From Clostridia bacterium (GTDB lineage: Bacteria > Bacillota > Clostridia > Oscillospirales > CAG-272), in contig JAFTPD010000006.1 of assembly GCA_017463485.1 (NCBI GenBank), positions 1-64,000 of the forward strand: 64,000 nucleotides of DNA, read 5' to 3'. The notes under the pieces were generated by a model that worked only from the letters and a program-made list of their open reading frames with translations, did no database searches and had not been told where the DNA came from. How positions within the stretch are numbered: the stretch's first letter is position 1; each line of letters begins with the position of its first letter. Of this stretch, positions 1-64,000 are shown one piece after another. A program made the translations under genes and the position numbers.

Positions 1-867
1 GTTTGGGGAGATGATTATTCTAACGGTGTTGACGGTTATATTCACTTGACTGCAGGTACGTATTACTTGTATATAGCAAAGAATTACGACTACGGCAATT
101 ACAGCTTCAAGGTCAACTTTGAGTCCGCGGGCGAAAGCTTTGCTGAAAATGAAAGCATCGGTAACAATTCTATCTCTGACGCAAACGCGATTCTGCTGGG
201 AACCGAATATAAGGGTCAGATCGCGGTAAATGACGGCATCGACTACTATGCATTCACCATTACCACCCCGCAGAAAATAACCATAAGCACAATCGCTTCC
301 ACAGCGGGACGTACCAGCTACGGCCTTTACGACTCCAACGCTGCTCATTTGTGGGGCGGCGGATACAGCGGTAATCTCGTTGTGGATACTGACGTTTTGC
401 AGCCGGGTACGTATTACTTTGCGGTTGGATACGATAACATCTATGGTAATTATAGCTTCAAGCTGCTTGAACAGCACGACTGTAACATGGGTGGCTCAAG
501 AGAAATTCCTCCCACCTGTTATGCTGACGGAGCTTTGGAAAAGTACTGCACCGTGTGCGACAAGGTAACGGCAACCGAGCCTATCGCCGCAACGCATGCA
601 TGGTCGGATTGGGTCGTAGACACTCCCGCGACCTGCCTTGGCGAGGGCGCACAGCACCGTTCTTGCACCGCGTGTGGCGAAAACGTCACCGAGGCGATCC
701 CGACGCTCGCGCATACCTACGGTGATTCGGATAACTGCACAATGTGCGGAAACAAGAAGCCTTCGGATAGCCTCGACGGATGCGAACTGGTTATCGGTTC
801 TTCCGTATCGGCAGTAATGATCCTTGTCGCAGGCGCTGCTGCACTGGTTCTTAAAAAGAAAGACTAA
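1..867 (+). CDS. Partial cell-surface protein with PPC-like repeats and Cys-rich tail
   Basis: The gene enters from before the window; the frame is open from base 1 and 288 residues are visible. Two beta-rich modules of about 120 residues each end in a GTYY...YGNYSFK motif (visible residues about 17-38 and 135-157), resembling bacterial pre-peptidase C-terminal (PPC) domains. A stretch with repeated CxxC pairs follows (about 180-250, including CTVC, CTACG and CTMCG). This module is common near the C-terminus of Clostridia surface proteins. The protein ends in a hydrophobic segment (about 262-282) and KKKD, so it is probably membrane-anchored with its bulk outside; there is no LPxTG motif. The substrate and any N-terminal catalytic domain cannot be seen. 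Confidence 0.75.
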   Translation, partial: VWGDDYSNGVDGYIHLTAGTYYLYIAKNYDYGNYSFKVNFESAGESFAENESIGNNSISDANAILLGTEYKGQIAVNDGIDYYAFTITTPQKITISTIASTAGRTSYGLYDSNAAHLWGGGYSGNLVVDTDVLQPGTYYFAVGYDNIYGNYSFKLLEQHDCNMGGSREIPPTCYADGALEKYCTVCDKVTATEPIAATHAWSDWVVDTPATCLGEGAQHRSCTACGENVTEAIPTLAHTYGDSDNCTMCGNKKPSDSLDGCELVIGSSVSAVMILVAGAAALVLKKKD

Positions 868-872
868 AACAC

Positions 873-900
873 AAAAAACCTCCCGACAGGGAGGTTTTTT
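873..900 (+). terminator. Rho-independent terminator
   Basis: Inverted repeat AAAAAACCTCCC / GGGAGGTTTTTT with a four-base loop, five bases after the stop of the surface protein gene. The flanking A and T runs would let it work on both strands, so it could also serve the convergent GH2 gene. Confidence 0.9.
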
Positions 901-955
901 GTTAGTTGATAGTTGAGAGTTGTTAAATATCGCATGGGCGAAGCCCCATGTATTA

Positions 956-2668
956 TTATTTTTTCTCCTCGGCAATAAAATTGTGATAATCCTTGGATAC
1001 CGCGAAGTAAGCGGCCTTGGGCTTGCGGTATTCGTTGACGATACCCTTATTGTTAAAGCCGCGGGCGCGGTTGATGCCTGCGGGCTTGCAGGTGCGCATA
1101 TCGCAGTACTGCCAAACGTAGAAGCCGACCATCATATCGTCCTTGTGGAAGGCATTGATGGCGTAAGAGAGCAGCTCTGCCTGATATTCCTCTGACCAGG
1201 GAATGTTGTCAAAGGTGTGATTGCCGTAGAGCGCGGCACAACCGAATTCGCTCATTATAACGGGCTTGTGTGCAAATCCGAGCGAGTCGCGGCGTGCGCG
1301 GAACTTAGTAAGGAAGCTATCCCAGTCCTCCTTTGTGCCGCCGTACCAGCCGTAGTACATATTCAAAGATATAACGTCACAGAATTCAAAGCTGATATCG
1401 GTCATGGGAACGTTTGATGCGTAGGTGACTATACGGTTTCCGCCGTTTTCCTTGAGGAAATTATAGTAGCGCCTCGACATTTCGTAGCCTGCCTGCGTGT
1501 CGGAGTGTATCTCGTTGTGCATACCCCAGAATATGATGGAGGGGTGATTGTAATACTGCTCGATCATTTCTCGGTGCATTTCAAGTCCGCGACTGAGAAC
1601 CACCTCGTCTGCAAGTGCCGCTTCGGAGAAGCCGCAGCCCCAGATCGGTATCTCACTCCAGAACAGAATACCGTATTTGTCAAGCATATCAAGGAAAAGC
1701 TTGGAGTTGGGGTAGTGCGAGCCGCGAATGGTGTTACAGCCCATATCCAGAATAATGTCAATATCTCGCTTCATAAGCGACTGCGGGAACGCAAAGCCAA
1801 ACTCGGGATGCTCCTCGTGGCGGTTGACTCCGCGAAGCTCAAGGCTCTTTCCGTTGAGCAGGATCTTGTTGTCCTTGACCTCAATTAGACGGAAGCCTGT
1901 GCGGTCGATAAGGTCGTCGGTGTCGGTTACGATTGAAATATCGTACAGGGCAGGGGACTCACAGCTCCACAGACGTACGTTGTCAAGCGTCGCGGTAGGT
2001 GTTATAAGCTCGCGGTACTCGCCCGAAGCGAGGGTTACGTCCTCGGCGTATACTATCTTTCCGTCAAGAGCAAACTCCACCTTTGATGTGACCGACTTGT
2101 CCTCCGCGTTGTAAAGCTGACTTACAAAGCGGTATTCTGCCGCCGTCAATCCGTCGTTCAAGCTGTATTCCAGCTTGTTTGCAAGCACGCAGATGCCCTG
2201 AATCGTTTCTGCGCAAATACTGCGGGTAATTCCGCCGTAGTGATACCAGTCCACCCATACCTGCGGAATGGACTGCTTGTCAAAGCGGTTATCAGCGCGT
2301 ACCGTCAGGCGGTGAGAGCCTGCCGCAACGCTTGTGACGATAAACTCAAAGTGGGAAAATCCGCCGTAGTGCGAGCCGATATAGTCGCCGTCAAGCCAAA
2401 CGTCCGCTTTGGTCATAACACCGTCAAATGACAGCTTGAGCGTGCCGCCCTCGGTGTAAAAATCTCTTTGATACCAAGCGAGTCCCTCGTATTCGAGCAA
2501 ACCCTTCTCAATATTCCACATGGAGGGAACGGCTGAGATATTCTCGGTTTCGAGCTTGTCAAACCAACGCTCGCTCTCGCCCACGTTCTGCGGGTCTATC
2601 TTAAAATTCCAAATGCCGTCAAGACACTGTACTTTTCTTTTCTTATGATCGTCAAAAAGTCTTGCCAT
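956..2668 (-). CDS. Glycoside hydrolase family 2 (beta-glucuronidase/beta-galactosidase type)
   Basis: A 570-residue cytoplasmic glycosidase; no signal peptide is seen. The GH2 order is present: N-terminal sugar-binding jelly roll (about 15-165), immunoglobulin-like domain (about 170-270) and TIM barrel. The barrel starts at the GVNRHEEHP motif. The acid/base is E386 in the HNE motif and the nucleophile is E474 in SEFG, as expected for retaining GH2 enzymes. Length and N-terminus (LDGIWNF) match the short beta-glucuronidase-like group, but glucuronide versus galactoside specificity cannot be read here. The frame stays open up to a TTG at 2743, but that TTG lies in the -35 box of a good promoter, so I use ATG 2668. 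No strong ribosome-binding site directly precedes 2668. Confidence 0.88.
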   Translation of the reverse strand: MARLFDDHKKRKVQCLDGIWNFKIDPQNVGESERWFDKLETENISAVPSMWNIEKGLLEYEGLAWYQRDFYTEGGTLKLSFDGVMTKADVWLDGDYIGSHYGGFSHFEFIVTSVAAGSHRLTVRADNRFDKQSIPQVWVDWYHYGGITRSICAETIQGICVLANKLEYSLNDGLTAAEYRFVSQLYNAEDKSVTSKVEFALDGKIVYAEDVTLASGEYRELITPTATLDNVRLWSCESPALYDISIVTDTDDLIDRTGFRLIEVKDNKILLNGKSLELRGVNRHEEHPEFGFAFPQSLMKRDIDIILDMGCNTIRGSHYPNSKLFLDMLDKYGILFWSEIPIWGCGFSEAALADEVVLSRGLEMHREMIEQYYNHPSIIFWGMHNEIHSDTQAGYEMSRRYYNFLKENGGNRIVTYASNVPMTDISFEFCDVISLNMYYGWYGGTKEDWDSFLTKFRARRDSLGFAHKPVIMSEFGCAALYGNHTFDNIPWSEEYQAELLSYAINAFHKDDMMVGFYVWQYCDMRTCKPAGINRARGFNNKGIVNEYRKPKAAYFAVSKDYHNFIAEEKK

Positions 2669-2714
2669 AATTTTGCATCGCTCATGCGGAGCATCCTTTC
2701 GTTTTGCTGATATA

Positions 2715-2743
2715 ATTATACAGGATTTACCTGCCTTTTTCAA
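2715..2743 (-). promoter_or_regulatory. Sigma-A promoter of the GH2 gene
   Basis: Minus-strand TTGAAA (2743-2738), 17 bases, TATAAT (2720-2715). Expected transcription start is near 2708, giving a leader of about 40 bases. Confidence 0.8.
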
Positions 2744-2786
2744 GAGCTTTTTTGGATTTTAATATAACAGAATTGCTGAAATTTAA

Positions 2787-2813
2787 CGCCCCGCGACAAG
2801 CAGCCGCGGGGCG
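2787..2813 (-). terminator. Terminator after the EF-G-like gene
   Basis: CGCCCCGCG / CGCGGGGCG stem with a nine-base loop, 14 bases beyond the stop of the EF-G-like gene; on the minus strand it is followed by TTAAATTT. Confidence 0.7.
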
Positions 2814-2827
2814 CTGGTGATTTGATC

Positions 2828-4885
2828 TTACTGTTCAGCCTTGTAAGCCGCGATAACCTTTGCCGCTACGTTTGCGGGAACGGTGTCGTATCCGGTTACC
2901 TCGTAGGAGTACCAGCCGCGTCCCTGTGACATAGCGCGGAGCGCGATGGTGTAGTCAGCGATCTCTGCCTTGGGAGCCATTGCTTCGATAACGGTAAAGC
3001 CGTTGTTCTTACCCTCGCAGGGATACATACCAAGCACGCTGGAGCGGCGCTTGTTGAGATCACCCATAACGTCGCCCACAAGCGCATCGGGAACGGTTAC
3101 AAGCAGAGTTCCGACAGGCTCGAGAAGCACGGGAGCGGATTCCTCAAGGCACTTCTTGTATGCGATGGAAGCCGCGGTGCGGAAGGAAAGCTCATCCGAG
3201 TCAACGGGATGGTAGCTACCGTCGTAAAGCTCCGCCTTGAGCTGAACGAGCGGGAAGCCGACAGCGCCCTTGAGCATGGAGTCAACAAGACCCTTTTCAA
3301 CAGCGGGGATAAAGTTCTTCGGAACGGAGCCGCCTACCGTTGCGTCAACGAATGTCAGACCTTCCTCGTCGCCGGGAGCGAAACGGATCTTAACGTGACC
3401 GTACTGACCCGAGCCGCCGTTCTGTTTCTTATGCTTACCTTCAACATCGCATCTCTTTGTAATCTTTTCTCTGTATGCGATCTTCGGCTCGGTGAGCTTA
3501 ACGCTTACACCGAATCTGGACTTCAGCTTGGAGGTGAGAACTGCAAGGTGCATATCGCCCGTACCGTAGATAAGCATCTGCTTGGTTTCTGCGTTGTTCT
3601 CGTATCTGAGGGTGGGATCCTCCTCAAGCATTCTCGCGATAGCCTGAGAGATCTTGCTCTCGTCCTTTGCGGTCTCGGGAGCGATGGCGCGGCACATATA
3701 GGGAGTAGGATATGCGATAGGCATATACGTTACGTCCTCGGAGTAGGTAAGGGTGTCGCCTGTGTTAGTGTCGTTGCACTTTGCAAGCATACCAAGGTCG
3801 CCGCAAGCCAGCTCATCTACCTCAAGCTGCTTCTGACCGCGCATAATGTAGATGTGCGCAAGCTTTTCCTGCGCGCCCGAGCGACGGTTTACAAGCACCA
3901 TGTCTTTTCTTACACATCCGTTCATAACCTTAAAGAAGGTCATCTTTCCAACGAAGGGATCGGCAATGGTCTTGTATACGAATATAGCGGAATCTCCCTC
4001 GGGCTTGATATCGATTGCCTCACCGTCAGCATCCTTTTCGGCCATACGTGCGGTAGGACGGGGGAAGGAAGCCGCGATAGCGTTAAGCATAGCAACAACG
4101 CCCCAAAGGTGAACTGCGGAGCCGCAGTAAACGGGAACGATAGTACCCTGAATAATACCGTTGTGGAGAGCCTCTGCGGATTCCTCTGCGGTGAAGGGCT
4201 CACCCTCAAAGTACTTTTCCATCAGCTCGTCGGACGTACCCGCAAGAGCCTCTGCAAGTGCGCTCTTGTATTCCTCAGCCATGGACTCCCAAGCGGGCTG
4301 CATATCCATTTCGATTCTCTTGCCCTTTTCGTCATACTTGAACGCCTTCATTTCGATAAGGTCGATCATAGTAACGTCCTTGCCTGTTTCAACGGGAATG
4401 AAAACGGGGCAGACGTGAACGCCGAAGGTTGCGTGAAGCTGACCGAATACGCGGGCAAACTTGGTTTCGGGATCGTCACACTTGTTTACGAAGAATGCGC
4501 GTGGAATACCCGTGCTCTTTGCGTTTACCCAAGCGAGTTCGGTTCCAACCTCAACACCCGCCTTACCGTCAACGCAGATGATAGCGCTGTCAGCAACGCG
4601 GACAGCCTGCTTTACTTCGCCTTCAAAATCAAGGAATCCGGGGGCGTCAATGACGTTGATCTTAACGTCGTTCCATGCCATGTGGGCAGGAGTTGCGGAA
4701 AGAGAAAAACCGCGCGCCTTTTCTTCTGCGTCGTAGTCGCAAACCGTGTTACCCTGAGAGGTATTTCCAAGTCTGTCGGTAGCGCCGCATACATAAAGCA
4801 TAGCCTCGGCGAGAGAGGTCTTTCCGCAACCGCCGTGGCCCAAGAGCGCGACGTTTCTGATTTGTTTTGTGTTAAACTCAGCCAT
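2828..4885 (-). CDS. Elongation factor G-like GTPase (EF-G paralogue)
   Basis: 685 residues, with EF-G domain order: GTPase domain with P-loop GHGGCGKTS near residue 12, DAPG (G3) and NKCD (G4), a beta-barrel, domain III, domain IV with SGQYGHVKIRF, and a C-terminal alpha/beta domain. It differs from housekeeping FusA: the switch region reads RGFSLSATPAH rather than RGITI, and G3 is DAPG rather than DTPG. This matches the EF-G-like paralogue common in Clostridia, whose role is uncertain. There is no tufA or rps neighbour, which also argues against canonical fusA. Start is ATG 4885 or in-frame GTG 4897; neither has a strong ribosome-binding site. A leader of about 160 bases separates it from its promoter. 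Confidence 0.85.
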   Translation of the reverse strand: MAEFNTKQIRNVALLGHGGCGKTSLAEAMLYVCGATDRLGNTSQGNTVCDYDAEEKARGFSLSATPAHMAWNDVKINVIDAPGFLDFEGEVKQAVRVADSAIICVDGKAGVEVGTELAWVNAKSTGIPRAFFVNKCDDPETKFARVFGQLHATFGVHVCPVFIPVETGKDVTMIDLIEMKAFKYDEKGKRIEMDMQPAWESMAEEYKSALAEALAGTSDELMEKYFEGEPFTAEESAEALHNGIIQGTIVPVYCGSAVHLWGVVAMLNAIAASFPRPTARMAEKDADGEAIDIKPEGDSAIFVYKTIADPFVGKMTFFKVMNGCVRKDMVLVNRRSGAQEKLAHIYIMRGQKQLEVDELACGDLGMLAKCNDTNTGDTLTYSEDVTYMPIAYPTPYMCRAIAPETAKDESKISQAIARMLEEDPTLRYENNAETKQMLIYGTGDMHLAVLTSKLKSRFGVSVKLTEPKIAYREKITKRCDVEGKHKKQNGGSGQYGHVKIRFAPGDEEGLTFVDATVGGSVPKNFIPAVEKGLVDSMLKGAVGFPLVQLKAELYDGSYHPVDSDELSFRTAASIAYKKCLEESAPVLLEPVGTLLVTVPDALVGDVMGDLNKRRSSVLGMYPCEGKNNGFTVIEAMAPKAEIADYTIALRAMSQGRGWYSYEVTGYDTVPANVAAKVIAAYKAEQ

Positions 4886-5050
4886 TTCCGTGTACACATA
4901 TCCACCGCCCGTGGGCGATAGGACTACCTTTCTTTTATATTTTAAGCAATTTGAGCCTGTAAAGGTACGGCGCGGAGCGGCAATTCTCCTTTATCGAGAA
5001 ATGCGTCGTGCGCCAAGTGAAAATCTACCTTGAACCAGCATCATATTACC

Positions 5051-5079
5051 ATTATACATTATTTTTTGCTTTTTTTCAA
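5051..5079 (-). promoter_or_regulatory. Sigma-A promoter of the EF-G-like gene
   Basis: Minus-strand TTGAAA (5079-5074), 17 bases, TATAAT (5056-5051). The predicted leader runs about 160 bases to 4885. It contains a partly self-complementary GC-rich stretch around 4965-5020 that matches no riboswitch I recognise. Together with the divergent promoter at 5162 this accounts for the 340-base gene-free stretch. Confidence 0.75.
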
Positions 5080-5161
5080 TAATATGATATGAACTTTTTT
5101 ACTATCGGGCGTAGAAATTGAGTGACAGAATTTGTGCAATTTTACCACAAAAATAAAGCCC

Positions 5162-5190
5162 TTGACTTTTCGGCTGATTTATTATATAAT
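5162..5190 (+). promoter_or_regulatory. Sigma-A promoter of the PAP2/lipid kinase genes
   Basis: TTGACT (5162-5167), 17 bases, TATAAT (5185-5190), 34 bases before the PAP2 start. Confidence 0.85.
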
Positions 5191-5223
5191 GTATCGGAAG
5201 GCTGAATTTTGAGGAGCTTACTT

Positions 5224-6186
5224 ATGGATATTGATTTTTTACTGTGGCTGCAGGGGTTGAGAACACCCTTCCTTGACACGGTGCTGGAGGCTGTAACCGA
5301 TACCGTAACGGGTACGGCAATGTACGCTGTGATAGCAATACTTTATTGGTGCATAAACAAACAGGCGGCGACCTTTATTGCCGTTAATATCGCGTCGGGA
5401 ACTATGGTAAATCAAGCACTCAAAAACACCTTTTGCGTTTACCGCCCGTGGATAAGAGATCCGCGCGTTGTCCCCGCGGGCGACGCTATACATAACGCCA
5501 CGGGGTATTCCTTCCCGAGCGGTCACACGCAGGTGGCGTCGTGCGAGTTTTTAAGCGTTGCCGTGTGGCAAAAGCGGCGTAAATGGGTGGTGGCACTCTG
5601 CTTCTTTTTCACCCTGCTCGTCATGTTTACAAGACTGTACCTCGGAGTTCACACGCCGCAGGACGTGCTTGTAAGTCTGGCGGTATCAATAGCCGTTATC
5701 TTTATGAATTCCAAGCTTATGAAGTGGGTGGACGGTGGCAAAAACCGCGATATTATATTCGCGTCTGTCGGCGTTTTGCTCGGAATCGCTTTTCTTCTCT
5801 ACGGAACGTTTAAATCCTACCCCGTGGACTACGACGCGGCGGGTAAGCTGCTGGTCGATCCCGTTGAAATGATAGTGGATTGCTATTCGGCGGCGGGCTG
5901 TGTTCTTGGCTTTTGCGTCGGTTGGTTGCTTGAAAGACGGCTGGTTGCGTTTGATACGCAGGGCGACGTGCTCGTGCGCGTACTGCGCGGCGCTGTCGGA
6001 GCGGTCATTCTCGCTGTGCTTGCACTTGTCGTGCGCGGAGGACTAATCGGGCTGCTTGGCGAGCATTGGGGCAATCTCGGCTTTTTCTTCATAGCTTTCG
6101 TATACATTTTGTTCCTGTATCCGCTTGCGTTTACTAAAATAGAGCGGCTGATAAAAAATAAGATATCTGCAACGGAGGAAACATGA
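5224..6186 (+). CDS. PAP2-family membrane phosphatase
   Basis: 320 residues, polytopic membrane protein. The three phosphatase motifs are KNTFCVYRPW (KxxxxxxRP) near residue 78, PSGHTQ near 99, and TRLYLGVHTPQD (SRxxxxHxxxD type) near 137. Several further hydrophobic segments follow, making the protein longer than minimal PAP2 enzymes. Such enzymes dephosphorylate phosphatidate or polyprenyl pyrophosphates at the membrane; the substrate here is not determined. ATG 5224 is preceded by GAGGAG with seven-base spacing; an in-frame TTG at 5209 is less likely. Its stop overlaps the start of the next gene (ATGA), so the PAP2 and lipid kinase genes are translationally coupled. Confidence 0.88.
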   Translation: MDIDFLLWLQGLRTPFLDTVLEAVTDTVTGTAMYAVIAILYWCINKQAATFIAVNIASGTMVNQALKNTFCVYRPWIRDPRVVPAGDAIHNATGYSFPSGHTQVASCEFLSVAVWQKRRKWVVALCFFFTLLVMFTRLYLGVHTPQDVLVSLAVSIAVIFMNSKLMKWVDGGKNRDIIFASVGVLLGIAFLLYGTFKSYPVDYDAAGKLLVDPVEMIVDCYSAAGCVLGFCVGWLLERRLVAFDTQGDVLVRVLRGAVGAVILAVLALVVRGGLIGLLGEHWGNLGFFFIAFVYILFLYPLAFTKIERLIKNKISATEET

Positions 6187-7088
6187 AAACAGCACACGTG
6201 CTTTATAATCCCAAGGCGGGCAACGGAAAATGCAGTGAGGACGTAAAGCGCCTTGAAGGACTTGTCAGCGATAAAATGGTGCTTCACGACGTTACGCAGT
6301 ACGGCGACGACCTCGGATTCCTGACTACACTTCCAAAGGAGGATTATATCATCCTTTGCGGTGGCGACGGTACTCTCAACCGCTTTGCTAACTCCATAGA
6401 GGGACTCGATATCCCCAACGATATTTTGTATTTTCCCGGCGGAAGTGGCAACGATTTTGCTCACGACCTCGGGAAGGGAAAAGAGGATAAGCCGTTCTCC
6501 GTAAAGGAATATTTGAAAAATCTTCCCACCGTTACCGTGAATGGCAAGAGCTACCGCTTTATCAACGGTATAGGCTACGGTATCGACGGATACTGCTGTG
6601 AGGAGGCGGACAAGATTCGCCAACGGAGCAATAAGCGCATAAACTATACCGCCATCGCCCTCAAAGGACTTATCTACGACTATAAGCCCACTTCTGCCAA
6701 GGTGACGGTTGACGGCAGGGTGTACGAATACAAAAAGGTATGGATGTCACCGACAATGCACGGTAGATATTTCGGTGGTGGAATGATGGCAACACCCGGG
6801 CAGGACCGAATGAACAAAGAGGGAACAGTGACACTTATGGTGCTTCACGATTGCTCCAATCTGCGAGTGCTTATGGCATTTCCCGGCGTTTACGAGGGTA
6901 AGCACGTCAAGCTTACCAAGCTGATAGACTTTTACGAAGGACACAACATAACAGTGGAATTCTCCCGTCCGACCGCCCTTCAGATAGACGGCGAGACCGT
7001 CGTCGGCGTTACCTCCTACTCGGTGCAGACCGCAAGGGCGAAAGCGGAAGTGGAGAGTGCCAACGAGGAATTGACGGCGGTAAATTAA
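6183..7088 (+). CDS. Diacylglycerol/lipid kinase family protein (copy 1)
   Basis: 301 residues with the DAGK catalytic fold: N-terminal YNPKAGNGKC, the nucleotide motif CGGDGTLNRF near residue 57, and PGGSGNDFAHD near 83. It resembles the YegS/DgkB/BmrU group, which phosphorylates diacylglycerol or related lipids with ATP at the membrane. Four-base overlap with the PAP2 gene and a closely related copy directly downstream suggest a lipid phosphate cycling unit: PAP2 removes and the kinase adds phosphate. The exact lipid is not established. Confidence 0.88.
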   Translation: MKTAHVLYNPKAGNGKCSEDVKRLEGLVSDKMVLHDVTQYGDDLGFLTTLPKEDYIILCGGDGTLNRFANSIEGLDIPNDILYFPGGSGNDFAHDLGKGKEDKPFSVKEYLKNLPTVTVNGKSYRFINGIGYGIDGYCCEEADKIRQRSNKRINYTAIALKGLIYDYKPTSAKVTVDGRVYEYKKVWMSPTMHGRYFGGGMMATPGQDRMNKEGTVTLMVLHDCSNLRVLMAFPGVYEGKHVKLTKLIDFYEGHNITVEFSRPTALQIDGETVVGVTSYSVQTARAKAEVESANEELTAVN

Positions 7089-7097
7089 ACTTACGAG

Positions 7098-7139
7098 AAA
7101 TATGCTCGGAGTGCATTTGGCATTTCGGGCATATTTTTT
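7098..7139 (+). terminator. Probable terminator after lipid kinase copy 1
   Basis: AAATATGC / GCATATTT eight-base stem around a loop of about 23 bases, followed by TTTTTT. Confidence 0.6.
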
Positions 7140-7230
7140 GCTCAAAAACGCGAAAAATTTATTTTGAATTTATATTTCGGGGTTATAATTGAAGGCGTAT
7201 ATATCAAAAAAACTTTTTTCGGAGGACTTT

Positions 7231-8100
7231 ATGAAAAAGGCATACATAGTCTATAATCCATTGGCAGGTAACGGAAAATGTGAGGAAAGCGTCAAAAAGC
7301 TCGCAAAAATGCTCACCGACGAGGCGGTATATTGGAGCATTACGGACGGAAAAACCTATACCGAACTCAGAGATACGCTTGACACCGAGGATTACGTGAT
7401 CCTTTGCGGCGGCGACGGCACGCTGAACAGATTTATAAACGATATAGGCGACGTTAAGATCGACAATGATATTCTTTATTACCCCGGCGGAAGCGGCAAC
7501 GACTTCGCCCACGATATCGGTATCACTGCCGACGACACGCCCGTATCTATAAAGAAATATCTTTGCGACCTTCCCGAGGTGGAGGTCAACGGAAACACGT
7601 ATAAATTCATCAACGGCGTGGGTTACGGTATCGACGGATATTGCTGTGAGGTCGGAGATAAGCTCCGCGCACAGTCGGCTGAAAAAATAGACTATACCTC
7701 TATCGCCATAAAGGGACTCTTGTTCCACTACAAGCCCACGGACGCAAAGGTCACGGTGGACGGTAAGACGTACAGATTTAAAAAGGTGTGGATAGCTCCT
7801 ACCATGAACGGAAGATTTTACGGCGGCGGCATGATGCCCACTCCCGCGCAGGACAGACTGTCCGAGGATAAAAGGCTGTCGGTCATGATCTTTCACGGCA
7901 CGGGTAAGCTGCATACTCTTATGATCTTCCCGTCGCTGTTCAAGGGCGAGCATATCAAGCATAAAAAGCACGTCAAGGTGCTTGAAGGACAAAGCATCAC
8001 CGTTGAGTTTGATAGCCCCCGCGCACTGCAGGTAGACGGCGAAACCATTCTCGGGGTTACATCTTACACCGCTCGTGCCAAAGTTCCCGCACGCGTCTGA
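7231..8100 (+). CDS. Diacylglycerol/lipid kinase family protein (copy 2)
   Basis: 289 residues, clearly paralogous to the upstream kinase: the same YNPLAGNGKC start, CGGDGTLNRF and PGGSGNDFAHD motifs and the same C-terminal LQVDGE. ATG 7231 follows GGAGG (7221-7225); the in-frame TTG at 7189 coincides with the end of a possible -10 box (TATAAT 7184-7189, poor -35), so it is rejected as the start. The copies are diverged along their whole length, so this is an old duplication. A separate promoter and the terminator between them suggest independent expression. Confidence 0.88.
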   Translation: MKKAYIVYNPLAGNGKCEESVKKLAKMLTDEAVYWSITDGKTYTELRDTLDTEDYVILCGGDGTLNRFINDIGDVKIDNDILYYPGGSGNDFAHDIGITADDTPVSIKKYLCDLPEVEVNGNTYKFINGVGYGIDGYCCEVGDKLRAQSAEKIDYTSIAIKGLLFHYKPTDAKVTVDGKTYRFKKVWIAPTMNGRFYGGGMMPTPAQDRLSEDKRLSVMIFHGTGKLHTLMIFPSLFKGEHIKHKKHVKVLEGQSITVEFDSPRALQVDGETILGVTSYTARAKVPARV

Positions 8101-8150
8101 CGCTTGGCAAAAAACACAAAAAAACAATTTCTTTTTGTACAATGTGTCTA

Positions 8151-8179
8151 TTTACACTTTGAGAAAATAATGATAAAAT
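8151..8179 (+). promoter_or_regulatory. Promoter of the Gfo/Idh/MocA gene
   Basis: TTTACA (8151-8156), 17 bases, TAAAAT (8174-8179), 36 bases before the start. Confidence 0.7.
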
Positions 8180-8214
8180 ATAGTCACTAAATTACTTAAT
8201 GAAAGAGGTACGCT

Positions 8215-9285
8215 ATGAGTACAGAAAAGAAGACCGTCCTTGCCATAATCGGTTGTGGACGTATTGCGCAGGGCGCGCATTTCCCCGCACTTTCCCGCAT
8301 TGAAAACGTAAGAGTAAAGTATGCCTGCGACCTTATCGTTGAGAAGGCGCAGAAGATGAAGGATAATTATCCCAATATGGTAGAAGAGGTCATTACCGAC
8401 TATCAGGTAGCCCTTGCAGACCCTGAGGTTGAGGCAGTATTCGTGCTGACTCCCAACTACGCTCACTATACCATTACTATGGAAGCGCTGAAGGCAGGCA
8501 AGCACGTTATGTGCGAAAAGCCGGTAACCGTCAGCTACGATCTGTCCGTTGAAATGGCAAAGGAGGCAGACAAGCAGGGTAAGATTCTCAATATCGGTAC
8601 CTGCTTGAGATTTAACCGCTCCGTTGAAATTTTGGAGCAGATGAACCGCGAGGGCAAGTTCGGTAACATCTACCACATCTACTGCTCCTTCAGAGATTTC
8701 CGTTGCATTCCCGGTCTCGGCGGCGCGTTTACCACCAAGTCTCAGTCGGGCGGCGGCGTGCTTATCGACTGGGGTATCCACTACCTTGATCTTATCCTCT
8801 ACATCCTCGGCGGCGCAAAGATTCAAAACGTAACCGCAGACGCTTACTGCGAGATGGCAAAGGATATGAGGAGCTACAAGTACCGCGATATGTGGGCAGA
8901 GGAGTCTATGGACCTTGACGGCACCAACGACGTTGACGACTTTATTTCGGGATACATCAGAACCGACAAGGCAAGCATTTCCTTTAACGGCTCCTGGGCG
9001 CAGAATATCGAGCAGAGAGACGCGTTTATTGACTTTATGGGTGACAAGGGCGGCGCAAGACTTGACTATTGCGGTCAGTTCAAGTTCACCAACGGCGAGA
9101 CTCTTGAAACCTATCAATCCAACCACGATATGCCCGATATGTATGAGTGCGAGGACAGAGCGTTTATCGAGTCCTTCAACACGGGCGTTAAGAATAAGAA
9201 CAACGTTGACAACATTCTGGAGAGCATGAAGCTGCTTGACTATCTCTACCGTTCCGCAGAGAAGCGCAGCGAAATTCAGCTTTAA
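8215..9285 (+). CDS. Gfo/Idh/MocA family oxidoreductase
   Basis: 356 residues. An N-terminal Rossmann fold with GCGRIAQ (residues about 13-19) binds NAD(P); CEKPVT near residue 101 holds the EKP lysine typical of the family. The C-terminal half is the alpha/beta domain, with DWGIHYLDL supplying the substrate-side histidine. Members oxidise or reduce sugars, inositols or their derivatives; specificity cannot be told. AAAGAGG precedes the ATG. It stands alone between its own promoter and a strong terminator, with no sugar transporter or kinase beside it. Confidence 0.88.
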   Translation: MSTEKKTVLAIIGCGRIAQGAHFPALSRIENVRVKYACDLIVEKAQKMKDNYPNMVEEVITDYQVALADPEVEAVFVLTPNYAHYTITMEALKAGKHVMCEKPVTVSYDLSVEMAKEADKQGKILNIGTCLRFNRSVEILEQMNREGKFGNIYHIYCSFRDFRCIPGLGGAFTTKSQSGGGVLIDWGIHYLDLILYILGGAKIQNVTADAYCEMAKDMRSYKYRDMWAEESMDLDGTNDVDDFISGYIRTDKASISFNGSWAQNIEQRDAFIDFMGDKGGARLDYCGQFKFTNGETLETYQSNHDMPDMYECEDRAFIESFNTGVKNKNNVDNILESMKLLDYLYRSAEKRSEIQL

Positions 9286-9300
9286 TTAAATCAAAATATA

Positions 9301-9336
9301 AAACACGGACGCACCTCGGTGCGTCCGTGTTTTTCT
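9301..9336. terminator. Bidirectional terminator between convergent genes
   Basis: Perfect 15-base stem (9301-9315 with 9318-9332) containing ACGGACGCACC, with A run before and T run after, so it can end both the oxidoreductase and the convergent GltD-like transcript. Confidence 0.92.
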
Positions 9337-9344
9337 TTGTATAC

Positions 9345-10577
9345 TTATGAATTTTCTTTGGTGCCTTGCATATATTGGTGCATGGTTTCCGCGACGATCT
9401 TACTGTGCGCAACCGCTTCTACCACCGTTCTCGCTCCGTTGACCACGTCGCCCGACGCAAACACTCCGCGACGGCTGGTGTTGCCGAATTCATCTGCACG
9501 CAAAAGTCCGCGCTCATTCACCTCAAGTCCCGTGGTAGAGGACACAATAACGTTTCTCGGGCCTTGGCTGATCGCTATCATAACCGAATCGGACGGATAG
9601 AAGGTATCGCTGCCCTCAATTTCCGCGTAGTTACCGTTTTCATCCCTTGTGACCTTGCGGAATACAACGCCGTTGTCCAAAATTTCGATCGGCTTGTGGT
9701 TGTATTCAAATCTCACGCCCTCAAGCTTTGCGTATTTGAATTCATAGTCGCTCGCTGCCACGCAGTCGTCGATAGAGAAGCAGGTTACCTCTCGGCTTCC
9801 GTTACGGATAGCAGTTCGCGCTACGTCCATAGCGGCGTTGCCCGCGCCGATAATAATGACCCGTTCACCCAGCTTGTAGACGTCGGGGTTTGTCAGATAA
9901 TTTATGGCAAAATGCACGTTTCCGAGCGTTTCTCCCTTGATATGCAAGGTGTTCGCGCGCCAGACTCCCGTGCCTATAAATACCGCCTTGTAGCCGTCGC
10001 GGAACAAATCGTCTATACCTATCGCGTCACCTATGCGGATGTTGGGGCGGATCTTTATGCCTTTCAGCTCGATATGTCGGTGCTGAAGATCGTCAAGCAC
10101 GCTCTTGGGCAAACGGAATTCGGGGATTCCGTACCGCAATACTCCGCCTATCTTGTCCTTGCCCTCAAATATTGTGACCTGATAGCCGTAGCGCGCCAGA
10201 ATTATGGCGATAGTCAGTCCCGCAGGACCCGAGCCGACAATAGCAACTCTCATGCCGTTGGGCTCGGCAGGACCTTTTACCATTTTGGGAGCATAAGCGC
10301 CGGAAATATAGCTTTCGATCGCCGAAAAGTGTACAGGATTACCCTTTTTCGCCAAAACGCAATGTCCCTCGCACTGCTTTTCGTGATTACAGATAAGACT
10401 GCAGATCGTGGTGAGCGGATTGTTGAAAAAGAGTATTTTGCCAGCCTCGTCCAGACGGTTATCCTTCAGGAGTCTTATGACCTCGGGAATGGGTGTGCCT
10501 ATGGGACATCCGTTGATACACGTAGGCTTTTTACACTCAAGGCAACGGTTCGCCTCGTCTAAAATATGCAGTGCCAT
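9345..10577 (-). CDS. GltD-like FAD/NAD(P)-dependent oxidoreductase
   Basis: 410 residues resembling the small subunit of glutamate synthase and related electron bifurcation or transfer subunits. N-terminal cysteines (CLECKKPTC then CPIG, and CSLICNHEKQCEGHC) would bind two 4Fe-4S clusters. GSGPAGLTIA near residue 130 binds FAD, and GAGNAAMDVA near 250 binds NAD(P)H. ATG 10577 follows AGGAGA; an upstream in-frame extension lacks these signals. No gltB large subunit is adjacent, so it may pair with an unlinked partner or act as a free-standing NADPH oxidoreductase. Hence no gene symbol. Confidence 0.85.
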   Translation of the reverse strand: MALHILDEANRCLECKKPTCINGCPIGTPIPEVIRLLKDNRLDEAGKILFFNNPLTTICSLICNHEKQCEGHCVLAKKGNPVHFSAIESYISGAYAPKMVKGPAEPNGMRVAIVGSGPAGLTIAIILARYGYQVTIFEGKDKIGGVLRYGIPEFRLPKSVLDDLQHRHIELKGIKIRPNIRIGDAIGIDDLFRDGYKAVFIGTGVWRANTLHIKGETLGNVHFAINYLTNPDVYKLGERVIIIGAGNAAMDVARTAIRNGSREVTCFSIDDCVAASDYEFKYAKLEGVRFEYNHKPIEILDNGVVFRKVTRDENGNYAEIEGSDTFYPSDSVMIAISQGPRNVIVSSTTGLEVNERGLLRADEFGNTSRRGVFASGDVVNGARTVVEAVAHSKIVAETMHQYMQGTKENS

Positions 10578-10694
10578 ATTCGTTCTCCTATCCTTAAAAG
10601 CGCCTCTGCCGCAGAGCGCGTGAATCATTCTCTTATAAAATTATAAACCATACTTATTACTTTGCTGTGAACAAATGCGAAAAAAACAATTTTG

Positions 10695-10875
10695 TTAAGG
10701 CAACACCGCACAATTCTGATTGCGCAAATGCGCCGTCAGATTTTTCGTCAAACAAACCCAATCGAAGCGGGCAATAGTTGACCTATTGCCAATGATATTT
10801 GTGCAGTGTGACGGAAAAGATGCAAGCAGTTGCGTAATCAAGGTGTTAGCCGCGAATTGTGCGGTGTTGCCTTAA
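10695..10875. mobile_element. MITE-like element with 22-bp perfect terminal inverted repeats
   Basis: Bases 10695-10716 and 10854-10875 are perfect inverted repeats of 22 bases (TTAAGGCAACACCGCAC... and its complement). Just inside, TGATTGCGCAA (left) resembles TGATTACGCAA on the opposite strand (right), so the subterminal regions are also related. The 181-bp element encodes nothing. Both ends carry TTAA, so either TTAA or TA could be the target duplication; the sequence cannot decide because TTAA is self-complementary. This fills most of the 405-base gap between the GltD-like and deacetylase genes. Confidence 0.8.
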
Positions 10876-10920
10876 ATTTGTCGGAATTTGAATTGTAAAG
10901 GAAAATTTAAAAAATCCTTG

Positions 10921-10948
10921 TTGAAAAAATCCGAGAATATGGTATACT
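10921..10948 (+). promoter_or_regulatory. Promoter of the polysaccharide deacetylase gene
   Basis: TTGAAA (10921-10926), 16 bases, TATACT (10943-10948); TATAAT directly after it (10949-10954) is an alternative -10. It starts 46 bases after the MITE-like element ends. Confidence 0.6.
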
Positions 10949-10982
10949 TATAATTGATAAAGAAGTTATTGGGGGACTTGTA

Positions 10983-11750
10983 ATGAAAAGGACGGCTTTT
11001 TGGAGAATAATGTGCGCCTTTTTGGCAATGATGATCGTGCTTGCCGTGGCGGGCTGTGACAGTACGGCGACAGGCGGTGGTGACGTGACGGAAACGTCTT
11101 CGGATACGCCTAAAAAGAAAGTCGCCATGACCTTTGACGACGGACCGCACAACGTGCGTACACGCGCTATCGTTGACGAGCTTGCAAAATACGGCTTTAA
11201 CGCAACCTTTTTCGTCGTAGGCAACCGCGTTGACGGTACGGAGATGAATTGCGAGGCTACCGTCCGTTACATAATCGAAAAAGGGAACGAGGTGGGAATA
11301 CACGGATATACCCACGACGTATACTATAATTCCTGCTCCGACGAGGAGTACGAGTATGAGCTGAAGCAGACTAAAAAAGCAATAACCGTCGCCAGCCATG
11401 GCTATAAGGTTTCGCTCATGCGTCCTATAGGCGGCGCTATAAGCGCGGAGCGCGCGGCAGAGTGCGAGTATTCTGTGATACTCTGGGACGTGGATTCGCT
11501 CGACTATGAGCACAGATACAGCTCATCCGACGCAGAGGGCGCGACGGAAAAGCGGGATACTATCGTGGATAACGTCATGTCGCAGGTCAAGGACGGCAGT
11601 ATTATCCTTATGCACGATATATATCAAAGCACGGTGGACGCTACCGCGGTCATTCTAAAGCGACTGCACGAGGAGGGCTACGAGGTGGTGACCGTCAGTG
11701 AGCTTATCGGCGATCCTCAGCCGGGAGTGAAATATTTTAACGGAAATTAA
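10983..11750 (+). CDS. Polysaccharide deacetylase lipoprotein (NodB family)
   Basis: 255 residues. A signal peptide with lipobox VAGC gives lipidation at C25, so the enzyme sits outside the membrane. The NodB domain shows TFDDGP (residues 50-55; D53 is a metal ligand) and HGYTH (H107, H111), completing the Asp-His-His metal site. LWDVDSLD and ILMHD near the end fit the later family motifs. Likely removes N-acetyl groups from peptidoglycan or another surface glycan. Followed closely by yitT and sfsA on the same strand. Confidence 0.9.
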   Translation: MKRTAFWRIMCAFLAMMIVLAVAGCDSTATGGGDVTETSSDTPKKKVAMTFDDGPHNVRTRAIVDELAKYGFNATFFVVGNRVDGTEMNCEATVRYIIEKGNEVGIHGYTHDVYYNSCSDEEYEYELKQTKKAITVASHGYKVSLMRPIGGAISAERAAECEYSVILWDVDSLDYEHRYSSSDAEGATEKRDTIVDNVMSQVKDGSIILMHDIYQSTVDATAVILKRLHEEGYEVVTVSELIGDPQPGVKYFNGN

Positions 11751-11765
11751 GCGTTTGAGGTAAAT

Positions 11766-12704
11766 ATGAAAGCGTTTTTTGAAAAGATAAAAAGACCCTT
11801 GTGGTCTTGCCTGTGTATAGTGGCGGGAAACGCCTTGCTTGCCTTTCTGGTGGCGGCGTTTATCATTCCTCACGACATTATCATGGGCGGCACTACGGGT
11901 ATCGGAATATTGCTGGATAAGCTGTGGGGCGACGTTCTGCCTATTGAGCCGGCAACCGTTATCCTTGTTCTGAATATTCTTTTGCTGTTTATGGGACTTT
12001 TTGTGCTTGGCAAGGAGTTTTTCTTCAAGACCATCGCAAGCTCCATAATCTATCCCGTTTTTCTCGCAGGTATGCAGCGTATTCCGCATATCGAGGAGCT
12101 GACGGATAATTCACTTATCGCTGTTCTTTTTGCGGGCTGCTTGCTCGGAATTTCGGGAGGACTTGTGTTCCGCGTGGGCGCGTCAACGGGAGGAATGGAC
12201 GTTGTAAATCTCGCGCTCCATAAGTGGTTTCATCTTCCCGTGGCGGTGTTTCTTTATATCACGGATTTCATCATCCTCGGCGCGCAGGCGTTTTTCACGT
12301 CCTCAAACGGAATACTTCTGGGACTTGTCCTGCTCGTGCTTGAAACGGTAGCGCTGGATCGGGCTATGATCTTCGGAAAATCGCAGATACAGCTTTTCGT
12401 TGTTTCGGAAAAATACGAGGATATCCGAAAATCCTTGCTTACCGAGCTTGGCGCGGGCGTGACCATGAATATGATACGCACGGGAATGGACAGCAACGAA
12501 TGGGAGGCGGTAATGTGCGTTATTCCGCCACGCAAGCTGTACGCCGCAAACGAGTTGATACGCAAGATAGATCCCACGGCGTTTATCACCGTGACCAAAA
12601 TAAAAGAGGTGCATGGCAGAGGCTTTACGCTTGAACGCAAATTCAAGGGCGAGCCGCACCCCGCACCTGCCACCGAGATATCGACGGAGGAGCGGGATTT
12701 GTGA
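11766..12704 (+). CDS. YitT family membrane protein
   Basis: 312 residues. Five or so hydrophobic segments in the first 200 residues (e.g. CIVAGNALLAFLVAAFIIP) contain the conserved GGTTGI motif. A C-terminal soluble DUF2179 domain (about 215-295, with KIDPTAFITVTKIKEVHGRG) follows. This is the standard two-domain YitT architecture; the transported molecule is unknown in the family. It begins 15 bases after the deacetylase stop, and its stop overlaps the GTG start of sfsA. Confidence 0.9.
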   Translation: MKAFFEKIKRPLWSCLCIVAGNALLAFLVAAFIIPHDIIMGGTTGIGILLDKLWGDVLPIEPATVILVLNILLLFMGLFVLGKEFFFKTIASSIIYPVFLAGMQRIPHIEELTDNSLIAVLFAGCLLGISGGLVFRVGASTGGMDVVNLALHKWFHLPVAVFLYITDFIILGAQAFFTSSNGILLGLVLLVLETVALDRAMIFGKSQIQLFVVSEKYEDIRKSLLTELGAGVTMNMIRTGMDSNEWEAVMCVIPPRKLYAANELIRKIDPTAFITVTKIKEVHGRGFTLERKFKGEPHPAPATEISTEERDL

Positions 12705-13378
12705 GATATAACAACACGGTAAAGGGGCGGTTTGTCAGCCGCCTCAACAGATTTATTGCCAATGTGGAGATAGACGGGCGCGTGTGCGTATGTCACGTCA
12801 AGAATACGGGGCGGTGCAGGGAATTGCTTACTGAGGATGCCGTGGTGGTGCTGGAGGTTTCGGATAATCCTGCGCGAAAGACCGCCTACGATCTTGTGGC
12901 GGTGTATAAGGGCGATATGCTGATCAATATGGACAGTCAAGCTCCCAACCGAGCGCTTGGCGAGTGGATAACCGCAGGCGGATTTGAAAACGTTACACTG
13001 GTCAGACCGGAGTGCAAATACGGCAGCTCGCGCTTTGATTTTTACGTTGAAGCGGGTGGCAGAAGGATATTTGCCGAAGTCAAGGGCGTTACCCTTGAAG
13101 TTGACGGTGTTGTAATGTTTCCCGACGCGCCCACGGAACGTGGAGTCAAGCACCTGCGCGAGCTGTCGGACGCCGCGCAAAACGGATACGACACATACGT
13201 TTTCTTTGTGGTGCAGATGGAAAAATGCAAATATTTCACTCCCAACGTAAATACCCATCCCGAGTTTGCACAAGCGCTCAGGGAAGCGCAGAGGGACGGT
13301 GTCCGCGTCCGCGCTCTTAATTGCAAGGTGACAGAGAATACATTGACGATCAACGGCGACGTCGAGGTGGTATTGTAA
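12701..13378 (+). CDS. sfsA: SfsA family protein (DNA/RNA nuclease SfsA)
   Basis: 225 residues, normal for the family. The N-terminal OB-like part (NTVKGRFVSRLNRF...CHVKNTGRC) is followed by the nuclease-like core with SSRFDFYV and FAEVKGVTL (D and ExK of a PD-(D/E)xK site). The start is GTG 12701 in GTGA, overlapping the yitT stop, with GGAGGAG just before. SfsA was named for sugar fermentation stimulation; a nuclease role is proposed from the fold. Function in this organism is inferred only by family. Confidence 0.9.
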   Translation: MRYNNTVKGRFVSRLNRFIANVEIDGRVCVCHVKNTGRCRELLTEDAVVVLEVSDNPARKTAYDLVAVYKGDMLINMDSQAPNRALGEWITAGGFENVTLVRPECKYGSSRFDFYVEAGGRRIFAEVKGVTLEVDGVVMFPDAPTERGVKHLRELSDAAQNGYDTYVFFVVQMEKCKYFTPNVNTHPEFAQALREAQRDGVRVRALNCKVTENTLTINGDVEVVL

Positions 13379-13435
13379 TAGAAAAAGCACCCCAAAGGGC
13401 ACCTTCCATAAAGCAGGTTTTGACCTGCGCAAAAC

Positions 13436-13471
13436 AAAAGGAGTACGAGCATTTTTACTTGTACTCCTTTT
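13436..13471 (+). terminator. Terminator after sfsA
   Basis: AAAGGAGTAC (13437-13446) pairs with GTACTCCTTT (13461-13470). A second palindromic stretch of the CCTCCC/GGGAGG type lies at 13503-13525 without a T run. Confidence 0.75.
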
Positions 13472-13590
13472 GTCGTAGACGTACTGTCAAGCGGCAGCAT
13501 AGCCTCCCTCCCGGAGGGAGCCTTTAATTTGCGTGCCGCAAGTTTGCCATTTTTTCTGACAAGCACTGTCTTTGCGGACACAAAAGCGAA

Positions 13591-13609
13591 GCCCCGCACA
13601 AGGCGGGGC
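13591..13609 (-). terminator. Terminator after the HTH gene
   Basis: GCCCCGC / GCGGGGC stem five bases beyond the HTH protein stop on the minus strand. Confidence 0.65.
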
Positions 13610-13614
13610 GAAAA

Positions 13615-14700
13615 TTAAAGCGACAACTGATTTTTAAAGGTTAAATATTCCTCATCGTTTTCAAAAAAGTTATCGTATTTTGACAATAAGTTTTCAAAAT
13701 ATATCGTTGTCATAAATTCTTCCTGCGTGTTTGGATCTTGAATCGTTGAAAAATACAAAGGATTTCGCAGTCCTATTTGATAATTTTCAGCTTTCGCATT
13801 TGGATTCAGATATTTTGTTAGTGAAGCAAAATTTTTCAGTTCCTGCAAACACTCGTCTTTTTGTCCGAGCTTTTTGTATGCTTGTGCTTTGGCTTCACAA
13901 TTCCAAAGTTTGTGGGATACATAGAAATCCTCACATCCTTCATCAAAGATTGCAAGAAATTTTTCGTGAGCGCGACACCACGGCAATAACTTTTCGTATT
14001 CTTTTTGTTCAAGCAACGCTATTCTTTTTAACTCGAATAACTCATCCATAAGCCAATAGCAACGAAGCAGACTTTCTTCCGTAAATTTTGCGTGCGCAAG
14101 GTAGTCTTTTCTGTATGCTAATATTTGAGCTTTACCGACTATTCTTCCTCTATAACCGTTTGCGCTGATTTTTTCAACAACCTCTGCTGCTTTTTCGTAT
14201 TCGCCGATTTCACAGTATATTCGTCGTAGCATATTGAGTGCGCCGTCTACTTCTCCGATATCGCCGCAGGTGTCAACGACCTCGTTACACAGCTTAATGG
14301 CTTTTGCAACAGCTTCGTTTCGTTCTTTTTTGTCATTTGAGAAGCGATTGACCATGGACAAGGAAAATGCGAGATACGTTTTCAATTTTGGACTGTTAGG
14401 ATATTTTTTTAATCCTTCGCTGATGATCTCGATTTCCTTATAGGTGTTCATACTATCGTCCGCAGCCTTCATAATTGCTTCTACTTCATCGTTGTAACTA
14501 TTCATGTGGTATCCGAAAAGGCGGTCAATAGAAACACCGAAATAGTCTGCAATAATCGGAAAAAGACTTACATCGGGAGCACATTGATTATTTTCCCATT
14601 TGGAAATTGCCTGATCGGATACTCCAAGCTTTTCAGCAAGCTGCGCTTGAGTGATCTTCTTTTCTTTGCGGAGGGTATATATATTCGTTCCGATATTCAT
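13615..14700 (-). CDS. XRE-family HTH protein with helical repeat domain
   Basis: 361 residues. The first 65 form a Cro/C1-type helix-turn-helix (TQAQLAEKLGVSDQAISKWE). The remaining roughly 300 residues are alpha-helical and look like TPR-style repeats (e.g. YEKAAEVVEKI, EYEKLLPWCRAHEKF). This architecture is common in Firmicutes transcription regulators, where the repeats sense a peptide or metabolite; no signal gene is adjacent. ATG 14700 follows TAGGAGATAA. Base composition is visibly more AT-rich than its neighbours, which may reflect a different history. Confidence 0.82.
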   Translation of the reverse strand: MNIGTNIYTLRKEKKITQAQLAEKLGVSDQAISKWENNQCAPDVSLFPIIADYFGVSIDRLFGYHMNSYNDEVEAIMKAADDSMNTYKEIEIISEGLKKYPNSPKLKTYLAFSLSMVNRFSNDKKERNEAVAKAIKLCNEVVDTCGDIGEVDGALNMLRRIYCEIGEYEKAAEVVEKISANGYRGRIVGKAQILAYRKDYLAHAKFTEESLLRCYWLMDELFELKRIALLEQKEYEKLLPWCRAHEKFLAIFDEGCEDFYVSHKLWNCEAKAQAYKKLGQKDECLQELKNFASLTKYLNPNAKAENYQIGLRNPLYFSTIQDPNTQEEFMTTIYFENLLSKYDNFFENDEEYLTFKNQLSL

Positions 14701-14741
14701 AAAGTTATCTCCTAAAATAGATTTTCGTGGCCACTGTAATA

Positions 14742-14770
14742 ATTATATCATACCATTATGTTGTTTCCAA
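14742..14770 (-). promoter_or_regulatory. Promoter of the HTH gene
   Basis: Minus-strand TTGGAA (14770-14765), 17 bases, TATAAT (14747-14742). A short inverted repeat TATGTTGGAAACAACATA overlaps the -35 box and could be an operator, possibly for autoregulation. Confidence 0.7.
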
Positions 14771-14830
14771 CATATCAAAAGGATATTTTATATGAATAAA
14801 ACTCAACTTTAGGTTGGATTTATAAAAAGC

Positions 14831-14868
14831 AGAACGGTATAACCGCATTTCTGCAATTATACCGTTCT
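14831..14868 (-). terminator. Terminator after the HAD phosphatase gene
   Basis: Perfect 12-base stem AGAACGGTATAA / TTATACCGTTCT, followed on the minus strand by GCTTTTTATAA. Confidence 0.85.
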
Positions 14869-14889
14869 ACTTGCTCTATGGTGCTTTTA

Positions 14890-15714
14890 TCAAACCTTTA
14901 ATTTTCCGCTTTCGATGTCGGAAATTATGTGCGCTATTGCGTGCTGTTCGTTGCTGACGGTGACGTGGTCTGCTGCTGCCTTTACCTCCTCACGCGCGTT
15001 TGCGACCGCTATACCCAGACCTGCCGCGCGGATCATTCCGATGTCGTTGTTGTAGTCGCCAATGGCAACGGTGCGCTCCATGGATATTCCCATATATTCC
15101 GCCATTCGCGGCAATACCGTGCCCTTATCAACGCCTTTGGGAAGTATCTCGTACAGCGAGCGCTCGGAGCGGATAAAGTCAAATTCATCCGCGCGGGGGT
15201 GTGCCGCAAGCAACTCTGCAATATGGGAAATAGCCTCCTCTTCAAAATCCGAAAAAACAATTTTTGCGAGCGGCTCATCAAAGCCGTCAAGCGTGCAGGG
15301 AAGATAGGGCATACCCGTTACGTCCCTGAACCACTCGCACGAAGAGTTGTCGTGCAAAAAATAAACGCGGTCGAAGGTGTTAAGCTGAATTCCCATGTCG
15401 GGCATAGCGTTTTGAATGTATTCCACAAGCTCGAAGACCGAGCGGTCAATAGGTTGCTGCCAAACATATTTGCTCGTGCGGTGGTCGTAAATTCCGCCGC
15501 CGTTGATGCAGCCGAAGGGCGCGTTGGGCTGTATTCGCTTATATGCGTCGTCCGAAAAGAAGGGCATTCTGCCCGTGATAAACGTAAAAATACCGCCGTG
15601 TGCCTTGAAATATTCTATCGCCTCGGAGTTCTCGCGCGAGATAGATTTGTCATCTCTGTAAAGAGTTCCGTCAAGGTCGGTGCATATAAGTATCCCCGAA
15701 AATTTTTTGTCCAT
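14890..15714 (-). CDS. Cof-type HAD-IIB family hydrolase
   Basis: 274 residues. Motif I CTDLDGTLY (nucleophile and acid aspartates near residues 12-14), motif II FITGRM near 50, motif III lysine in KGTVLPRMAEYMGI, and motif IV AIGDYNNDIGM near 220. The large cap inserted between motifs II and III marks the Cof/IIB class, which dephosphorylates sugar phosphates and cofactor phosphates. ATG 15714 follows GGGAGG; the frame stays open for about 120 further codons, but these run back through the tRNA-Ser leader and are not coding. Confidence 0.88.
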   Translation of the reverse strand: MDKKFSGILICTDLDGTLYRDDKSISRENSEAIEYFKAHGGIFTFITGRMPFFSDDAYKRIQPNAPFGCINGGGIYDHRTSKYVWQQPIDRSVFELVEYIQNAMPDMGIQLNTFDRVYFLHDNSSCEWFRDVTGMPYLPCTLDGFDEPLAKIVFSDFEEEAISHIAELLAAHPRADEFDFIRSERSLYEILPKGVDKGTVLPRMAEYMGISMERTVAIGDYNNDIGMIRAAGLGIAVANAREEVKAAADHVTVSNEQHAIAHIISDIESGKLKV

Positions 15715-15818
15715 AGCAAAGCCTCCCATTCCGTCCGAATACGCCGCAATTATAGCACAACAGGGGATAAAAGTCAAGCGAGAAGACATAATATTTTTCA
15801 AAAACTTCGTTTTGCCTA

Positions 15819-15847
15819 TTGCAATTTTGAAAATTGTGTGGTATAAT
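15819..15847 (+). promoter_or_regulatory. Promoter pointing toward the tRNA-Ser region
   Basis: TTGCAA (15819-15824), 17 bases, TATAAT (15842-15847). The first copy of the tRNA-Ser 5' end begins 27 bases after the -10 box, the spacing expected for a tRNA promoter, while the intact tRNA lies over 330 bases further on. Confidence 0.65.
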
Positions 15848-15872
15848 TGATGCGTTGACCTGCTTTGAGCAT

Positions 15873-16210
15873 ACGGAGAGATATTGAAGTGGGGACGTTT
15901 GCGAGCGCCGCCGGTGGCGGATGGAGTGAGCAAAAAGGAGTGGCAGCGGTCAAAATTTGGCGAAGCGAGAGCAAGCAACAAATTTTGGGCACCGCAACAG
16001 GGCATAACAGGCATTATAAAAATCAAATATGCACAGTACGTATCAAGGAGAGATATCTCGCCTATGGCGAGGATACCCACACCCTACGCCTGACAAGCGA
16101 GCTTGTCGATCTTCGGGTGGGGGATGCGAAGTGGATTCGACGAACAAGTTCGTCGAGCCACATCTTATCGAGCTCCATAAATATGATGCACGCTGTTGCA
16201 TCATATTTAC
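15873..16210 (+). repeat. Structured repeat region with copies of the tRNA-Ser 5' end
   Basis: The 18 bases at 15875-15892 differ at one position from the first 18 bases of the tRNA-Ser gene (16211-16228). Bases 16047-16057 repeat its first 11 bases. Between them lie several hairpins: CAAAATTTG / CAAATTTTG near 15953, a CGCC/GGCG hairpin around 16057-16075, ACAAGC / GCTTGT near 16094, a stem of about 14 pairs at 16131-16161, and a perfect 12-base stem with six-base loop at 16179-16208 ending two bases before the tRNA. No credible ORF is present. It could be a repeat inserted into the tRNA leader or the remains of a tandem tRNA-Ser gene. Confidence 0.65.
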
Positions 16211-16299
16211 GGAGAGATATCGAAGTGGTCATAACGGGGCTGACTCGAAATCAGTTTGCGCTCACGCGCACGGGGGTTCGAATCCCCCTCTCTCCGCCA
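16211..16299 (+). tRNA. tRNA-Ser (anticodon CGA)
   Basis: The acceptor stem GGAGAGA pairs perfectly with TCTCTCC and is followed by G and an encoded CCA. The anticodon stem GCTGA/TCAGT encloses CTCGAAA, giving anticodon CGA (reads UCG). A long variable arm (TTGCGCTCACGCGCA) confirms the serine type, and the T arm is GGGGG TTCGAAT CCCCC. Confidence 0.95.
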
Positions 16300-16320
16300 T
16301 ACGCGGCTAAAACCGCACCA

Positions 16321-16350
16321 AAGCCGCAAGGAAATCCTTGCGGCTTTTCA
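16321..16350 (+). terminator. Terminator after tRNA-Ser
   Basis: AAGCCGCAAGGA / TCCTTGCGGCTT stem with a short loop, then TTTT; it lies between the tRNA and the small membrane protein gene. Confidence 0.8.
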
Positions 16351-16371
16351 TACATCAAAAAGGAGAAACTT

Positions 16372-16695
16372 ATGACCTCGACCAAAGAGCTGTTGTCAAA
16401 AATCTTTGCCGTGATACTGATCGTCATATTTATCATATTCAATCTGTTGCATGTCATATATCCGTACTGGCTGATAATTGAGGACATCAAAGCGGGCACG
16501 GTGGAGGGAACGGGCATGGAAATGGCGGCTCTTTTACCGTGGATGCTGGAGTTTATCTCCGCCCCGTTTGTGCTTTGTCAGCTTGTGTATTATGCAGTGT
16601 TCCGTAAATCTTCCTCCTTCAAGGCGGTGAGCATTACGGTGTTCGCTCTGTATGTTTTTCAAGTAGTGCTGTTCAACGTTTTGCTGTGGTTTTAA
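16372..16695 (+). CDS. Small hydrophobic membrane protein, function unknown
   Basis: 107 residues with three strongly hydrophobic segments (about 8-32, 45-70 and 80-107) and a short charged N-terminus. AGGAG seven bases before ATG 16372 sets the start; the frame is open upstream through the tRNA but that part is not coding. I recognise no family. It lies just after the tRNA-Ser terminator and before a gap with no clear signal other than a weak promoter-like TTGACT at 16747. Confidence 0.6.
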   Translation: MTSTKELLSKIFAVILIVIFIIFNLLHVIYPYWLIIEDIKAGTVEGTGMEMAALLPWMLEFISAPFVLCQLVYYAVFRKSSSFKAVSITVFALYVFQVVLFNVLLWF

Positions 16696-16910
16696 AGCAC
16701 AAAAGAGGATATAATTATAATTTTTATATGCTTTTTCGAAAAAGCCTTGACTTTTACCCTGCGTTAAAGTTTAAAATGCAGAAAAAGTGGGGCTTTTCCT
16801 CGCTTTGTGCAACGCAAAACAAAAGTAAAGAACTCGTGATTATGAATGCGGACGTGTAACGGTCTGTAAGCCCTGCTTCGGGTATCAACAAACAATCGAG
16901 GAGAGATTTC

Positions 16911-17771
16911 ATGAAACCTATTTTCGGAATTGATATCACATCAGACAAAAATAACGAAACCATCAACGGAAGTGAATTCATTACAAAGACGATCTCAAAG
17001 CAGAAGGTCGAGGAGCTCGAATCGAAGCAGGAAAAATTGGATCAAACGTTCAATGACAGTAAATTGCCGCTATGGGTTCGAATTATTAAGTATATATGCG
17101 GTATATATGCTTTGCTCATGCTTATCGGAATAATCAAGGCTCTGCCGGAGGTGGGCAGCTTGGATCAGACCTTCAGAAACGCGCCGTTTTTGATCGTAAG
17201 CGCAGTTGCTTGCGGCTTGATCTGGGTGTGCTTGCATTTCTTTGCAAAGAAAAAGGAAGATCATGTGCTGGAGGAGCAAAATGCAGACCTACAGATGGAA
17301 GAGATAGATATAGATATTCAAGAAATGTATGATGAATTGAATATCCCGAGCGATGCCGCTTCGGTTGATGTTTTGGGGTTTGCGTATAAGGTAAAGAGGG
17401 GCGAGGTCTGCGTACAGGCAAGACCGTTTGAAACCACCGTTTTCTTTAATTTTGATTTAAAAATTTATGCAACCGACGAATACTTGTGCTTGGCGGATCT
17501 CGAAAATGTATATTCCTTTAAGCTCGCAGAGCTCAAGACGATCCAAACGGTTAACAAACGTATTTCTGTTCCCTCGTGGAACAAAGAGGAGGAGCCAACC
17601 AAGGGTGAATTCAAAAAATATAAAATAACCGTTGATGATATGGGGGACGTATATTTTAAGACGTATCATATCTTGGAGGGTGAGCATGACGGAGAGACCT
17701 TCGGCATATATTTCCCGTGCTATGAGCTGGATACCTTTGAGTCCTTAACGGGATTAATGGCTTCCGAATAA
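16911..17771 (+). CDS. Uncharacterised membrane protein with coiled-coil N-terminus
   Basis: 286 residues. Residues about 25-50 (KQKVEELESKQEKLDQTF) look like a short coiled coil. Two transmembrane segments follow (about 56-80 and 92-112, the second ending LHFFAKKKE), then an acidic linker and a soluble beta-rich domain of about 150 residues. GAGGAGAG precedes ATG 16911. No family is recognised and no neighbour suggests a function. The preceding 215 bases hold no convincing promoter beyond a TTGACT at 16747. Confidence 0.65.
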   Translation: MKPIFGIDITSDKNNETINGSEFITKTISKQKVEELESKQEKLDQTFNDSKLPLWVRIIKYICGIYALLMLIGIIKALPEVGSLDQTFRNAPFLIVSAVACGLIWVCLHFFAKKKEDHVLEEQNADLQMEEIDIDIQEMYDELNIPSDAASVDVLGFAYKVKRGEVCVQARPFETTVFFNFDLKIYATDEYLCLADLENVYSFKLAELKTIQTVNKRISVPSWNKEEEPTKGEFKKYKITVDDMGDVYFKTYHILEGEHDGETFGIYFPCYELDTFESLTGLMASE

Positions 17772-17850
17772 ATGCGATGAATACCCGAATACGCAATTAG
17801 AATTCGCCGCAAAACGGCTTGTTTCCACATAAATTTCTTAAATATACCTA

Positions 17851-17879
17851 TTGAAAAATTTTCGCGTTTGTGATACAAT
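17851..17879 (+). promoter_or_regulatory. Promoter of the 75-residue protein gene
   Basis: TTGAAA (17851-17856), 17 bases, TACAAT (17874-17879). Confidence 0.75.
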
Positions 17880-17935
17880 AGATTCGGTAAAGATATACCG
17901 TGATTTAAGTATCATAAAGTGAAAGGAGATATAAA

Positions 17936-18163
17936 ATGAAAAAGGTAATTTGCAAGGTAGAGTACGACACCGAGAGCGCGGCTCTCGTTGAGAAGCGCAC
18001 CTTCGGCGAGTTCGGCGACCCCAAGGGATACGAGGAGAGCCTGTATCAGACGGCTGACGGCAAGTTTTTTCTTTACGTGAACGGCGGCGCTGAGTCACCC
18101 TATGCCGAGGAGAACATCAAGAGAATGTCTGCTGCTAAGGCTGACGAGTGGAAAAATAACTGA
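17936..18163 (+). CDS. Small conserved-looking protein, function unknown
   Basis: 75 residues, soluble, acidic, with aromatic and glycine-rich centre (FLYVNGGAESPY). GAAAGGAGAT precedes the ATG, and promoter and terminator tightly frame the gene, so it is very likely expressed as a single small protein. I do not recognise the family with certainty; nothing in the neighbourhood points to a role. Confidence 0.75.
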   Translation: MKKVICKVEYDTESAALVEKRTFGEFGDPKGYEESLYQTADGKFFLYVNGGAESPYAEENIKRMSAAKADEWKNN

Positions 18164-18178
18164 TACCTCCCACAGTTT

Positions 18179-18217
18179 CGGGCGATTCGTTTTACGGATC
18201 GCCCGCGATTTTTTTTA
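18179..18217 (+). terminator. Terminator after the 75-residue protein gene
   Basis: CGGGCGAT / ATCGCCCG stem with 11-base loop, then a run of eight or more T. Confidence 0.9.
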
Positions 18218-18246
18218 CAATATACGTCAATGTTTAAAAACTGTAC

Positions 18247-18275
18247 TTGATTTATTGACAAATATATGGTATCAT
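18247..18275 (+). promoter_or_regulatory. Promoter of the deaminase gene
   Basis: TTGATT (18247-18252), 17 bases, TATCAT (18270-18275). A TTGACA at 18255 lacks a well-spaced -10. Confidence 0.55.
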
Positions 18276-18317
18276 AAATACATTACGAGCGCTGTGCGCT
18301 GAAAGGTGGATACGTTT

Positions 18318-18809
18318 ATGAAGGACCGCGTAACAAAAGACAATTATTATCTTGATATTGCCCAGACAGTTGCAGAGAGGTGTACCTGTCTGCGCCGCAA
18401 GTTCGGCTCTATTATAGTCAAGGACGACGCCATCGTTTCCACCGGCTACAACGGTGCGCCGAGAGGCAGGAAAAACTGTAACGATATCAATTTCTGTATG
18501 CGTGACAAGCTTAATATCCCCAGAGGTGAGAGATACGAGCTTTGCCGCTCGGTACACTCGGAGGCGAATGCCATCATCAACGCCCCCCGTGATATGATGC
18601 TGGGTGCGACTCTGTATATGGCGTGTGTGTCTGCTGTTGACGGAACGCTCATGGAAGGAACAAACAGCTGCATGATGTGCAAGCGACTCATCATCAATGC
18701 GGGTATTGAAAGGGTAGTTATACGCGACACCAAGGAAGATTACCGCGTTATTAACGTGTCGGAGTGGATAGATGATGACGACTCCCTCAGCGGAGTTTTC
18801 GGATACTGA
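18318..18809 (+). CDS. dCMP/cytidine deaminase family protein (ComEB-like)
   Basis: 163 residues. Zinc-dependent deaminase motifs are HSEANAI near residue 76 (zinc His plus catalytic Glu) and CMMCKRL near 112 (two zinc cysteines). Additional cysteines in the N-terminal third (CTCLRRKFG, NC) match dCMP deaminases, which supply dUMP for dTMP synthesis. ATG 18318 follows GAAAGGTGG; GTG 18306 is possible. A lipoprotein gene and rimI follow closely. Confidence 0.88.
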   Translation: MKDRVTKDNYYLDIAQTVAERCTCLRRKFGSIIVKDDAIVSTGYNGAPRGRKNCNDINFCMRDKLNIPRGERYELCRSVHSEANAIINAPRDMMLGATLYMACVSAVDGTLMEGTNSCMMCKRLIINAGIERVVIRDTKEDYRVINVSEWIDDDDSLSGVFGY

Positions 18810-18827
18810 TTTTCGGGAGAATAAAGA

Positions 18828-19523
18828 ATGAAAAAAATTATTTCTTTTGCGCTTTGCGTTGTGACCGTTATGTGCTTGATGCTTTCGTCCTGCTCAGGCG
18901 GCGCGAGGCTGACGGATCAGAACGGTAGCGCCTGCGTTGACGCGGGAAGCGGAATCAAATATAAATATGCGTCTGTGTGCTACGAGCCTGTGGCGCTTGG
19001 CGACGAATACGGCGAGTTGAAGGTAGGAGAGAAGCTCACCTACAAGCTGTATACCGTTCCCAATATGAAGGAGTCGGAGTGGCTTGCGACGGAGGACAAA
19101 AATATTCTTTACGCAGAAGGAGTTTCGTTGCCTGCTCTTTCCGAGATGAAGCCTAATATGCTGCGAATATGTACCACCGAGAGTAGTGGGCTCGAGATCT
19201 GCCGCATTGGCAACGGTGACACGGTTGCCGCCATTGCAAAGGCGTATGAGGAAGGGGAAAGGGTTACTTATCCTCTGATTGCCGCCGAGAAGAAATACAA
19301 GGTGAAATTTGACAGCAGTGTGCTGTCGGGCATTTGCTATTCGCTGACCTATCTTGAATATTCTGAGGATATTGAGGTTGATGGCGTTTCTTACGGAAGG
19401 TATTTCCTTTACGACGCATTTGACAGAATATTCGTGCCCGTTGGCGACGAGATACACGCAGCTCTGGCGGGTAAAAATGCGGGAAGTGACGCTGTTACCA
19501 CGGACGTGGGAGGTGCGGTATGA
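18828..19523 (+). CDS. Lipoprotein of unknown function
   Basis: 231 residues. Signal peptide with lipobox LSSC at C22, so lipid-anchored outside the membrane. The mature part is beta-rich with no recognised domain (YKLYTVPNMKESEWLAT, SVLSGICYSLTYLEYSED). It starts 18 bases after the deaminase gene and its stop overlaps the rimI start (ATGA), so the three genes probably form one transcript although the functions look unrelated. Confidence 0.75.
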   Translation: MKKIISFALCVVTVMCLMLSSCSGGARLTDQNGSACVDAGSGIKYKYASVCYEPVALGDEYGELKVGEKLTYKLYTVPNMKESEWLATEDKNILYAEGVSLPALSEMKPNMLRICTTESSGLEICRIGNGDTVAAIAKAYEEGERVTYPLIAAEKKYKVKFDSSVLSGICYSLTYLEYSEDIEVDGVSYGRYFLYDAFDRIFVPVGDEIHAALAGKNAGSDAVTTDVGGAV

Positions 19524-20002
19524 CGGACAGTGCGAAAAACGCTACGGGGAAGGTAAAATTCCGCTCCGTGCAGATGCGCAATACCGACGCGCACCTTGAC
19601 GGCGCGGCGGAGCTGGAGAGGCTGTGCTTTTCCTCTCCGTGGAGTCGCGAAAGCTTGAAGCTGCTCACCAACGACGGTATTGGCGTGGGCTTCGTTTGCG
19701 AATGTGAAGGCAAGATCGCGGCATACGGTGGCATGCTTATTGCCGTTGACGAGGGGCAGATAACCAACGTGGCGGTGCATCCCGACTACCGCCGTAGAGG
19801 TATGGCGGGCGCTATCCTGAATTCCCTTATGCGATATGCGAAATCCTGCCATGCGGACAGCGTGACCTTGGAGGTCAGAGCATCCAATGCGGCGGCGATC
19901 GCGCTGTATAAAAAGGCGGGATTTGTTGAGGTCGGTCGCCGCCGCGCGTTCTATACGAAGCCGGTGGAGGACGCGATCATTATGACGGTGAAATTGAAAT
20001 AA
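19520..20002 (+). CDS. rimI: Ribosomal protein S18-alanine N-acetyltransferase (RimI-like GNAT)
   Basis: 160 residues of the GNAT fold. The acetyl-CoA motif is ITNVAVHPDYRRRGMAGAIL (about residues 77-97), followed by TLEVRASNAAAIALYKKAGF, the conserved RimI-type end. RimI acetylates the N-terminal alanine of S18; in Firmicutes it is often linked to tsaB/tsaD, which are not here, so assignment within the GNAT family rests on sequence only. The start overlaps the lipoprotein stop by four bases. Confidence 0.82.
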   Translation: MTDSAKNATGKVKFRSVQMRNTDAHLDGAAELERLCFSSPWSRESLKLLTNDGIGVGFVCECEGKIAAYGGMLIAVDEGQITNVAVHPDYRRRGMAGAILNSLMRYAKSCHADSVTLEVRASNAAAIALYKKAGFVEVGRRRAFYTKPVEDAIIMTVKLK

Positions 20003-20038
20003 AACCTGCCGAAAAGCAGCGTAAAAAAGCTGCTTGAT

Positions 20039-20088
20039 GCAGAACAGACGGAAGCTTTTGGAATTTCTGTCTGTTCTGCTCTTTTTTT
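20039..20088 (+). terminator. Strong terminator after rimI
   Basis: GCAGAACAGAC pairs with GTCTGTTCTGC, followed by a run of T. A smaller hairpin AAGCAGC / GCTGCTT (20014-20034) precedes it. Confidence 0.92.
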
Positions 20089-20133
20089 ATCGAAAAAATT
20101 GTTAATATTGCGGAAATGTGATGCGAAAAACTA

Positions 20134-20162
20134 TTGACATTTTTTTGCCCGTGTGGTATTAT
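20134..20162 (+). promoter_or_regulatory. Promoter of the giant surface protein gene
   Basis: TTGACA (20134-20139), 17 bases, TATTAT (20157-20162). The leader is about 110 bases and holds a small hairpin GCGAC/GTCGC (20221-20233) followed by ATTTTTG, which resembles a weak terminator or attenuator. Confidence 0.75.
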
Positions 20163-20277
20163 ATAATATGTATTGGTATAATTATATAGTAGAATGTCGG
20201 CGAGCGGCTCTCGTCAGTCCGCGACTTAGTCGCATTTTTGTGTGGTTATACACTAAGATTATAACAAGGAGGTTGTT

Positions 20278-23200
20278 ATGACTAAACTGAAAGGCATAAA
20301 AAGGCTGTTCTCTACGGCACTCGTATTTGTGCTCTCCATAGTCATGGTGGTAAGCTCGGCGTTCCCTGCAGGCGCGCTGAATCTTACTCCTGAGATGATC
20401 GCAGGAATGAAGGACTTCGTCAGCGACTATCTTGAAAGCGGAGAAATAGAGGAAGCCAAGATCGAAGAGTACCTCAAGAACGTAATTGTTGATCTGGACG
20501 GAGAGGACGCATACGACGACCCCGATTCCGCGCTCAACCAGCTTGAGGAAAGACTTCCCAAAAATGAAAACGGAGAGCCCGACTACGGTCATATCGTAGA
20601 TGACTTCAAAAAGGATGATCAGGAATCCTTGAAGGACACCTTCCAGACCGTTATTACTGTCGTTTCCAAGGCTGAAACGGTAGACGAGATTCTGGATTTC
20701 GTTGTTGGAAAGGATGAAGAGGAGAATAAAAAGCAGGAGGCAGAGGATAGAGGAGAGGTATACGTTCCCGATAAGTTTACGGTTGAATGGTATATCGACG
20801 GCTCCGATACACCCGTGTGCGTTCAGACCGACGCTTATCTGAAAAACGACGTATTTACATATCCCGAGCTTTCTTTGCCGTCGGGTGAGTATATCGTATG
20901 GCGCAACGCGGCACTGTTCCACGGTCAGTACGAGGCTGACGGCGTGACTCCCGCTGTTACCAAGATATACGGTGAGCATCGCAACCTTGCACAGGACTTC
21001 GTTGAGATCACCAACGGTATTTCGCAGGTATCCGACGTTTATAAGGCTACTCTGTCGGAGGACGGCTCTACCGTCGTTATAGCGATAGACGCACAGAAGG
21101 CAGACTACGTTGAATTGCTGACCGGCTTCAGAGAAGAGAACTCCGCATCCTCCCTCAAGGACGACGCGCTCCATATCCTCTCTGATGCACTGACTGCGGC
21201 AATGTATGCGGGAGTTAACGATTTCTCCATCAACGGAAACCATCTGCTCAGCGTAGACAGCTACGATATCGGCGACCTTGTTGATATCCTTATCGACGGC
21301 ACGTACGAGGATCTGATAAACATTGACGGATTTATCGACCTTGTCCGCGCAGAGGATAAAACACTGTCGAGATTCATAAACATGGAGGAGTACGACGACG
21401 GCGACGACACCACACAGCTTTATAAGTTTGGCGACTATACGCTGACTATGGCGACTGACGGCGCGGTATCTACCGACGTTAACGTAATATTCACTCTGTC
21501 GGGTGACGTTACGGACATTGAGAACGTTGCAGACGTTGTGAGCGACATTCTCAGCGTCGAGCGCGACGGAAGCACATTGAAGGTTGACTTCAATCTGTCC
21601 TCGGCAAACGTTCAGGTGCTGCTCAAGAGAGCGTACTCCAATACAAATGTTCCCGAGTCTATCCGCAACCACATCGAAAAGATACAGCAGATCAATGAGT
21701 ATGGCAACCTCGAGGACTTTTACGTTGTTTCGGGTGAGATGACCGTCGGTGAAATGAAGGATCTTATCCGTAACGGCGACTACGATATTATCGGCGACAA
21801 GGTTGGCGTGGATAATCTTACTCAGAGAGAAAAGTTCCAGAAGGTGCTGGATAAGGTAATGTCCTATATCCCCGATTCGTATGACGCCAAGACCTATTAT
21901 GACGTTTACGACGGCAACGGCGGATTCTTCTTTGAGAAGACCATCACCAAGGAAATGATCCAGTCCAAGGTGGAACAGTATCTGTCGGGTAAGCAGATCA
22001 CCATCCTTGGTAAGACGATATCTCCCGAGTCTATTATCAATAAGGTCATGAACCGTATTGACAGACAGAGCGTAACGCTTGATGGCAACCTGTATATCGG
22101 CGATTATCGCGAGATAATTCTCCGCGACGCGCTTAACCCCGAGGTGGAATACGTATTCTTTGCAGAGCCCGGCATCTCGCTTGACTCGCTCGCGGCTCTC
22201 CACGGACTTACCTCCGAGGGATATCATATAACCTACACCGCGGGCGGCACGGAGATAACCGTAACACCCGCAGAGGATGCGGTTATCCTGTATAAATCGG
22301 ATGCCAATACGCATACCGTAACCTACACCGTTACTTTAACGGATAAAAATCAGGTATACGATACCTTCACCTTTACCGCTACCGTGCCATACGGAACGAG
22401 CATCAACGCTCTTGACGTTATCGGCGCGCAGAATAAGGTAATAGGTCATACCTACGTTGACGGCACTCTTGCTGGCGTTCCCGCAGACGGCATTATGCCT
22501 GACAGCGACATCAGCATCAGCGCGACCTACGATATCAACTACTACAAGGTAAGCTGGGTAGTGAATGATGTAGAGGTGGAAACCGACAGCGTGCGTCACG
22601 GCGATATTCCCGAATACAACGGCGAAGCTCCCACAAAGCCTTCGGGTGATGCGCTTAACAAGTGGGTATACGTTGGCTGGAATCCTTCCGTTGCAGCGGC
22701 TACCTCGGACGTTACCTACAACGCGGTATTTGAAAGTGTTAACCGTTTCGGTGATCCTATCGACGAAAACGTAACCGAGGACTACGTCTATGATGGCAAC
22801 GCGCTGTTGATCGACGTCAATGCCGTGGGAGGTGCTGACATTAACGGCTCCTACCACGCACTGGAGCATATTCTGACGCTGCTTGACGATTTTGACACCG
22901 CCCCCGACGTAATGATCAAGATGAATTACAGCGGAGTGCAGATAAGCTTGGATCACGACAACCTCGAAGCTATCTACGCATCCTTCGGCGGTGATCTTAC
23001 AAACGCGACCTACTCAACCGCGATGGGCGTCGTTGCAGACGGTGTTAACGAAGGCAGAAAGTTCCTGTCAGTTGAATTCAAGGATGAGAACGGCGCTATC
23101 GTTCCGATTACGGGCTTGACGGGTACTCCTCTGACAATGCCTTACGCTGACGACGGCAACCCCGAAACCTATCCTGTTCTGTATTACTATAACCCCGCAA

Positions 23201-24915
23201 CGGGCGAGAATGAGGCAGTTGATCACGAATTCGACCACGCTAATGGAATCGTAAAGATCAACACTACCCACTTCTCCACCTTCGTTATCGAGGAGGTAGT
23301 AAAAACCTACGACGTTACCGCGGGTACGGCCGAGAACGGTATAGTTGCAGTTGATGTAACAACCGCGGCAATGGGAGATACCGTAAACGTAACTCTCACC
23401 CCCGACACTCATTACGAGGTAAGCCGAGTATGGTACGTTGACGTTGACGGCGTAGAGCATACCATATCGGGTACTTCCTTCACAATGCCCTCGGGTGCTG
23501 TTACGGTATATGCTGAATTTACCAAGATCGTATACAAGGTAACGTTCTACTATGAAAACGGCAATATCTATCGTGTATTCAACGTAAATTCGGGAGAGAG
23601 ATTCTCTGACGCGGATATTCCCGACGGTCCCGATAAGCCAATGAGTGTTGATAAGGTATTTACCTTCTCGCACTGGGAGGCAGACGGAGTGGATATCGAA
23701 GGAAATCCTGTTATCACTTCAAACGTAAGCGTATATCCCAAGTATGAATCTGCGCCCCGCAAGTACACGGTAACCTTCGTTAACTGGGATGACAGCCTTA
23801 TCGAAACACAGAAAGTAGCGTACGGCTCAAGTGCTACCGAGCCCGCTGAAACCCCCACAAGACCGGACGAGGGCGGCTACACCTATACCTTTACCGGTTG
23901 GGACGTTGACTTCTCAAATATTACGGGCGACTTGACCGTAAAGGCAGAGTATGATGCCACTCCCATACCCGATACGGACACAGATACCAGCGACACCGAG
24001 CCGGGCAGCGAAAGCGAGTCCGAGTCTGAGTCCGAATCCGAGTCTGAGTCCGAATCCGAATCTGAGTCCGAATCCGAATCTGAGTCCGAATCCGAATCCG
24101 AGTCTGAGTCCGAATCCGAATCTGAGTCCGAATCCGAGTCTGAATCCGAGTCTGAATCTGAATCTGAGTCTGAGTCTGAGTCTGATACTGCACCCGTGAC
24201 CGAAACGGATACCGATACGGATATAATAGGCGGCGATACCACCGAGCCTGATGATTCCGAGACCACCACGGGAGAGGATGATGACGACGGGCTGTCAACG
24301 GGTATGATAATTCTTATCGTTATCCTTATCATTCTGCTCATCCTGCTCATCCTTATCGCTGTAGGATATCTCCTGTATATCAAGGGAATTCTCCCTGTGT
24401 TCTTCCTGTGGCTGCTGCTTGATAAGCTCTTCGGCAGAAACAAAGAAGAAGTGACTGAGGAGGTTACCGAGGAGGTAGCAGAGGAAGCACCTGTCGTTGA
24501 AAATCTCTTTATTCCCATTGGTGAAGAGATTCCCGAGGAGGAAGAGGAGATAGTTCACGTTGATCACGTTTCCGCTCAAGAGGTTGACGACATGATGACG
24601 GATAAGACCGCAGAACATATCCTTACCGTTTCGGATAAGGTAGGTGGTGCGGGCAAGCTCGGCATCATCAACGTTGGAACTCTTTCGAATACGTTCCAAG
24701 CGGACGACGTTGTAAACCTCGAGATACTCAAGGAAAAGGGTATGATCGAGGACGGCATCGGTAGACTTAAGGTGCTTGCAAGCGGAAGCATCAACAAGCC
24801 TCTCCGCGTAGAAGCAGATGCGTTCTCGCTCCAGGCTATCAAAATGATCACCCTCACGGGCGGTCAGGCTGTTAAGCTTCAAGCGGGCGGCAAGAAGAAC
24901 AGCACCGAGCAGTAA
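20278..24915 (+). CDS. Giant surface protein with Ser-Glu stalk and L15-like cytoplasmic tail
   Basis: 1,545 residues. A signal peptide (about 1-33, ending PAGA) is followed by some 1,200 extracellular residues. The first part is helical/mixed and unassigned. The later part has beta modules (about 695-770 and 1015-1240) of the InlB B-repeat kind, e.g. [10 protein letters not shown]...YTFTGWD. A stalk of 29 consecutive SE dipeptides (1244-1301) follows, then an acidic linker and a strongly hydrophobic membrane segment (about 1343-1372). The tail is cytoplasmic: an acidic repeat rich in EEVTEEV, then about 90 residues (1455-1542) strikingly like the C-terminal half of ribosomal protein L15 ([40 protein letters not shown]). 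GGAGG precedes the ATG. Ligand and role are unknown; an adhesin or sensor is inference. Confidence 0.85.
24007..24180 (+). repeat. (Ser-Glu)29 coding repeat
   Basis: 174 bases made of 29 six-base units coding SE, with TCC/TCT/AGC and GAG/GAA alternating irregularly. The degenerate units limit slippage but could still vary by recombination. Confidence 0.95.
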
Positions 24916-24954
24916 GCTCAAAATTAAAGTCGCGTTGCGGCTTTGATAATAACC

Positions 24955-24990
24955 GGACACCCCTCACTGCCAAGGCAGTGAGGGGTGTCC
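24955..24990 (+). repeat. 17-bp perfect inverted repeat without T run
   Basis: GGACACCCCTCACTGCC pairs with its exact complement around two bases, 40 bases after the giant gene stop and 30 before the DUF815 start. No T run follows, so a transcript-stabilising or REP-like element is as likely as a terminator. Confidence 0.8.
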
Positions 24991-25019
24991 AATAAGACCC
25001 AAGCAAAGGAGGCAAGTCT

Positions 25020-26225
25020 ATGAACTCTGCCGATAACAAATTCACACTTTCGGAGCGTGTGGATTCGCTGATAATTTTCAGAAATCTGCTGTCGGATAAA
25101 ACGGTATCTCTGCTGTGCAGACTAGACGCTGTCAATCAGTCGGGGAGCAGCCGCGCCGAGCTTATAAGCGCGTATTGCGATTTTATACGATCACTGTTTT
25201 GCAATCATCACAGCCTTGGCGCGCACGTCCTCGGATTTATCTTGGAGGACGAAAATATTTATACGGAGTACAAGCTGACGGGCAAGGGTGATGGCGACGT
25301 TCTGGAGTCCCTGCTTTGCCGCGAGCTGGAGATCCTTTCTGATATAGCGCGGCTTGACGGCTCGGTATATCGAGATGCCATCGGCGACGACAGCCTGCCG
25401 CTTTGGGGCAATTCTCCTGTTGATATCTTCAAGAATTACCGTGAGCATATCAAGCACATTCGCAGCCGCGGAACGGGAGTTTTTGCGAAATATCACATGT
25501 TTATTCTTAACGGTGAGGGAAAGCTGACACCCATTGCCAACCCCGACGGACAAGTACTGTCCGACCTCGTTGGATATGAGCGCGAGCGCGAGCGAGTGAT
25601 ACTCAATACCGAGGCGTTTCTTAACGGGATGCCAGCCAACAACGTGTTGCTTTACGGTGATGCGGGTACGGGCAAAAGCTCTACGGTAAAGGCGATAGCC
25701 AATGCCTACGCCGACAGAGGCTTGCGGCTTGTGGAGCTGAAAAAGAATCAGCTACCCTTTATCCAGCCGCTCATGGACACCCTTGCGGACAATCCGCTTA
25801 AATTTATCCTGTTTATTGACGACCTCACCTTCAGCTCGGGAGATGCGGATTTCTGCGCCCTCAAGGCTACTCTGGAGGGCGGAGTTGCGGGCAGGGGAAG
25901 CAACATTCTGATTTACGCCACCAGCAACCATCGTCACATGATAAAGGAGTTGGCGTCCGATCGCGTGGGCGACGAGATCAGCGTCAGCGACAAGCTGCAA
26001 GAGATCGTATCGCTTTCGGCACGCTTTGGACTTACGGTAACGTACAGCCGCGCCGATAAGGCACTGTATTCGGATATCGTTATACATCTGGCTCGCCGTC
26101 GCGGGATCGAAATGGACGAGCAGCAGCTTATCTCAAAGGCGGAGGCGTTTGCCCTGCGCGGAGGCGGACGAAATCCGCGAAGCGCCGTTCAGTTTATAGA
26201 TATGATTTCGGCGGGAATATATTAA
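25020..26225 (+). CDS. DUF815 family AAA ATPase
   Basis: 401 residues. A helical N-terminal region of about 185 residues is followed by an AAA core: Walker A GDAGTGKSS (about 214-222), Walker B FILFIDDL near 260, and the sensor-type stretch ATSNHRHMIKE near 303. The family is widespread in bacteria but uncharacterised. AAAGGAGG precedes the ATG. It lies between the giant surface protein and spoIIGA but is separated from both by hairpins, so co-function is not established. Confidence 0.88.
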   Translation: MNSADNKFTLSERVDSLIIFRNLLSDKTVSLLCRLDAVNQSGSSRAELISAYCDFIRSLFCNHHSLGAHVLGFILEDENIYTEYKLTGKGDGDVLESLLCRELEILSDIARLDGSVYRDAIGDDSLPLWGNSPVDIFKNYREHIKHIRSRGTGVFAKYHMFILNGEGKLTPIANPDGQVLSDLVGYERERERVILNTEAFLNGMPANNVLLYGDAGTGKSSTVKAIANAYADRGLRLVELKKNQLPFIQPLMDTLADNPLKFILFIDDLTFSSGDADFCALKATLEGGVAGRGSNILIYATSNHRHMIKELASDRVGDEISVSDKLQEIVSLSARFGLTVTYSRADKALYSDIVIHLARRRGIEMDEQQLISKAEAFALRGGGRNPRSAVQFIDMISAGIY

Positions 26226-26263
26226 AAATAAAACCGACTTGTACAAGTCGGTTTTATTTTTAA
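26222..26263. terminator. 42-bp perfect palindrome, bidirectional terminator
   Basis: A perfect palindrome centred on GTAC with core ACCGACTTGTACAAGTCGGT and flanking A/T runs. The stop codon of the DUF815 gene (26223-26225) lies inside it. Confidence 0.9.
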
Positions 26264-26317
26264 TATATTTATATGATGCGCCGTCACCAAACGACATAAA
26301 TTATTTTCTCGCCCATA

Positions 26318-26323
26318 TATAAT
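26318..26323 (+). promoter_or_regulatory. Possible -10 box of spoIIGA-sigE
   Basis: TATAAT with no good -35 box at 16-18 bases. ATGTCGTTT on the opposite strand (26289-26297) shares the TGTCG core of Spo0A boxes. Known spoIIG promoters are activated by Spo0A with non-standard spacing, so the arrangement is plausible, but the match is partial. Confidence 0.35.
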
Positions 26324-26349
26324 ATAAATGTAGGAAAGGGGGAGTGATA

Positions 26350-27201
26350 ATGGCGGAGGTATACGGCGATCTGCTGTTTTTGATAAATATGAGCATGGAT
26401 TATTTGTGCCTGCATCTGAGTGCAAAATTGCTCCACCGAAGAATAAGCGTGGGTAGACTCGTCGCGGCTGCGGCACTTGGCGGAGTGTATTCGGTTGCCG
26501 CACTGCTTTTGTCGGTATCCTCTCCCGTGGCTTTTGCGATAGATATCACAGTGTGTCTTGTGATGTGCGCGGTGGCTTTTTGGCGGCGAGGAGAGGGTAT
26601 TATACTTATTTCGGGTGTATACGTTGTGGTTTCCATGGTGCTTGGCGGAATTATGACGGCAATGTATAACCTGCTCAACAGATCGGGCGTTGCAAATCAG
26701 CTACCCGCAGGCGAGGACGGAATATCCGCGTGGATGTTTGCGATTCTTGCCGCTATTTCGGGTGTGCTGGCGTTGCACGGAGGTAACTTTTTTCGCAAGT
26801 CAACAGCGTCGCGACCTTGCAAGGTGAAGATAGAAATGTTCGGCAGGCGGATAGAGCTTGACGGTATGTGCGACAGCGGAAACCTTATGCGCGACCCTAT
26901 GGACGGCAGATTAGTGATCGCAGTGGATAAGGTGCACGTCGAATCCCTCTTGGGCAAAGACACGGTGGGGAAGCTGTTGTCATACGGGGACGTGACCGAT
27001 ATTTCGGACGAGCGGCTGACTCGCAGATTACGGCTTATCCCCGCAGGGACGGCTATGGGGAGCGGAATACTCGTGGGCATATCCCCCGACAAAATATCCG
27101 TGTGTCCCGAGGGCGGGCGCGAGCGCGAGGTAAACGCGCTGTTTGCCATTATGCAGACCAACGACGGCGCGGTGCTTGTGCCAAGTCAGCTTATGATGTA
27201 A
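26350..27201 (+). CDS. spoIIGA: Sigma-E processing peptidase SpoIIGA
   Basis: 283 residues. Five hydrophobic segments in the first 150 residues are followed by a cytoplasmic protease domain with [10 protein letters not shown]; the DSGN aspartate near residue 175 is the catalytic residue of this aspartic-protease-like family. SpoIIGA sits in the sporulation septum and removes the pro-peptide of sigma-E in response to forespore SpoIIR. It is directly followed by sigE, 17 bases away, as in Bacillus and Clostridium. ATG 26350 follows AAAGGGGG; GTG 26344 is an in-frame alternative. Confidence 0.9.
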
Positions 27202-27218
27202 TTAAAGGAGGAGAGAAT

Positions 27219-27986
27219 ATGAGCAATAAATACAGCCTGATCTTTATTATCAGGCAAAGGATATCACGGCTTATTAAAGATGCCCGCAAAAGACGTATTT
27301 TGCGTATGCGACGGCGTGCGGAGTCGGGGAGAGGAGAGATATATTATGTAAACGGCCCCGACGTACTGCCACAGCCACTCTCTCGCGAGGAGGAGGCGGC
27401 AATGATAGCCTTGCTCGACTCAGATGAGGCGGCGAGGGAACACGCGCGCGGCGTGCTTATAGAGCATAATTTGCGCCTTGTGGCGTTTATCGCGCGGAGG
27501 TTTGAAAACACGGGCGTGGGCGTAGAGGACCTGATATCCATTGGTACGCTTGGACTTATCAAGGCAATAAACACCTTTCGCGCCGACAAGAACATAAAGC
27601 TTGCCACTTATGCGTCGCGGTGTATTGAAAACGAAATACTTATGTATATCCGCAAGATAAGCGGAAAGCAGGAGCTGTCTATCGACGAGCCGCTTAGCAC
27701 TGATTGGGACGGCAACGAGCTGCTTTTGTCCGACGTGCTTGGCAGTGACGAAGAGCCGATTGGTAAGGAGCTGGAGGATGCGGAGGAGCGGCGGGCGCTG
27801 TACGCCGCGCTTGACAGCCTCGACGAGAGGGAACGGCTTATAATCGAAATGCGGTACGGTCTTGGCGGCAGACAGGAGGAGACGCAAAAGGAGGTAGCCG
27901 ACAAAATGGGCATATCTCAATCCTACATATCCCGCCTCGAAAAAAAGATAATAGCCAAGCTAAGACAGAAATTCAGCAGTGTATAG
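27219..27986 (+). CDS. sigE: RNA polymerase sporulation sigma-E factor precursor
   Basis: 255 residues. Region 2 ([30 protein letters not shown]...[10 protein letters not shown]), the [18 protein letters not shown] stretch typical of sigma-E, and region 4.2 HTH ([19 protein letters not shown]) are all present. By analogy with Bacillus, cleavage would fall in EIY|YVNG after residue 42, so the pro-sequence is long, basic and hydrophobic (27 residues in Bacillus). AAAGGAGGAG precedes ATG 27219; longer in-frame extensions run into spoIIGA and are rejected. It directs early mother-cell sporulation transcription. Confidence 0.95.
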
Positions 27987-28066
27987 CAAAGGATGAGTGT
28001 AGGCTGGTTCTTATGAGGATATTTACTCGCATGGCGCATATTGCTACGCTGTAAACAAATAGTAAG

Positions 28067-28100
28067 CCCCGACAGATTGAAAGTCTGTCGGGGGTGTTTT
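28067..28100 (+). terminator. Terminator after sigE
   Basis: CCCCGACAGA / TCTGTCGGGG stem with seven-base loop, then GTGTTTT. Confidence 0.9.
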
Positions 28101-28103
28101 CGC

Positions 28104-28589
28104 TTATGTAAAAATCAGTTCCATATATCCGCAGGTAAAAGGAAAGAAATCGAATTTTTGTGCTCTGATATGCTTGAAACCGAAAGATTCATACCATTTC
28201 TTCAGAATCCGATTTTCTTCAACAATTCCTATATTCATTTTTGAACATCCCAAGTTTTTTGCTACGTTAAATGAATGTAATAGTAATTTTTCGCCTATGC
28301 CTTGATGTCTGAATTGCGGTAGCACACACAAATTATTCAGTTCGCACGCTTTGTTCTCTTGCAACGCCAATGAATAATAACCGACAATATTTCCATCTAC
28401 AACAAAAGCATACATAGGTCTGAGTTCATGATTTAGTTGCCAAGACAAACGTTGTTCCGTTGTAGCAAAAGCAGTAAAGCGAGGTGCGTTTTCAATTGTA
28501 AAACCAAACTCATGAGCTACTGTTAAAAAACTTTCTTTAATTACATCCACACATTCTTTAATATGGTTATTGTGTACGGGTTGTATCAT
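28104..28589 (-). CDS. GNAT family N-acetyltransferase
   Basis: 161 residues. Acetyl-CoA motif NNLCVLPQFRHQGIGEKLL (about 91-109), then MNIGIVEENRILKKWYESFGF. The acceptor is unknown. AAGGAG precedes ATG 28589. The base composition is more AT-rich than flanking genes, and together with the adjacent RayT transposase this suggests a small acquired patch. Confidence 0.85.
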   Translation of the reverse strand: MIQPVHNNHIKECVDVIKESFLTVAHEFGFTIENAPRFTAFATTEQRLSWQLNHELRPMYAFVVDGNIVGYYSLALQENKACELNNLCVLPQFRHQGIGEKLLLHSFNVAKNLGCSKMNIGIVEENRILKKWYESFGFKHIRAQKFDFFPFTCGYMELIFT

Positions 28590-28619
28590 ACAGTTATTTC
28601 TCCTTGTATCGTCAGTTTC

Positions 28620-28639
28620 GCCTTTGTATTACAAAGGCA
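28620..28639 (-). terminator. Possible terminator after the RayT gene
   Basis: CCTTTGTA / TACAAAGG stem 22 bases past the RayT stop on the minus strand; no strong T run. Confidence 0.4.
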
Positions 28640-28660
28640 CAATTGGGTAAATCTCTTACC

Positions 28661-29176
28661 TTATTCCTCTGCGTATAATTCGTCGTAATACCAACGGATC
28701 GGGTTTTCGTAGATGTATCGCAAATGTTCCTCGTAATCTTGTCGGTTACGGATGATATGATCATTGGAGCGGTATTGCCATATATTTATGCCGTATTCCT
28801 TGTTGCAAAATCTTTTGAATGTTGACACAAAGCGTGACGGAATGGAATTTTGCACTGTAGGGACCGGCGTCCTCGACGGTCCGTTTCCTGTGCCTTTGAT
28901 CCACAACATAATATGAATATGATTCGGCATGATCACATAACTCTCGACCGATAGGTCATCGTAAAAATCATTTAATTGATGGATATATTTATCTGCGATT
29001 TGTCCATATTGTGTTAATTCGATTTGCGGACCGTCGAGGACGCCGGTCCCTACAATACGCGCAAGGAGACATTGTCTTTCTTTCGTACATATCGTTAGGA
29101 AAACGGCTTGATTTCGATTATAGTCCGCTCCCTTCAACCGAGTGGTCTTGCGATTTTTTAGTTCGTCCATTTTCAT
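28661..29176 (-). CDS. REP-associated tyrosine transposase (RayT, IS200-like Y1/HUH)
   Basis: 171 residues from ATG 29176. HUH motif as HIHIM near residue 82 and a C-terminal catalytic-type tyrosine in NRQDYEEHLRYIYENP. RayT proteins are domesticated relatives of IS200/IS605 transposases that act on REP palindromes. Unusually, two inverted copies of a 27-bp REP-like sequence lie inside the frame, coding GTGVLDGP near residues 41-49 and GPSRTPVPT near 98-106, without breaking it. No IS ends or accessory gene are seen. A promoter's -10 box covers the upstream ATG 29188, so a start at 29176 or 29170 is favoured. Confidence 0.85.
   Translation of the reverse strand: MKMDELKNRKTTRLKGADYNRNQAVFLTICTKERQCLLARIVGTGVLDGPQIELTQYGQIADKYIHQLNDFYDDLSVESYVIMPNHIHIMLWIKGTGNGPSRTPVPTVQNSIPSRFVSTFKRFCNKEYGINIWQYRSNDHIIRNRQDYEEHLRYIYENPIRWYYDELYAEE
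28857..28883 (-). repeat. REP-like sequence inside RayT gene, copy A
   Basis: 27 bases (TGTAGGGACCGGCGTCC...) that are the exact reverse complement of 29028-29054. Same family as the sequences at 47065-47091 and 47174-47200. Confidence 0.9.
29028..29054 (+). repeat. REP-like sequence inside RayT gene, copy B
   Basis: 27 bases (GGACCGTCGAGGACGCC...CCCTACA), exact inverted partner of 28857-28883. Confidence 0.9.
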
Positions 29177-29186
29177 CACCCATTCC

Positions 29187-29215
29187 ATTATAACACAAAT
29201 CGGCAGAGAAAACAA
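29187..29215 (-). promoter_or_regulatory. Possible promoter of the RayT gene
   Basis: Minus-strand TTGTTT (29215-29210), 17 bases, TATAAT (29192-29187). It lies within a hairpin CGGCAGAGA / TCTCTGCCG (29201-29226). The start of transcription would be only a few bases before the ATG, so the transcript would be nearly leaderless. Confidence 0.4.
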
Positions 29216-29273
29216 TCTCTCTGCCGAAATTGGTGGTTTAACGATAACTCGTATGGGAGACCTGCGTCTTCTC

Positions 29274-29298
29274 GCGGGCGAACACAGTTCGCTCCTAC
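29274..29298. repeat. Short REP-like palindrome
   Basis: GCGGGCGAAC aca GTTCGCTCCTAC, an imperfect palindrome of a kind common between genes in gut Clostridia. It is distinct from the GGACxGTCG family. Confidence 0.5.
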
Positions 29299-29354
29299 CG
29301 AGTGGTTAGAAAAACTTCATTATGAGAAGCCTCGCGCCGCATTTTTTTGTTATG

Positions 29355-29615
29355 TTAAGCCTTTTTGCTTTCCTCGTAAGCCGCTCTGACAGCGAGGGCA
29401 AGCTGGTCGGCGCAGGAGGTTGCACGAGGTCCGCAGGTGTTTCCGCTCAGCTTTTCCTCGATAGCCTCAACGGTCATTCCCTCGACCAGCTTGGATATAG
29501 CTTTGAGGTTGCCGTTGCATCCGCCGATAAATTTTACGTTTGTTATCACGTTGCCCTCAATGTTGAAAATTATCTTTGATGAGCATACCGTTTTTGTTGT
29601 GTAGGTATATTCCAT
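29355..29615 (-). CDS. TSCPD domain-containing protein
   Basis: 86 residues. Conserved cysteines in TTKTVCSSK, GGCNGN and the signature CGPRATSCADQLA correspond to the TSCPD domain also found at the end of class II ribonucleotide reductases; stand-alone forms (TIGR03905-like) are common in Clostridia and of unknown function. GGAGG precedes ATG 29615; the longer frame upstream overlaps the CpXC gene. It starts 16 bases after that gene and probably shares its transcript. Confidence 0.85.
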   Translation of the reverse strand: MEYTYTTKTVCSSKIIFNIEGNVITNVKFIGGCNGNLKAISKLVEGMTVEAIEEKLSGNTCGPRATSCADQLALAVRAAYEESKKA

Positions 29616-29631
29616 GTCGTCCTCCGTTAAA

Positions 29632-30321
29632 TTATTCAAGATACAGCTTGTCGCAGTTGAGAAATGCGTGTGCGCCAAGCATAGAATCGGTGGGTATTGT
29701 ACGTGAAGCACCGCAATCAAGGCAGGTCACCTTGATACCGTCGTCGGTGATCTCCGCCTCGTATCTGCTGTCCTGTGACAGATCCTCGTTGTCAAACCGA
29801 ACGGGCGCACCGCCCTTCGGTTCGGGGTGGCATTTGCAAAAGATCTTACCCTCTGCTTCAAGGTCGCGTATGACGAAAAGCACGATATCGCGTATTTGCG
29901 GATCAGCAAGCTCCTCCTCTTTGTCGTGAAGAGAGGAAAAATCGGTAATACCGTTTTCCTCAAGCATATCGAGCAGCTCAAGCTCGGTGCGCGCAAGCTC
30001 TGCCTTGACGAGATTTATCTCGCCCGTCATAGCGATATTGATGTCGGAATAGGGGCAGGGGAGCACGAACAGCTCGTCGCGGAAAAACAGTGAGGAGCTG
30101 ACGGTAAAATTATGCGGGGAGGAGCAAAGCAAGCAGGGGACGGTTAGGCGCACGTTGGAGTCGCCCTTGGAATAGACGATCTTCATCTCGCTTTTGCCGC
30201 AAGAGCATTTCAGCTTGACCATATCTGCCGACAGCCTGAATATTCCCACCGCGCTCATAACTCCAGCGCCACATTCGGGACAGCGGTAAGCTACGGTAGT
30301 TTGCTTTTCGTTGAGTACCAT
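29632..30321 (-). CDS. CpXC domain-containing protein
   Basis: 229 residues with zinc-ribbon-like cysteine pairs CPECG, CSCG, CLLC and, at the C-terminus, CLDCG. The first half matches the CpXC domain (YRCPECGAG...FFRDELFVLPCPYS), whose role is unknown. A helical middle part (about 100-150) links to the C-terminal cysteine pair. GAGGAGG precedes the ATG. Operon with the TSCPD gene. Confidence 0.8.
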   Translation of the reverse strand: MVLNEKQTTVAYRCPECGAGVMSAVGIFRLSADMVKLKCSCGKSEMKIVYSKGDSNVRLTVPCLLCSSPHNFTVSSSLFFRDELFVLPCPYSDINIAMTGEINLVKAELARTELELLDMLEENGITDFSSLHDKEEELADPQIRDIVLFVIRDLEAEGKIFCKCHPEPKGGAPVRFDNEDLSQDSRYEAEITDDGIKVTCLDCGASRTIPTDSMLGAHAFLNCDKLYLE

Positions 30322-30334
30322 AGTTCCTCCTCTG

Positions 30335-30385
30335 AAAAAATCCGTGGAGATGTCACCCGATAAGCTGGTGCCGCATCCCCACGGA
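30335..30385 (-). terminator. Terminator after the foldase-like gene
   Basis: TCCGTGGAGATG pairs with CATCCCCACGGA around a loop of about 21 bases, followed on the minus strand by TTTTTTC. Confidence 0.85.
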
Positions 30386-30422
30386 GTGATTTTTAGTGTT
30401 TAAAATACAGTCTTTTCAGACG

Positions 30423-32210
30423 TCAAGCCGCCGTGGTGTCAGCCTCGGTCGTGGTAGCAGCCTTGGTTGTATCTGCCTCGGTTGCCGCAGTCGTGGTAGC
30501 CGCCTCGGTGTGAGCTACGATCTTGAAGCTTTCAAGCGCGGACTCATACCACTCGTCAAGCTTCTCTGCGGTGATAGCATCACGCGCATCTGCTTTCCAA
30601 GTCATTTCGTTCTCATCAATGTAGATGACAACGTAAACACCGGTGGAAACGGTGATCTTAGCGACGTCGTTTGCTTTTCTTGCTTCGTCGTACAGCCACT
30701 CGCCAAGCTCCTCGGCAACACCCTCCTGGGAGATCTTCTCGTACATAACGGTGCCCGTGGTGTAGTCCTTTGCAACCTCCTCGAACTTGTCGGAGGTGGG
30801 AGCCTTGCCAAGAGCGGTCATGAACGCATCAGCCTTCTGTGCGGCGGTCTTCTTGTTTTCAACGGTATCTGCGTCGTCCTTCAGAAGCAGGTATCCTGCA
30901 TTCTTGGTGCATTCCATATCAAGTGAAAGAATGTCCTTCGCAATGTAGTAGGTGTAGGTGGTCTTTGCCGTGTCACCCGTTCCGGAGGTGGCTTCAATGA
31001 TCTTTACAGTGCCCTTGACGGTTGTTGCGTCAAAGAGGAACTTTTCAAGATCGGTAGCCTTGGAGTCGGTGGGGTCGGTGTAAGATGCGCTCTTGTCAGC
31101 GGTTACGGACTTGAGCTGGGTAGCCACGTCGGTGCTGATGCTCTTTACGATCTCGTAAGCAGCCTTATTGTAGTCGCCCTCGCCCTTGGAGGTAAATACG
31201 GCTTCGTACTCACCCTCTTGCTTGTTTTCAGCCTTAATGGTTTCGAGAATGTCAGCCTTGGTTTTTTCCGCATCAGCGTCCTCGACATTAGCGTCGGTAA
31301 ACTTGGTCTTGTAAAGCTCGTCGAACTTCTTGTTGAAGAGATACTCGCAAACAAGCTCCTTGAGGTCATCTGCGTTTTCGGGAACGTCATCACCCTGAAG
31401 TGCGTCGAAATACTCCTTCATTTCCTTGTCCATAAGAACGTAGGAGTCGTAAACAGAGGTGAAGAAATCCTCCTTGTGCTCCTCAAGGTACTTATCAAGC
31501 TCCTCGGAGGTTACCTTGTCGGAGATATCCTCGCTCAGATCCTCCTGATAGGTGCTGGAGAGGAAGTATTTTGTCATAGCGCTTCGGATATCGTTCTTGC
31601 TTACACCTGCGCCCATGTTGGAGCTGATGTAATTGCCGAGGGAGGTATAGGAGCTGTCTGCCTGCTCGGACAGAGAATCCATATACTCGTCAACGCTCTT
31701 CTTAACGTCCTCGTTATCAAGGGTATAGCCGTTGTCAAGTGCGCCCTCGCAGAATGCAAGGAATTCCTTTGCGTACTCGTAAGCCTGATTTTCAAGCAGA
31801 CCGTTAGAACGGTAAATGTTGATCATAGCGCTTGCATATTCCTGTGCGGAGCTGTAAGCCTTGGTAACGCCGTAGGTATCCGTCATCATACCGTACTGGT
31901 AGTAGAGATACTCGGTGTAGAACTGGTTGGACCACTCATTTGCTGCCATGAACTCGTAAACGGAAAGCTCGTTGTCGTTAACGGAGAGATTTTCGCTTTC
32001 GGCAACTACGGTACCGCGACCGATAATGCCGCTGTTCTTGACCAGCGTCCAAGCCATAATAGCCACTACAAATACGAGTACCGCGCAGAAAATAACGGTA
32101 ACAGTGGGGAATGACTTCTTCTTTTTCGTGTTAGCTTTAGCAAGGAAAAGCTCGGGATTGTTTTCTTTCTGCCCAGCTCTTTCCACTCTTGCTCTTTTTC
32201 CTTTTCCCAT
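30423..32210 (-). CDS. Membrane-anchored PrsA/SurA-like foldase with degenerate PPIC domain
   Basis: 595 residues. A basic cytoplasmic N-terminus (35 residues) and one membrane segment (about 36-58) put the rest outside. Residues about 75-250 resemble the SurA/PrsA chaperone arm (EYLYYQYGMM..., ISDKVTSEELDKYLEEHKEDF). About 440-555 resembles a parvulin PPIC domain (AAQKADAFMTAL, FEEVAKDYTTGT, ELGEWLYDEARK, GVYVVIYID) but is diverged. The C-terminus is a low-complexity Ala/Thr/Glu tail of about 35 residues. GAAAGGA precedes the ATG. Role: probably folding of exported proteins; isomerase activity is uncertain. Confidence 0.75.
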   Translation of the reverse strand: MGKGKRARVERAGQKENNPELFLAKANTKKKKSFPTVTVIFCAVLVFVVAIMAWTLVKNSGIIGRGTVVAESENLSVNDNELSVYEFMAANEWSNQFYTEYLYYQYGMMTDTYGVTKAYSSAQEYASAMINIYRSNGLLENQAYEYAKEFLAFCEGALDNGYTLDNEDVKKSVDEYMDSLSEQADSSYTSLGNYISSNMGAGVSKNDIRSAMTKYFLSSTYQEDLSEDISDKVTSEELDKYLEEHKEDFFTSVYDSYVLMDKEMKEYFDALQGDDVPENADDLKELVCEYLFNKKFDELYKTKFTDANVEDADAEKTKADILETIKAENKQEGEYEAVFTSKGEGDYNKAAYEIVKSISTDVATQLKSVTADKSASYTDPTDSKATDLEKFLFDATTVKGTVKIIEATSGTGDTAKTTYTYYIAKDILSLDMECTKNAGYLLLKDDADTVENKKTAAQKADAFMTALGKAPTSDKFEEVAKDYTTGTVMYEKISQEGVAEELGEWLYDEARKANDVAKITVSTGVYVVIYIDENEMTWKADARDAITAEKLDEWYESALESFKIVAHTEAATTTAATEADTTKAATTTEADTTAA

Positions 32211-32418
32211 GGGTGAAAAATCCTTTCTTTAATACGGACAGCCGTATGTTTTTTAATTAACTTGCTTCAAGGGTGTTCCCCCGAAATTTTGGATAACGCC
32301 CGACAAAAAATACAGCTGATCGGGCAAACATAAATATTATACATTTATTTAATGATTATTTTGTGATAAAATAATGAAGCATTCGTTAACCTTTGCGCCT
32401 ATCGGCAAATTTTTGCCG

Positions 32419-34638
32419 TCAAACCTCCATAATTATGGGCAGTATCATAGGCTTGCGCTTGGTTTTGGAATAAATGAATTTGGTAATATCGTCGCGCACT
32501 CGGTTTTTGACCTCGTACCAATCCGAGCCCGAGCGGTCAAGCGCACCTGACAGAGCATCTGCCGCTACCATGCGCACCTCATCCATCAGCTCCTCCGATT
32601 CGCGGACGTAAACGAAACCGCGCGAAACGATATCGGGACCCGAAAGTATGAGCGAGGAATGCTCGGATACCACCGCGACCACGATTATAAGTCCGTCCTG
32701 CGACAGATGCTTTCGGTCGCGAAGGACAATATTGCCCACGTCGCCGACTCCGTAGCCGTCAATAAGCACGACTCCCGACTGCACAGTGCCGCCGAAGCGC
32801 GCGCCCTTTTCGTCTATCTCCACGATTTTTCCAATATCGCTGATGAATACATTTCGCTCCTCAATTCCCATACTTACCGCAAGGTCGCGGTTAGCGGCGA
32901 GGTGCTTGTATTCGCCGTGAATGGGGAGAAAGTATTTCGGGCGGGTGAGTCCTATCATGAGCTTCAATTCCTCCTGACAGGCGTGTCCCGAAACGTGGAC
33001 CTCGACTGCGGCGTCGTTTATTACCTTGACGCCGTTCTTTTTCAGCTCGTTTACTATTCTGTTGACTAACTTTTCGTTGCCGGGTATCGCACTTGCGGAC
33101 AGCACCACCAGGTCGTACTGGCCGAGCGTTACCTGATTATGCTCCGAGAACGCCATGCGGTAAAGTGCCGACATAGGCTCGCCCTGACTTCCCGTGGTTA
33201 CGAGAGTGATCTCGCTCGGCTTGTAGCGCTTAATCTCCGCAATATCGATAAGCACGCCGTCGGGGATAGTCATATATCCAAGCTCGGTGGCGGCGCGGAC
33301 GATATTCAGCATACTGCGTCCCGTGACAGCCACCTTTCTGCCGTGACGCGCGCTGATATCTATTATCTGCTGTACGCGGTGGACGTTAGAGGAGAAGGTG
33401 GCGATAACTATTCGCATGTCTTTGTTGACGGTGAATATCATTTCAAGCGACTGACCGACCTTCTTTTCAGAGGGGGTGTAGCCCGGGCGCTCAGCGTTTG
33501 TGGATTCGCACATCAGCATAAGCACGCCCTCGGCTCCCAACTGACCGAGGCGGGTGATGTCCATCATCTCGCCCTCAATAGGAGTCAGATCCAGCTTGAA
33601 GTCGCCCGTGTGAAGCAGAACGCCAAGCGGCGTGCTGATAGCAAGAGCGCAGGCGTCGGCTATGGAGTGATTGACCCGTATGAATTCAACTGCGAAGGAT
33701 GTGCCAAGTCGTACCGTGTCCCCCGCCTTGACGCATCTGAGGTCAGGCTTTGAGGGGAGAGTATGCTCGGCAAGCTTGTTTTCAATGATACCAAGGGTAA
33801 GTCGTGTTCCGTAGATGGGCGGATTTATAGTTTTGAGAACATAAGGGATCGCACCGATATGGTCCTCGTGACCGTGAGTCAGCACGATACCGCGTATCTT
33901 GGACGAATTTGCTTCAAGATAGGTAATGTCGGGGATCACAAGGTCAACGCCCGGCATCTCGTCCTCATTCGGGAATCCGATGCCGCAGTCGATAACGATA
34001 ATATCGTCGCCGTATTCCACCGCAGTCATATTTTTGCCCACCTCGTTGAGACCGCCGAGAGGGATTATTTTGATCTTAGCCCCTGCCACCTTAGCAAGAC
34101 GGGCACAGCTTATCGGAGCGTGTGCGGCGGCATTTGTCACCGGTGAGGACGTGCTTTTTGCAGTTGATTTTTTCTTTGGTTGCTCGGGGGCGGCTGTGGA
34201 CTTCGCCGCCGTAGCTTTTGTAGCGGCAGCAGCCTTTTTGTGTGATGTTGCGGCTTGGTTTGAAGCCGTTTTTTTCTGCTTTGATGCCCCTGTAAGAGTA
34301 GGGGACAGAATATCGGTTACCGCCGCGTCGATTATTTCGTCGTAATACTTGTCGATATTTTCTGCGGACGAAAAATTCTTGACAGTGTCTTTCTTTGATG
34401 CGCTGCGTGGGTTGCGCTTCGTTTCCGTTTCAAACGGCGACATTATCTCGGGAGTGGAGAGAATATCGCGTGAGCGGATAAAGCGAGCCTCGTTTGCCGT
34501 TTCTGTCCGCTTGGCGGTACTGCTTTTCGCGTTTTTCTTGGCGGACGAAGCAGGACCTCCCGACATAGCGCGGTTCTTGCCCGACTTGAAGCCGACTGTG
34601 CCTTTGGCGGAATTATTCTTTTTGTTTTTTGTTTCCAT
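32419..34638 (-). CDS. rnj: Ribonuclease J with Lys/Ala-rich N-terminal extension
   Basis: 739 residues against about 555 for usual RNase J. The first 188 are low-complexity and basic (AAAATKATAAKSTAAPEQ), like eukaryotic histone H1 tails. The metallo-beta-lactamase/beta-CASP core follows: IPLGGLNEVGKNMT, HGHEDHIGA (metal site, near residue 253), VTGRSML and HVSGHACQEEL. RNase J processes and degrades mRNA and rRNA 5'-3' in the cytoplasm; the tail may help RNA or ribosome binding (inference). It ends IIMEV. The promoter lies some 370 bases upstream. No close ribosome-binding site precedes ATG 34638; GAAAGGA is about 20 bases away. Confidence 0.9.
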   Translation of the reverse strand: METKNKKNNSAKGTVGFKSGKNRAMSGGPASSAKKNAKSSTAKRTETANEARFIRSRDILSTPEIMSPFETETKRNPRSASKKDTVKNFSSAENIDKYYDEIIDAAVTDILSPTLTGASKQKKTASNQAATSHKKAAAATKATAAKSTAAPEQPKKKSTAKSTSSPVTNAAAHAPISCARLAKVAGAKIKIIPLGGLNEVGKNMTAVEYGDDIIVIDCGIGFPNEDEMPGVDLVIPDITYLEANSSKIRGIVLTHGHEDHIGAIPYVLKTINPPIYGTRLTLGIIENKLAEHTLPSKPDLRCVKAGDTVRLGTSFAVEFIRVNHSIADACALAISTPLGVLLHTGDFKLDLTPIEGEMMDITRLGQLGAEGVLMLMCESTNAERPGYTPSEKKVGQSLEMIFTVNKDMRIVIATFSSNVHRVQQIIDISARHGRKVAVTGRSMLNIVRAATELGYMTIPDGVLIDIAEIKRYKPSEITLVTTGSQGEPMSALYRMAFSEHNQVTLGQYDLVVLSASAIPGNEKLVNRIVNELKKNGVKVINDAAVEVHVSGHACQEELKLMIGLTRPKYFLPIHGEYKHLAANRDLAVSMGIEERNVFISDIGKIVEIDEKGARFGGTVQSGVVLIDGYGVGDVGNIVLRDRKHLSQDGLIIVVAVVSEHSSLILSGPDIVSRGFVYVRESEELMDEVRMVAADALSGALDRSGSDWYEVKNRVRDDITKFIYSKTKRKPMILPIIMEV

Positions 34639-34807
34639 GTTTGATGCTTTGAAATTTTCCTTTCGTAATAAAGAATTTTAGTGAATAGATTTGAGATCGA
34701 GAATGGCGCAAAAAGCCGAAAAGGCAACGCGCGAACAAAGCCGCCGCGCCTATTGGCACGCCGTATGTACCGAAGAAATGCATAAGCCGTGTGTGGTACG
34801 ACCGCGG

Positions 34808-34842
34808 CGAGGTCGCAACAAAGCCGCAACAAAGCCGCAACA
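34808..34842 (-). repeat. Triplicated 11-bp repeat in the RNase J leader
   Basis: Three tandem copies of GCAACAAAGCC (on the minus strand GGCTTTGTTGC), with a further partial copy GGCTTTGTTCGC near 34735. The gene-free stretch 34639-35063 holds this, the promoter at 35016-35044 and no credible ORF. Confidence 0.85.
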
Positions 34843-35015
34843 AAGCCGAGCCGTCCTGTCGCAGTAAACGCCCCCTGCAACGACCGACTCTAAGCATATT
34901 AATTATACGTGGCGCGAGTGAGAAAATACGCACGACGTAAAGTACCGTCCGCCGTGGCGAAGAATAAGTGGAGAAGCAACGCCTGTGCGGACTATCCGAA
35001 CACAAATATCAATTT

Positions 35016-35044
35016 ATTATACAACAATATAGCAAAAATGTCAA
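35016..35044 (-). promoter_or_regulatory. Consensus promoter giving RNase J a long leader
   Basis: Minus-strand TTGACA (35044-35039), 17 bases, TATAAT (35021-35016): a full consensus match. The next gene downstream is RNase J at 34638. Confidence 0.85.
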
Positions 35045-35063
35045 TAGGCAAATGCAAGTCGCC

Positions 35064-35351
35064 TCACAGCAAAAGGAACAAAAGCGCAATAGCACCGCCG
35101 CCTGCCAAGAATCCTGCTCCGAAGCTGATAAGACGTGAGATTTTCGCCGAGCGCTCGCAGGCGTTTTCTATCGCTTTGCGTCGCGTGTGCTCCGTATTCT
35201 GCCGTATTATGCGGTTTGCCTCGGCGACGATATCTCCGTCGTCGCACAATATCTGCGGTGTATCCCTGCGCATGACGAAATACGCCTCCTCGAAAAGGCG
35301 CGAATCCCGCGTTCTTACAACTACCATCTTTTTTTGTGCGCCCTTTATCAT
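35064..35351 (-). CDS. Small C-terminal-anchored membrane protein, function unknown
   Basis: 95 residues. A basic start, a charged region with DDGDIVAEANRII, then a C-terminal hydrophobic segment (LISFGAGFLAGGGAIALLFLLL). The frame extends further upstream, but the promoter-like sequence at 35395-35423 and the start of recognisable protein-like sequence favour ATG 35351. The opposite strand also has an open frame (34909-35436) that I judge to be its shadow. Family not recognised. Confidence 0.55.
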   Translation of the reverse strand: MIKGAQKKMVVVRTRDSRLFEEAYFVMRRDTPQILCDDGDIVAEANRIIRQNTEHTRRKAIENACERSAKISRLISFGAGFLAGGGAIALLFLLL

Positions 35352-35394
35352 CTCGCGCCTGCCTTTCTGCACCTGTGTGCGACCGTTTTTCAGT

Positions 35395-35423
35395 ATTATA
35401 TTGCCGCGAGTGGCGCGATTAAA
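35395..35423 (-). promoter_or_regulatory. Possible promoter of the small membrane protein gene
   Basis: Minus-strand TTTAAT (35423-35418), 17 bases, TATAAT (35400-35395). Confidence 0.45.
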
Positions 35424-35547
35424 CAAGGCAGTATAAAAGACGCAAAAAAGCGCGGTGGCAATATGCACAAAAAACCTGCTAAATCGACAAAGTATTTCTG
35501 CTATCAAACCGAAATTTCAAAAAACGCCACAAATTGACATAAATCGC

Positions 35548-35576
35548 TTGACAAAAATGCAAAAATTAGATATAAT
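35548..35576 (+). promoter_or_regulatory. Consensus promoter of the AbrB-type gene
   Basis: TTGACA (35548-35553), 17 bases, TATAAT (35571-35576). The leader is about 90 bases. Confidence 0.88.
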
Positions 35577-35673
35577 TAGTCTTGCTCACCGTATACAAGT
35601 ATACATTTATGTGCATATTGCACAAAAGCGATTAAAAAACTTGTAAAAAAAGGCGAGTGAAAGGAGACGGCAA

Positions 35674-35919
35674 ATGAAATCAACGGGTGTCGTTAGAAGG
35701 ATCGACGAGCTGGGCAGAATCGTTCTTCCTGTGAGCATCAGACAGAATATGGATATCAACGAGAAGGATGCGCTTGAAATATTTATTGACGGCGACAGAA
35801 TCATTCTCCAGAAGTACCAGCCCTCTTGCATTTTCTGCACCAATGCTGACAACGTCGTTTATTACAACAGTAAGCGTATTTGCACAGATTGTCTTGCAAA
35901 GATCAAGGAGCAATTCTGA
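35674..35919 (+). CDS. AbrB/SpoVT-family transition-state regulator
   Basis: 81 residues. The N-terminal SpoVT/AbrB swapped-hairpin DNA-binding domain is nearly canonical (STGVVRRIDELGRIVLPVSIR, then EIFIDGDRIILQKY). The C-terminal 30 residues carry two CxxC pairs (CIFC, CTDC), typical of the Clostridia form. AbrB-type proteins control the change to stationary phase and sporulation. GAAAGGAG precedes the ATG. Confidence 0.9.
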   Translation: MKSTGVVRRIDELGRIVLPVSIRQNMDINEKDALEIFIDGDRIILQKYQPSCIFCTNADNVVYYNSKRICTDCLAKIKEQF

Positions 35920-35965
35920 TTGATTTTTTTGCGTTGAGCGTTTTGGCTCAATGCGAAAAATTGAT

Positions 35966-36020
35966 AAAAATACCGCGTGTGATTTCGCTTTAAAGCGGGC
36001 GTCGCGGTATTTTTATTTTT
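35966..36020 (+). terminator. Terminator after the AbrB-type gene
   Basis: Perfect 12-base stem AAAAATACCGCG / CGCGGTATTTTT with a long loop and T-rich tail. Confidence 0.9.
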
Positions 36021-36030
36021 GCCCGATTTG

Positions 36031-36059
36031 TTGACACGGAGAGTATATTGTGGTAAAAT
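36031..36059 (+). promoter_or_regulatory. Promoter of the ABC exporter gene
   Basis: TTGACA (36031-36036), 17 bases, TAAAAT (36054-36059). Confidence 0.85.
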
Positions 36060-36097
36060 ATACGTTGTGAAAAAATATCGTTTTTGGGGGTATAACG

Positions 36098-37861
36098 TTG
36101 AAAAACAAGGAGAGAAAACGGTCAGGCGCGGGGCTTATCAAGCGCTTTTTGCCGTATTATAAAAAGTACAAGTGGATAATGGTGCTGGACTTGTTCTGCG
36201 CGGCGCTCACCACGCTGTGCGAGCTTGTGCTACCCATGATAGTCAGAGAGATAACGGGTGCGGCAACGTCAGATCCCGTGAGTCTTACCCTCGGAATGAT
36301 ACTGCGGCTGGGCGCACTTTATCTTATTTTGCGCATTATCGACACGGCGGCAAATTATTATATGGCGTCCACAGGACACATAATGGGAACTAAGATAGAA
36401 ACAGATATGCGGCGCGACTTTTTCGCGCATCTGCAAAAGCTGTCCTTTTCATATTATGATAACGCAAAGGTCGGAACGCTGATGTCGCGTATCACGAGCG
36501 ATTTGTTTGACGTGACCGAGTTCGCGCATCACTGCCCCGAGGAATTTTTTATTGCGGGAATAAAGATAGTCTGCTCCTTCATATTGCTGTGCAGTATGAG
36601 CGTACCGCTGACTCTTATTGTATTCTCGGTCATTCCTCCAATGATATTCGTGCTTATGTTCTTTAACCGCCGAATGAAGGAGGGATTCAAGGAGTCCCGC
36701 CGTCAGGTGGGCGAGCTTAACTCCCAAATTGAGGACAGCCTGCTCGGTATCCGCGTTGTAAAATCCTTTGCCAACGAGGGCGTTGAGGAGGAAAAATTTG
36801 ATAAGGGCAATCAAAGATTTTTGTCCGTTAAGACCAAGGTCTACAAAATAATGGCAAGCTTTCAGTCCTCCACAAGGCTGTTTGACGGAATCATGTATAT
36901 CGTCGTCGTGGTTGCGGGCGGAATATTCCTGATGAATGGAAAGATAACGGGCGCTGACTACGTGGCGTACCTTATGTTCGTCAGCACACTGCTCACGTCT
37001 ATTCGCCGTATCGTGGAATTTGCCGAGCAGTTCCAACGCGGACTTACGGGAATCGAGCGCTTCTGCGAGATAATGGACATAAAGCCGGAGATCGAGGACG
37101 AGCCGAATGCCCGTGACCTTGAGAGTGTAGAGGGTAATATCGAATTTTGCGACGTTTCCTTCTCTTACGAGAGCGAGGACAAGAGAGTCCTGTCGCATCT
37201 TAACCTTAAAGTAAGGGCGGGCGAGAGTATTGCTCTCGTAGGGCCGTCGGGCGGCGGAAAAAGCACGCTTTGCTCGCTTATACCGCGATTTTACGACGTA
37301 TCCTCGGGTGAGATACTTGTTGACGGTGTAAATATCAAGGATATAAAGACCGCATCACTGCGCGGACATATCGGCGTTGTGGCGCAGGACGTTTATCTGT
37401 TCTCTGGCAGTATCAGAGAGAATATCGCATACGGCAAGGAAAATGCTACCGACGAGGAGATTGTCAAGGCGGCAACGCTTGCGGGAGCGCACGAGTTCAT
37501 TTCCGAGCTGCCTGACGGGTACGACACCTACGTTGGCGAGCGCGGCGTCAAGCTGTCGGGCGGTCAGAAGCAAAGGATCTCCATAGCGCGCGTATTCCTC
37601 AAAAATCCTCCCATACTTATTCTGGATGAGGCGACGAGCGCGCTCGACAACGAGAGCGAGCGGTTAGTACAAACATCACTTGAAACGCTGGCAAAGGGAA
37701 GGACAACCTTTACTATCGCGCACCGACTTACCACTATACGCAACGCGGACAGAATTTTGGTCCTCACCGAGGACGGTATCGTAGAGTCGGGTACGCATAT
37801 AGAGCTGCTTGAACGTGGCGGAATGTATAGCGAGCTTTACAAGATGTACTCGGCAACATAA
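36098..37861 (+). CDS. ABC exporter, fused permease and ATPase (MsbA/multidrug type)
   Basis: 587 residues. A six-helix type 1 exporter domain (about 25-320) is followed by a nucleotide-binding domain: Walker A GPSGGGKST near 382, signature LSGGQKQRISIARVF, Walker B ILILDEATSALD and the switch histidine in TIAHRLTT. It is a half-transporter that would dimerise to export lipids or drugs. The start is TTG 36098 after GGGGGT; no ATG lies nearby. It stands alone, so it may form a homodimer. Confidence 0.9.
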   Translation: MKNKERKRSGAGLIKRFLPYYKKYKWIMVLDLFCAALTTLCELVLPMIVREITGAATSDPVSLTLGMILRLGALYLILRIIDTAANYYMASTGHIMGTKIETDMRRDFFAHLQKLSFSYYDNAKVGTLMSRITSDLFDVTEFAHHCPEEFFIAGIKIVCSFILLCSMSVPLTLIVFSVIPPMIFVLMFFNRRMKEGFKESRRQVGELNSQIEDSLLGIRVVKSFANEGVEEEKFDKGNQRFLSVKTKVYKIMASFQSSTRLFDGIMYIVVVVAGGIFLMNGKITGADYVAYLMFVSTLLTSIRRIVEFAEQFQRGLTGIERFCEIMDIKPEIEDEPNARDLESVEGNIEFCDVSFSYESEDKRVLSHLNLKVRAGESIALVGPSGGGKSTLCSLIPRFYDVSSGEILVDGVNIKDIKTASLRGHIGVVAQDVYLFSGSIRENIAYGKENATDEEIVKAATLAGAHEFISELPDGYDTYVGERGVKLSGGQKQRISIARVFLKNPPILILDEATSALDNESERLVQTSLETLAKGRTTFTIAHRLTTIRNADRILVLTEDGIVESGTHIELLERGGMYSELYKMYSAT

Positions 37862-37913
37862 ACGAGCTGTTTAAAAATCAATATGCGATTTATAAATTGT
37901 ATAAATTGAATGA

Positions 37914-37957
37914 AAAAGCACTTGAATCTGCGCATTTGCAGAGATTCAAGTGCTTTT
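37914..37957. terminator. Bidirectional terminator between convergent genes
   Basis: Perfect 16-base stem AAAAGCACTTGAATCT / AGATTCAAGTGCTTTT, usable by both the ABC exporter and the convergent cardiolipin synthase transcript. Confidence 0.93.
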
Positions 37958-37966
37958 AGTTGCCGT

Positions 37967-39505
37967 TCAAAGCAAGGGCGCGAACAGCTTGAGAATTGCA
38001 ATATATAGGTCGTAAAGCATATCAAACCGAGGCTCGATCGGCTTTACAAGCTCACACTCGCCAAAGGTAGAGTCGAAATCCCGTTTGGCATCCGCCACCA
38101 CGTTGTGATCCACGAACAGGCAGGCGTTTTCAAAATGCAGCATCAGGCTTCGATAATCAATGTTGATCGAGCCAACGACGGCGATCTTATCGTCCGCCAC
38201 GAATACCTTGGAGTGAACGAAGCCGGGAGTATACTTATACATTTTGACTCCGTTCTCGATAAGCTTGGGAAAATGGGATTTCGTCAGATGATAGACTATC
38301 TTTTTATCGGGTATCTCGGGGACGACGATACGCACGTCCACTCCGCGCTTGGCGGCAAGACACAGCGCGTCCTCAAGCGCGTCGTCGATAACGACGTAGG
38401 GGGAAGCGATATAAAGATAATCGGTTGCGGAGTGTATAATACTAAGGTATACGTTCTCCGCGAGCGGCTCTTTTTCAACGGGGGAGTCGCCGTAGGGTTG
38501 AACGAAGCCATCTGCGCTCACCGTTTTGCAGAATTCCTCATCCGGCATAAACGACCTTACTGCCTCGGGGGAGTCGGTAGGGCGCAGAGCGTTCCACATC
38601 TGCAGGAACATCAGCGTCATACTGCGCACGCCATCGCCTTCAAGGCGCAGACCGTTGTCCTTCCAGACGCCGAATCGCGTTTCCTCGCCGATATATTCGT
38701 CTGCAAAGTTGATGCCGCCTGTATACGCGGTATTTCCGTCGATAACAAGTATCTTTCGGTGGTCGCGGTTATTCATGATAACGGAATAAACAGGACGGTA
38801 GCGGTTGAACGCAATACACTTGATTCCAAGCGCTTCAATCTTTTTAGCGTATTTTCTCGGCAGGTAGGAAATGCTGCCCACGTCGTCGTAAATAATGCGC
38901 ACATCGAGTCCGCGTTTTGCCTTTTCCTTGAGTATGTCAAGGACAGCATCCCACATTTTTCCGTGTCTGATAATGAAATATTCAAGAAAGATGTATTTTT
39001 CTGCGTGGCGCAGATCGTCCAGCATCCTCAGCCATGTATCCCTGCCGTTGTCAAAATATTCTGCGGCGGTGTTTTCGTATATGGGGAATCCGCTTTCAGC
39101 AAGGTAGCGGCACTGCGTACCTATATGCTTGTCAGGCTCGCGCTGAGCCAATTTTTCAAGGGTAGGCTCGCTGTAAGCAACACAGTGCGCCATATCCTCA
39201 CGTGATCTTGCAAGAGCCTGACGCAGCTTTTTCTTCGGACCCTTACCGCCCGAGATGAAATAGATTATACCTCCGAAAATCGGAAAGGTAAGTACCAGCA
39301 CTACCCACGCAAGCTTTACCGCAGGCTGTGCGGGTTTTTTGACTATCAGCAGTGCGGCGACGAGGCTTATTGCGGATAAAACGAAGGCAATAGGCAGATA
39401 ATACGCGCTGAAATAGTACGCGATAAAGATCAGCCACGCAAGCTGTATAGCGATACCCATGCTGACTATTACTACTCGGCTGAGCAGCTTGCCTAAAAAT
39501 TTCAA
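37967..39505 (-). CDS. cls: Cardiolipin synthase (phospholipase D family)
   Basis: 512 residues. Two N-terminal membrane helices (about 12-55) and a short PLDc_N region (FPIFGGIIYF) precede two HKD motifs: HRKILVIDG with GGIN in the first half, and HSKVFVADD with GSINIDYRS near the end. The enzyme joins phosphatidylglycerol units to make cardiolipin in the membrane. The start is probably TTG 39505, eight bases after GGAGG; the frame begins at another TTG, 39520. A single gene with its own terminator. Confidence 0.9.
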   Translation of the reverse strand: MKFLGKLLSRVVIVSMGIAIQLAWLIFIAYYFSAYYLPIAFVLSAISLVAALLIVKKPAQPAVKLAWVVLVLTFPIFGGIIYFISGGKGPKKKLRQALARSREDMAHCVAYSEPTLEKLAQREPDKHIGTQCRYLAESGFPIYENTAAEYFDNGRDTWLRMLDDLRHAEKYIFLEYFIIRHGKMWDAVLDILKEKAKRGLDVRIIYDDVGSISYLPRKYAKKIEALGIKCIAFNRYRPVYSVIMNNRDHRKILVIDGNTAYTGGINFADEYIGEETRFGVWKDNGLRLEGDGVRSMTLMFLQMWNALRPTDSPEAVRSFMPDEEFCKTVSADGFVQPYGDSPVEKEPLAENVYLSIIHSATDYLYIASPYVVIDDALEDALCLAAKRGVDVRIVVPEIPDKKIVYHLTKSHFPKLIENGVKMYKYTPGFVHSKVFVADDKIAVVGSINIDYRSLMLHFENACLFVDHNVVADAKRDFDSTFGECELVKPIEPRFDMLYDLYIAILKLFAPLL

Positions 39506-39620
39506 AAGCCTCACCTCCAATCATAACTTTACCAGTACATTATACCCCTCAATTATGAACTTAATATTACATTTAAGGATAAGTTATGAAAAAAAAAGTC
39601 GATTTTTTGCGGATAAAAAT

Positions 39621-39647
39621 AACGGGGCTTCGTCTGAAGCCCCGTTT
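39621..39647 (-). terminator. Terminator after the MsmK-type ATPase gene
   Basis: AACGGGGCTTC / GAAGCCCCGTT stem, followed on the minus strand by ATTTTTA. Confidence 0.9.
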
Positions 39648-39658
39648 GTATCATACAA

Positions 39659-40771
39659 TTAGTGGCAGATGCAACGCTCGGTATCCTTATCGAAGATGTG
39701 GATACGGGAGGTGTCGAATGCAACGCGGATGGTGTCGCCCGCACGGGAGGTGGAGCGAGAGGAAACGCGCGCGATAAGGTTGGTCTCACCAACGTTGAGG
39801 TAGAGGTAGATCTCTGCACCCATAAGCTCGGTAACGTCAACGTAAGCATCAATGGTGCTGTCAGCAAACGCCTCGACCTGAGCGGGTTGGTCATGCAGAC
39901 ACTCGGGACGCAGACCAACGATAACCTCCTGATCAATGTAATCCTTGAGCGCAGGGTTGTTAACTTTTTCTGCGGGAAGCTTGATGGACTTGTCTTCAAA
40001 GTTGAAGTACATATCTTCGCCCTTCATGGTAAGAGTACCGTTGATGAAGTTCATCTGAGGAGTTCCGATAAAGCCTGCAACAAAGAGGTTGCAAGGAGAA
40101 TCGTACAGATTCTGAGGAGTATCTACCTGCTGGATAAGACCGTCCTTCATAACTACGATTCTGGTTGCCATGGTCATAGCCTCAACCTGGTCATGGGTAA
40201 CGTAGATAAAGGTAGTACCAACGCGGTTATGGAGCTTTGTAAGCTCGGTTCTCATGGCTGCACGGAGCTTTGCGTCAAGGTTGGAGAGCGGCTCGTCAAG
40301 AAGGAATACCTTGGGGTTACGGACGATAGCACGTCCGAGAGCCACACGCTGCTTCTGACCTCCGGAGAGAGCCTTCGGCTTTCTGTCGAGAAGGTGGGTA
40401 ATGTCAAGGATTCGAGCAGCCTCTTCAACGCGGCGCTTGATCTCCTCCTTCGGAGTCTTGTTGAGCTTAAGACCGAATGCCATGTTCTCGGAAACGGTCA
40501 TGTGAGGATAAAGTGCGTAGTTCTGGAAAACCATCGCGATCTTTCTGTCCTTGGGGGCAACGTCGTTTACCAGCTGGTCGCCGATAAACAGCTCACCCTC
40601 GGAGATCTCCTCAAGTCCCGCAACCATTCGCAGGGTAGTGGTCTTACCGCAACCGGAAGGACCTACGAGTACCAGAAACTCCTTGTCCTTGATCTCAAGG
40701 TTGAAGTCGGATACCGCTGTAACGCCGCCGGGGTATTTCTTGTAAATATGTCGCAAAGATACGCTTGCCAT
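39659..40771 (-). CDS. Sugar ABC transporter ATPase (UgpC/MsmK type)
   Basis: 370 residues. Walker A GPSGCGKTT near 38, Q-loop FQNYALYPH, signature LSGGQKQRVALGRAI, Walker B VFLLDEPLSNLD, then a C-terminal MOP/TOBE regulatory part (about 240-365). It matches the CUT1 family ATPases MsmK/UgpC. No permease or binding protein lies beside it; in Firmicutes such orphan ATPases power several unlinked sugar importers, which I infer here. GGAGG precedes the ATG. The 280 bases upstream hold an AT-rich leader with a TATAAT at about 40872-40877 (minus) but no clear -35. Confidence 0.92.
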   Translation of the reverse strand: MASVSLRHIYKKYPGGVTAVSDFNLEIKDKEFLVLVGPSGCGKTTTLRMVAGLEEISEGELFIGDQLVNDVAPKDRKIAMVFQNYALYPHMTVSENMAFGLKLNKTPKEEIKRRVEEAARILDITHLLDRKPKALSGGQKQRVALGRAIVRNPKVFLLDEPLSNLDAKLRAAMRTELTKLHNRVGTTFIYVTHDQVEAMTMATRIVVMKDGLIQQVDTPQNLYDSPCNLFVAGFIGTPQMNFINGTLTMKGEDMYFNFEDKSIKLPAEKVNNPALKDYIDQEVIVGLRPECLHDQPAQVEAFADSTIDAYVDVTELMGAEIYLYLNVGETNLIARVSSRSTSRAGDTIRVAFDTSRIHIFDKDTERCICH

Positions 40772-41049
40772 ATTGTTCCTCCTGAAAATATAATATACCG
40801 TGCTTTAAAACATCATTTGTCGCCCGAAAAGTCAGCACAGAGATGGTGATAAAAGACGGCATAAAGATGCATAAATACTTACGGAGGTATTATACCAAAA
40901 AATGCGAAAAAAAGATAGAGTTTTATTGAATAAAATTTACCCTTTGGTTTTGTGCAATCTGCACAAAATATAATTTGAGTATAACAATTTTGCGCCTGCA
41001 CACGGGAAACAAATCTTAATATATTAAGGCTTTGGTTTGTTTTTACTTT

Positions 41050-41520
41050 TTAAGCGTTGGTGACGCCCGAGATTCGACGCTTGCGTGCGCGTTTGACGGA
41101 GGCGTCAACGAAGGTGGTAAGAATGAAGCCGCAGGATATTCCGAGTGCTATTTCAAGTGTCTGCTTGCCAAAGCCCAAAGCCTCGGTGTACTGTCCCGAT
41201 ACCAAGGCGTTTATGGTGTAATACAGCGCGCCGCCGGGAACGAGCGGAAACAGCGCGGGAATGATGTATATGACCGCAGGTGCGCGTGTTACCCGTGCGC
41301 ACACCTCACAGTAAACGGTAGCCACAATGGCGGCGAGCATGTTGGACAGAAATTCCTGTCCCGTTGCGCTTATCAGCAGAATATAAGTGCCGCCCGCCAA
41401 GAGACCTCCGAGCATTGCTGGGACGAATCTTTTAGGTGACATGCAAAAGAATATTGAGAAGGCAAACGAGCCCAGCATTGCCGATATCAAAAGCTTTAAT
41501 ATTTCAAGAAATTCAGGCAT
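41050..41520 (-). CDS. Threonine/serine exporter, small subunit (ThrE C-terminal half)
   Basis: 156 residues, about four hydrophobic segments, matching the ThrE_2 (DUF3815) half (SPKRFVPAMLGGLLAGG, ALFPLVPGGALYYTINALV). GGAGG precedes ATG 41520. It follows the large-subunit gene by 13 bases; in actinobacteria both halves are one protein, in Firmicutes they are often split as here. Expected to export small neutral amino acids. Confidence 0.88.
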   Translation of the reverse strand: MPEFLEILKLLISAMLGSFAFSIFFCMSPKRFVPAMLGGLLAGGTYILLISATGQEFLSNMLAAIVATVYCEVCARVTRAPAVIYIIPALFPLVPGGALYYTINALVSGQYTEALGFGKQTLEIALGISCGFILTTFVDASVKRARKRRISGVTNA

Positions 41521-41533
41521 TTTTACCTCCGTT

Positions 41534-42340
41534 CTACGCCAAAAGCGCGAAAATATTGTTGCACAGAAGGAATGCGGCAAAGTAGCCAAGCACCACCATC
41601 AGCGCGCAAACGATAGCCTTGCTGAATCCCATAGTTCCCGAGGCAGTGTCGCCGTACATAACGTCCCTCAGTGCGTTGCAGAACGCCATACCGGGAATGA
41701 CCAGCATTATAGTTCCGATAGCCACCTTGTCAAGATTGTGTCCGAATCCGACGGCGCAAAAGACCGAGGATAGCGTGCCGTTAAAAAAGGACAGAATGAA
41801 GGAGCGCATGGTGGCGTTTGCGTTGATGGGCTTGAGATGTGTCAGCGCTGACATAAGGAATCCGATCACAGCGGAGCAAGCTCCGTCAAGCAGGCTACCG
41901 CCGAAAAATATAGCAAAAGCACCCGCGCCGAGCGCGCCTCCCACGCAACGGAGCAGGGGATGCACGGGGCGGAGCTTGCGTATCTCGCGAACTCTGTTGA
42001 TAACGTCGGAGGGAGGAGGAGTGGATGCGCATATCTCGCGGGAGAGCTGATTGAGCGCCTCAAGTCTTGCCAGATGATTGCTTGACGACGATATTCTTCG
42101 CACCTGAGTGGAATAATCTCCGTTTGGCATGTAGGCGGTGGCATTGATTATTGAGTCGATAGCCCATACCTCCACCCGCTCCGCGCCGTACGCGCGGCAT
42201 ATTCGGGTGACGGTGTCCTCTACTCGGTGTACCTCACTGCCGTATTTGAGCAGGTATTGCCCGATATCCATTGCCGCCGACAGTATATCCACGGGACTGT
42301 ATTGCCCGTTTTCCTGTCGGTTTTGAATTTGTTCGTTCAT
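41534..42340 (-). CDS. Threonine/serine exporter, large subunit (ThrE N-terminal half)
   Basis: 268 residues. The soluble N-terminal part has the family motif YLLKYGSEVHRVEDTVTRIC (about 29-48), and about five membrane segments follow from residue 125, including LVIPGMAFCNALRD. It corresponds to DUF1212/ThrE_1. Encoded as a pair with the small subunit downstream. Confidence 0.88.
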   Translation of the reverse strand: MNEQIQNRQENGQYSPVDILSAAMDIGQYLLKYGSEVHRVEDTVTRICRAYGAERVEVWAIDSIINATAYMPNGDYSTQVRRISSSSNHLARLEALNQLSREICASTPPPSDVINRVREIRKLRPVHPLLRCVGGALGAGAFAIFFGGSLLDGACSAVIGFLMSALTHLKPINANATMRSFILSFFNGTLSSVFCAVGFGHNLDKVAIGTIMLVIPGMAFCNALRDVMYGDTASGTMGFSKAIVCALMVVLGYFAAFLLCNNIFALLA

Positions 42341-42411
42341 AAAAATTCCTCGCTCGGATAGTATTCACCGACATTATACAACGCTGAAAATTTTTTGTCA
42401 AGAGAGAAGTG

Positions 42412-43566
42412 TCATCCGTTTGAAAGGAACTCGGACAGCACCGCGGAAAACAGCTCTGCCGCGCTTACGGCTTCAGCAAAGGTGTTGCCCGCCGCGCCTA
42501 TCTCCACGGTGAGGAATAATACGTCACTGCGGTAGGGAGAGTTGCCTTCTCTCAACCATACGGGGCGTGAAAGCTGTTGGTGCGCATCAAAAATTTCGGC
42601 GCGAAGCTTAAGCGCGAAAGCAAGGTTTTTATCCGTCATATCCGCACCCTCGCCGCGTGAATCGCATATCAGCCTTATCTGGGCGTGGGGGATACTGTCG
42701 ATAGAGCAAAGCGGGCGCAGCAGCTCGCCGTCGGGGCGAAGCTCCGCACTTCTGCGCAGATCAAGCACAAGACCGACCTCGGGGTAAAGATTGAGGTAAT
42801 ATTCCATAACCGCCGCAGAGTCAACGTCCTCGGGCGGCAGAGCGTATAACGCCTGAATTCCGTTGCGCGATAAGCGATCTGCTACCAACGTGGCTATGTC
42901 GCTGACGTTGCCGTTCCCGCCGTTGTAGGCTTCATTGGGGCGCGACGTAACTATAAGCACAGCCCCAACATTCGGAAGGGGAGAATCCAACAATTTATTC
43001 ACGTCGGGCGCAAGGATGGTGGTGTTGTTTATGTAGGATGCGCCCTTTTCAGAATAGCTTTCGTCCGAGATGTGCGAGCCTTGGGTTTCCACCTCGGGTG
43101 TTGTGTCCGCTTTGCTTTCGGATTCGGTTTCAGTGCTCTCGACGTTATCGGTTTCGGCGGTCGTGTCCGTAGCTGCATCCGTGTCCGTTTCGGGAGATGC
43201 AGTGCTTTCCTCCGATTGAGTTGACGGCTCTTCGGTCATTTCAGACGAGGGCGTATCGGCTGATTCGGTATCAGAGGGCAGCGGCGGCGGAGTAGTGCCA
43301 GTCGGCGCAGGAAAGCTTTGCTGAAACAAAAATCCGAACAGAGAGGAAAAGGGGCTTCCGACGGGCGAATTTTTTGCCGCCGAAAGCATGAGAAACAACA
43401 AAATGAGAGTGCACAAGCACAGTGCCGCCATTCCTCCGAGTGAGAGGGGTCGCCGCCTTCTTGGACGTGCCTTTTCAGACTTTCTGTCCGTTTTTCCCTT
43501 CACTGCTCTTACGTCCTCGGACGGTACACGGCTGTTCAGAATGACGGGCAATCTGTTTTTATCCAT
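42412..43566 (-). CDS. SpoIIP-like protein lacking expected zinc histidines
   Basis: 384 residues. A basic N-terminus, one membrane segment (about 42-62) and a long Ser/Thr/Glu/Asp-rich spacer (about 90-165) precede a domain of about 190 residues aligned with SpoIIP, the amidase of the engulfment DMP complex. Where active SpoIIP has a His-rich HTHxTE-like motif this protein reads VTSRPNEAY (near 205), and the LHRD-like motif is LDLRRS (near 270). The Glu positions (NEAY, VEIG) remain. Gene order with gpr, directly upstream, is as in Bacillus and supports the identity. Either it is a pseudoenzyme or the substitution reflects a divergent branch. Confidence 0.7.
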   Translation of the reverse strand: MDKNRLPVILNSRVPSEDVRAVKGKTDRKSEKARPRRRRPLSLGGMAALCLCTLILLFLMLSAAKNSPVGSPFSSLFGFLFQQSFPAPTGTTPPPLPSDTESADTPSSEMTEEPSTQSEESTASPETDTDAATDTTAETDNVESTETESESKADTTPEVETQGSHISDESYSEKGASYINNTTILAPDVNKLLDSPLPNVGAVLIVTSRPNEAYNGGNGNVSDIATLVADRLSRNGIQALYALPPEDVDSAAVMEYYLNLYPEVGLVLDLRRSAELRPDGELLRPLCSIDSIPHAQIRLICDSRGEGADMTDKNLAFALKLRAEIFDAHQQLSRPVWLREGNSPYRSDVLFLTVEIGAAGNTFAEAVSAAELFSAVLSEFLSNG

Positions 43567-43622
43567 AAAATATATCCCCCACAAGCAATTTATCAGTAGA
43601 CATTATGCGACGGCGGCATGTC

Positions 43623-44507
43623 TTATGATTCGGGCACGCCGAAGGCGCGGTTCACGGCATCTGAAATAACGCGTGAGGTGACCTCGGTTATAAGGTCGGC
43701 TTCCTTTGGAGAGACGATAAAGCTTTTGCCGTTTTCAAGCACCTCACGCAACCCGTCGCCGATATCAGAGTCGGCGATGCCCGCCTTGTGCAGTGCGTCG
43801 TATACCAGCGTGGAGGAGTCCACGACCGTTGGAATCCCTATCGCAATAACGGGACAGCCCATGGTGGGCGCGTCAATGGCAACGCGGGTGTTTCCTATCC
43901 CCGAGCCGGGAGCTATTCCGCCGTCGGAGAGCTGAATGGTGGAGGCAAGACGCTGTGGGGAGCGTGCGGCAAGAGCGTCTACCGCCAAAACAAGGTGCGG
44001 CTGTATCATTTTTGCCGCCGCCATGACCGTTTCCGCGCTCTCAATGCCTGTTTTTCCCAAAACTCCGGGTGTGATGCAGGCAAGCTCACAGCAGTCGAGC
44101 GCCAAAAATATATCCGACTTGAATTCCTTCAAATGCCTTGTCGCCGTTACCCTTAACACGGAATTCGGACCTATGGCGTCGGCGGTAAGCTGGCTGTTGC
44201 CAAGTCCTACGATAAGAATTTTCGTGTTGCTGTCGGGTGATTTCCCCAGAGCCTTTTGTGCCATGTCCGACAACTGATTTTTGAGTATTTTAATGAGCGA
44301 TTCAAGCTCAGCCGCTCCAAGCTCCGTTATCCTGCCGAATTCCAGCGTTACGTATGATCTGCCTCCGTCGTCCTCCTGCCGCGTCAGTGTCAAACTGCTG
44401 ACAGGGGACAGAGACAGCTTCTCGCTGAGAATACGGTCGTCACCGTTAAGCTCAGCAGCAAGATCGGAGCGGGTGTATTCGGATGCGTCAAATTTCTTTG
44501 AAAACAT
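43623..44507 (-). CDS. gpr: GPR endopeptidase (spore protease)
   Basis: 294 residues, including a short pro-sequence. Family motifs are GLGNSQLTADAIGPN, CCELACITPGVLGKTGIE, VDALAARSPQRL, TIQLSDGGIAPGSGIGN and IAIGIPTVVDSSTL. GPR degrades small acid-soluble spore proteins during germination. GGAGG precedes ATG 44507; the ATG at 44519 is less well placed. It is followed by the spoIIP homologue, 56 bases away, as a conserved pair. Confidence 0.94.
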   Translation of the reverse strand: MFSKKFDASEYTRSDLAAELNGDDRILSEKLSLSPVSSLTLTRQEDDGGRSYVTLEFGRITELGAAELESLIKILKNQLSDMAQKALGKSPDSNTKILIVGLGNSQLTADAIGPNSVLRVTATRHLKEFKSDIFLALDCCELACITPGVLGKTGIESAETVMAAAKMIQPHLVLAVDALAARSPQRLASTIQLSDGGIAPGSGIGNTRVAIDAPTMGCPVIAIGIPTVVDSSTLVYDALHKAGIADSDIGDGLREVLENGKSFIVSPKEADLITEVTSRVISDAVNRAFGVPES

Positions 44508-44742
44508 ATATTCCTCCATAGGCAAGTTTAAGTCACAAAAAATTTACAAATCGCGTGCGCGGTGGGGCTGGAATCAAAGATTGGCCGTCGCGATACTCGC
44601 CATAACATTATGTTGCGGTGATAAACGTCGGATTATTCTGTGTCCACATAGGTTTTTAGTAAATACTGTGTGCATTTTGCACAGTTTTGTTTTGCCTTGG
44701 TTGTGCAAGACACCAAAACTGAAAAATGTTGGCAAGTGCTTA
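44508..44742. other. Gene-free stretch between gpr and the oligopeptide-binding gene
   Basis: Contains two small palindromes (ACATTATGT near 44606 and a TGTGTGCATTTTGCACA hairpin near 44669) and no credible ORF. I could not find a convincing forespore-type promoter for gpr. Confidence 0.4.
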
Positions 44743-44771
44743 TTGATAAAGTGGGGAATGTATGATATAAT
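44743..44771 (+). promoter_or_regulatory. Promoter of the oligopeptide-binding protein gene
   Basis: TTGATA (44743-44748), 17 bases, TATAAT (44766-44771). Confidence 0.82.
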
Positions 44772-44865
44772 ATTAAGAGTGATAAACCGTTACTAATCGA
44801 TATGATTTTGCATTTGAGTATAAGATTTATCCGCGCACCACACAAACAAGGAGGAATACCCAACT

Positions 44866-46956
44866 ATGATGAAGCGAATATTTGCGTTGCTTATTTGTCT
44901 TGCGACAGTGCTTTGCGCATTCGCAGGCTGCAGCTCGAATACTGATGACGACTATAAGGGACAGGCTATTACTGCCTACCTTACCACTAACGTGTATGAT
45001 CTCGATCCCGCCCGTGCGTACACTAACGACGCGCTTGCAGACGTGGTCGGACTTATGTTTGATACTCTTTTCAAGCTTGACAGCAACAAGAAGGTAGTCA
45101 AGTCACTCGTAAAGGAGTACGAATTTACAGAGGATAAGACCACGGGAGAGCACGGTATGTGGTTCAGACTCAAGGATACCAAGTGGTCTGACGGCCAGTA
45201 CGTTTCCGCAAACGACGTTGTGTTTGCATGGAAGCGACTGCTGGAGGTGGAGTCCTCATTTGAGGCGGCTTCGCTTCTGTTTGACATAAAGAATGCCCGT
45301 GCCGCAAAGGAAGGCGACGCGTCTATCGACGACGTCGGTATCTACGCGGAAGAGGAGCTTATGGTTACGGTCAAGTTTGAAGGACCTATCGACAAGGATC
45401 AGTTTCTTCTCAACCTTACCAGCCTTGCACTTGCACCTCTGCGCGAGGATATCGTTTCCAAGGGTGACGACTGGGCAAAGAAGCCTGCTACTATCGTGTG
45501 CAGCGGCCCGTTCAGACTTGGACGTGTAAACGTAAAGACAGATACCTCCGAGGAGATATTTGACCCCAACAGCTATCAGTATACCGAGAAGGGCGATATC
45601 GCTCTTGACGAAAACGGAAACGAGATCAAGGGCGTTGCCGCATATTCGCAGATCATTACCGACTTCGTGCTTGAAAGAAACGCATACTACTACCGCGATC
45701 CCTCCAAGGACGAGAGCTTGTTCAAGTCGGTAAAGCCTTACCGTATATGCGTTGACTGCTCGCTTACCTCCGAGCAGCTCATGACCGCTTACGAGGCAGG
45801 TATTATAAGCTATATCGGCAATATTCCCCTTGACCTGAGAGATAACGAGACCATCAAGAATAACGTTAAGGTTGCGGACACGTCGCTGTCCACCAATATG
45901 ATCTATCTCAACCAAAACGCTATGGTAAATAACGGAACGGAAGCGGGCTATGCTCTGTTCGCTAACGAGAAGGTGCGTCAGGCACTTTCCCTCGCAGTTG
46001 ACCGCGCAACGTTGGCAAAGGATATCGTGTATGCCGAGGCGGCTACGGGAATAGTTCCCACGGGCGTATTTGCTTCGGGTGACAGCAAAAAGACCTTCCG
46101 CGGCAATTGCACCAATACTTACGAATATCTCAAGCTGGATACCGATCTTGCAGTACAGCTTCTTGAGGAGGCGGATATCGGAAAGACCAGCTGGTACAGC
46201 TTCAGCATCTCCTATCCCGCATACGACGACGTTCAGAAGCATATCGCTGAGACCGTTGCGGAGGCTTGGAGCGACCTTGGCTTTGATGTAGAAGCAAAGG
46301 CAGTTGGAACTGTAATGAATAACGACTGGTACAAACCTACCGAGTCTATCCCCGAGGATATTTGTGACGACACCTATGCAGAGTGTCTCCGTTCAGGACA
46401 GTTTGAAGCTATCGTGCTTGATTACTGTGCCGCATCCGCTGATCCTTACGGAGTGCTTGCTCCCTTCGCAAAGGCGTTCTCCGGACAGGGAATGGATATG
46501 TCGGACACCGAAAATTACCAGCTGACGCCTCACGTTACAGGCTATGACAGCGAGGAATACAACAAAAAGATGGAGGATATCTACGATATTCAGAACGCCA
46601 AGGATTGCGCTACTGCGCTTTACGAGGCAGAGAAGATCCTCATGACGGATATGCCCGCTATTCCCACCGTGTTCAATAAGCGCGCAGTCGTTCAGTCTGA
46701 CGATCTCAAGAGCACCTCCGCTACCTATTACCTCACCACCAACTTCCAGAAGGCAGAGCTTAAGAATTACGAGGAGTACCTCGAAGCAGGTAAGAAGTTC
46801 GTTACCGATAACTTTGAGGAGCTGACCTTCAGAACAAGTAACGCGGCGAAGGATACCATGGATGTTTACAAGGACATTGATACCTCGTTTGAGAACTTCA
46901 AGACTGCAAATACCATCTACATGCATTTCTTCGCAGAGAAGAAGGAAGAAAAATAA
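44866..46956 (+). CDS. Oligopeptide ABC transporter substrate-binding lipoprotein (OppA-like)
   Basis: 696 residues, longer than the usual 540-600. Lipobox AFAGC (C22). SBP family 5 motifs include YDLDPARAYTNDALADVVGLMFDTL, WFRLKDTKWSDGQYVSANDVVFAWKRLL and KVRQALSLAVDRATLAKD. It should capture peptides at the outer face for import. No permease or ATPase genes are adjacent, so partners are unlinked. AAGGAGG precedes the ATG. It has its own promoter and terminator. Confidence 0.9.
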   Translation: MMKRIFALLICLATVLCAFAGCSSNTDDDYKGQAITAYLTTNVYDLDPARAYTNDALADVVGLMFDTLFKLDSNKKVVKSLVKEYEFTEDKTTGEHGMWFRLKDTKWSDGQYVSANDVVFAWKRLLEVESSFEAASLLFDIKNARAAKEGDASIDDVGIYAEEELMVTVKFEGPIDKDQFLLNLTSLALAPLREDIVSKGDDWAKKPATIVCSGPFRLGRVNVKTDTSEEIFDPNSYQYTEKGDIALDENGNEIKGVAAYSQIITDFVLERNAYYYRDPSKDESLFKSVKPYRICVDCSLTSEQLMTAYEAGIISYIGNIPLDLRDNETIKNNVKVADTSLSTNMIYLNQNAMVNNGTEAGYALFANEKVRQALSLAVDRATLAKDIVYAEAATGIVPTGVFASGDSKKTFRGNCTNTYEYLKLDTDLAVQLLEEADIGKTSWYSFSISYPAYDDVQKHIAETVAEAWSDLGFDVEAKAVGTVMNNDWYKPTESIPEDICDDTYAECLRSGQFEAIVLDYCAASADPYGVLAPFAKAFSGQGMDMSDTENYQLTPHVTGYDSEEYNKKMEDIYDIQNAKDCATALYEAEKILMTDMPAIPTVFNKRAVVQSDDLKSTSATYYLTTNFQKAELKNYEEYLEAGKKFVTDNFEELTFRTSNAAKDTMDVYKDIDTSFENFKTANTIYMHFFAEKKEEK

Positions 46957-46968
46957 TTCATTGAATAG

Positions 46969-47010
46969 AAAAACCCACGCCGTGCGTATTTTCCGCACGG
47001 CGTGGGTTTT
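46969..47010 (+). terminator. Terminator after the OppA-like gene
   Basis: AAAACCCACGCCGTGCG / CGCACGGCGTGGGTTTT stem with short loop. Confidence 0.93.
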
Positions 47011-47064
47011 ATGTAGCGGAGAAGGCTCGGGTAAGCCTGCTTTTTATAAAAAATTCTATATTAC

Positions 47065-47200
47065 GGACAGTCGGGGACGCCTGTCCCTACAATTTTTAAT
47101 TGATTTTCGCCATTAAATATCCAAAAGAAAGTAAAAATCTTTTGTGCTAATATAACGAAAAATCCTTTGATACTAGAGACCGGCGTCCCCGACTGTCCGT
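47065..47200. repeat. Inverted REP pair (BIME-like)
   Basis: 47065-47091 (GGACAGTCGGGGACGCC...) and 47174-47200 are inverted, nearly identical copies. They share the GGACxGTCGxGGACGCC core with the two copies inside the RayT gene at 28.9-29.1 kb. The 80 bases between are AT-rich and non-coding; this fills the 357-base gap. Confidence 0.85.
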
Positions 47201-47274
47201 GAGATGGAATATATTAATAATATCCATTTGGGTATGCAATAACGATAAAATATGTGTGATAATGGTTCTCATAA

Positions 47275-47306
47275 AGCAAAAGGAGCAGGCTCGGTGAGCC
47301 TGCTCC
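47275..47306 (-). terminator. Terminator after the P-type ATPase gene
   Basis: GGAGCAGGCTC / GAGCCTGCTCC stem, three-base loop, then TTTTGCTTT on the minus strand. Confidence 0.88.
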
Positions 47307-47313
47307 AAAAATA

Positions 47314-49992
47314 TCAGTGATGCTTGTGTTTGATAAGACCGAGGGCTTTGGAGATCTCCATGACCACGAAGGGTACGAGAATAAGTCCGAGGCCTATGAG
47401 ATAGAGCTGCCACGGCAGAGTTGCCACCTCGAATGCGATTCCCACGGGGGTGAACAGCACGAGTGCTACTAGGAGAGTAGAGGACAGTGCCGCGAGATTG
47501 AGAGTCTTGTTGGTAAAGATACCGATCTTGAACAGCGAATGTTCGGAGCGCATGTTGTACGCCTGAACGACCTGTGACATGGCAAGCACGAGGAACGCCA
47601 TGGTCTGACCGCGCATCATCATCTGACCGCTGACATCTGCCTTGAGGAGTGTGGGAAGCTCCCAGAACTTCCACAGATCAGCACCTGTACCCCACGCGCA
47701 ACCAAGCCAGAAGCCGATAAGGGTGAGAAGTGCAAACATACAGCCTTGGAGAACCACGCGCACGCCGAGTCCGTGAGCGAAAATGCCTTCGTTCTTGGGC
47801 TTGGGCTTACGGTCCATAATATCCTTTTCAACTGCCTCCATACCCAGCGCAATAGCGGGCAGGGAGTCGGTAACGAGATTTATCCAGAGCAGCTGCATGG
47901 AAAGCAGGGGAGAGGAGTGCCACAAAAGCATAGCGGTGAATACGGTAAGTACCTCGCCGATATTAGTTCCAAGCAGGAAGCCGACAACCTTTTTGATGTT
48001 GGCGTAAATGCCGCGACCTTCCTTGACAGCGTCAACGATAGTAGCGAAATTGTCATCCGTCAGCGTCATGTCAGCCGCGCCCTTTGCAACGTCAGTACCC
48101 GTGATACCCATAGCACAGCCGATATCAGCCGCCTTGAGCGCGGGAGCGTCGTTAACTCCGTCGCCCGTCATGGAAACTACCTGACCGCGGCGCTGCCAAG
48201 CCTTGACGATACGGATCTTATTTTCGGGGGAAACGCGGGCGTAAACGGATATGCTTTCAACCTTTGCGTCAAGCTCGTCGTCGCTCATAGCGTCAAGCTC
48301 GGCGCCCGTGATGGCAAGGTCGCCGTCAAGCAGTATTCCAAGCTCCTTTGCAATCGCGGAGGCGGTTACAACGTGGTCACCCGTGATCATAACAGGCTTA
48401 ATTCCCGCGCGGCGGCAAACAGCAACTGCATCCTTTGCCTCGGGGCGGGGCGGGTCTATCATTCCGACAAGTCCCATGAAAATAAGTCCGTTTTCAAGCT
48501 CGTCGGAGGTGGGAGTCTCGGGAACGGTGTCGATCTCCTTGTAAGCGACTGCAAGCACGCGGAGCGCGTCTGCACTCATTTCCTCAGTGATGCGCTTTGC
48601 GGCGTCAATGTCACCCGCGATACAACGGGTAGCCATAACGTCAAACGCGCCTTTTACGATAACGATATTTTTGCCGTCAATGACGTTTACCGTGGACATC
48701 AGCTTTCTGTCGGAGTCGAAGGGAAGCTCTGCCACACGGGGGTGCTTTGAATTCAATTCGTCCTTGGGCGCGCCGTTTTTGTGAGCGGCAAGAACGATAG
48801 CCGTTTCGGTGGGATCGCCTATGTGTTGCTCGCCGCCGTCGGTGAATATGACGGAGCCGTCACAGCAAAGAGTTGCGTAATTTAACAGCTTGCGGATAGC
48901 GTCCGAGTTTTCACTCGAAATTCCCTCGATCTCGCCGCCGTCAACGTAAGCCTTGGTGAGCGTCATACGGTTCTGCGTCAGCGTACCCGTCTTATCCGAG
49001 CAGATAACGGATGCGCTTCCAAGTGTTTCAACTGCGGGCAGACGGCGGATAAGCGCGTTTTTCTTGACCATGCGCTGTACGCCGATAGAAAGCACGATAG
49101 TAACGATAGCGGGAAGACCCTCGGGGATAGCCGATACTGCAAGAGATACGGCGGTCATGAATATTTCAAGCGGAGGGATGTTATTTATAAGTCCTACCAC
49201 GAAAATGATCGCACAAGCCGCGATAGCTACGAATCCAAGATATTTGCCAAGCTGGGAAAGCTTTTGCTGGAGAGGAGTCTGCGTTTCCTCCTCGCCGTCA
49301 AGCAGACCCGCGATCTTGCCCATTTCGGTGTCCATGGCAGTACCCGTAACAACGGCGGTTGCCGTTCCGTAGGTAATGCTGCAGCCCGAGAATACCATGT
49401 TCGTGCGGTCGCCGATGGGAGCTTTTTCTTCAACGTCGGCATCCGCAAATTTTTCGGAGGGAACGGACTCGCCCGTCAGCGCGGATTCCTCGGATTTAAG
49501 GCTTACGCTGTGGATAAGTCGCGCGTCGGCAGGTACGAAATCGCCCGCCTCCAGCTTGATGATATCACCCGGCACGAGCTGTGACGCGGATATCACTTTC
49601 TCCTCGCCGTCGCGGATAACGCGGGCGTGGGGAGCTGACATATTTTTCAGCGCATCAAGCGCTTTTTCCGCTTTGCTTTCCTGTACTACACCCATGATGG
49701 CGTTGAGTACGACGATAAGCATGATGAGCGCGGGCTCAAAAAATTCCTTGGGATTTTTCTCGATACAAGCGATAACGAAGGAGATAACGGCGGCGATAAT
49801 AAGGATGATTATCATCGCATCCTTGAACTGATCCAAAAACCGTTGGAGATTGGTTTTCTTCTTTTTCTCGCGGAGCTTATTCTCGCCGTATTTTTCCAGC
49901 CTTACCGCGGCTTCGGCGGAAGAAAGTCCTACTTTCTTGTCGGTTTGCAGATGAGTCAGCAGCTCATCGCAGTTTGAACTGTGGGGTATCAA
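47314..49992 (-). CDS. P2A-type cation ATPase, probable Mn2+ (or Ca2+) exporter
   Basis: 892 residues, ten-helix P-type ATPase. Motifs: N-terminal cation-ATPase domain, TGES near 165, PEGL in M4, the phosphorylation site DKTGTLT near 335, and GDGVND near 590, with NLVTDSLPA in M6. The PEGL/NxxxD pattern is of the SERCA/PMR1 type that moves Ca2+ or Mn2+. An upstream yybP-ykoY riboswitch argues for Mn2+ export. The start is TTG 49992, eight bases after GGAGG; the open frame upstream runs into the riboswitch terminator and is not coding. Confidence 0.9.
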   Translation of the reverse strand: MIPHSSNCDELLTHLQTDKKVGLSSAEAAVRLEKYGENKLREKKKKTNLQRFLDQFKDAMIIILIIAAVISFVIACIEKNPKEFFEPALIMLIVVLNAIMGVVQESKAEKALDALKNMSAPHARVIRDGEEKVISASQLVPGDIIKLEAGDFVPADARLIHSVSLKSEESALTGESVPSEKFADADVEEKAPIGDRTNMVFSGCSITYGTATAVVTGTAMDTEMGKIAGLLDGEEETQTPLQQKLSQLGKYLGFVAIAACAIIFVVGLINNIPPLEIFMTAVSLAVSAIPEGLPAIVTIVLSIGVQRMVKKNALIRRLPAVETLGSASVICSDKTGTLTQNRMTLTKAYVDGGEIEGISSENSDAIRKLLNYATLCCDGSVIFTDGGEQHIGDPTETAIVLAAHKNGAPKDELNSKHPRVAELPFDSDRKLMSTVNVIDGKNIVIVKGAFDVMATRCIAGDIDAAKRITEEMSADALRVLAVAYKEIDTVPETPTSDELENGLIFMGLVGMIDPPRPEAKDAVAVCRRAGIKPVMITGDHVVTASAIAKELGILLDGDLAITGAELDAMSDDELDAKVESISVYARVSPENKIRIVKAWQRRGQVVSMTGDGVNDAPALKAADIGCAMGITGTDVAKGAADMTLTDDNFATIVDAVKEGRGIYANIKKVVGFLLGTNIGEVLTVFTAMLLWHSSPLLSMQLLWINLVTDSLPAIALGMEAVEKDIMDRKPKPKNEGIFAHGLGVRVVLQGCMFALLTLIGFWLGCAWGTGADLWKFWELPTLLKADVSGQMMMRGQTMAFLVLAMSQVVQAYNMRSEHSLFKIGIFTNKTLNLAALSSTLLVALVLFTPVGIAFEVATLPWQLYLIGLGLILVPFVVMEISKALGLIKHKHH

Positions 49993-50031
49993 ATTTTTTT
50001 CCTCCTTATATATATTCGCGGAATGAGTATA

Positions 50032-50140
50032 AAAAAACAGGCTCATCCTCGCGGATAAGTCTGGTCATTTAAGACAAGGCCAGGAACATATCCAAGATGT
50101 TGACCTCATCACACTGTAGGTGCTGACTACTCCCTTACTT
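50032..50140 (-). promoter_or_regulatory. yybP-ykoY manganese riboswitch with terminator
   Basis: On the minus strand the leader holds AAGGGAGTAG, GGTCAACAT and TTCCTGGCCTTG, the conserved pieces of the yybP-ykoY aptamer, within about 90 bases. It ends in a stem (CTTATCC with GGATGAG) followed by CCTGTTTTTTT, an intrinsic terminator (50032-50065). Members are Mn2+ sensors that switch on exporters; here the exporter is the P2A ATPase beginning 40 bases later. Confidence 0.88.
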
Positions 50141-50145
50141 GTATT

Positions 50146-50174
50146 ATGTTATCACATTTTTTCGGCTTTGTCAA
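50146..50174 (-). promoter_or_regulatory. Promoter of the riboswitch-ATPase transcript
   Basis: Minus-strand TTGACA (50174-50169), 17 bases, TAACAT (50151-50146), placing the start of transcription at the beginning of the aptamer. Confidence 0.8.
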
Positions 50175-50268
50175 GAGGGGAGCTGATTTATTTTCCCGAA
50201 ATTTACCTGCTGGAATTTCGCACCGTCTGCCACTTGGGGGCAAAAATCTGCCTCTTGGCAAAAAAGTG

Positions 50269-50297
50269 TTTACAAAATTTGCGGAATATGCTAAAAT
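50269..50297 (+). promoter_or_regulatory. Promoter of the LytTR gene pair
   Basis: TTTACA (50269-50274), 17 bases, TAAAAT (50292-50297). Confidence 0.75.
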
Positions 50298-50329
50298 AGA
50301 GGCATCACCGAGGGAAGGGGGAGTAGAGC

Positions 50330-50782
50330 TTGAGAATTCGCACGGAGCTTGCGGATACGGATGAGATAGTTATCCGTTGTCGCGAGCGGAATTCAAAGAT
50401 CCGCGCCGTTGAGGAAGCCATAGCCGACGTTTTGCGCGGCGACAGTGAGATCGTACTGCTTGGCGATGGCAGAGAGCATTTCGTGCCCAAAAGCGACGTC
50501 TTATATTTTGAAAGCTTTGACGGCAAGGTCTACGCCCATACGGCGGATGAGGTTTACACAGCACCGTATAAGCTGTTTGAGCTTGAGAGCATCATGCCGC
50601 CCACCTTTATCCGCGTGTCAAAGTCCGCCATTGCCAATATCGGCAAGATAAGCTCGCTGCGGCGGGAGCTTGTCGGAAACGGTGAGATGACATTCAAGGA
50701 CAGCGACAAAAAGGTATATTTTTCAAGAGCCTACTACAAGCTCTTGCAATACAGAATAAACGAAATGAGGTTAGAAAAATGA
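50330..50782 (+). CDS. LytTR family DNA-binding protein (no receiver domain)
   Basis: 150 residues. An N-terminal stretch of about 45 is followed by a LytTR domain (about 48-145): DVLYFESFDGKVYAHT, LFELESIMPPTFIRVSKSAIANI and FSRAYYKLLQYR. With no response-regulator receiver it belongs to the stand-alone type, usually paired with a small membrane protein that controls it. The start is TTG 50330 after AAGGGGG; no ATG is available. Its stop overlaps the next start (ATGA). Confidence 0.85.
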   Translation: MRIRTELADTDEIVIRCRERNSKIRAVEEAIADVLRGDSEIVLLGDGREHFVPKSDVLYFESFDGKVYAHTADEVYTAPYKLFELESIMPPTFIRVSKSAIANIGKISSLRRELVGNGEMTFKDSDKKVYFSRAYYKLLQYRINEMRLEK

Positions 50783-51516
50783 AAATGTGGAAAATCATCT
50801 GGGGAATCGTATTTATTCTTGCAGCAGCTCTGCTCGCGCTTGATGCTGTCGGCGTTATTGATCCGCTTATGAGCGTTATGGGTGAAATATCCGTTTTCGC
50901 CATTGTAGGAACTGTGCTGCCGGTTACGTGGATAGTATCCAGATGCATCAAGGGCAGGGTAGTGGAGATCTTCTTCCCGCTCGGATTTATATTTATGCTC
51001 CTTGAGGGCAATATCGCGACCATTTGCGGCTGTGAGAGCACAAATATTATCCACAACGGACTTGTGCTGGTCATCTGTCTGTTGCTCACTGTCGGATTTG
51101 GCATACTGTTCCCGCCAAAATTCAAGAGCAGTAAGTACCACGTCGAGTTTGATGACGATCACAGGGAGAAGGGCAAGAAGCACAAGGGACGTCGCGCAGG
51201 CGGCTCGCTCGGCTCGAACACTGTGTACGTTGACTGCACCGAGTTCCGTCCCGACATTATAGATAACGACCTTGGCGCGTGTGTCGTGCATTTTGAAAAC
51301 GTGGAATGGTACGAGGGCGACAAGACGTTGCGCGTCAGCAACGACCTTGGCTCTATGCTTATCAATGTTCCATCCTCATGGAGAATAGTGGCTTCCATTG
51401 ACAATAATCTCGGAAGCGTGAAGATGCCCGACGAAACACCAGACGACGAGGATGCTCCCGTGCTTTTCATTGACGGAGAAAATGACCTCGGCTCGCTGAC
51501 GGTAAGATACGTATAA
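50779..51516 (+). CDS. LiaF-like membrane protein paired with LytTR
   Basis: 245 residues. Three or four hydrophobic segments in the first 110, a basic linker (KGKKHKGRRAGG), then a beta-rich C-terminal domain with repeats of NDLGS (NDLGACVVHFEN, NDLGSMLINVP, NNLGSVKMPD, NDLGSLTVRYV). This is the toast-rack/beta-helix-like pattern of LiaF and DUF4097-type proteins. It is translationally coupled to LytTR, so it probably modulates it at the membrane, by inference from other LytTR-membrane pairs. Confidence 0.75.
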   Translation: MKMWKIIWGIVFILAAALLALDAVGVIDPLMSVMGEISVFAIVGTVLPVTWIVSRCIKGRVVEIFFPLGFIFMLLEGNIATICGCESTNIIHNGLVLVICLLLTVGFGILFPPKFKSSKYHVEFDDDHREKGKKHKGRRAGGSLGSNTVYVDCTEFRPDIIDNDLGACVVHFENVEWYEGDKTLRVSNDLGSMLINVPSSWRIVASIDNNLGSVKMPDETPDDEDAPVLFIDGENDLGSLTVRYV

Positions 51517-51539
51517 ATTCAATATGGCTATTTCACTAA

Positions 51540-51960
51540 CGTGAAGACAGCCCGTTGCTTTTGCGAATATTATTTTGTGTTACTTTCCTTCTCGTCGGAA
51601 AGTAACCAGAAGTTCCGAACTGCCCCGCTTCGCGTGTCAGTTCCCGAAATCGTGTTCGCTGAATGAAATTCAGCGTTTTGGCGTAACGCCAAAAACACAC
51701 GATATTCTGCCAATAAAGGGAGAAAACCCACGGTTTTCTCCCTTAATAAACCCTCATTCCTAAACGCGCCGCCTTGCCGCAAGTATGCGGGCAAGGCGTG
51801 ATCGCGCGCAAAAGTTGCCGTATACCCATCTCGCCAAGTTCCCGTCGGAGCGACGGAAACTTGGTCGATAAGAGTGTGCCTTGGGCGGAAACGATGGAGT
51901 TTTGTCTTTAAAATACAAAAATTCCCATCCACATCAGTCGTGTCTGCTTTCTTTCTTGCG
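51540..51960. repeat. Non-coding region with five consecutive hairpins
   Basis: Stems: GTTACTTTCC / GGAAAGTAAC (51580-51607), TTTTGGCGT / ACGCCAAAA (51679-51697), GGGAGAAAACC / GGTTTTCTCCC (51719-51743), CCTTGCCGC / GCGGGCAAGG (51773-51797) and CAAGTTtcCGTCG-type (51836-51862). No protein-like ORF is present. The arrangement recalls dispersed intergenic elements in gut Clostridia, but I do not recognise a named RNA. Confidence 0.55.
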
Positions 51961-51980
51961 ACCTATCGGCATAATACATG

Positions 51981-52751
51981 TCAACAAAATCGGTGTCCTT
52001 GCCGCTCCGTTAATTTCACCGAGGCTTCTCCGCTCGAAATATTTACAGCTTCACCGCTGTCCGTAAGGACTGAAAGCGAAAAATCGTCGCCAATGCCGAG
52101 TGCCGTGCCGTCAAACGTCCGCTCGCCAACCGTGCAGTTGACACGCTTGCCGTCAAGAAACGAATGCTTGCGGTAAATGGCAAGATACTCTGTCGCGCGG
52201 GCGAAATCCGAGCAAATATCATCCGTCAGCCGACGCGCGATATCAAAGGCGAGCGTGCTCGCGAGGTCGGAGCGCGGTGTCTGCTCCTTGTCAAACAGCG
52301 AGCCCGCGGGAGCGCGAAGCCCGTCGGGAAAGCTTTGCGTGGTAAGATTAATTCCGATTCCTACTATGATGTAGCAAACACCTCTCGTCTGCACCGATTC
52401 GCAGAGAATACCGCATATCTTTTTGCCGTCAAGATACAGGTCGTTGACCCATTTTATTTGCGTCGTGATGCCTGTCAGGTCGAAGATGGCTTGATGCGCC
52501 GCTACTGCGGCGGCGGGGGTTATCAGTCCAGATATGCGGACAAGATCGGAGGCGGGAAAGACGAGCGACATATAAAGCCCCGTGCCGTCGGGCGAGTAAA
52601 AGCTGCGCCCCATTCGTCCTCTGCCCGCGGTCTGCATATCGGCGGTGATAAGGATGGGGGTGCTTATTTTGCCGTCGGCGATCAGTCGGCGCGCTTCTGT
52701 ATTCGTGGAATCTATGCTGTCAAAATGTATATGGCGTATAGCGTTTTCCAT
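51981..52751 (-). CDS. birA: Biotin-[acetyl-CoA-carboxylase] ligase, no HTH domain
   Basis: 256 residues. Catalytic motif GRGRMGRSFYSPDGTGLYMS (about 46-65) and the biotin-binding KWVNDLYLDGKKICGIL (about 107-123), then the small C-terminal BPL_C domain. It lacks the N-terminal winged helix, so it should biotinylate carrier proteins without acting as the biotin repressor. Starts near SDSTNTEA; ATG 52751 is preceded by AAGGAGC. Confidence 0.9.
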   Translation of the reverse strand: MENAIRHIHFDSIDSTNTEARRLIADGKISTPILITADMQTAGRGRMGRSFYSPDGTGLYMSLVFPASDLVRISGLITPAAAVAAHQAIFDLTGITTQIKWVNDLYLDGKKICGILCESVQTRGVCYIIVGIGINLTTQSFPDGLRAPAGSLFDKEQTPRSDLASTLAFDIARRLTDDICSDFARATEYLAIYRKHSFLDGKRVNCTVGERTFDGTALGIGDDFSLSVLTDSGEAVNISSGEASVKLTERQGHRFC

Positions 52752-52766
52752 TGTGCTCCTTAAAAT

Positions 52767-52796
52767 TCAAGTCCCTCTCCGAGGAGGGGGACTTGT
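52767..52796 (-). terminator. Terminator at the end of the ABC/GldG operon
   Basis: CAAGTCCCC / GGGACTTG stem with a GC-rich middle, flanked by A and T runs on both sides. Confidence 0.8.
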
Positions 52797-52805
52797 TTTT
52801 TTATC

Positions 52806-53900
52806 TTATTTTTCCGCCGCAAGCTCAGCGTCGGTCATATTGAATACCTTGTAGTAAGCCGAGCCTCCGAGAAGGACGGTGATGGACATTCCCTCGGGAT
52901 TTGCGTAGTAATAATTGTAGTCGTTGAGTCCGCCGAGGCTTATATCAAAGGAATGGTCCTCCCATTCGATAACGATCTCATTCGTCGCTTCGTCAAGCAC
53001 GCGAGTTTTGGTGCGGTAATTGACCGTCATAGTTGCCTCGCCTACAATACCGTCGTCCGTTTTTTCAAAGCCGTATTCGGACAGCTTGCTCTCGTAAACG
53101 GAAACGCAGGAGAGGTATTCCATACCGGACACCAGCTTGGTAAGAGCTGTGGAAACGGCAGAGGGAATCTCAGTAAATTCGCCGCCATCTATCGAGCGGT
53201 GCCAGGTTCCGCTGACGGTGCTTTCGTCCTCTGGCTGAATAAACTGACATACCACCTCACGCTCGCCGTCGTTGTAAACGAGGGATACCATGCAATCCTC
53301 TGCGATCTCGGGAAAGGTGTCAAGGTAGACGAAGGATTCGACCGCCGTTTCAAGACCTGTGAACACGTCGGAGGATATGAGATATACCGTTTTTGTGTCG
53401 CCGTTGAGGCAAACGTAGTGGCAGGAGTTGTAGGAGTTGTATACACCAAAGGTGAGCGTCTGCTCTCCGTTTACGTTATCGCGCACGGTAACGTATTTTG
53501 TGGGCGCATCAAATCCGAAATTCTTGAGCTGCTTGTCGGTGGGGTTCTTTATCACCTGCGTAGAGGTGAGCTGGTTGAGGTTGGAGGCGAAGGTGGCAAT
53601 GATACCCTCGCGTAGCTTGATCTTGGTGTTTTCGTGCCAATACCACGTCAGATTATCCGAGCCTACCGAGAATTCAAGCTCCTCGGCAGTGCCGTCTTCG
53701 TCGTTGTCGTGAGTGTAGTTAAAGTAGTATATAGATGCCTCGTCAACGCTCATGACTATCACCTCGTTTGACTCGGTGGTCTCAAGCTCGTCTCCTTCCG
53801 CGTCGCGTATGCTGTTGACGACTGCCACCGCGGCAAGTCCCACGCACAGCAGTGCCAGCACGGCAAGAAGAATGAGTATGCGTAATGTTTTTTTATCCAT
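52806..53900 (-). CDS. DUF4340 domain-containing exported protein
   Basis: 364 residues. One N-terminal membrane segment (about 8-28) anchors an extracytoplasmic beta-rich region with the DUF4340 pattern (ATFASNLNQLTSTQVI, LKNFGFDAPTKYVTV, TLTFGVYNSYNSCHYVCLNG, VYLISSDVF). In other genomes DUF4340 proteins sit with GldF/GldG-type ABC genes, exactly as here. Its role in the complex is unknown. Last gene of the operon. Confidence 0.85.
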   Translation of the reverse strand: MDKKTLRILILLAVLALLCVGLAAVAVVNSIRDAEGDELETTESNEVIVMSVDEASIYYFNYTHDNDEDGTAEELEFSVGSDNLTWYWHENTKIKLREGIIATFASNLNQLTSTQVIKNPTDKQLKNFGFDAPTKYVTVRDNVNGEQTLTFGVYNSYNSCHYVCLNGDTKTVYLISSDVFTGLETAVESFVYLDTFPEIAEDCMVSLVYNDGEREVVCQFIQPEDESTVSGTWHRSIDGGEFTEIPSAVSTALTKLVSGMEYLSCVSVYESKLSEYGFEKTDDGIVGEATMTVNYRTKTRVLDEATNEIVIEWEDHSFDISLGGLNDYNYYYANPEGMSITVLLGGSAYYKVFNMTDAELAAEK

Positions 53901-53929
53901 AGATCACGGTTTCCTTTCCTTGTGCGCCG

Positions 53930-55489
53930 TTATCTTCTGCGGCGTTTGAACCAAATCACGAATCCGCAGGTCAGGATGACGAGAGGAATTACCGCTACGA
54001 TAATTATACCCCACGTGATTACCGAGCCGAGAGTGAGTCCGTCGAGGTAATCGCCCGAGACATTAGTGCCGGGGATGGACAGATATTCAGAGGAGAATAT
54101 CTCGCTCATCCAGCGCAGACCGTAGATGAAGTAATAGTAGTTACCGCCGTAGGATGCGGAAGCCTGATCGTCCGTCAGCGCATCCACCGAGCCGAGCCAC
54201 ATGAAGTAGGACGTGGTGTCGCTGTTTATCTTCTTGCTTGCGGCAACGCCCACGTTGTGAACGCTGTTCTCGGACAGACGGGTGTTGTCGTCCTCAATGG
54301 AAACTCGGAAGCCCTTGCTTGACGTATAGAACAGAGGATCTGCCGTAACGCCGCTTGGGAGCTTGTCGGATATTACGATAGAATGAGCATTGGGGAACTG
54401 TACGATATTACCGCTTGCCAGCAGGTCGTAGGTTACTTTGTGCGAGGTGGAAATGTCGGGGAGCAGAGTGCTTGTGTTTCCGTCGCTGTTGTGAGCGGAA
54501 TCGGAGTCGCGCACCATGCCTTCCTCTGCGGCGCATCCAAACAGTGCGCCAAGCTTCATCAGGTTCTTGTAGCCCGTGCAGGAGGGATCTGTAACAAGGC
54601 AGATCGAGCCGCCGCGGTTTACGAATGCCTCCAGCTTTGCGTACTGGCTGTCTGAAATGTCAGCCTTGGGCGCGAATATGACGATACAGTTTGCATCCTC
54701 GGGGATATCCGAGCTAAGCACCAGCGATTTTACCTCAAGGCTGGAGCTGGTCATGAACGCCTTCAGTGTTTCGGAGGGCTGGTTGAAGAACTTTTTGTCG
54801 CCCTCATTGTCAAGGATGTACGTCTGAGGAATACGCGAAACGGTAACGTAGTCGATAGCGCTTGTGATGAGTGTTTCAGCTTGGAAATACTGCTCGAAGT
54901 CGGTAATGTAGTAGCCGTAGGTTTCGGCAAAGTTCTGATATACCTGCAGGTATTCGGAATAGGTAAGCTTAACGTCGGTTTCCGAGTTTACCAAGCCGTT
55001 GTAGGTGGGACTCGCATAGTAGGTCATGGAGGAATAGTCTACTACTGTGGAGCGCTTGTCACTCTCCACGATAAGACTGCCGTTTGTCAGCGTAGCGTCG
55101 GTATACTTGCTGACGAAATTGGGGTTATCCAATGGGTCTACTATCTCGATCGTTATATTTTCGTTTGCCTCGGCGTATTTCTGAAGCAGGGTGTTGTATT
55201 GGTGGTCGATATCACTGTTTTCACAGATAGCGTATATGGTGATCGGAATGTCGATAACGGAAATGAAGTTTTCCGTTTTTGCGCTTATCTCCGTCCATTC
55301 GGTTTCGGTGGTGTCGAATATCGTGTATTCCTGAGGAAGGCTGTAAAGAATTACGTTTGCAACGATAATTACAGCGAGAACGAGAGCCGTGACGATAACG
55401 GAGTAAGAGCCGACCTTAGTGCGGCGTGCGCGGCTTTCCTTTGCAGGCGTCGCCACCGCATTTTTCTTGTTAGTATCTTTGTTAAACAT
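53930..55489 (-). CDS. GldG-like ABC-associated membrane protein
   Basis: 519 residues. Membrane segments at about 30-50 and about 490-510 flank a large extracytoplasmic domain (ITIYAICENSDIDHQYNTLLQKYAE, CIVIFAPKADISDSQYAKLEAFVNRGGSICLVTDPS), matching the GldG/ABC-type uncharacterised transport family. The C-terminus is RRRR. It lies between the ABC permease and DUF4340 genes. Confidence 0.85.
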   Translation of the reverse strand: MFNKDTNKKNAVATPAKESRARRTKVGSYSVIVTALVLAVIIVANVILYSLPQEYTIFDTTETEWTEISAKTENFISVIDIPITIYAICENSDIDHQYNTLLQKYAEANENITIEIVDPLDNPNFVSKYTDATLTNGSLIVESDKRSTVVDYSSMTYYASPTYNGLVNSETDVKLTYSEYLQVYQNFAETYGYYITDFEQYFQAETLITSAIDYVTVSRIPQTYILDNEGDKKFFNQPSETLKAFMTSSSLEVKSLVLSSDIPEDANCIVIFAPKADISDSQYAKLEAFVNRGGSICLVTDPSCTGYKNLMKLGALFGCAAEEGMVRDSDSAHNSDGNTSTLLPDISTSHKVTYDLLASGNIVQFPNAHSIVISDKLPSGVTADPLFYTSSKGFRVSIEDDNTRLSENSVHNVGVAASKKINSDTTSYFMWLGSVDALTDDQASASYGGNYYYFIYGLRWMSEIFSSEYLSIPGTNVSGDYLDGLTLGSVITWGIIIVAVIPLVILTCGFVIWFKRRRR

Positions 55490-55509
55490 AGCTTTTTATC
55501 CTCCGTACT

Positions 55510-56373
55510 TTAAGCCCAGCGTCTTTTGTCCATGGACTGGTTGGTCAGGAACACGAAGAAGACGATATGGGAGATAAGCGTACCGATAGCGGCGATATCA
55601 AAGAGTCCCGTCGTAATAGTTTCAAAGGACGTGAAGGGGGACGCCAGTGTGAGCACGGTGGGGAAGAGAGAATCCAGCATATCGGATGCAAAAATGAATA
55701 TCAGCGCGAAGGGAACGATAATAATCAGTCCTACCGCGAGGGCAACGTAAAGATTGCGCACGGTAAAGTAGGTAATAAGTCCCGCGATAATGCCCAGCAC
55801 CGCAAATCCGATAAAGGAAGCGAGCGCCGACGAGGGGATAAAGGACGCTATGGTGTTAAGCGAGAACAGCGCAAAGGTTGCGGCTATTCCGATAACGGCG
55901 GCAATTACCTGACTTTCCGTCAGAGCGGAAAGGAACTGACACATGGCGATAAGCGCCGCGCCGAGAAGGAAAAATCCGAGGATTGATGTGTACGTAGTCA
56001 CGTAATTTATCTCTCCGTAAAGACCGAGGACAAGCGGATAGAGAGATATCAGCGCAACGGGAATCGCGTAGACGGTGAGCAGTGCAAGATACTTTCCGAT
56101 AACGATGCTTGACGTTTTAACGGGAAGCGTGAGCAGGAACATATCCGTCTTGTTATGTCTGTCCTCTGCCATAGAGCGCATGCAAAGCACGGGAACGATA
56201 AGTATAAGGATTATCTCGGACGTATACAGCGTGTACGCCACGCTGGAGCTGAGCCCGTAGAGGTTGTTGGTGAACACCATAAATCCTGCGAAAAGTAAGA
56301 GGATGCCGATAAAGAGCATGCCCGTGATGCCGTGGAAATAGGCTTTAAGCTCGCGTTTGTAAATAGCCAACAT
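55510..56373 (-). CDS. ABC-2 type permease (GldF-like)
   Basis: 287 residues with six hydrophobic segments; the N-terminal MLAIYKRELKAYF and the first loop MRSMAEDRHNKTDMFLLTLP are typical of ABC-2/GldF permeases. It begins one base after the ATPase stop, so the two are tightly coupled. Likely part of an exporter or envelope complex; no gliding genes are present, so a motility role is not implied. Confidence 0.88.
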   Translation of the reverse strand: MLAIYKRELKAYFHGITGMLFIGILLLFAGFMVFTNNLYGLSSSVAYTLYTSEIILILIVPVLCMRSMAEDRHNKTDMFLLTLPVKTSSIVIGKYLALLTVYAIPVALISLYPLVLGLYGEINYVTTYTSILGFFLLGAALIAMCQFLSALTESQVIAAVIGIAATFALFSLNTIASFIPSSALASFIGFAVLGIIAGLITYFTVRNLYVALAVGLIIIVPFALIFIFASDMLDSLFPTVLTLASPFTSFETITTGLFDIAAIGTLISHIVFFVFLTNQSMDKRRWA

Positions 56374-56374
56374 A

Positions 56375-57361
56375 TTAGCGCGCCTCCTTCTTCTTTTTCT
56401 TGCTGTCCTCGACGGGATCGGTGTCGTCGGTCAGCGAGAGGAATATGCTCTCAAGCGACATTTCCTTCTGCTCCATGGAAATAACAGCATACTTCTTTTC
56501 CGCCATAGCGAAGAAGATAGCATCGCGCAGATCCTCGGAGGAGGTGACGGTAACGGTAAGCTGTACAGCACCGGGCGTCTTGTCGAGGCTGCTTGAGTCG
56601 TATGCCACGTCGGATACGCCCTCAATAGCGAGGAGTGCCTCACGCACGCCCTCCATATCTCCCTTGACGGTGATGGAGATATCCTTTGTGGGCGTTACGC
56701 TGGCTTCAAGGCAGGAGATGTCGTCGTCGGCGACCACACGTCCGTTGGAGATAATGATAACGTGATCGCAAACAGCGCTTATCTCTGCAAGAATATGGCT
56801 GGAAACGATAACGGTCTTTTTCTCGCCGAGGCGGCGGATAAGATCGCGTATCTCGATTATCTGTTTGGGGTCAAGACCGACGGTAGGCTCGTCCAGAATG
56901 ATTATGTCGGGGTTGCCGAGCATGGTCTGTGCAATACCCACTCTCTGCTTGTAGCCCTTGGAGAGATTTTTGATAAGGCGGTCGCGGACTCCGACGATTC
57001 CCGTCAGTACCATTACCTCGCTTACCTGACGGAGTACGCTCTCCGAGTCAACACCCTTTGCCTCTGCTACGAAGGTAAGGTATTCGTAGGGAGTCATATC
57101 GGGAAACAGGGGCGGTATCTCAGGCAGATAACCGATCTGCCGTTTTACCTCTATGGGATTTTCAAGAATATCGTATCCGTTTACGGTCACCGTTCCCTCG
57201 GTAGGGGCAAGGCAACCCGTGATAATATTCATGGTGGTGGATTTACCTGCACCGTTAGGTCCGAGCAGGCCGTATATCCTTCCGTTTCGGATCTTGAAGC
57301 TTACGTTGTCGACTGCCGTGCAGGCGCCGTACCGCTTCGTCAGATTTGTGACTTCAATCAA
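56375..57361 (-). CDS. ABC transporter ATPase (GldA-like)
   Basis: 328 residues. Walker A GPNGAGKST near 38, Q-loop near 80, signature LSKGYKQRVGIAQTML, Walker B IIILDEPTVGLD, H-loop SSHIL; the last 110 residues form the DUF4162-like C-terminal part, ending KKKKKEAR. The start is TTG 57361, eight bases after GGAGG; longer frames reach the promoter. First gene of the operon ATPase-permease-GldG-DUF4340. Confidence 0.9.
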   Translation of the reverse strand: MIEVTNLTKRYGACTAVDNVSFKIRNGRIYGLLGPNGAGKSTTMNIITGCLAPTEGTVTVNGYDILENPIEVKRQIGYLPEIPPLFPDMTPYEYLTFVAEAKGVDSESVLRQVSEVMVLTGIVGVRDRLIKNLSKGYKQRVGIAQTMLGNPDIIILDEPTVGLDPKQIIEIRDLIRRLGEKKTVIVSSHILAEISAVCDHVIIISNGRVVADDDISCLEASVTPTKDISITVKGDMEGVREALLAIEGVSDVAYDSSSLDKTPGAVQLTVTVTSSEDLRDAIFFAMAEKKYAVISMEQKEMSLESIFLSLTDDTDPVEDSKKKKKEAR

Positions 57362-57424
57362 GAGCTTGTCCTCCGTTTTAAATCGTTTGGTCTGCAAAAT
57401 ACCGTCATGCAGACATACATTGTT

Positions 57425-57454
57425 ATTATATATCATAACCCCCCAAGGTGTCAA
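57425..57454 (-). promoter_or_regulatory. Promoter of the ABC/GldG operon
   Basis: Minus-strand TTGACA (57454-57449), 18 bases, TATAAT (57430-57425). Confidence 0.82.
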
Positions 57455-57543
57455 GAGCCTGATGTTAATTTGATGGTTTTTTGATTATTTTTCGTGAAAT
57501 TGACTAAAATATGTTTTATGGTTGGAAAATATTGATAACTGCA

Positions 57544-57572
57544 TTGACAGAACATAATATTTGTGATATAAT
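57544..57572 (+). promoter_or_regulatory. Consensus promoter of the glycogen operon
   Basis: TTGACA (57544-57549), 17 bases, TATAAT (57567-57572), 40 bases before glgB. Confidence 0.9.
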
Positions 57573-57611
57573 ACAATAAACAGGGCAAAAACCCGAAAGG
57601 AATTGTGTCGT

Positions 57612-59657
57612 ATGATGATAAACGAAGCAAAAAATACCACAAAAAAGTCAAAAAATGTAAAAAACGACGCAACTGTCGCGCCGCTCGCCGTCCCAAACGA
57701 GCTGGACCGCTATCTGTTCCACGAGGGTAACGCCAGACACGCGCACGATTATATGGGTGCGCACCGTCAAAGGACGGAGAATGGCGAGGTGGTCGCGTTC
57801 AGGGTCTGGGCGCCTCACGCCCGCGAGGTGTACGTCACGGGCGACTTCTGCCATTGGGCTTACGGCGAGCGGATGGAGAGGATAACCGCGCCGGGAATTT
57901 TCGAGCTGAAGCTTGACGGGACGCGGATAAATGACGGCAGTGCCTACAAATACAGAATAATCACCCGCGACGGCGGGGAGCTGCTCAAGGCAGACCCTTA
58001 CGGCTTTATGATGGAAACGCCGCCCGCAACTGCTACTCTGCTTTACGACGTGGAGGGCTACGAGTGGGGGGACGACGAGTGGCTGAAAAAGCGAAAAAAG
58101 CAAGCCGCAAAGCAAAAAGAGCTACCCATGAATATATACGAGCTGCATCTCGGCTCGTGGAAGCGGCACTACGATAACTCCACCTACACTTATAGACAGA
58201 TGGCGGATGCGCTTGTGCCGTATATCAAGGAGATGGGCTATACCCACGTTGAGCTTATGCCTGTAATGGAGCATCCATTTGACGGCTCGTGGGGATATCA
58301 GATATGCGGATATTACGCACCCACCTCGCGTTTCGGAACGCCGAAGGATTTTATGTATTTCATGGACGTTATGCACCAAAACGGTATCGGAGTTATCCTC
58401 GACTGGGTGCCCGCGCATTTTCCCAAGGATGCGCACGGACTTTACCGCTTTGACGGCGAGCCCGTGTACGAATATACCGAGCCGACAAAGCAGGAAAATC
58501 GCGGCTGGGGAACGTGCTGTCTGGACGTCGGCAGATACGAGGTAAAGGCGTTCCTTATATCAAACGCCTATTATTGGATAGAAAAATACCACGCCGACGG
58601 CTTGAGAGTTGACGCGGTGGCGTCCATGCTCTACCTCGACTACGACAGAGGTCAAGGAGAATGGAAGCCGAATAAATACGGCGACAGGGGAAATATCGAG
58701 GCGATCGAGTTTTTCCGTGCGCTCAACGGAGCATTGGCAGAGGACCATCCCGACGTTATTACGGTGGCGGAGGAATCCACCTCTTGGGCGAATATAACCC
58801 GATTTGACGAGGGCGGACTTGGCTTCACCTACAAGTGGAATATGGGTTGGATGAACGATACTCTGCGTTACGTCAAGGAGGATCCCATCTTCCGCAAGCA
58901 CCATCACGGTATGCTGTCGCATATTCCCAGCTACGCCTTCGACGAGAATTTCATTCTGCCTATCTCGCACGACGAGGTGGTGCATCTAAAAAAATCCTTT
59001 ATCGACAAAATGCCGGGCGACTATTGGCAGAAGTTTGCGGGGGCGAGAGTGTTCGCCGCATTTATGATGACGCACCCGGGACGCAAGCTGTGGTTCATGG
59101 GAGCTGAGATAGGTCAGTTCGGCGAGTGGAACTATAAGCGAGAGCTGGATTGGTTCCTACTCGGCTTTGACAGCCACGCCAAGCTGCACGAATATTTCAA
59201 GGCTATCAATAAATTTTATCTTGATACCCCCGCATTGTGGGATAATGAAACGAATGAAAAGTCCTTCCGTTGGATAGATGCGAACAACGCCTCTCAAAGC
59301 GTGCTTATCTTCCGCCGTGTCGCCAAAAACGGCGACGAGATAGTGGTGCTGCATAACTTTACACCCGTGGCGTATGAGGATTATCTTGTGGCGGTGGCGC
59401 ACGACGGAGATTATACCGAGGTGTTCAATTCCGATGACGAGAGCTTCGGCGGCAGCGGAGTTACCAATAAGGGCGCGGTGCTGTCTGCAGTTCCCGTGTT
59501 GTACGGAGGGCATAATTTTGCCGTGCGGATGCGAGTTCCGCCGCTTGGTTGCGTGATCCTGTCCCCGATAAAGCGCCCCGTGGGAAAGGGCAAAAAGACA
59601 TCACTGAAAAAAAAGGGTGACAAGCCCCAAGAATATGAGGAGGAAATCAGGATATGA
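57612..59657 (+). CDS. glgB: 1,4-alpha-glucan branching enzyme
   Basis: 681 residues. An N-terminal CBM48 (about 40-140, [18 protein letters not shown]) precedes the GH13 barrel with regions [17 protein letters not shown] (nucleophile Asp), VAEES (acid Glu) and SHDEV, and a C-terminal beta domain. A basic tail ([13 protein letters not shown]) is added at the end. It makes alpha-1,6 branches in glycogen. ATG 57612 or 57615 follows GAAAGGA. The stop overlaps the glgC start (ATGA). Confidence 0.93.
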
Positions 59658-60838
59658 TTTTCAGAAAAAAAGAATGCGTTGCCATGCTTCTTGCAGGCGG
59701 ACAAGGCTCGCGTCTTTACGCGCTTACCACAAAGACCGCTAAGCCCGCGGTATCCTTCGGCGGCAAATACCGAATTATCGACTTCACTCTCTCAAACTGC
59801 GTTAACTCCGGCTTTGATACGGTGGGTGTTCTCACCCAGTATCAGCCGCTGGTGCTTAACGAGTACATAGGCAACGGTCTGCCTTGGGACCTCGACCGCG
59901 CGTTTGGCGGTGTCAAGATCCTGCCGCCCTATCAGGGACACGACGGTGCGGATTGGTATAAGGGAACGGCTAACGCCATATATCAGAACCTCGCGTTTAT
60001 CAACAGATATGACGCGGATTACGTGCTTATCCTGTCGGGCGACCATATTTACAAGATGGATTACAGCAAGATGCTGGACTTCCATAAGTCCACGGGCGCG
60101 GATTGTACCATAGCCGTTATCGACGTGCCGATCGAGGAGGCAAGCCGCTTCGGTATCATGAGTACAAACGAGGACAATTCCATCTACAAGTTCAGTGAAA
60201 AGCCGAAGAACCCCGACAGCACCAAGGCGTCGATGGGTATTTACATATTCAACCGCAAGAAGCTGGCGGATTATCTTATCGCGGATGAAAACGATCCGAA
60301 TTCCTCCAACGATTTCGGAAAGAATATCATTCCCGCTATGCTTGCAAACGGCGAGCGGATGTATGCTTATCCCTTTGAGGGCTATTGGAAGGACGTTGGA
60401 ACTATCTCCTCCTTGTGGGAGGCGAACATGGACCTTCTCGGCTCGACTCCCGCGCTCAATCTGAACGACGAGAGCTGGAGAATTTTTGCGCGGCACAGCG
60501 CGTCCGCTCCGCAGTACGTGGGAGACAGCGCGGTGATCGAAAACAGCAATATCACCGAGGGCTGTGAGATATACGGAACGGTAAAGAACAGCGTTCTCGG
60601 TACGGGCGTGAAGGTCATGGCAGGCGCACACGTTGAGGATTCCGTTATCTTCGGTGATTGCGTTATCGGCGAGGGCGCGACGGTGAAGTATTCCATTATC
60701 GACACGGGCGTTACCGTTGGTGCGGGCGCTTCTGTCGGTGGCGAGCGCGGCGACGGCGCGGAAATTGCCGTTGTGGGCGCTGATATTGAGATAGCGGCAG
60801 GCGCTACCGTCGAGGCGGGCGCTATGCTTTCGGAATAA
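59654..60838 (+). CDS. glgC: Glucose-1-phosphate adenylyltransferase, catalytic
   Basis: 394 residues. The catalytic loop [11 protein letters not shown] (about 14-24), [11 protein letters not shown], and GDHIYKMDY (metal Asp) are intact, followed by a left-handed beta-helix of hexapeptide repeats (about 290-390). It forms ADP-glucose from ATP and glucose-1-phosphate. It overlaps glgB by four bases and precedes glgD, the regulatory paralogue, as in other Firmicutes. Confidence 0.94.
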
Positions 60839-60851
60839 GGGGGCGATAATT

Positions 60852-61985
60852 ATGACAGCAGCAGGATTGATTTTTTCCAATATACACGATCGCAGTATAC
60901 CTGAGCTTACCCGTCTGCGTACAATGGCGAGCGTGCCCTACGGCGGCAGATACCGTCTTATCGACTTCGCGCTTTCCAATATGGTAAATTCGGGAATCAC
61001 CAAAATAGGCGTTATCACGCACTATAATTATCAGTCGCTTCTCGACCATATCGGCACGGGAAAGGACTGGGATCTTGCACGCCGCTCTGGCGGTATCAAG
61101 ATACTTCCTCCTTACATAACCGCGTATGAAAACAGCGCGTCAAATAAGGTCTACACCTCAAGACTTGAGGCTATGATGGGCGCGGCTCATTTCATCAACC
61201 GTTGCACCGAGGACTATATCGTACTGTCGGACTGCGATGTCATCTGCAATATCGATCTCTCCGACGTTATCGAGGCTCACGCGCAAAGTGGAGCTGACGT
61301 TACCTTCGTTACCAAGCGAGTGGACGCTGAAAAGACTATACTTGGCGAGCAGACGGCGCTTATTACCGCTGACAAAAACGGCAGAGTAATAGATTTTACC
61401 GAGGGAAAGCCCTCCAAGGGTATCGTGAATATCTGTACCAATATTATGGTAATGAAGCGCGCGTATCTCAGCGCGACCATTGCGGATGCGGCGGCTCACG
61501 GATATACCAGCTTCTTCAAGGACATTATTTCCCGTTCACTCACCCGTGCAAACTACCGCACGTATGAGTATGACGGCTGGTATGCGTGCATAGGCTCGCT
61601 TGCAAGCTATTTCGATTGCTCCATGCAGCTGCTTACCGACTCTGCCCGCACGGCTCTGTTCGGTCAGAAGAATCGCCCCGTGCTTACTAAGGTGCGTAAC
61701 TCCGCGCCTACCAAGTACTGTGAAGGCTCGGCAATTAAAAATTCTCTCGTGGCTGACGGATGCGTAATTGAAGGAACGGTGGAAAATTCCATCATCTTCC
61801 GCGGTGTTAAGGTAGGAAAGGGAACGGTAGTCAAAAACTCCATTCTGCTTCAGGATACCTACGTCGGATCGGATGCAAGCCTTAACTGCGTGATCACGGA
61901 TAAAAACGTAGTTATTCGCGACGGCAGAAACCTTTCTGGACACGAAAGCATGCCCTTCTTTATCGGCAAGGGCGGCTCGGTCTGA
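60852..61985 (+). CDS. glgD: Glucose-1-phosphate adenylyltransferase subunit GlgD
   Basis: 377 residues, homologous to GlgC, but the N-terminal pyrophosphorylase loop is replaced by GLIFSNIHDRSIPELT, without the GGxGSRL signature. The rest (YGGRYRLIDFALSNMVNSGI, beta-helix end) is conserved. In Firmicutes GlgD is an inactive partner that raises GlgC activity. It starts 13 bases after glgC with GGGGGCG before the ATG. Confidence 0.92.
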   Translation: MTAAGLIFSNIHDRSIPELTRLRTMASVPYGGRYRLIDFALSNMVNSGITKIGVITHYNYQSLLDHIGTGKDWDLARRSGGIKILPPYITAYENSASNKVYTSRLEAMMGAAHFINRCTEDYIVLSDCDVICNIDLSDVIEAHAQSGADVTFVTKRVDAEKTILGEQTALITADKNGRVIDFTEGKPSKGIVNICTNIMVMKRAYLSATIADAAAHGYTSFFKDIISRSLTRANYRTYEYDGWYACIGSLASYFDCSMQLLTDSARTALFGQKNRPVLTKVRNSAPTKYCEGSAIKNSLVADGCVIEGTVENSIIFRGVKVGKGTVVKNSILLQDTYVGSDASLNCVITDKNVVIRDGRNLSGHESMPFFIGKGGSV

Positions 61986-62006
61986 TGATCCGAGGAGGAC
62001 GTTCCA

Positions 62007-63455
62007 ATGACCTGTAAGAAAATATTATTTGTGGGCGCAGAGGTAATGCCCTTTGCCGCAACGGGCGGACTTGGGGACGTTATGGGCTCTCTGCCGGCGG
62101 CACTGAAGGCAAAGTACGGTGAAAATACCGACGTGCGCGTTATTATGCCACTATACGACACGGTGAAGCCGGAAGTGCGCGCCGAGATGAAGCGAGAGGT
62201 GGAATTTAACGTAAAGCTGTCCTGGCGTAACCTTTATTGCGGACTTTACAGCCTTGAGCGCGACGGAGTTATATTCTATTTCGTGGATAACGAATATTAC
62301 TTCAAGCGCGGCGCGCTGTACGGACATTTTGACGACGGCGAGCGCTATGCGTATTTCTGCAAGGCGGTAATGACAGCCATGTCCACTCTCCGCTTTTACC
62401 CCGACGTGCTTCACGCCAACGATTGGCAGGCGGCGTTGTCGGTGATATATCTGCACACGCAGTACAAATACCGTCCCGAGTATGCGAATATCAAGACGGT
62501 ATTCACCATACATAATATCGAGTATCAGGGAAAATACGATTTCGGTATTTTGCAGGACGTGTTTGACGTGTCGCCCCAGTATTATACGACTATGGAGTAC
62601 GGCGGAGCGATAAATCTCGTCAAGGCGGCGATAAGCTGTGCCGACAGAGTTTCCACCGTAAGCCCCACCTATGCCAAGGAGATAATGACCCCCGAGTACG
62701 CTCACGGGCTCCATTATATTCTGCGTGCGGAGGCAGGCAAGGTCTGCGGAATACTCAACGGTATCGACACGGGATATTATAATCCCGAAGCCGACAGCGA
62801 TATTCCCGTAAACTACAACGCGGACAGTATCGAACGCAAGAAGGAAAATAAGCTTGCTCTGCAAAGAGAAAACGGCATGCCCGAGGATGCGGATGCGCCT
62901 ATGATGGCGGTCATTTCCAGACTTGCCTCTCATAAGGGCATCGATATTATCAGCGAAATGCTTGACAGATTGCTCTCCCGTTATCCAAGAGCGCAGTTTG
63001 TTGTGCTTGGCACGGGCGAGCGCCAGTACGAGGATTATTTCCGCGGACTTGAAGCGCGCTTTGGTGGCAGAGTGCGTGCGTTTATCACCTATAACCGCGC
63101 ACTGTCCAAGAAGATATATGCCGCGGCGGATATCTTCCTCATGCCCTCCCAGAGTGAGCCTTGCGGACTGTCGCAGATGATAGCCGCACGCTACGGAGCT
63201 ATTCCCGTGGTGCGCGAAACAGGCGGACTTTACGACTCCATTCAGCCGTATTACGAGGACGAAAACGGTATGCACGGCAACGGATTTACCTTTTCTAACT
63301 ACCTCGCCGGTGAGCTTGAGGAAAGAGCCTCTGCTGCTTTGGAGCTGTATAACGACAAGGAGAAATTCACCTGCCTTGTGCGCCGCGCTATGACCACCGA
63401 TTTCTCGTGGGATGCGTCTGCGGAAAAATATATGGAGATGTATAACGGTCTGTGA
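62007..63455 (+). CDS. glgA: Glycogen synthase (GT5)
   Basis: 482 residues. N-terminal GT5 domain with AEVMPFAATGGLGDV (the usual KxGGL is ATGGL, as often in Clostridia), HANDWQAAL, and C-terminal GT domain with ISRLASHKGIDII, SEPCGLSQMIA and YGAIPVVRETGGL. It extends alpha-1,4-glucan from ADP-glucose. GAGGAGG precedes the ATG; 21 bases after glgD. Last gene of the glycogen operon. Confidence 0.94.
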   Translation: MTCKKILFVGAEVMPFAATGGLGDVMGSLPAALKAKYGENTDVRVIMPLYDTVKPEVRAEMKREVEFNVKLSWRNLYCGLYSLERDGVIFYFVDNEYYFKRGALYGHFDDGERYAYFCKAVMTAMSTLRFYPDVLHANDWQAALSVIYLHTQYKYRPEYANIKTVFTIHNIEYQGKYDFGILQDVFDVSPQYYTTMEYGGAINLVKAAISCADRVSTVSPTYAKEIMTPEYAHGLHYILRAEAGKVCGILNGIDTGYYNPEADSDIPVNYNADSIERKKENKLALQRENGMPEDADAPMMAVISRLASHKGIDIISEMLDRLLSRYPRAQFVVLGTGERQYEDYFRGLEARFGGRVRAFITYNRALSKKIYAAADIFLMPSQSEPCGLSQMIAARYGAIPVVRETGGLYDSIQPYYEDENGMHGNGFTFSNYLAGELEERASAALELYNDKEKFTCLVRRAMTTDFSWDASAEKYMEMYNGL

Positions 63456-63499
63456 TGCTCAAAAAGCTATAGACCGCAACTGAAAAAGGATGATGAAAC

Positions 63500-63525
63500 G
63501 GGGCTGTCGCAAAAGCGACAGCCCC
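63500..63525 (+). terminator. Hairpin after the glycogen operon
   Basis: Perfect 11-base stem GGGGCTGTCGC / GCGACAGCCCC with an AAAA loop. No T run follows, so terminator strength is uncertain. Confidence 0.6.
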
Positions 63526-63576
63526 TCGAAAATGACCGCAAAGGCTAAGCAAATTTCCAAAAAATCAAAAAAATTA

Positions 63577-63605
63577 TTGCAGAATTAACAAAAATCTGTT
63601 ATAAT
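63577..63605 (+). promoter_or_regulatory. Promoter of the glycosyltransferase gene
   Basis: TTGCAG (63577-63582), 17 bases, TATAAT (63600-63605). Confidence 0.75.
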
Positions 63606-63704
63606 AGAATCAAAAGGTAAACAATTATCGGGTATAATTAGATAAGGAATAACACAGCGGAAACGGAAATTTGTATAAAACACAAGCAAAATAAGGAGTT
63701 TCTT

Positions 63705-64000
63705 ATGAAGGTTTTGATAACGACAGATCTGTATACCACCGAAACCAACGGAGTGGTTACTTCAATAAAAAATCTTAAAGAAGCCTTGACGGCGCGAGGA
63801 CACGAGGTAAGAGTGCTTACCGTGTCCGAAAACAGGGAGAGCTACAGCAAGGGAGACGAGGAATATTATATTAAATCGCTGTCGCTTGAATGGGTATATC
63901 CAAACGTGCGTATGCCGTATTCCTATCGTAACGACATTATCCGCGAGATCGTGGAGTGGAAGCCGGATATCATTCATTCGCAGTGCGAGATATTCAGCAT
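63705..64000 (+). CDS. Glycosyltransferase family 4, N-terminal part (cut by window end)
   Basis: About 98 residues are visible. AAGGAG lies eight bases before ATG 63705. The N-terminus MKVLITTDLYTTETNGVVTS, followed by LTARGHEVRVLTV and PDIIHSQCEI, matches GT4 enzymes of the type that glucosylate diacylglycerol or make other glycolipids. The C-terminal nucleotide-sugar domain is beyond the window, so specificity is open. Confidence 0.8.
   Translation, partial: MKVLITTDLYTTETNGVVTSIKNLKEALTARGHEVRVLTVSENRESYSKGDEEYYIKSLSLEWVYPNVRMPYSYRNDIIREIVEWKPDIIHSQCEIFS

Follow-up and report, generated by a model that had tools for sequence, protein, structure and literature searches.

Ribosomal protein L15 (uL15, the product of rplO; TIGR01071, PF00828) is the nearest described relative of the protein tail considered here, and to our knowledge core ribosomal proteins rarely occur as movable modules of membrane proteins. 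What, then, is half of one doing at the end of a giant surface protein? The tail, encoded in the window (the whole 64,000-nucleotide stretch of clostridial DNA that was analysed), resembles the C-terminal half of L15 in both fold and sequence but lacks the N-terminal half, and has in front of it an extra folded extension and a membrane segment; its gene lies outside the ribosomal operon, and tails of this kind stand apart from rplO in a phylogenetic tree. With the stalked Gram-positive adhesins of Sdr/Clf type the window protein has in common a signal-peptide-like start, outside modules, a serine-acidic stalk and a membrane segment, but it differs in having no LPxTG sorting motif, nor a near form of one, and in having a long cytoplasmic domain past the membrane segment. 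The profiles of serine-rich adhesins match the Ser-Glu stalk of the window protein alone, far below their cut-offs. The third comparison is with the SipW/TasA/camelysin systems, whose type of signal peptidase and secreted substrate flanks the tail genes of some relatives but, by reading, not the window gene itself. In the available parts of two accounts, a review of biofilm matrices has SipW as the signal peptidase that serves TasA and TapA of B. subtilis (tapA-sipW-tasA; PMC4551309) and a study of C. perfringens describes its sipW-bsaABCRSD operon (PMC7395162); no mention of an L15-like membrane protein was found in those parts of either. Likewise, the titles and abstract openings of the open-licence literature yielded no description of an L15-tail fusion or family, and the accessible portions of PMC5898192 and PMC2672003 contain nothing on such a fusion, the name L15 being absent from those of the latter by word search.

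In certain clostridia, known mainly from gut metagenomes, the L15 half has come to form a family of its own, found as the inner tail of membrane and surface proteins. These relatives of L15, apart from rplO, sit on proteins with diverse outside domains, and in some genomes a gene overlap or fusion links them to a signal peptidase of the type that serves fibre proteins; through them, the way in which some clostridia organise very large surface proteins becomes open to test. They are also a warning that a good L15 domain match does not make a protein ribosomal, databases presumably naming such tail proteins after L15. The parts of the window gene are as follows.

20278..24915, plus strand: surface-protein gene with the L15-like tail (open reading frame of 1,545 aa; PF00828 match)
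20278..20376, plus strand: N-terminal signal-peptide-like hydrophobic segment, about residues 1-33 (reading; hydropathy of the relative L081)
23308..23529, plus strand: divergent InlB B-repeat PF18998 in the outside part, residues 1011-1084 (35.2 bits, cut-off 23.6)
24007..24183, plus strand: Ser-Glu repeat stalk, about residues 1244-1302 (reading)
24304..24378, plus strand: membrane segment, residues 1343-1367 (reading; hydropathy of L081)
24433..24549, plus strand: acidic linker, presumed to be on the cytoplasmic side (reading; charge pattern of the family)
24550..24657, plus strand: extension made of two short helices plus one strand, ahead of the L15 part (residues 1-36 of the AlphaFold2 model)
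24664..24873, plus strand: domain corresponding to the C-terminal half of L15 (PF00828), residues 1463-1532 (profile and fold matches)

The original prediction was that about 90 residues at the C-terminus of this 1,545-residue protein are L15-like, and the likeness has been borne out while the length has not. In a Pfam-A search PF00828 (Ribosomal_L27A) matches 70 residues, 1463-1532, along the whole of the profile (1-72 of 72) with 45.9 bits (E 7.6e-12), well over the cut-off of 21.5, and the folded unit of the tail begins near 24550, with an extension of some 35 residues outside the profile match. The bacterial L15 model TIGR01071 (rplO_bact) aligns at positions 72-143 of 144 only, that is with its C-terminal half, at 37.6 bits, which is below its cut-off of 77.95; its positions 1-71, the N-terminal half, find no match in the window protein, and where L15 has a basic, glycine-rich N-terminal half the window protein has the extension, the acidic linker and the membrane segment. 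L15 chains come out best in sequence searches of the PDB, whether with the single window tail (4.4e-06) or with a profile of 79 tails (1.8e-15). The AlphaFold2 model of 24550-24891 (114 residues; mean pLDDT 95.9, pTM 0.88) has the extension confidently folded (block pLDDT 93-96), and the predicted tail takes the fold of the C-terminal half of L15: Foldseek gave 19 matches with E <= 0.001, aligned over 72-89 columns at 1.2-4.9 A, the best being L15 chains, and of the 473 matches (E up to 10) every one of the best 50 is by its title a ribosome or ribosomal particle. That the tail is a homologue of the C-terminal half of L15 is thus supported by both sequence and fold, and neither of the two outcomes that had been named as refuting it, an insignificant profile match and a predicted structure lacking the fold, came about.

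Is the window gene perhaps simply the L15 gene of its genome? PF00828 matches twice in the assembly (1.74 Mb in 21 contigs, 91% complete): once in the window gene, and once on contig 19 in a 147-aa rplO, the separate rplO for which a search had been proposed. The open reading frames beside the latter we take, from their sequences, to be rpsE and secY, and the place before secY in the ribosomal operon is occupied by the 147-aa rplO and not by the window gene. Since this full-length rplO lies elsewhere in the genome, the window gene is not the ribosomal L15; its tail and the genome's own rplO are identical at 33 of 69 residues. In a tree, 48 tails (13 chosen and 35 drawn at random from 111 usable ones) and 40 rplO of the same order fall on opposite sides of one branch with an SH-aLRT of 99.9, the basis being 72 columns with 43 of 80 inner branches open, and the window being represented by L081, which is 92-93% identical to it. 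Tails could branch inside the rplO of lineages beyond the tree sample.

The window protein has company. The first set of relatives was gathered with PF00828 over 146 genomes of the window's family and with the tail over 394 genomes of its order; beside rplO, 34 stretches were taken from the matches listed (one of them, L089, is an rplO), second matches in the genomes G272, G286 and G485 being left out. Among GTDB contigs the pattern A[VI]KMIxL[TA]GG has 277 matches; 269 of them were confirmed as encoding stretches, and 80 of these were kept. The alignment called A1 was gathered without the KM motif; conservation of the pattern residues in the alignment A4, and in 80 of the tails compared below, is by construction, those having been collected with the pattern. 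The confirmed stretches come from metagenome assemblies, many naming ruminant or chicken gut samples, and are labelled mostly Clostridia, with Oscillospiraceae, Clostridiales, Eubacteriales, Firmicutes and Bacilli also represented. With a profile from A4 at E 1e-22 there is a match in 24 of the 146 genomes of the window's family and in 18 of the 81 of a second family, and among 245 genomes of the class only the window genome and two of the second family exceed 100 bits, the other matches listed being short frames of rplO size with less than 75 bits. The two family fractions and the 269 stretches rule out a single freak fusion, and the survey that had been suggested for other membrane proteins with this tail has so found a family. 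The window gene belongs to it, having the L15 half and extension behind a membrane segment and grouping apart from rplO. The family counts are not independent, because the two sets overlap in some genomes (one holds L081 and L097, another L065 and L118, and there are others) and because L106 and L110 are loci of one isolate. Viral contigs gave 42 pattern matches, none of which was confirmed.

In 66 of the 80 kept loci the open reading frame is complete, the other 14 being open at the 5' end of the stretch, and a hydrophobic, membrane-type segment precedes the tail in 64 of the 66 (the exceptions are L150 and L165). In L150 there are ambiguous bases near 2400, upstream of the called start, and the upstream frame holds a hydrophobic segment. 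The tail is nearly always terminal: in 78 of the 80 loci no more than 84 nt separate it from the stop end, and in L107 and L108 about 100 further residues lie beyond it. For 31 of the 66 complete frames the single segment is near the N-terminus, mostly followed by positive residues, and these are ambiguous because hydropathy does not separate them from signal peptides. For the window protein too the signal peptide and membrane segment were called by reading and hydropathy, and a second short hydrophobic stretch runs past its membrane segment to about 24432; a pair of hydrophobic stretches near the end occurs in some other carriers too, and for all of these the topology is on that account uncertain. 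The charge around the segments supports the cytoplasmic position that had been proposed for the tail: among 104 family proteins (9 more, with no segment, were left out) positive charge after the last membrane segment is higher than before it in 77, lower in 16 and equal in 11. What lies outside varies. PF00828 is present in all 42 proteins of one scanned set and any other Pfam family in at most 8, and in L115, L132 and L143 the membrane segments and the tail belong to one and the same frame, 2,723-2,749 aa long or longer. The window ectodomain was considered as a guide to function and dropped, since only three of the 98 family genomes carry it, and each of these has the tail as well. In a divergent group (L083-L087) the outside domain is between two membrane segments and resembles, by eye, neighbouring secreted proteins of fibre type.

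Purifying selection on the tail is strong. When the gene is compared with its relative in genome G002, the tail has a dN/dS of 0.039 (0.035 in the L15 part), a value resting on 19 synonymous and 3 nonsynonymous differences; the membrane segment has 0.040, the stalk 0.054, the linker 0.095 and the ectodomain 0.151. At three neighbouring helix positions where 40 rplO show K, E, K, the 111 tails mostly show V or I, then K, then M (L107 and L108, whose domain falls outside a 135-residue cut, being left out of this comparison and that of charge), and two alanines that follow in rplO are mostly L and T in the tails. Even in A1, gathered without the motif, 25 of the 34 rows keep KM where the 40 rplO have mostly EK, the divergent group L083-L087 not having it. 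In L15 chains of other bacteria, the same positions are K or Q, E or A, then A, and because L15 varies there the change in the tails is less sharp than when set against local rplO. Two lysines are kept on both sides, in 95% and 96% of tails and in 100% and 95% of rplO. The mean net charge of the shared half is +1.9 for the tails (n=111) and -0.2 for rplO (n=40); net charge, computed as a test of RNA binding, does not discriminate the one from the other.

At least 29 of the 80 proteins have a second cytosolic module, with the motif SFxAKLIQ, ahead of the L15 tail (L111-L115, L124-L127, L129, L131-L133, L135, L136, L140, L143, L149, L151, L156, L160, L163, L165-L167, L170 and L171, these 27 being aligned, plus L121 and L153 with longer spacing). 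It is predicted to be confidently folded in the model of L114, and DUF5655 matches it weakly in 2 of 27 (best 7e-05). A fold search with this module brought up only L15-type ribosomal matches among the best 50 listed.

The neighbours of some tail genes are suggestive. At seven of the 80 loci, from six isolates (L106, L110, L116, L123, L130, L152 and L172), the gene of a small tail protein overlaps by 4 nt the SipW-like signal-peptidase gene ahead of it; genes that are TasA/camelysin-like by profile lie downstream and a small conserved gene upstream. The gene names rest on family matches for L106, where camelysin PF12389 is over its cut-off for both substrates and the SipW-dependent signal-peptide model for one of them, the signal-peptidase models being below cut-off for both peptidases. 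In L114 a signal peptidase (TIGR02228, 81.5 bits, cut-off 51.85), the second module and the tail are fused into one protein. In L083-L087, which come from four genera of the window's family, a signal-peptidase gene is directly downstream in five of five and another upstream in four of five. Of the signal-peptidase operons with L15-tail genes, at the seven SipW-linked loci and L084-L087, several hold two peptidase genes. Of 38 cases classed as ectodomain-less, the classes being crude in that L114 (a peptidase) and L159 and L168 (with long N-terminal parts) are counted there, nine are preceded by a gene whose product, 794-2,366 aa in size (some being truncated at the 5' end), bears a membrane segment at its C-terminus. 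It is from these relatives that the SipW link is drawn: reading of the frames around the window gene shows no peptidase gene of this kind next to it, and no TIGR02228 match in its genome exceeds the cut-off. The best match there, 47.4 bits, is weak evidence of absence, because the SipW-like peptidase of L106 itself scores 39.5. For the tail genes L118, L119, L154 and L155 no secretion neighbour is evident, and in 26 chosen genomes with tails or divergent tails most of the listed TIGR02228 matches are away from known tails.

How might all this fit together? The original prediction had offered two guesses, contact with ribosomes or RNA and reuse of the fold for another partner, and with the homology, the cytoplasmic position and the separate rplO all upheld it is the second that is favoured, because the tails are split from rplO in the tree and have differing partner domains, and because some tail genes adjoin those for signal peptidases or large membrane-anchored proteins. 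Our leading explanation, held tentatively and at somewhat short of an even chance, is that the L15 half has been reused as a docking module that serves surface proteins in their export, processing or assembly. On this view a paralogue of the C-terminal half of L15 would have left the ribosome to become a cytosolic module of membrane-anchored surface proteins, docking on the inner face of the membrane and gathering partners for those tasks, in cis where, as in the window, the tail is on the surface protein itself and in trans where it is a small neighbouring membrane protein. Supporting this explanation by computation are the homology, fold, separate rplO, tree, membrane-type segment and differing partner domains, along with the purifying selection on the tail and its tail-specific residues; in a minority of loci the tail also adjoins, or is fused to, a SipW-like peptidase or a large membrane-anchored protein. 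Counted against docking are the patchy occurrence in the two clostridial families, the several tail genes with no secretion neighbour and the distance of most TIGR02228 matches from tails.

The other guess, by which the tail would contact ribosomes, their precursors or RNA and tether translation near the export site, coupling synthesis to secretion and signal-peptide removal, draws on the L15 fold itself, the two lysines conserved in tails and rplO, the mildly positive charge of the tail and the signal-peptidase and secreted-substrate genes beside some tail genes; we consider it unlikely though worth keeping in mind, given the genome's own full-length rplO, the missing N-terminal half and the replacement of K, E, K in the helix (80 of the tails being pattern-collected). 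Docking was marked down slightly and ribosome contact up slightly because that helix face is less distinct when compared with the L15 of other bacteria. Less probable again is a membrane receptor that would hold ribosomes or nascent surface proteins at the export site, so coupling the synthesis of very large surface proteins and fibre subunits to their secretion and the removal of their signal peptides. A passive plug and a signalling role are both less likely than ribosome or RNA contact. The tail as a stable cytoplasmic plug, stopping the surface protein from slipping through the membrane and needing no specific partner, would suit its position at or near the C-terminus and the variety of outside domains on its carriers, but we deem it improbable in view of the strong purifying selection, the tail-specific residues in most rows of A1 and the occurrence of the tail on small proteins with no ectodomain. 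Least probable of all is a signalling or regulatory output domain, comparable to the second, regulatory function of Bacillus subtilis SipW reportedly described by Terra in 2012; SipW-like neighbours, the signal-peptidase fusion and the second cytosolic module speak for it, but no known signalling domain stood out in the scans of the family.

Other features surround the window gene. Antisense to it, on the minus strand at 20182-22314, is a 710-aa open frame that is probably an effect of composition. Downstream, the plus-strand frames at 25020-27986 we assume to encode a DUF815-type ATPase, SpoIIGA and a sporulation sigma factor, and that at 28661-29215 on the minus strand is presumably a REP-associated (Y1-type) transposase.
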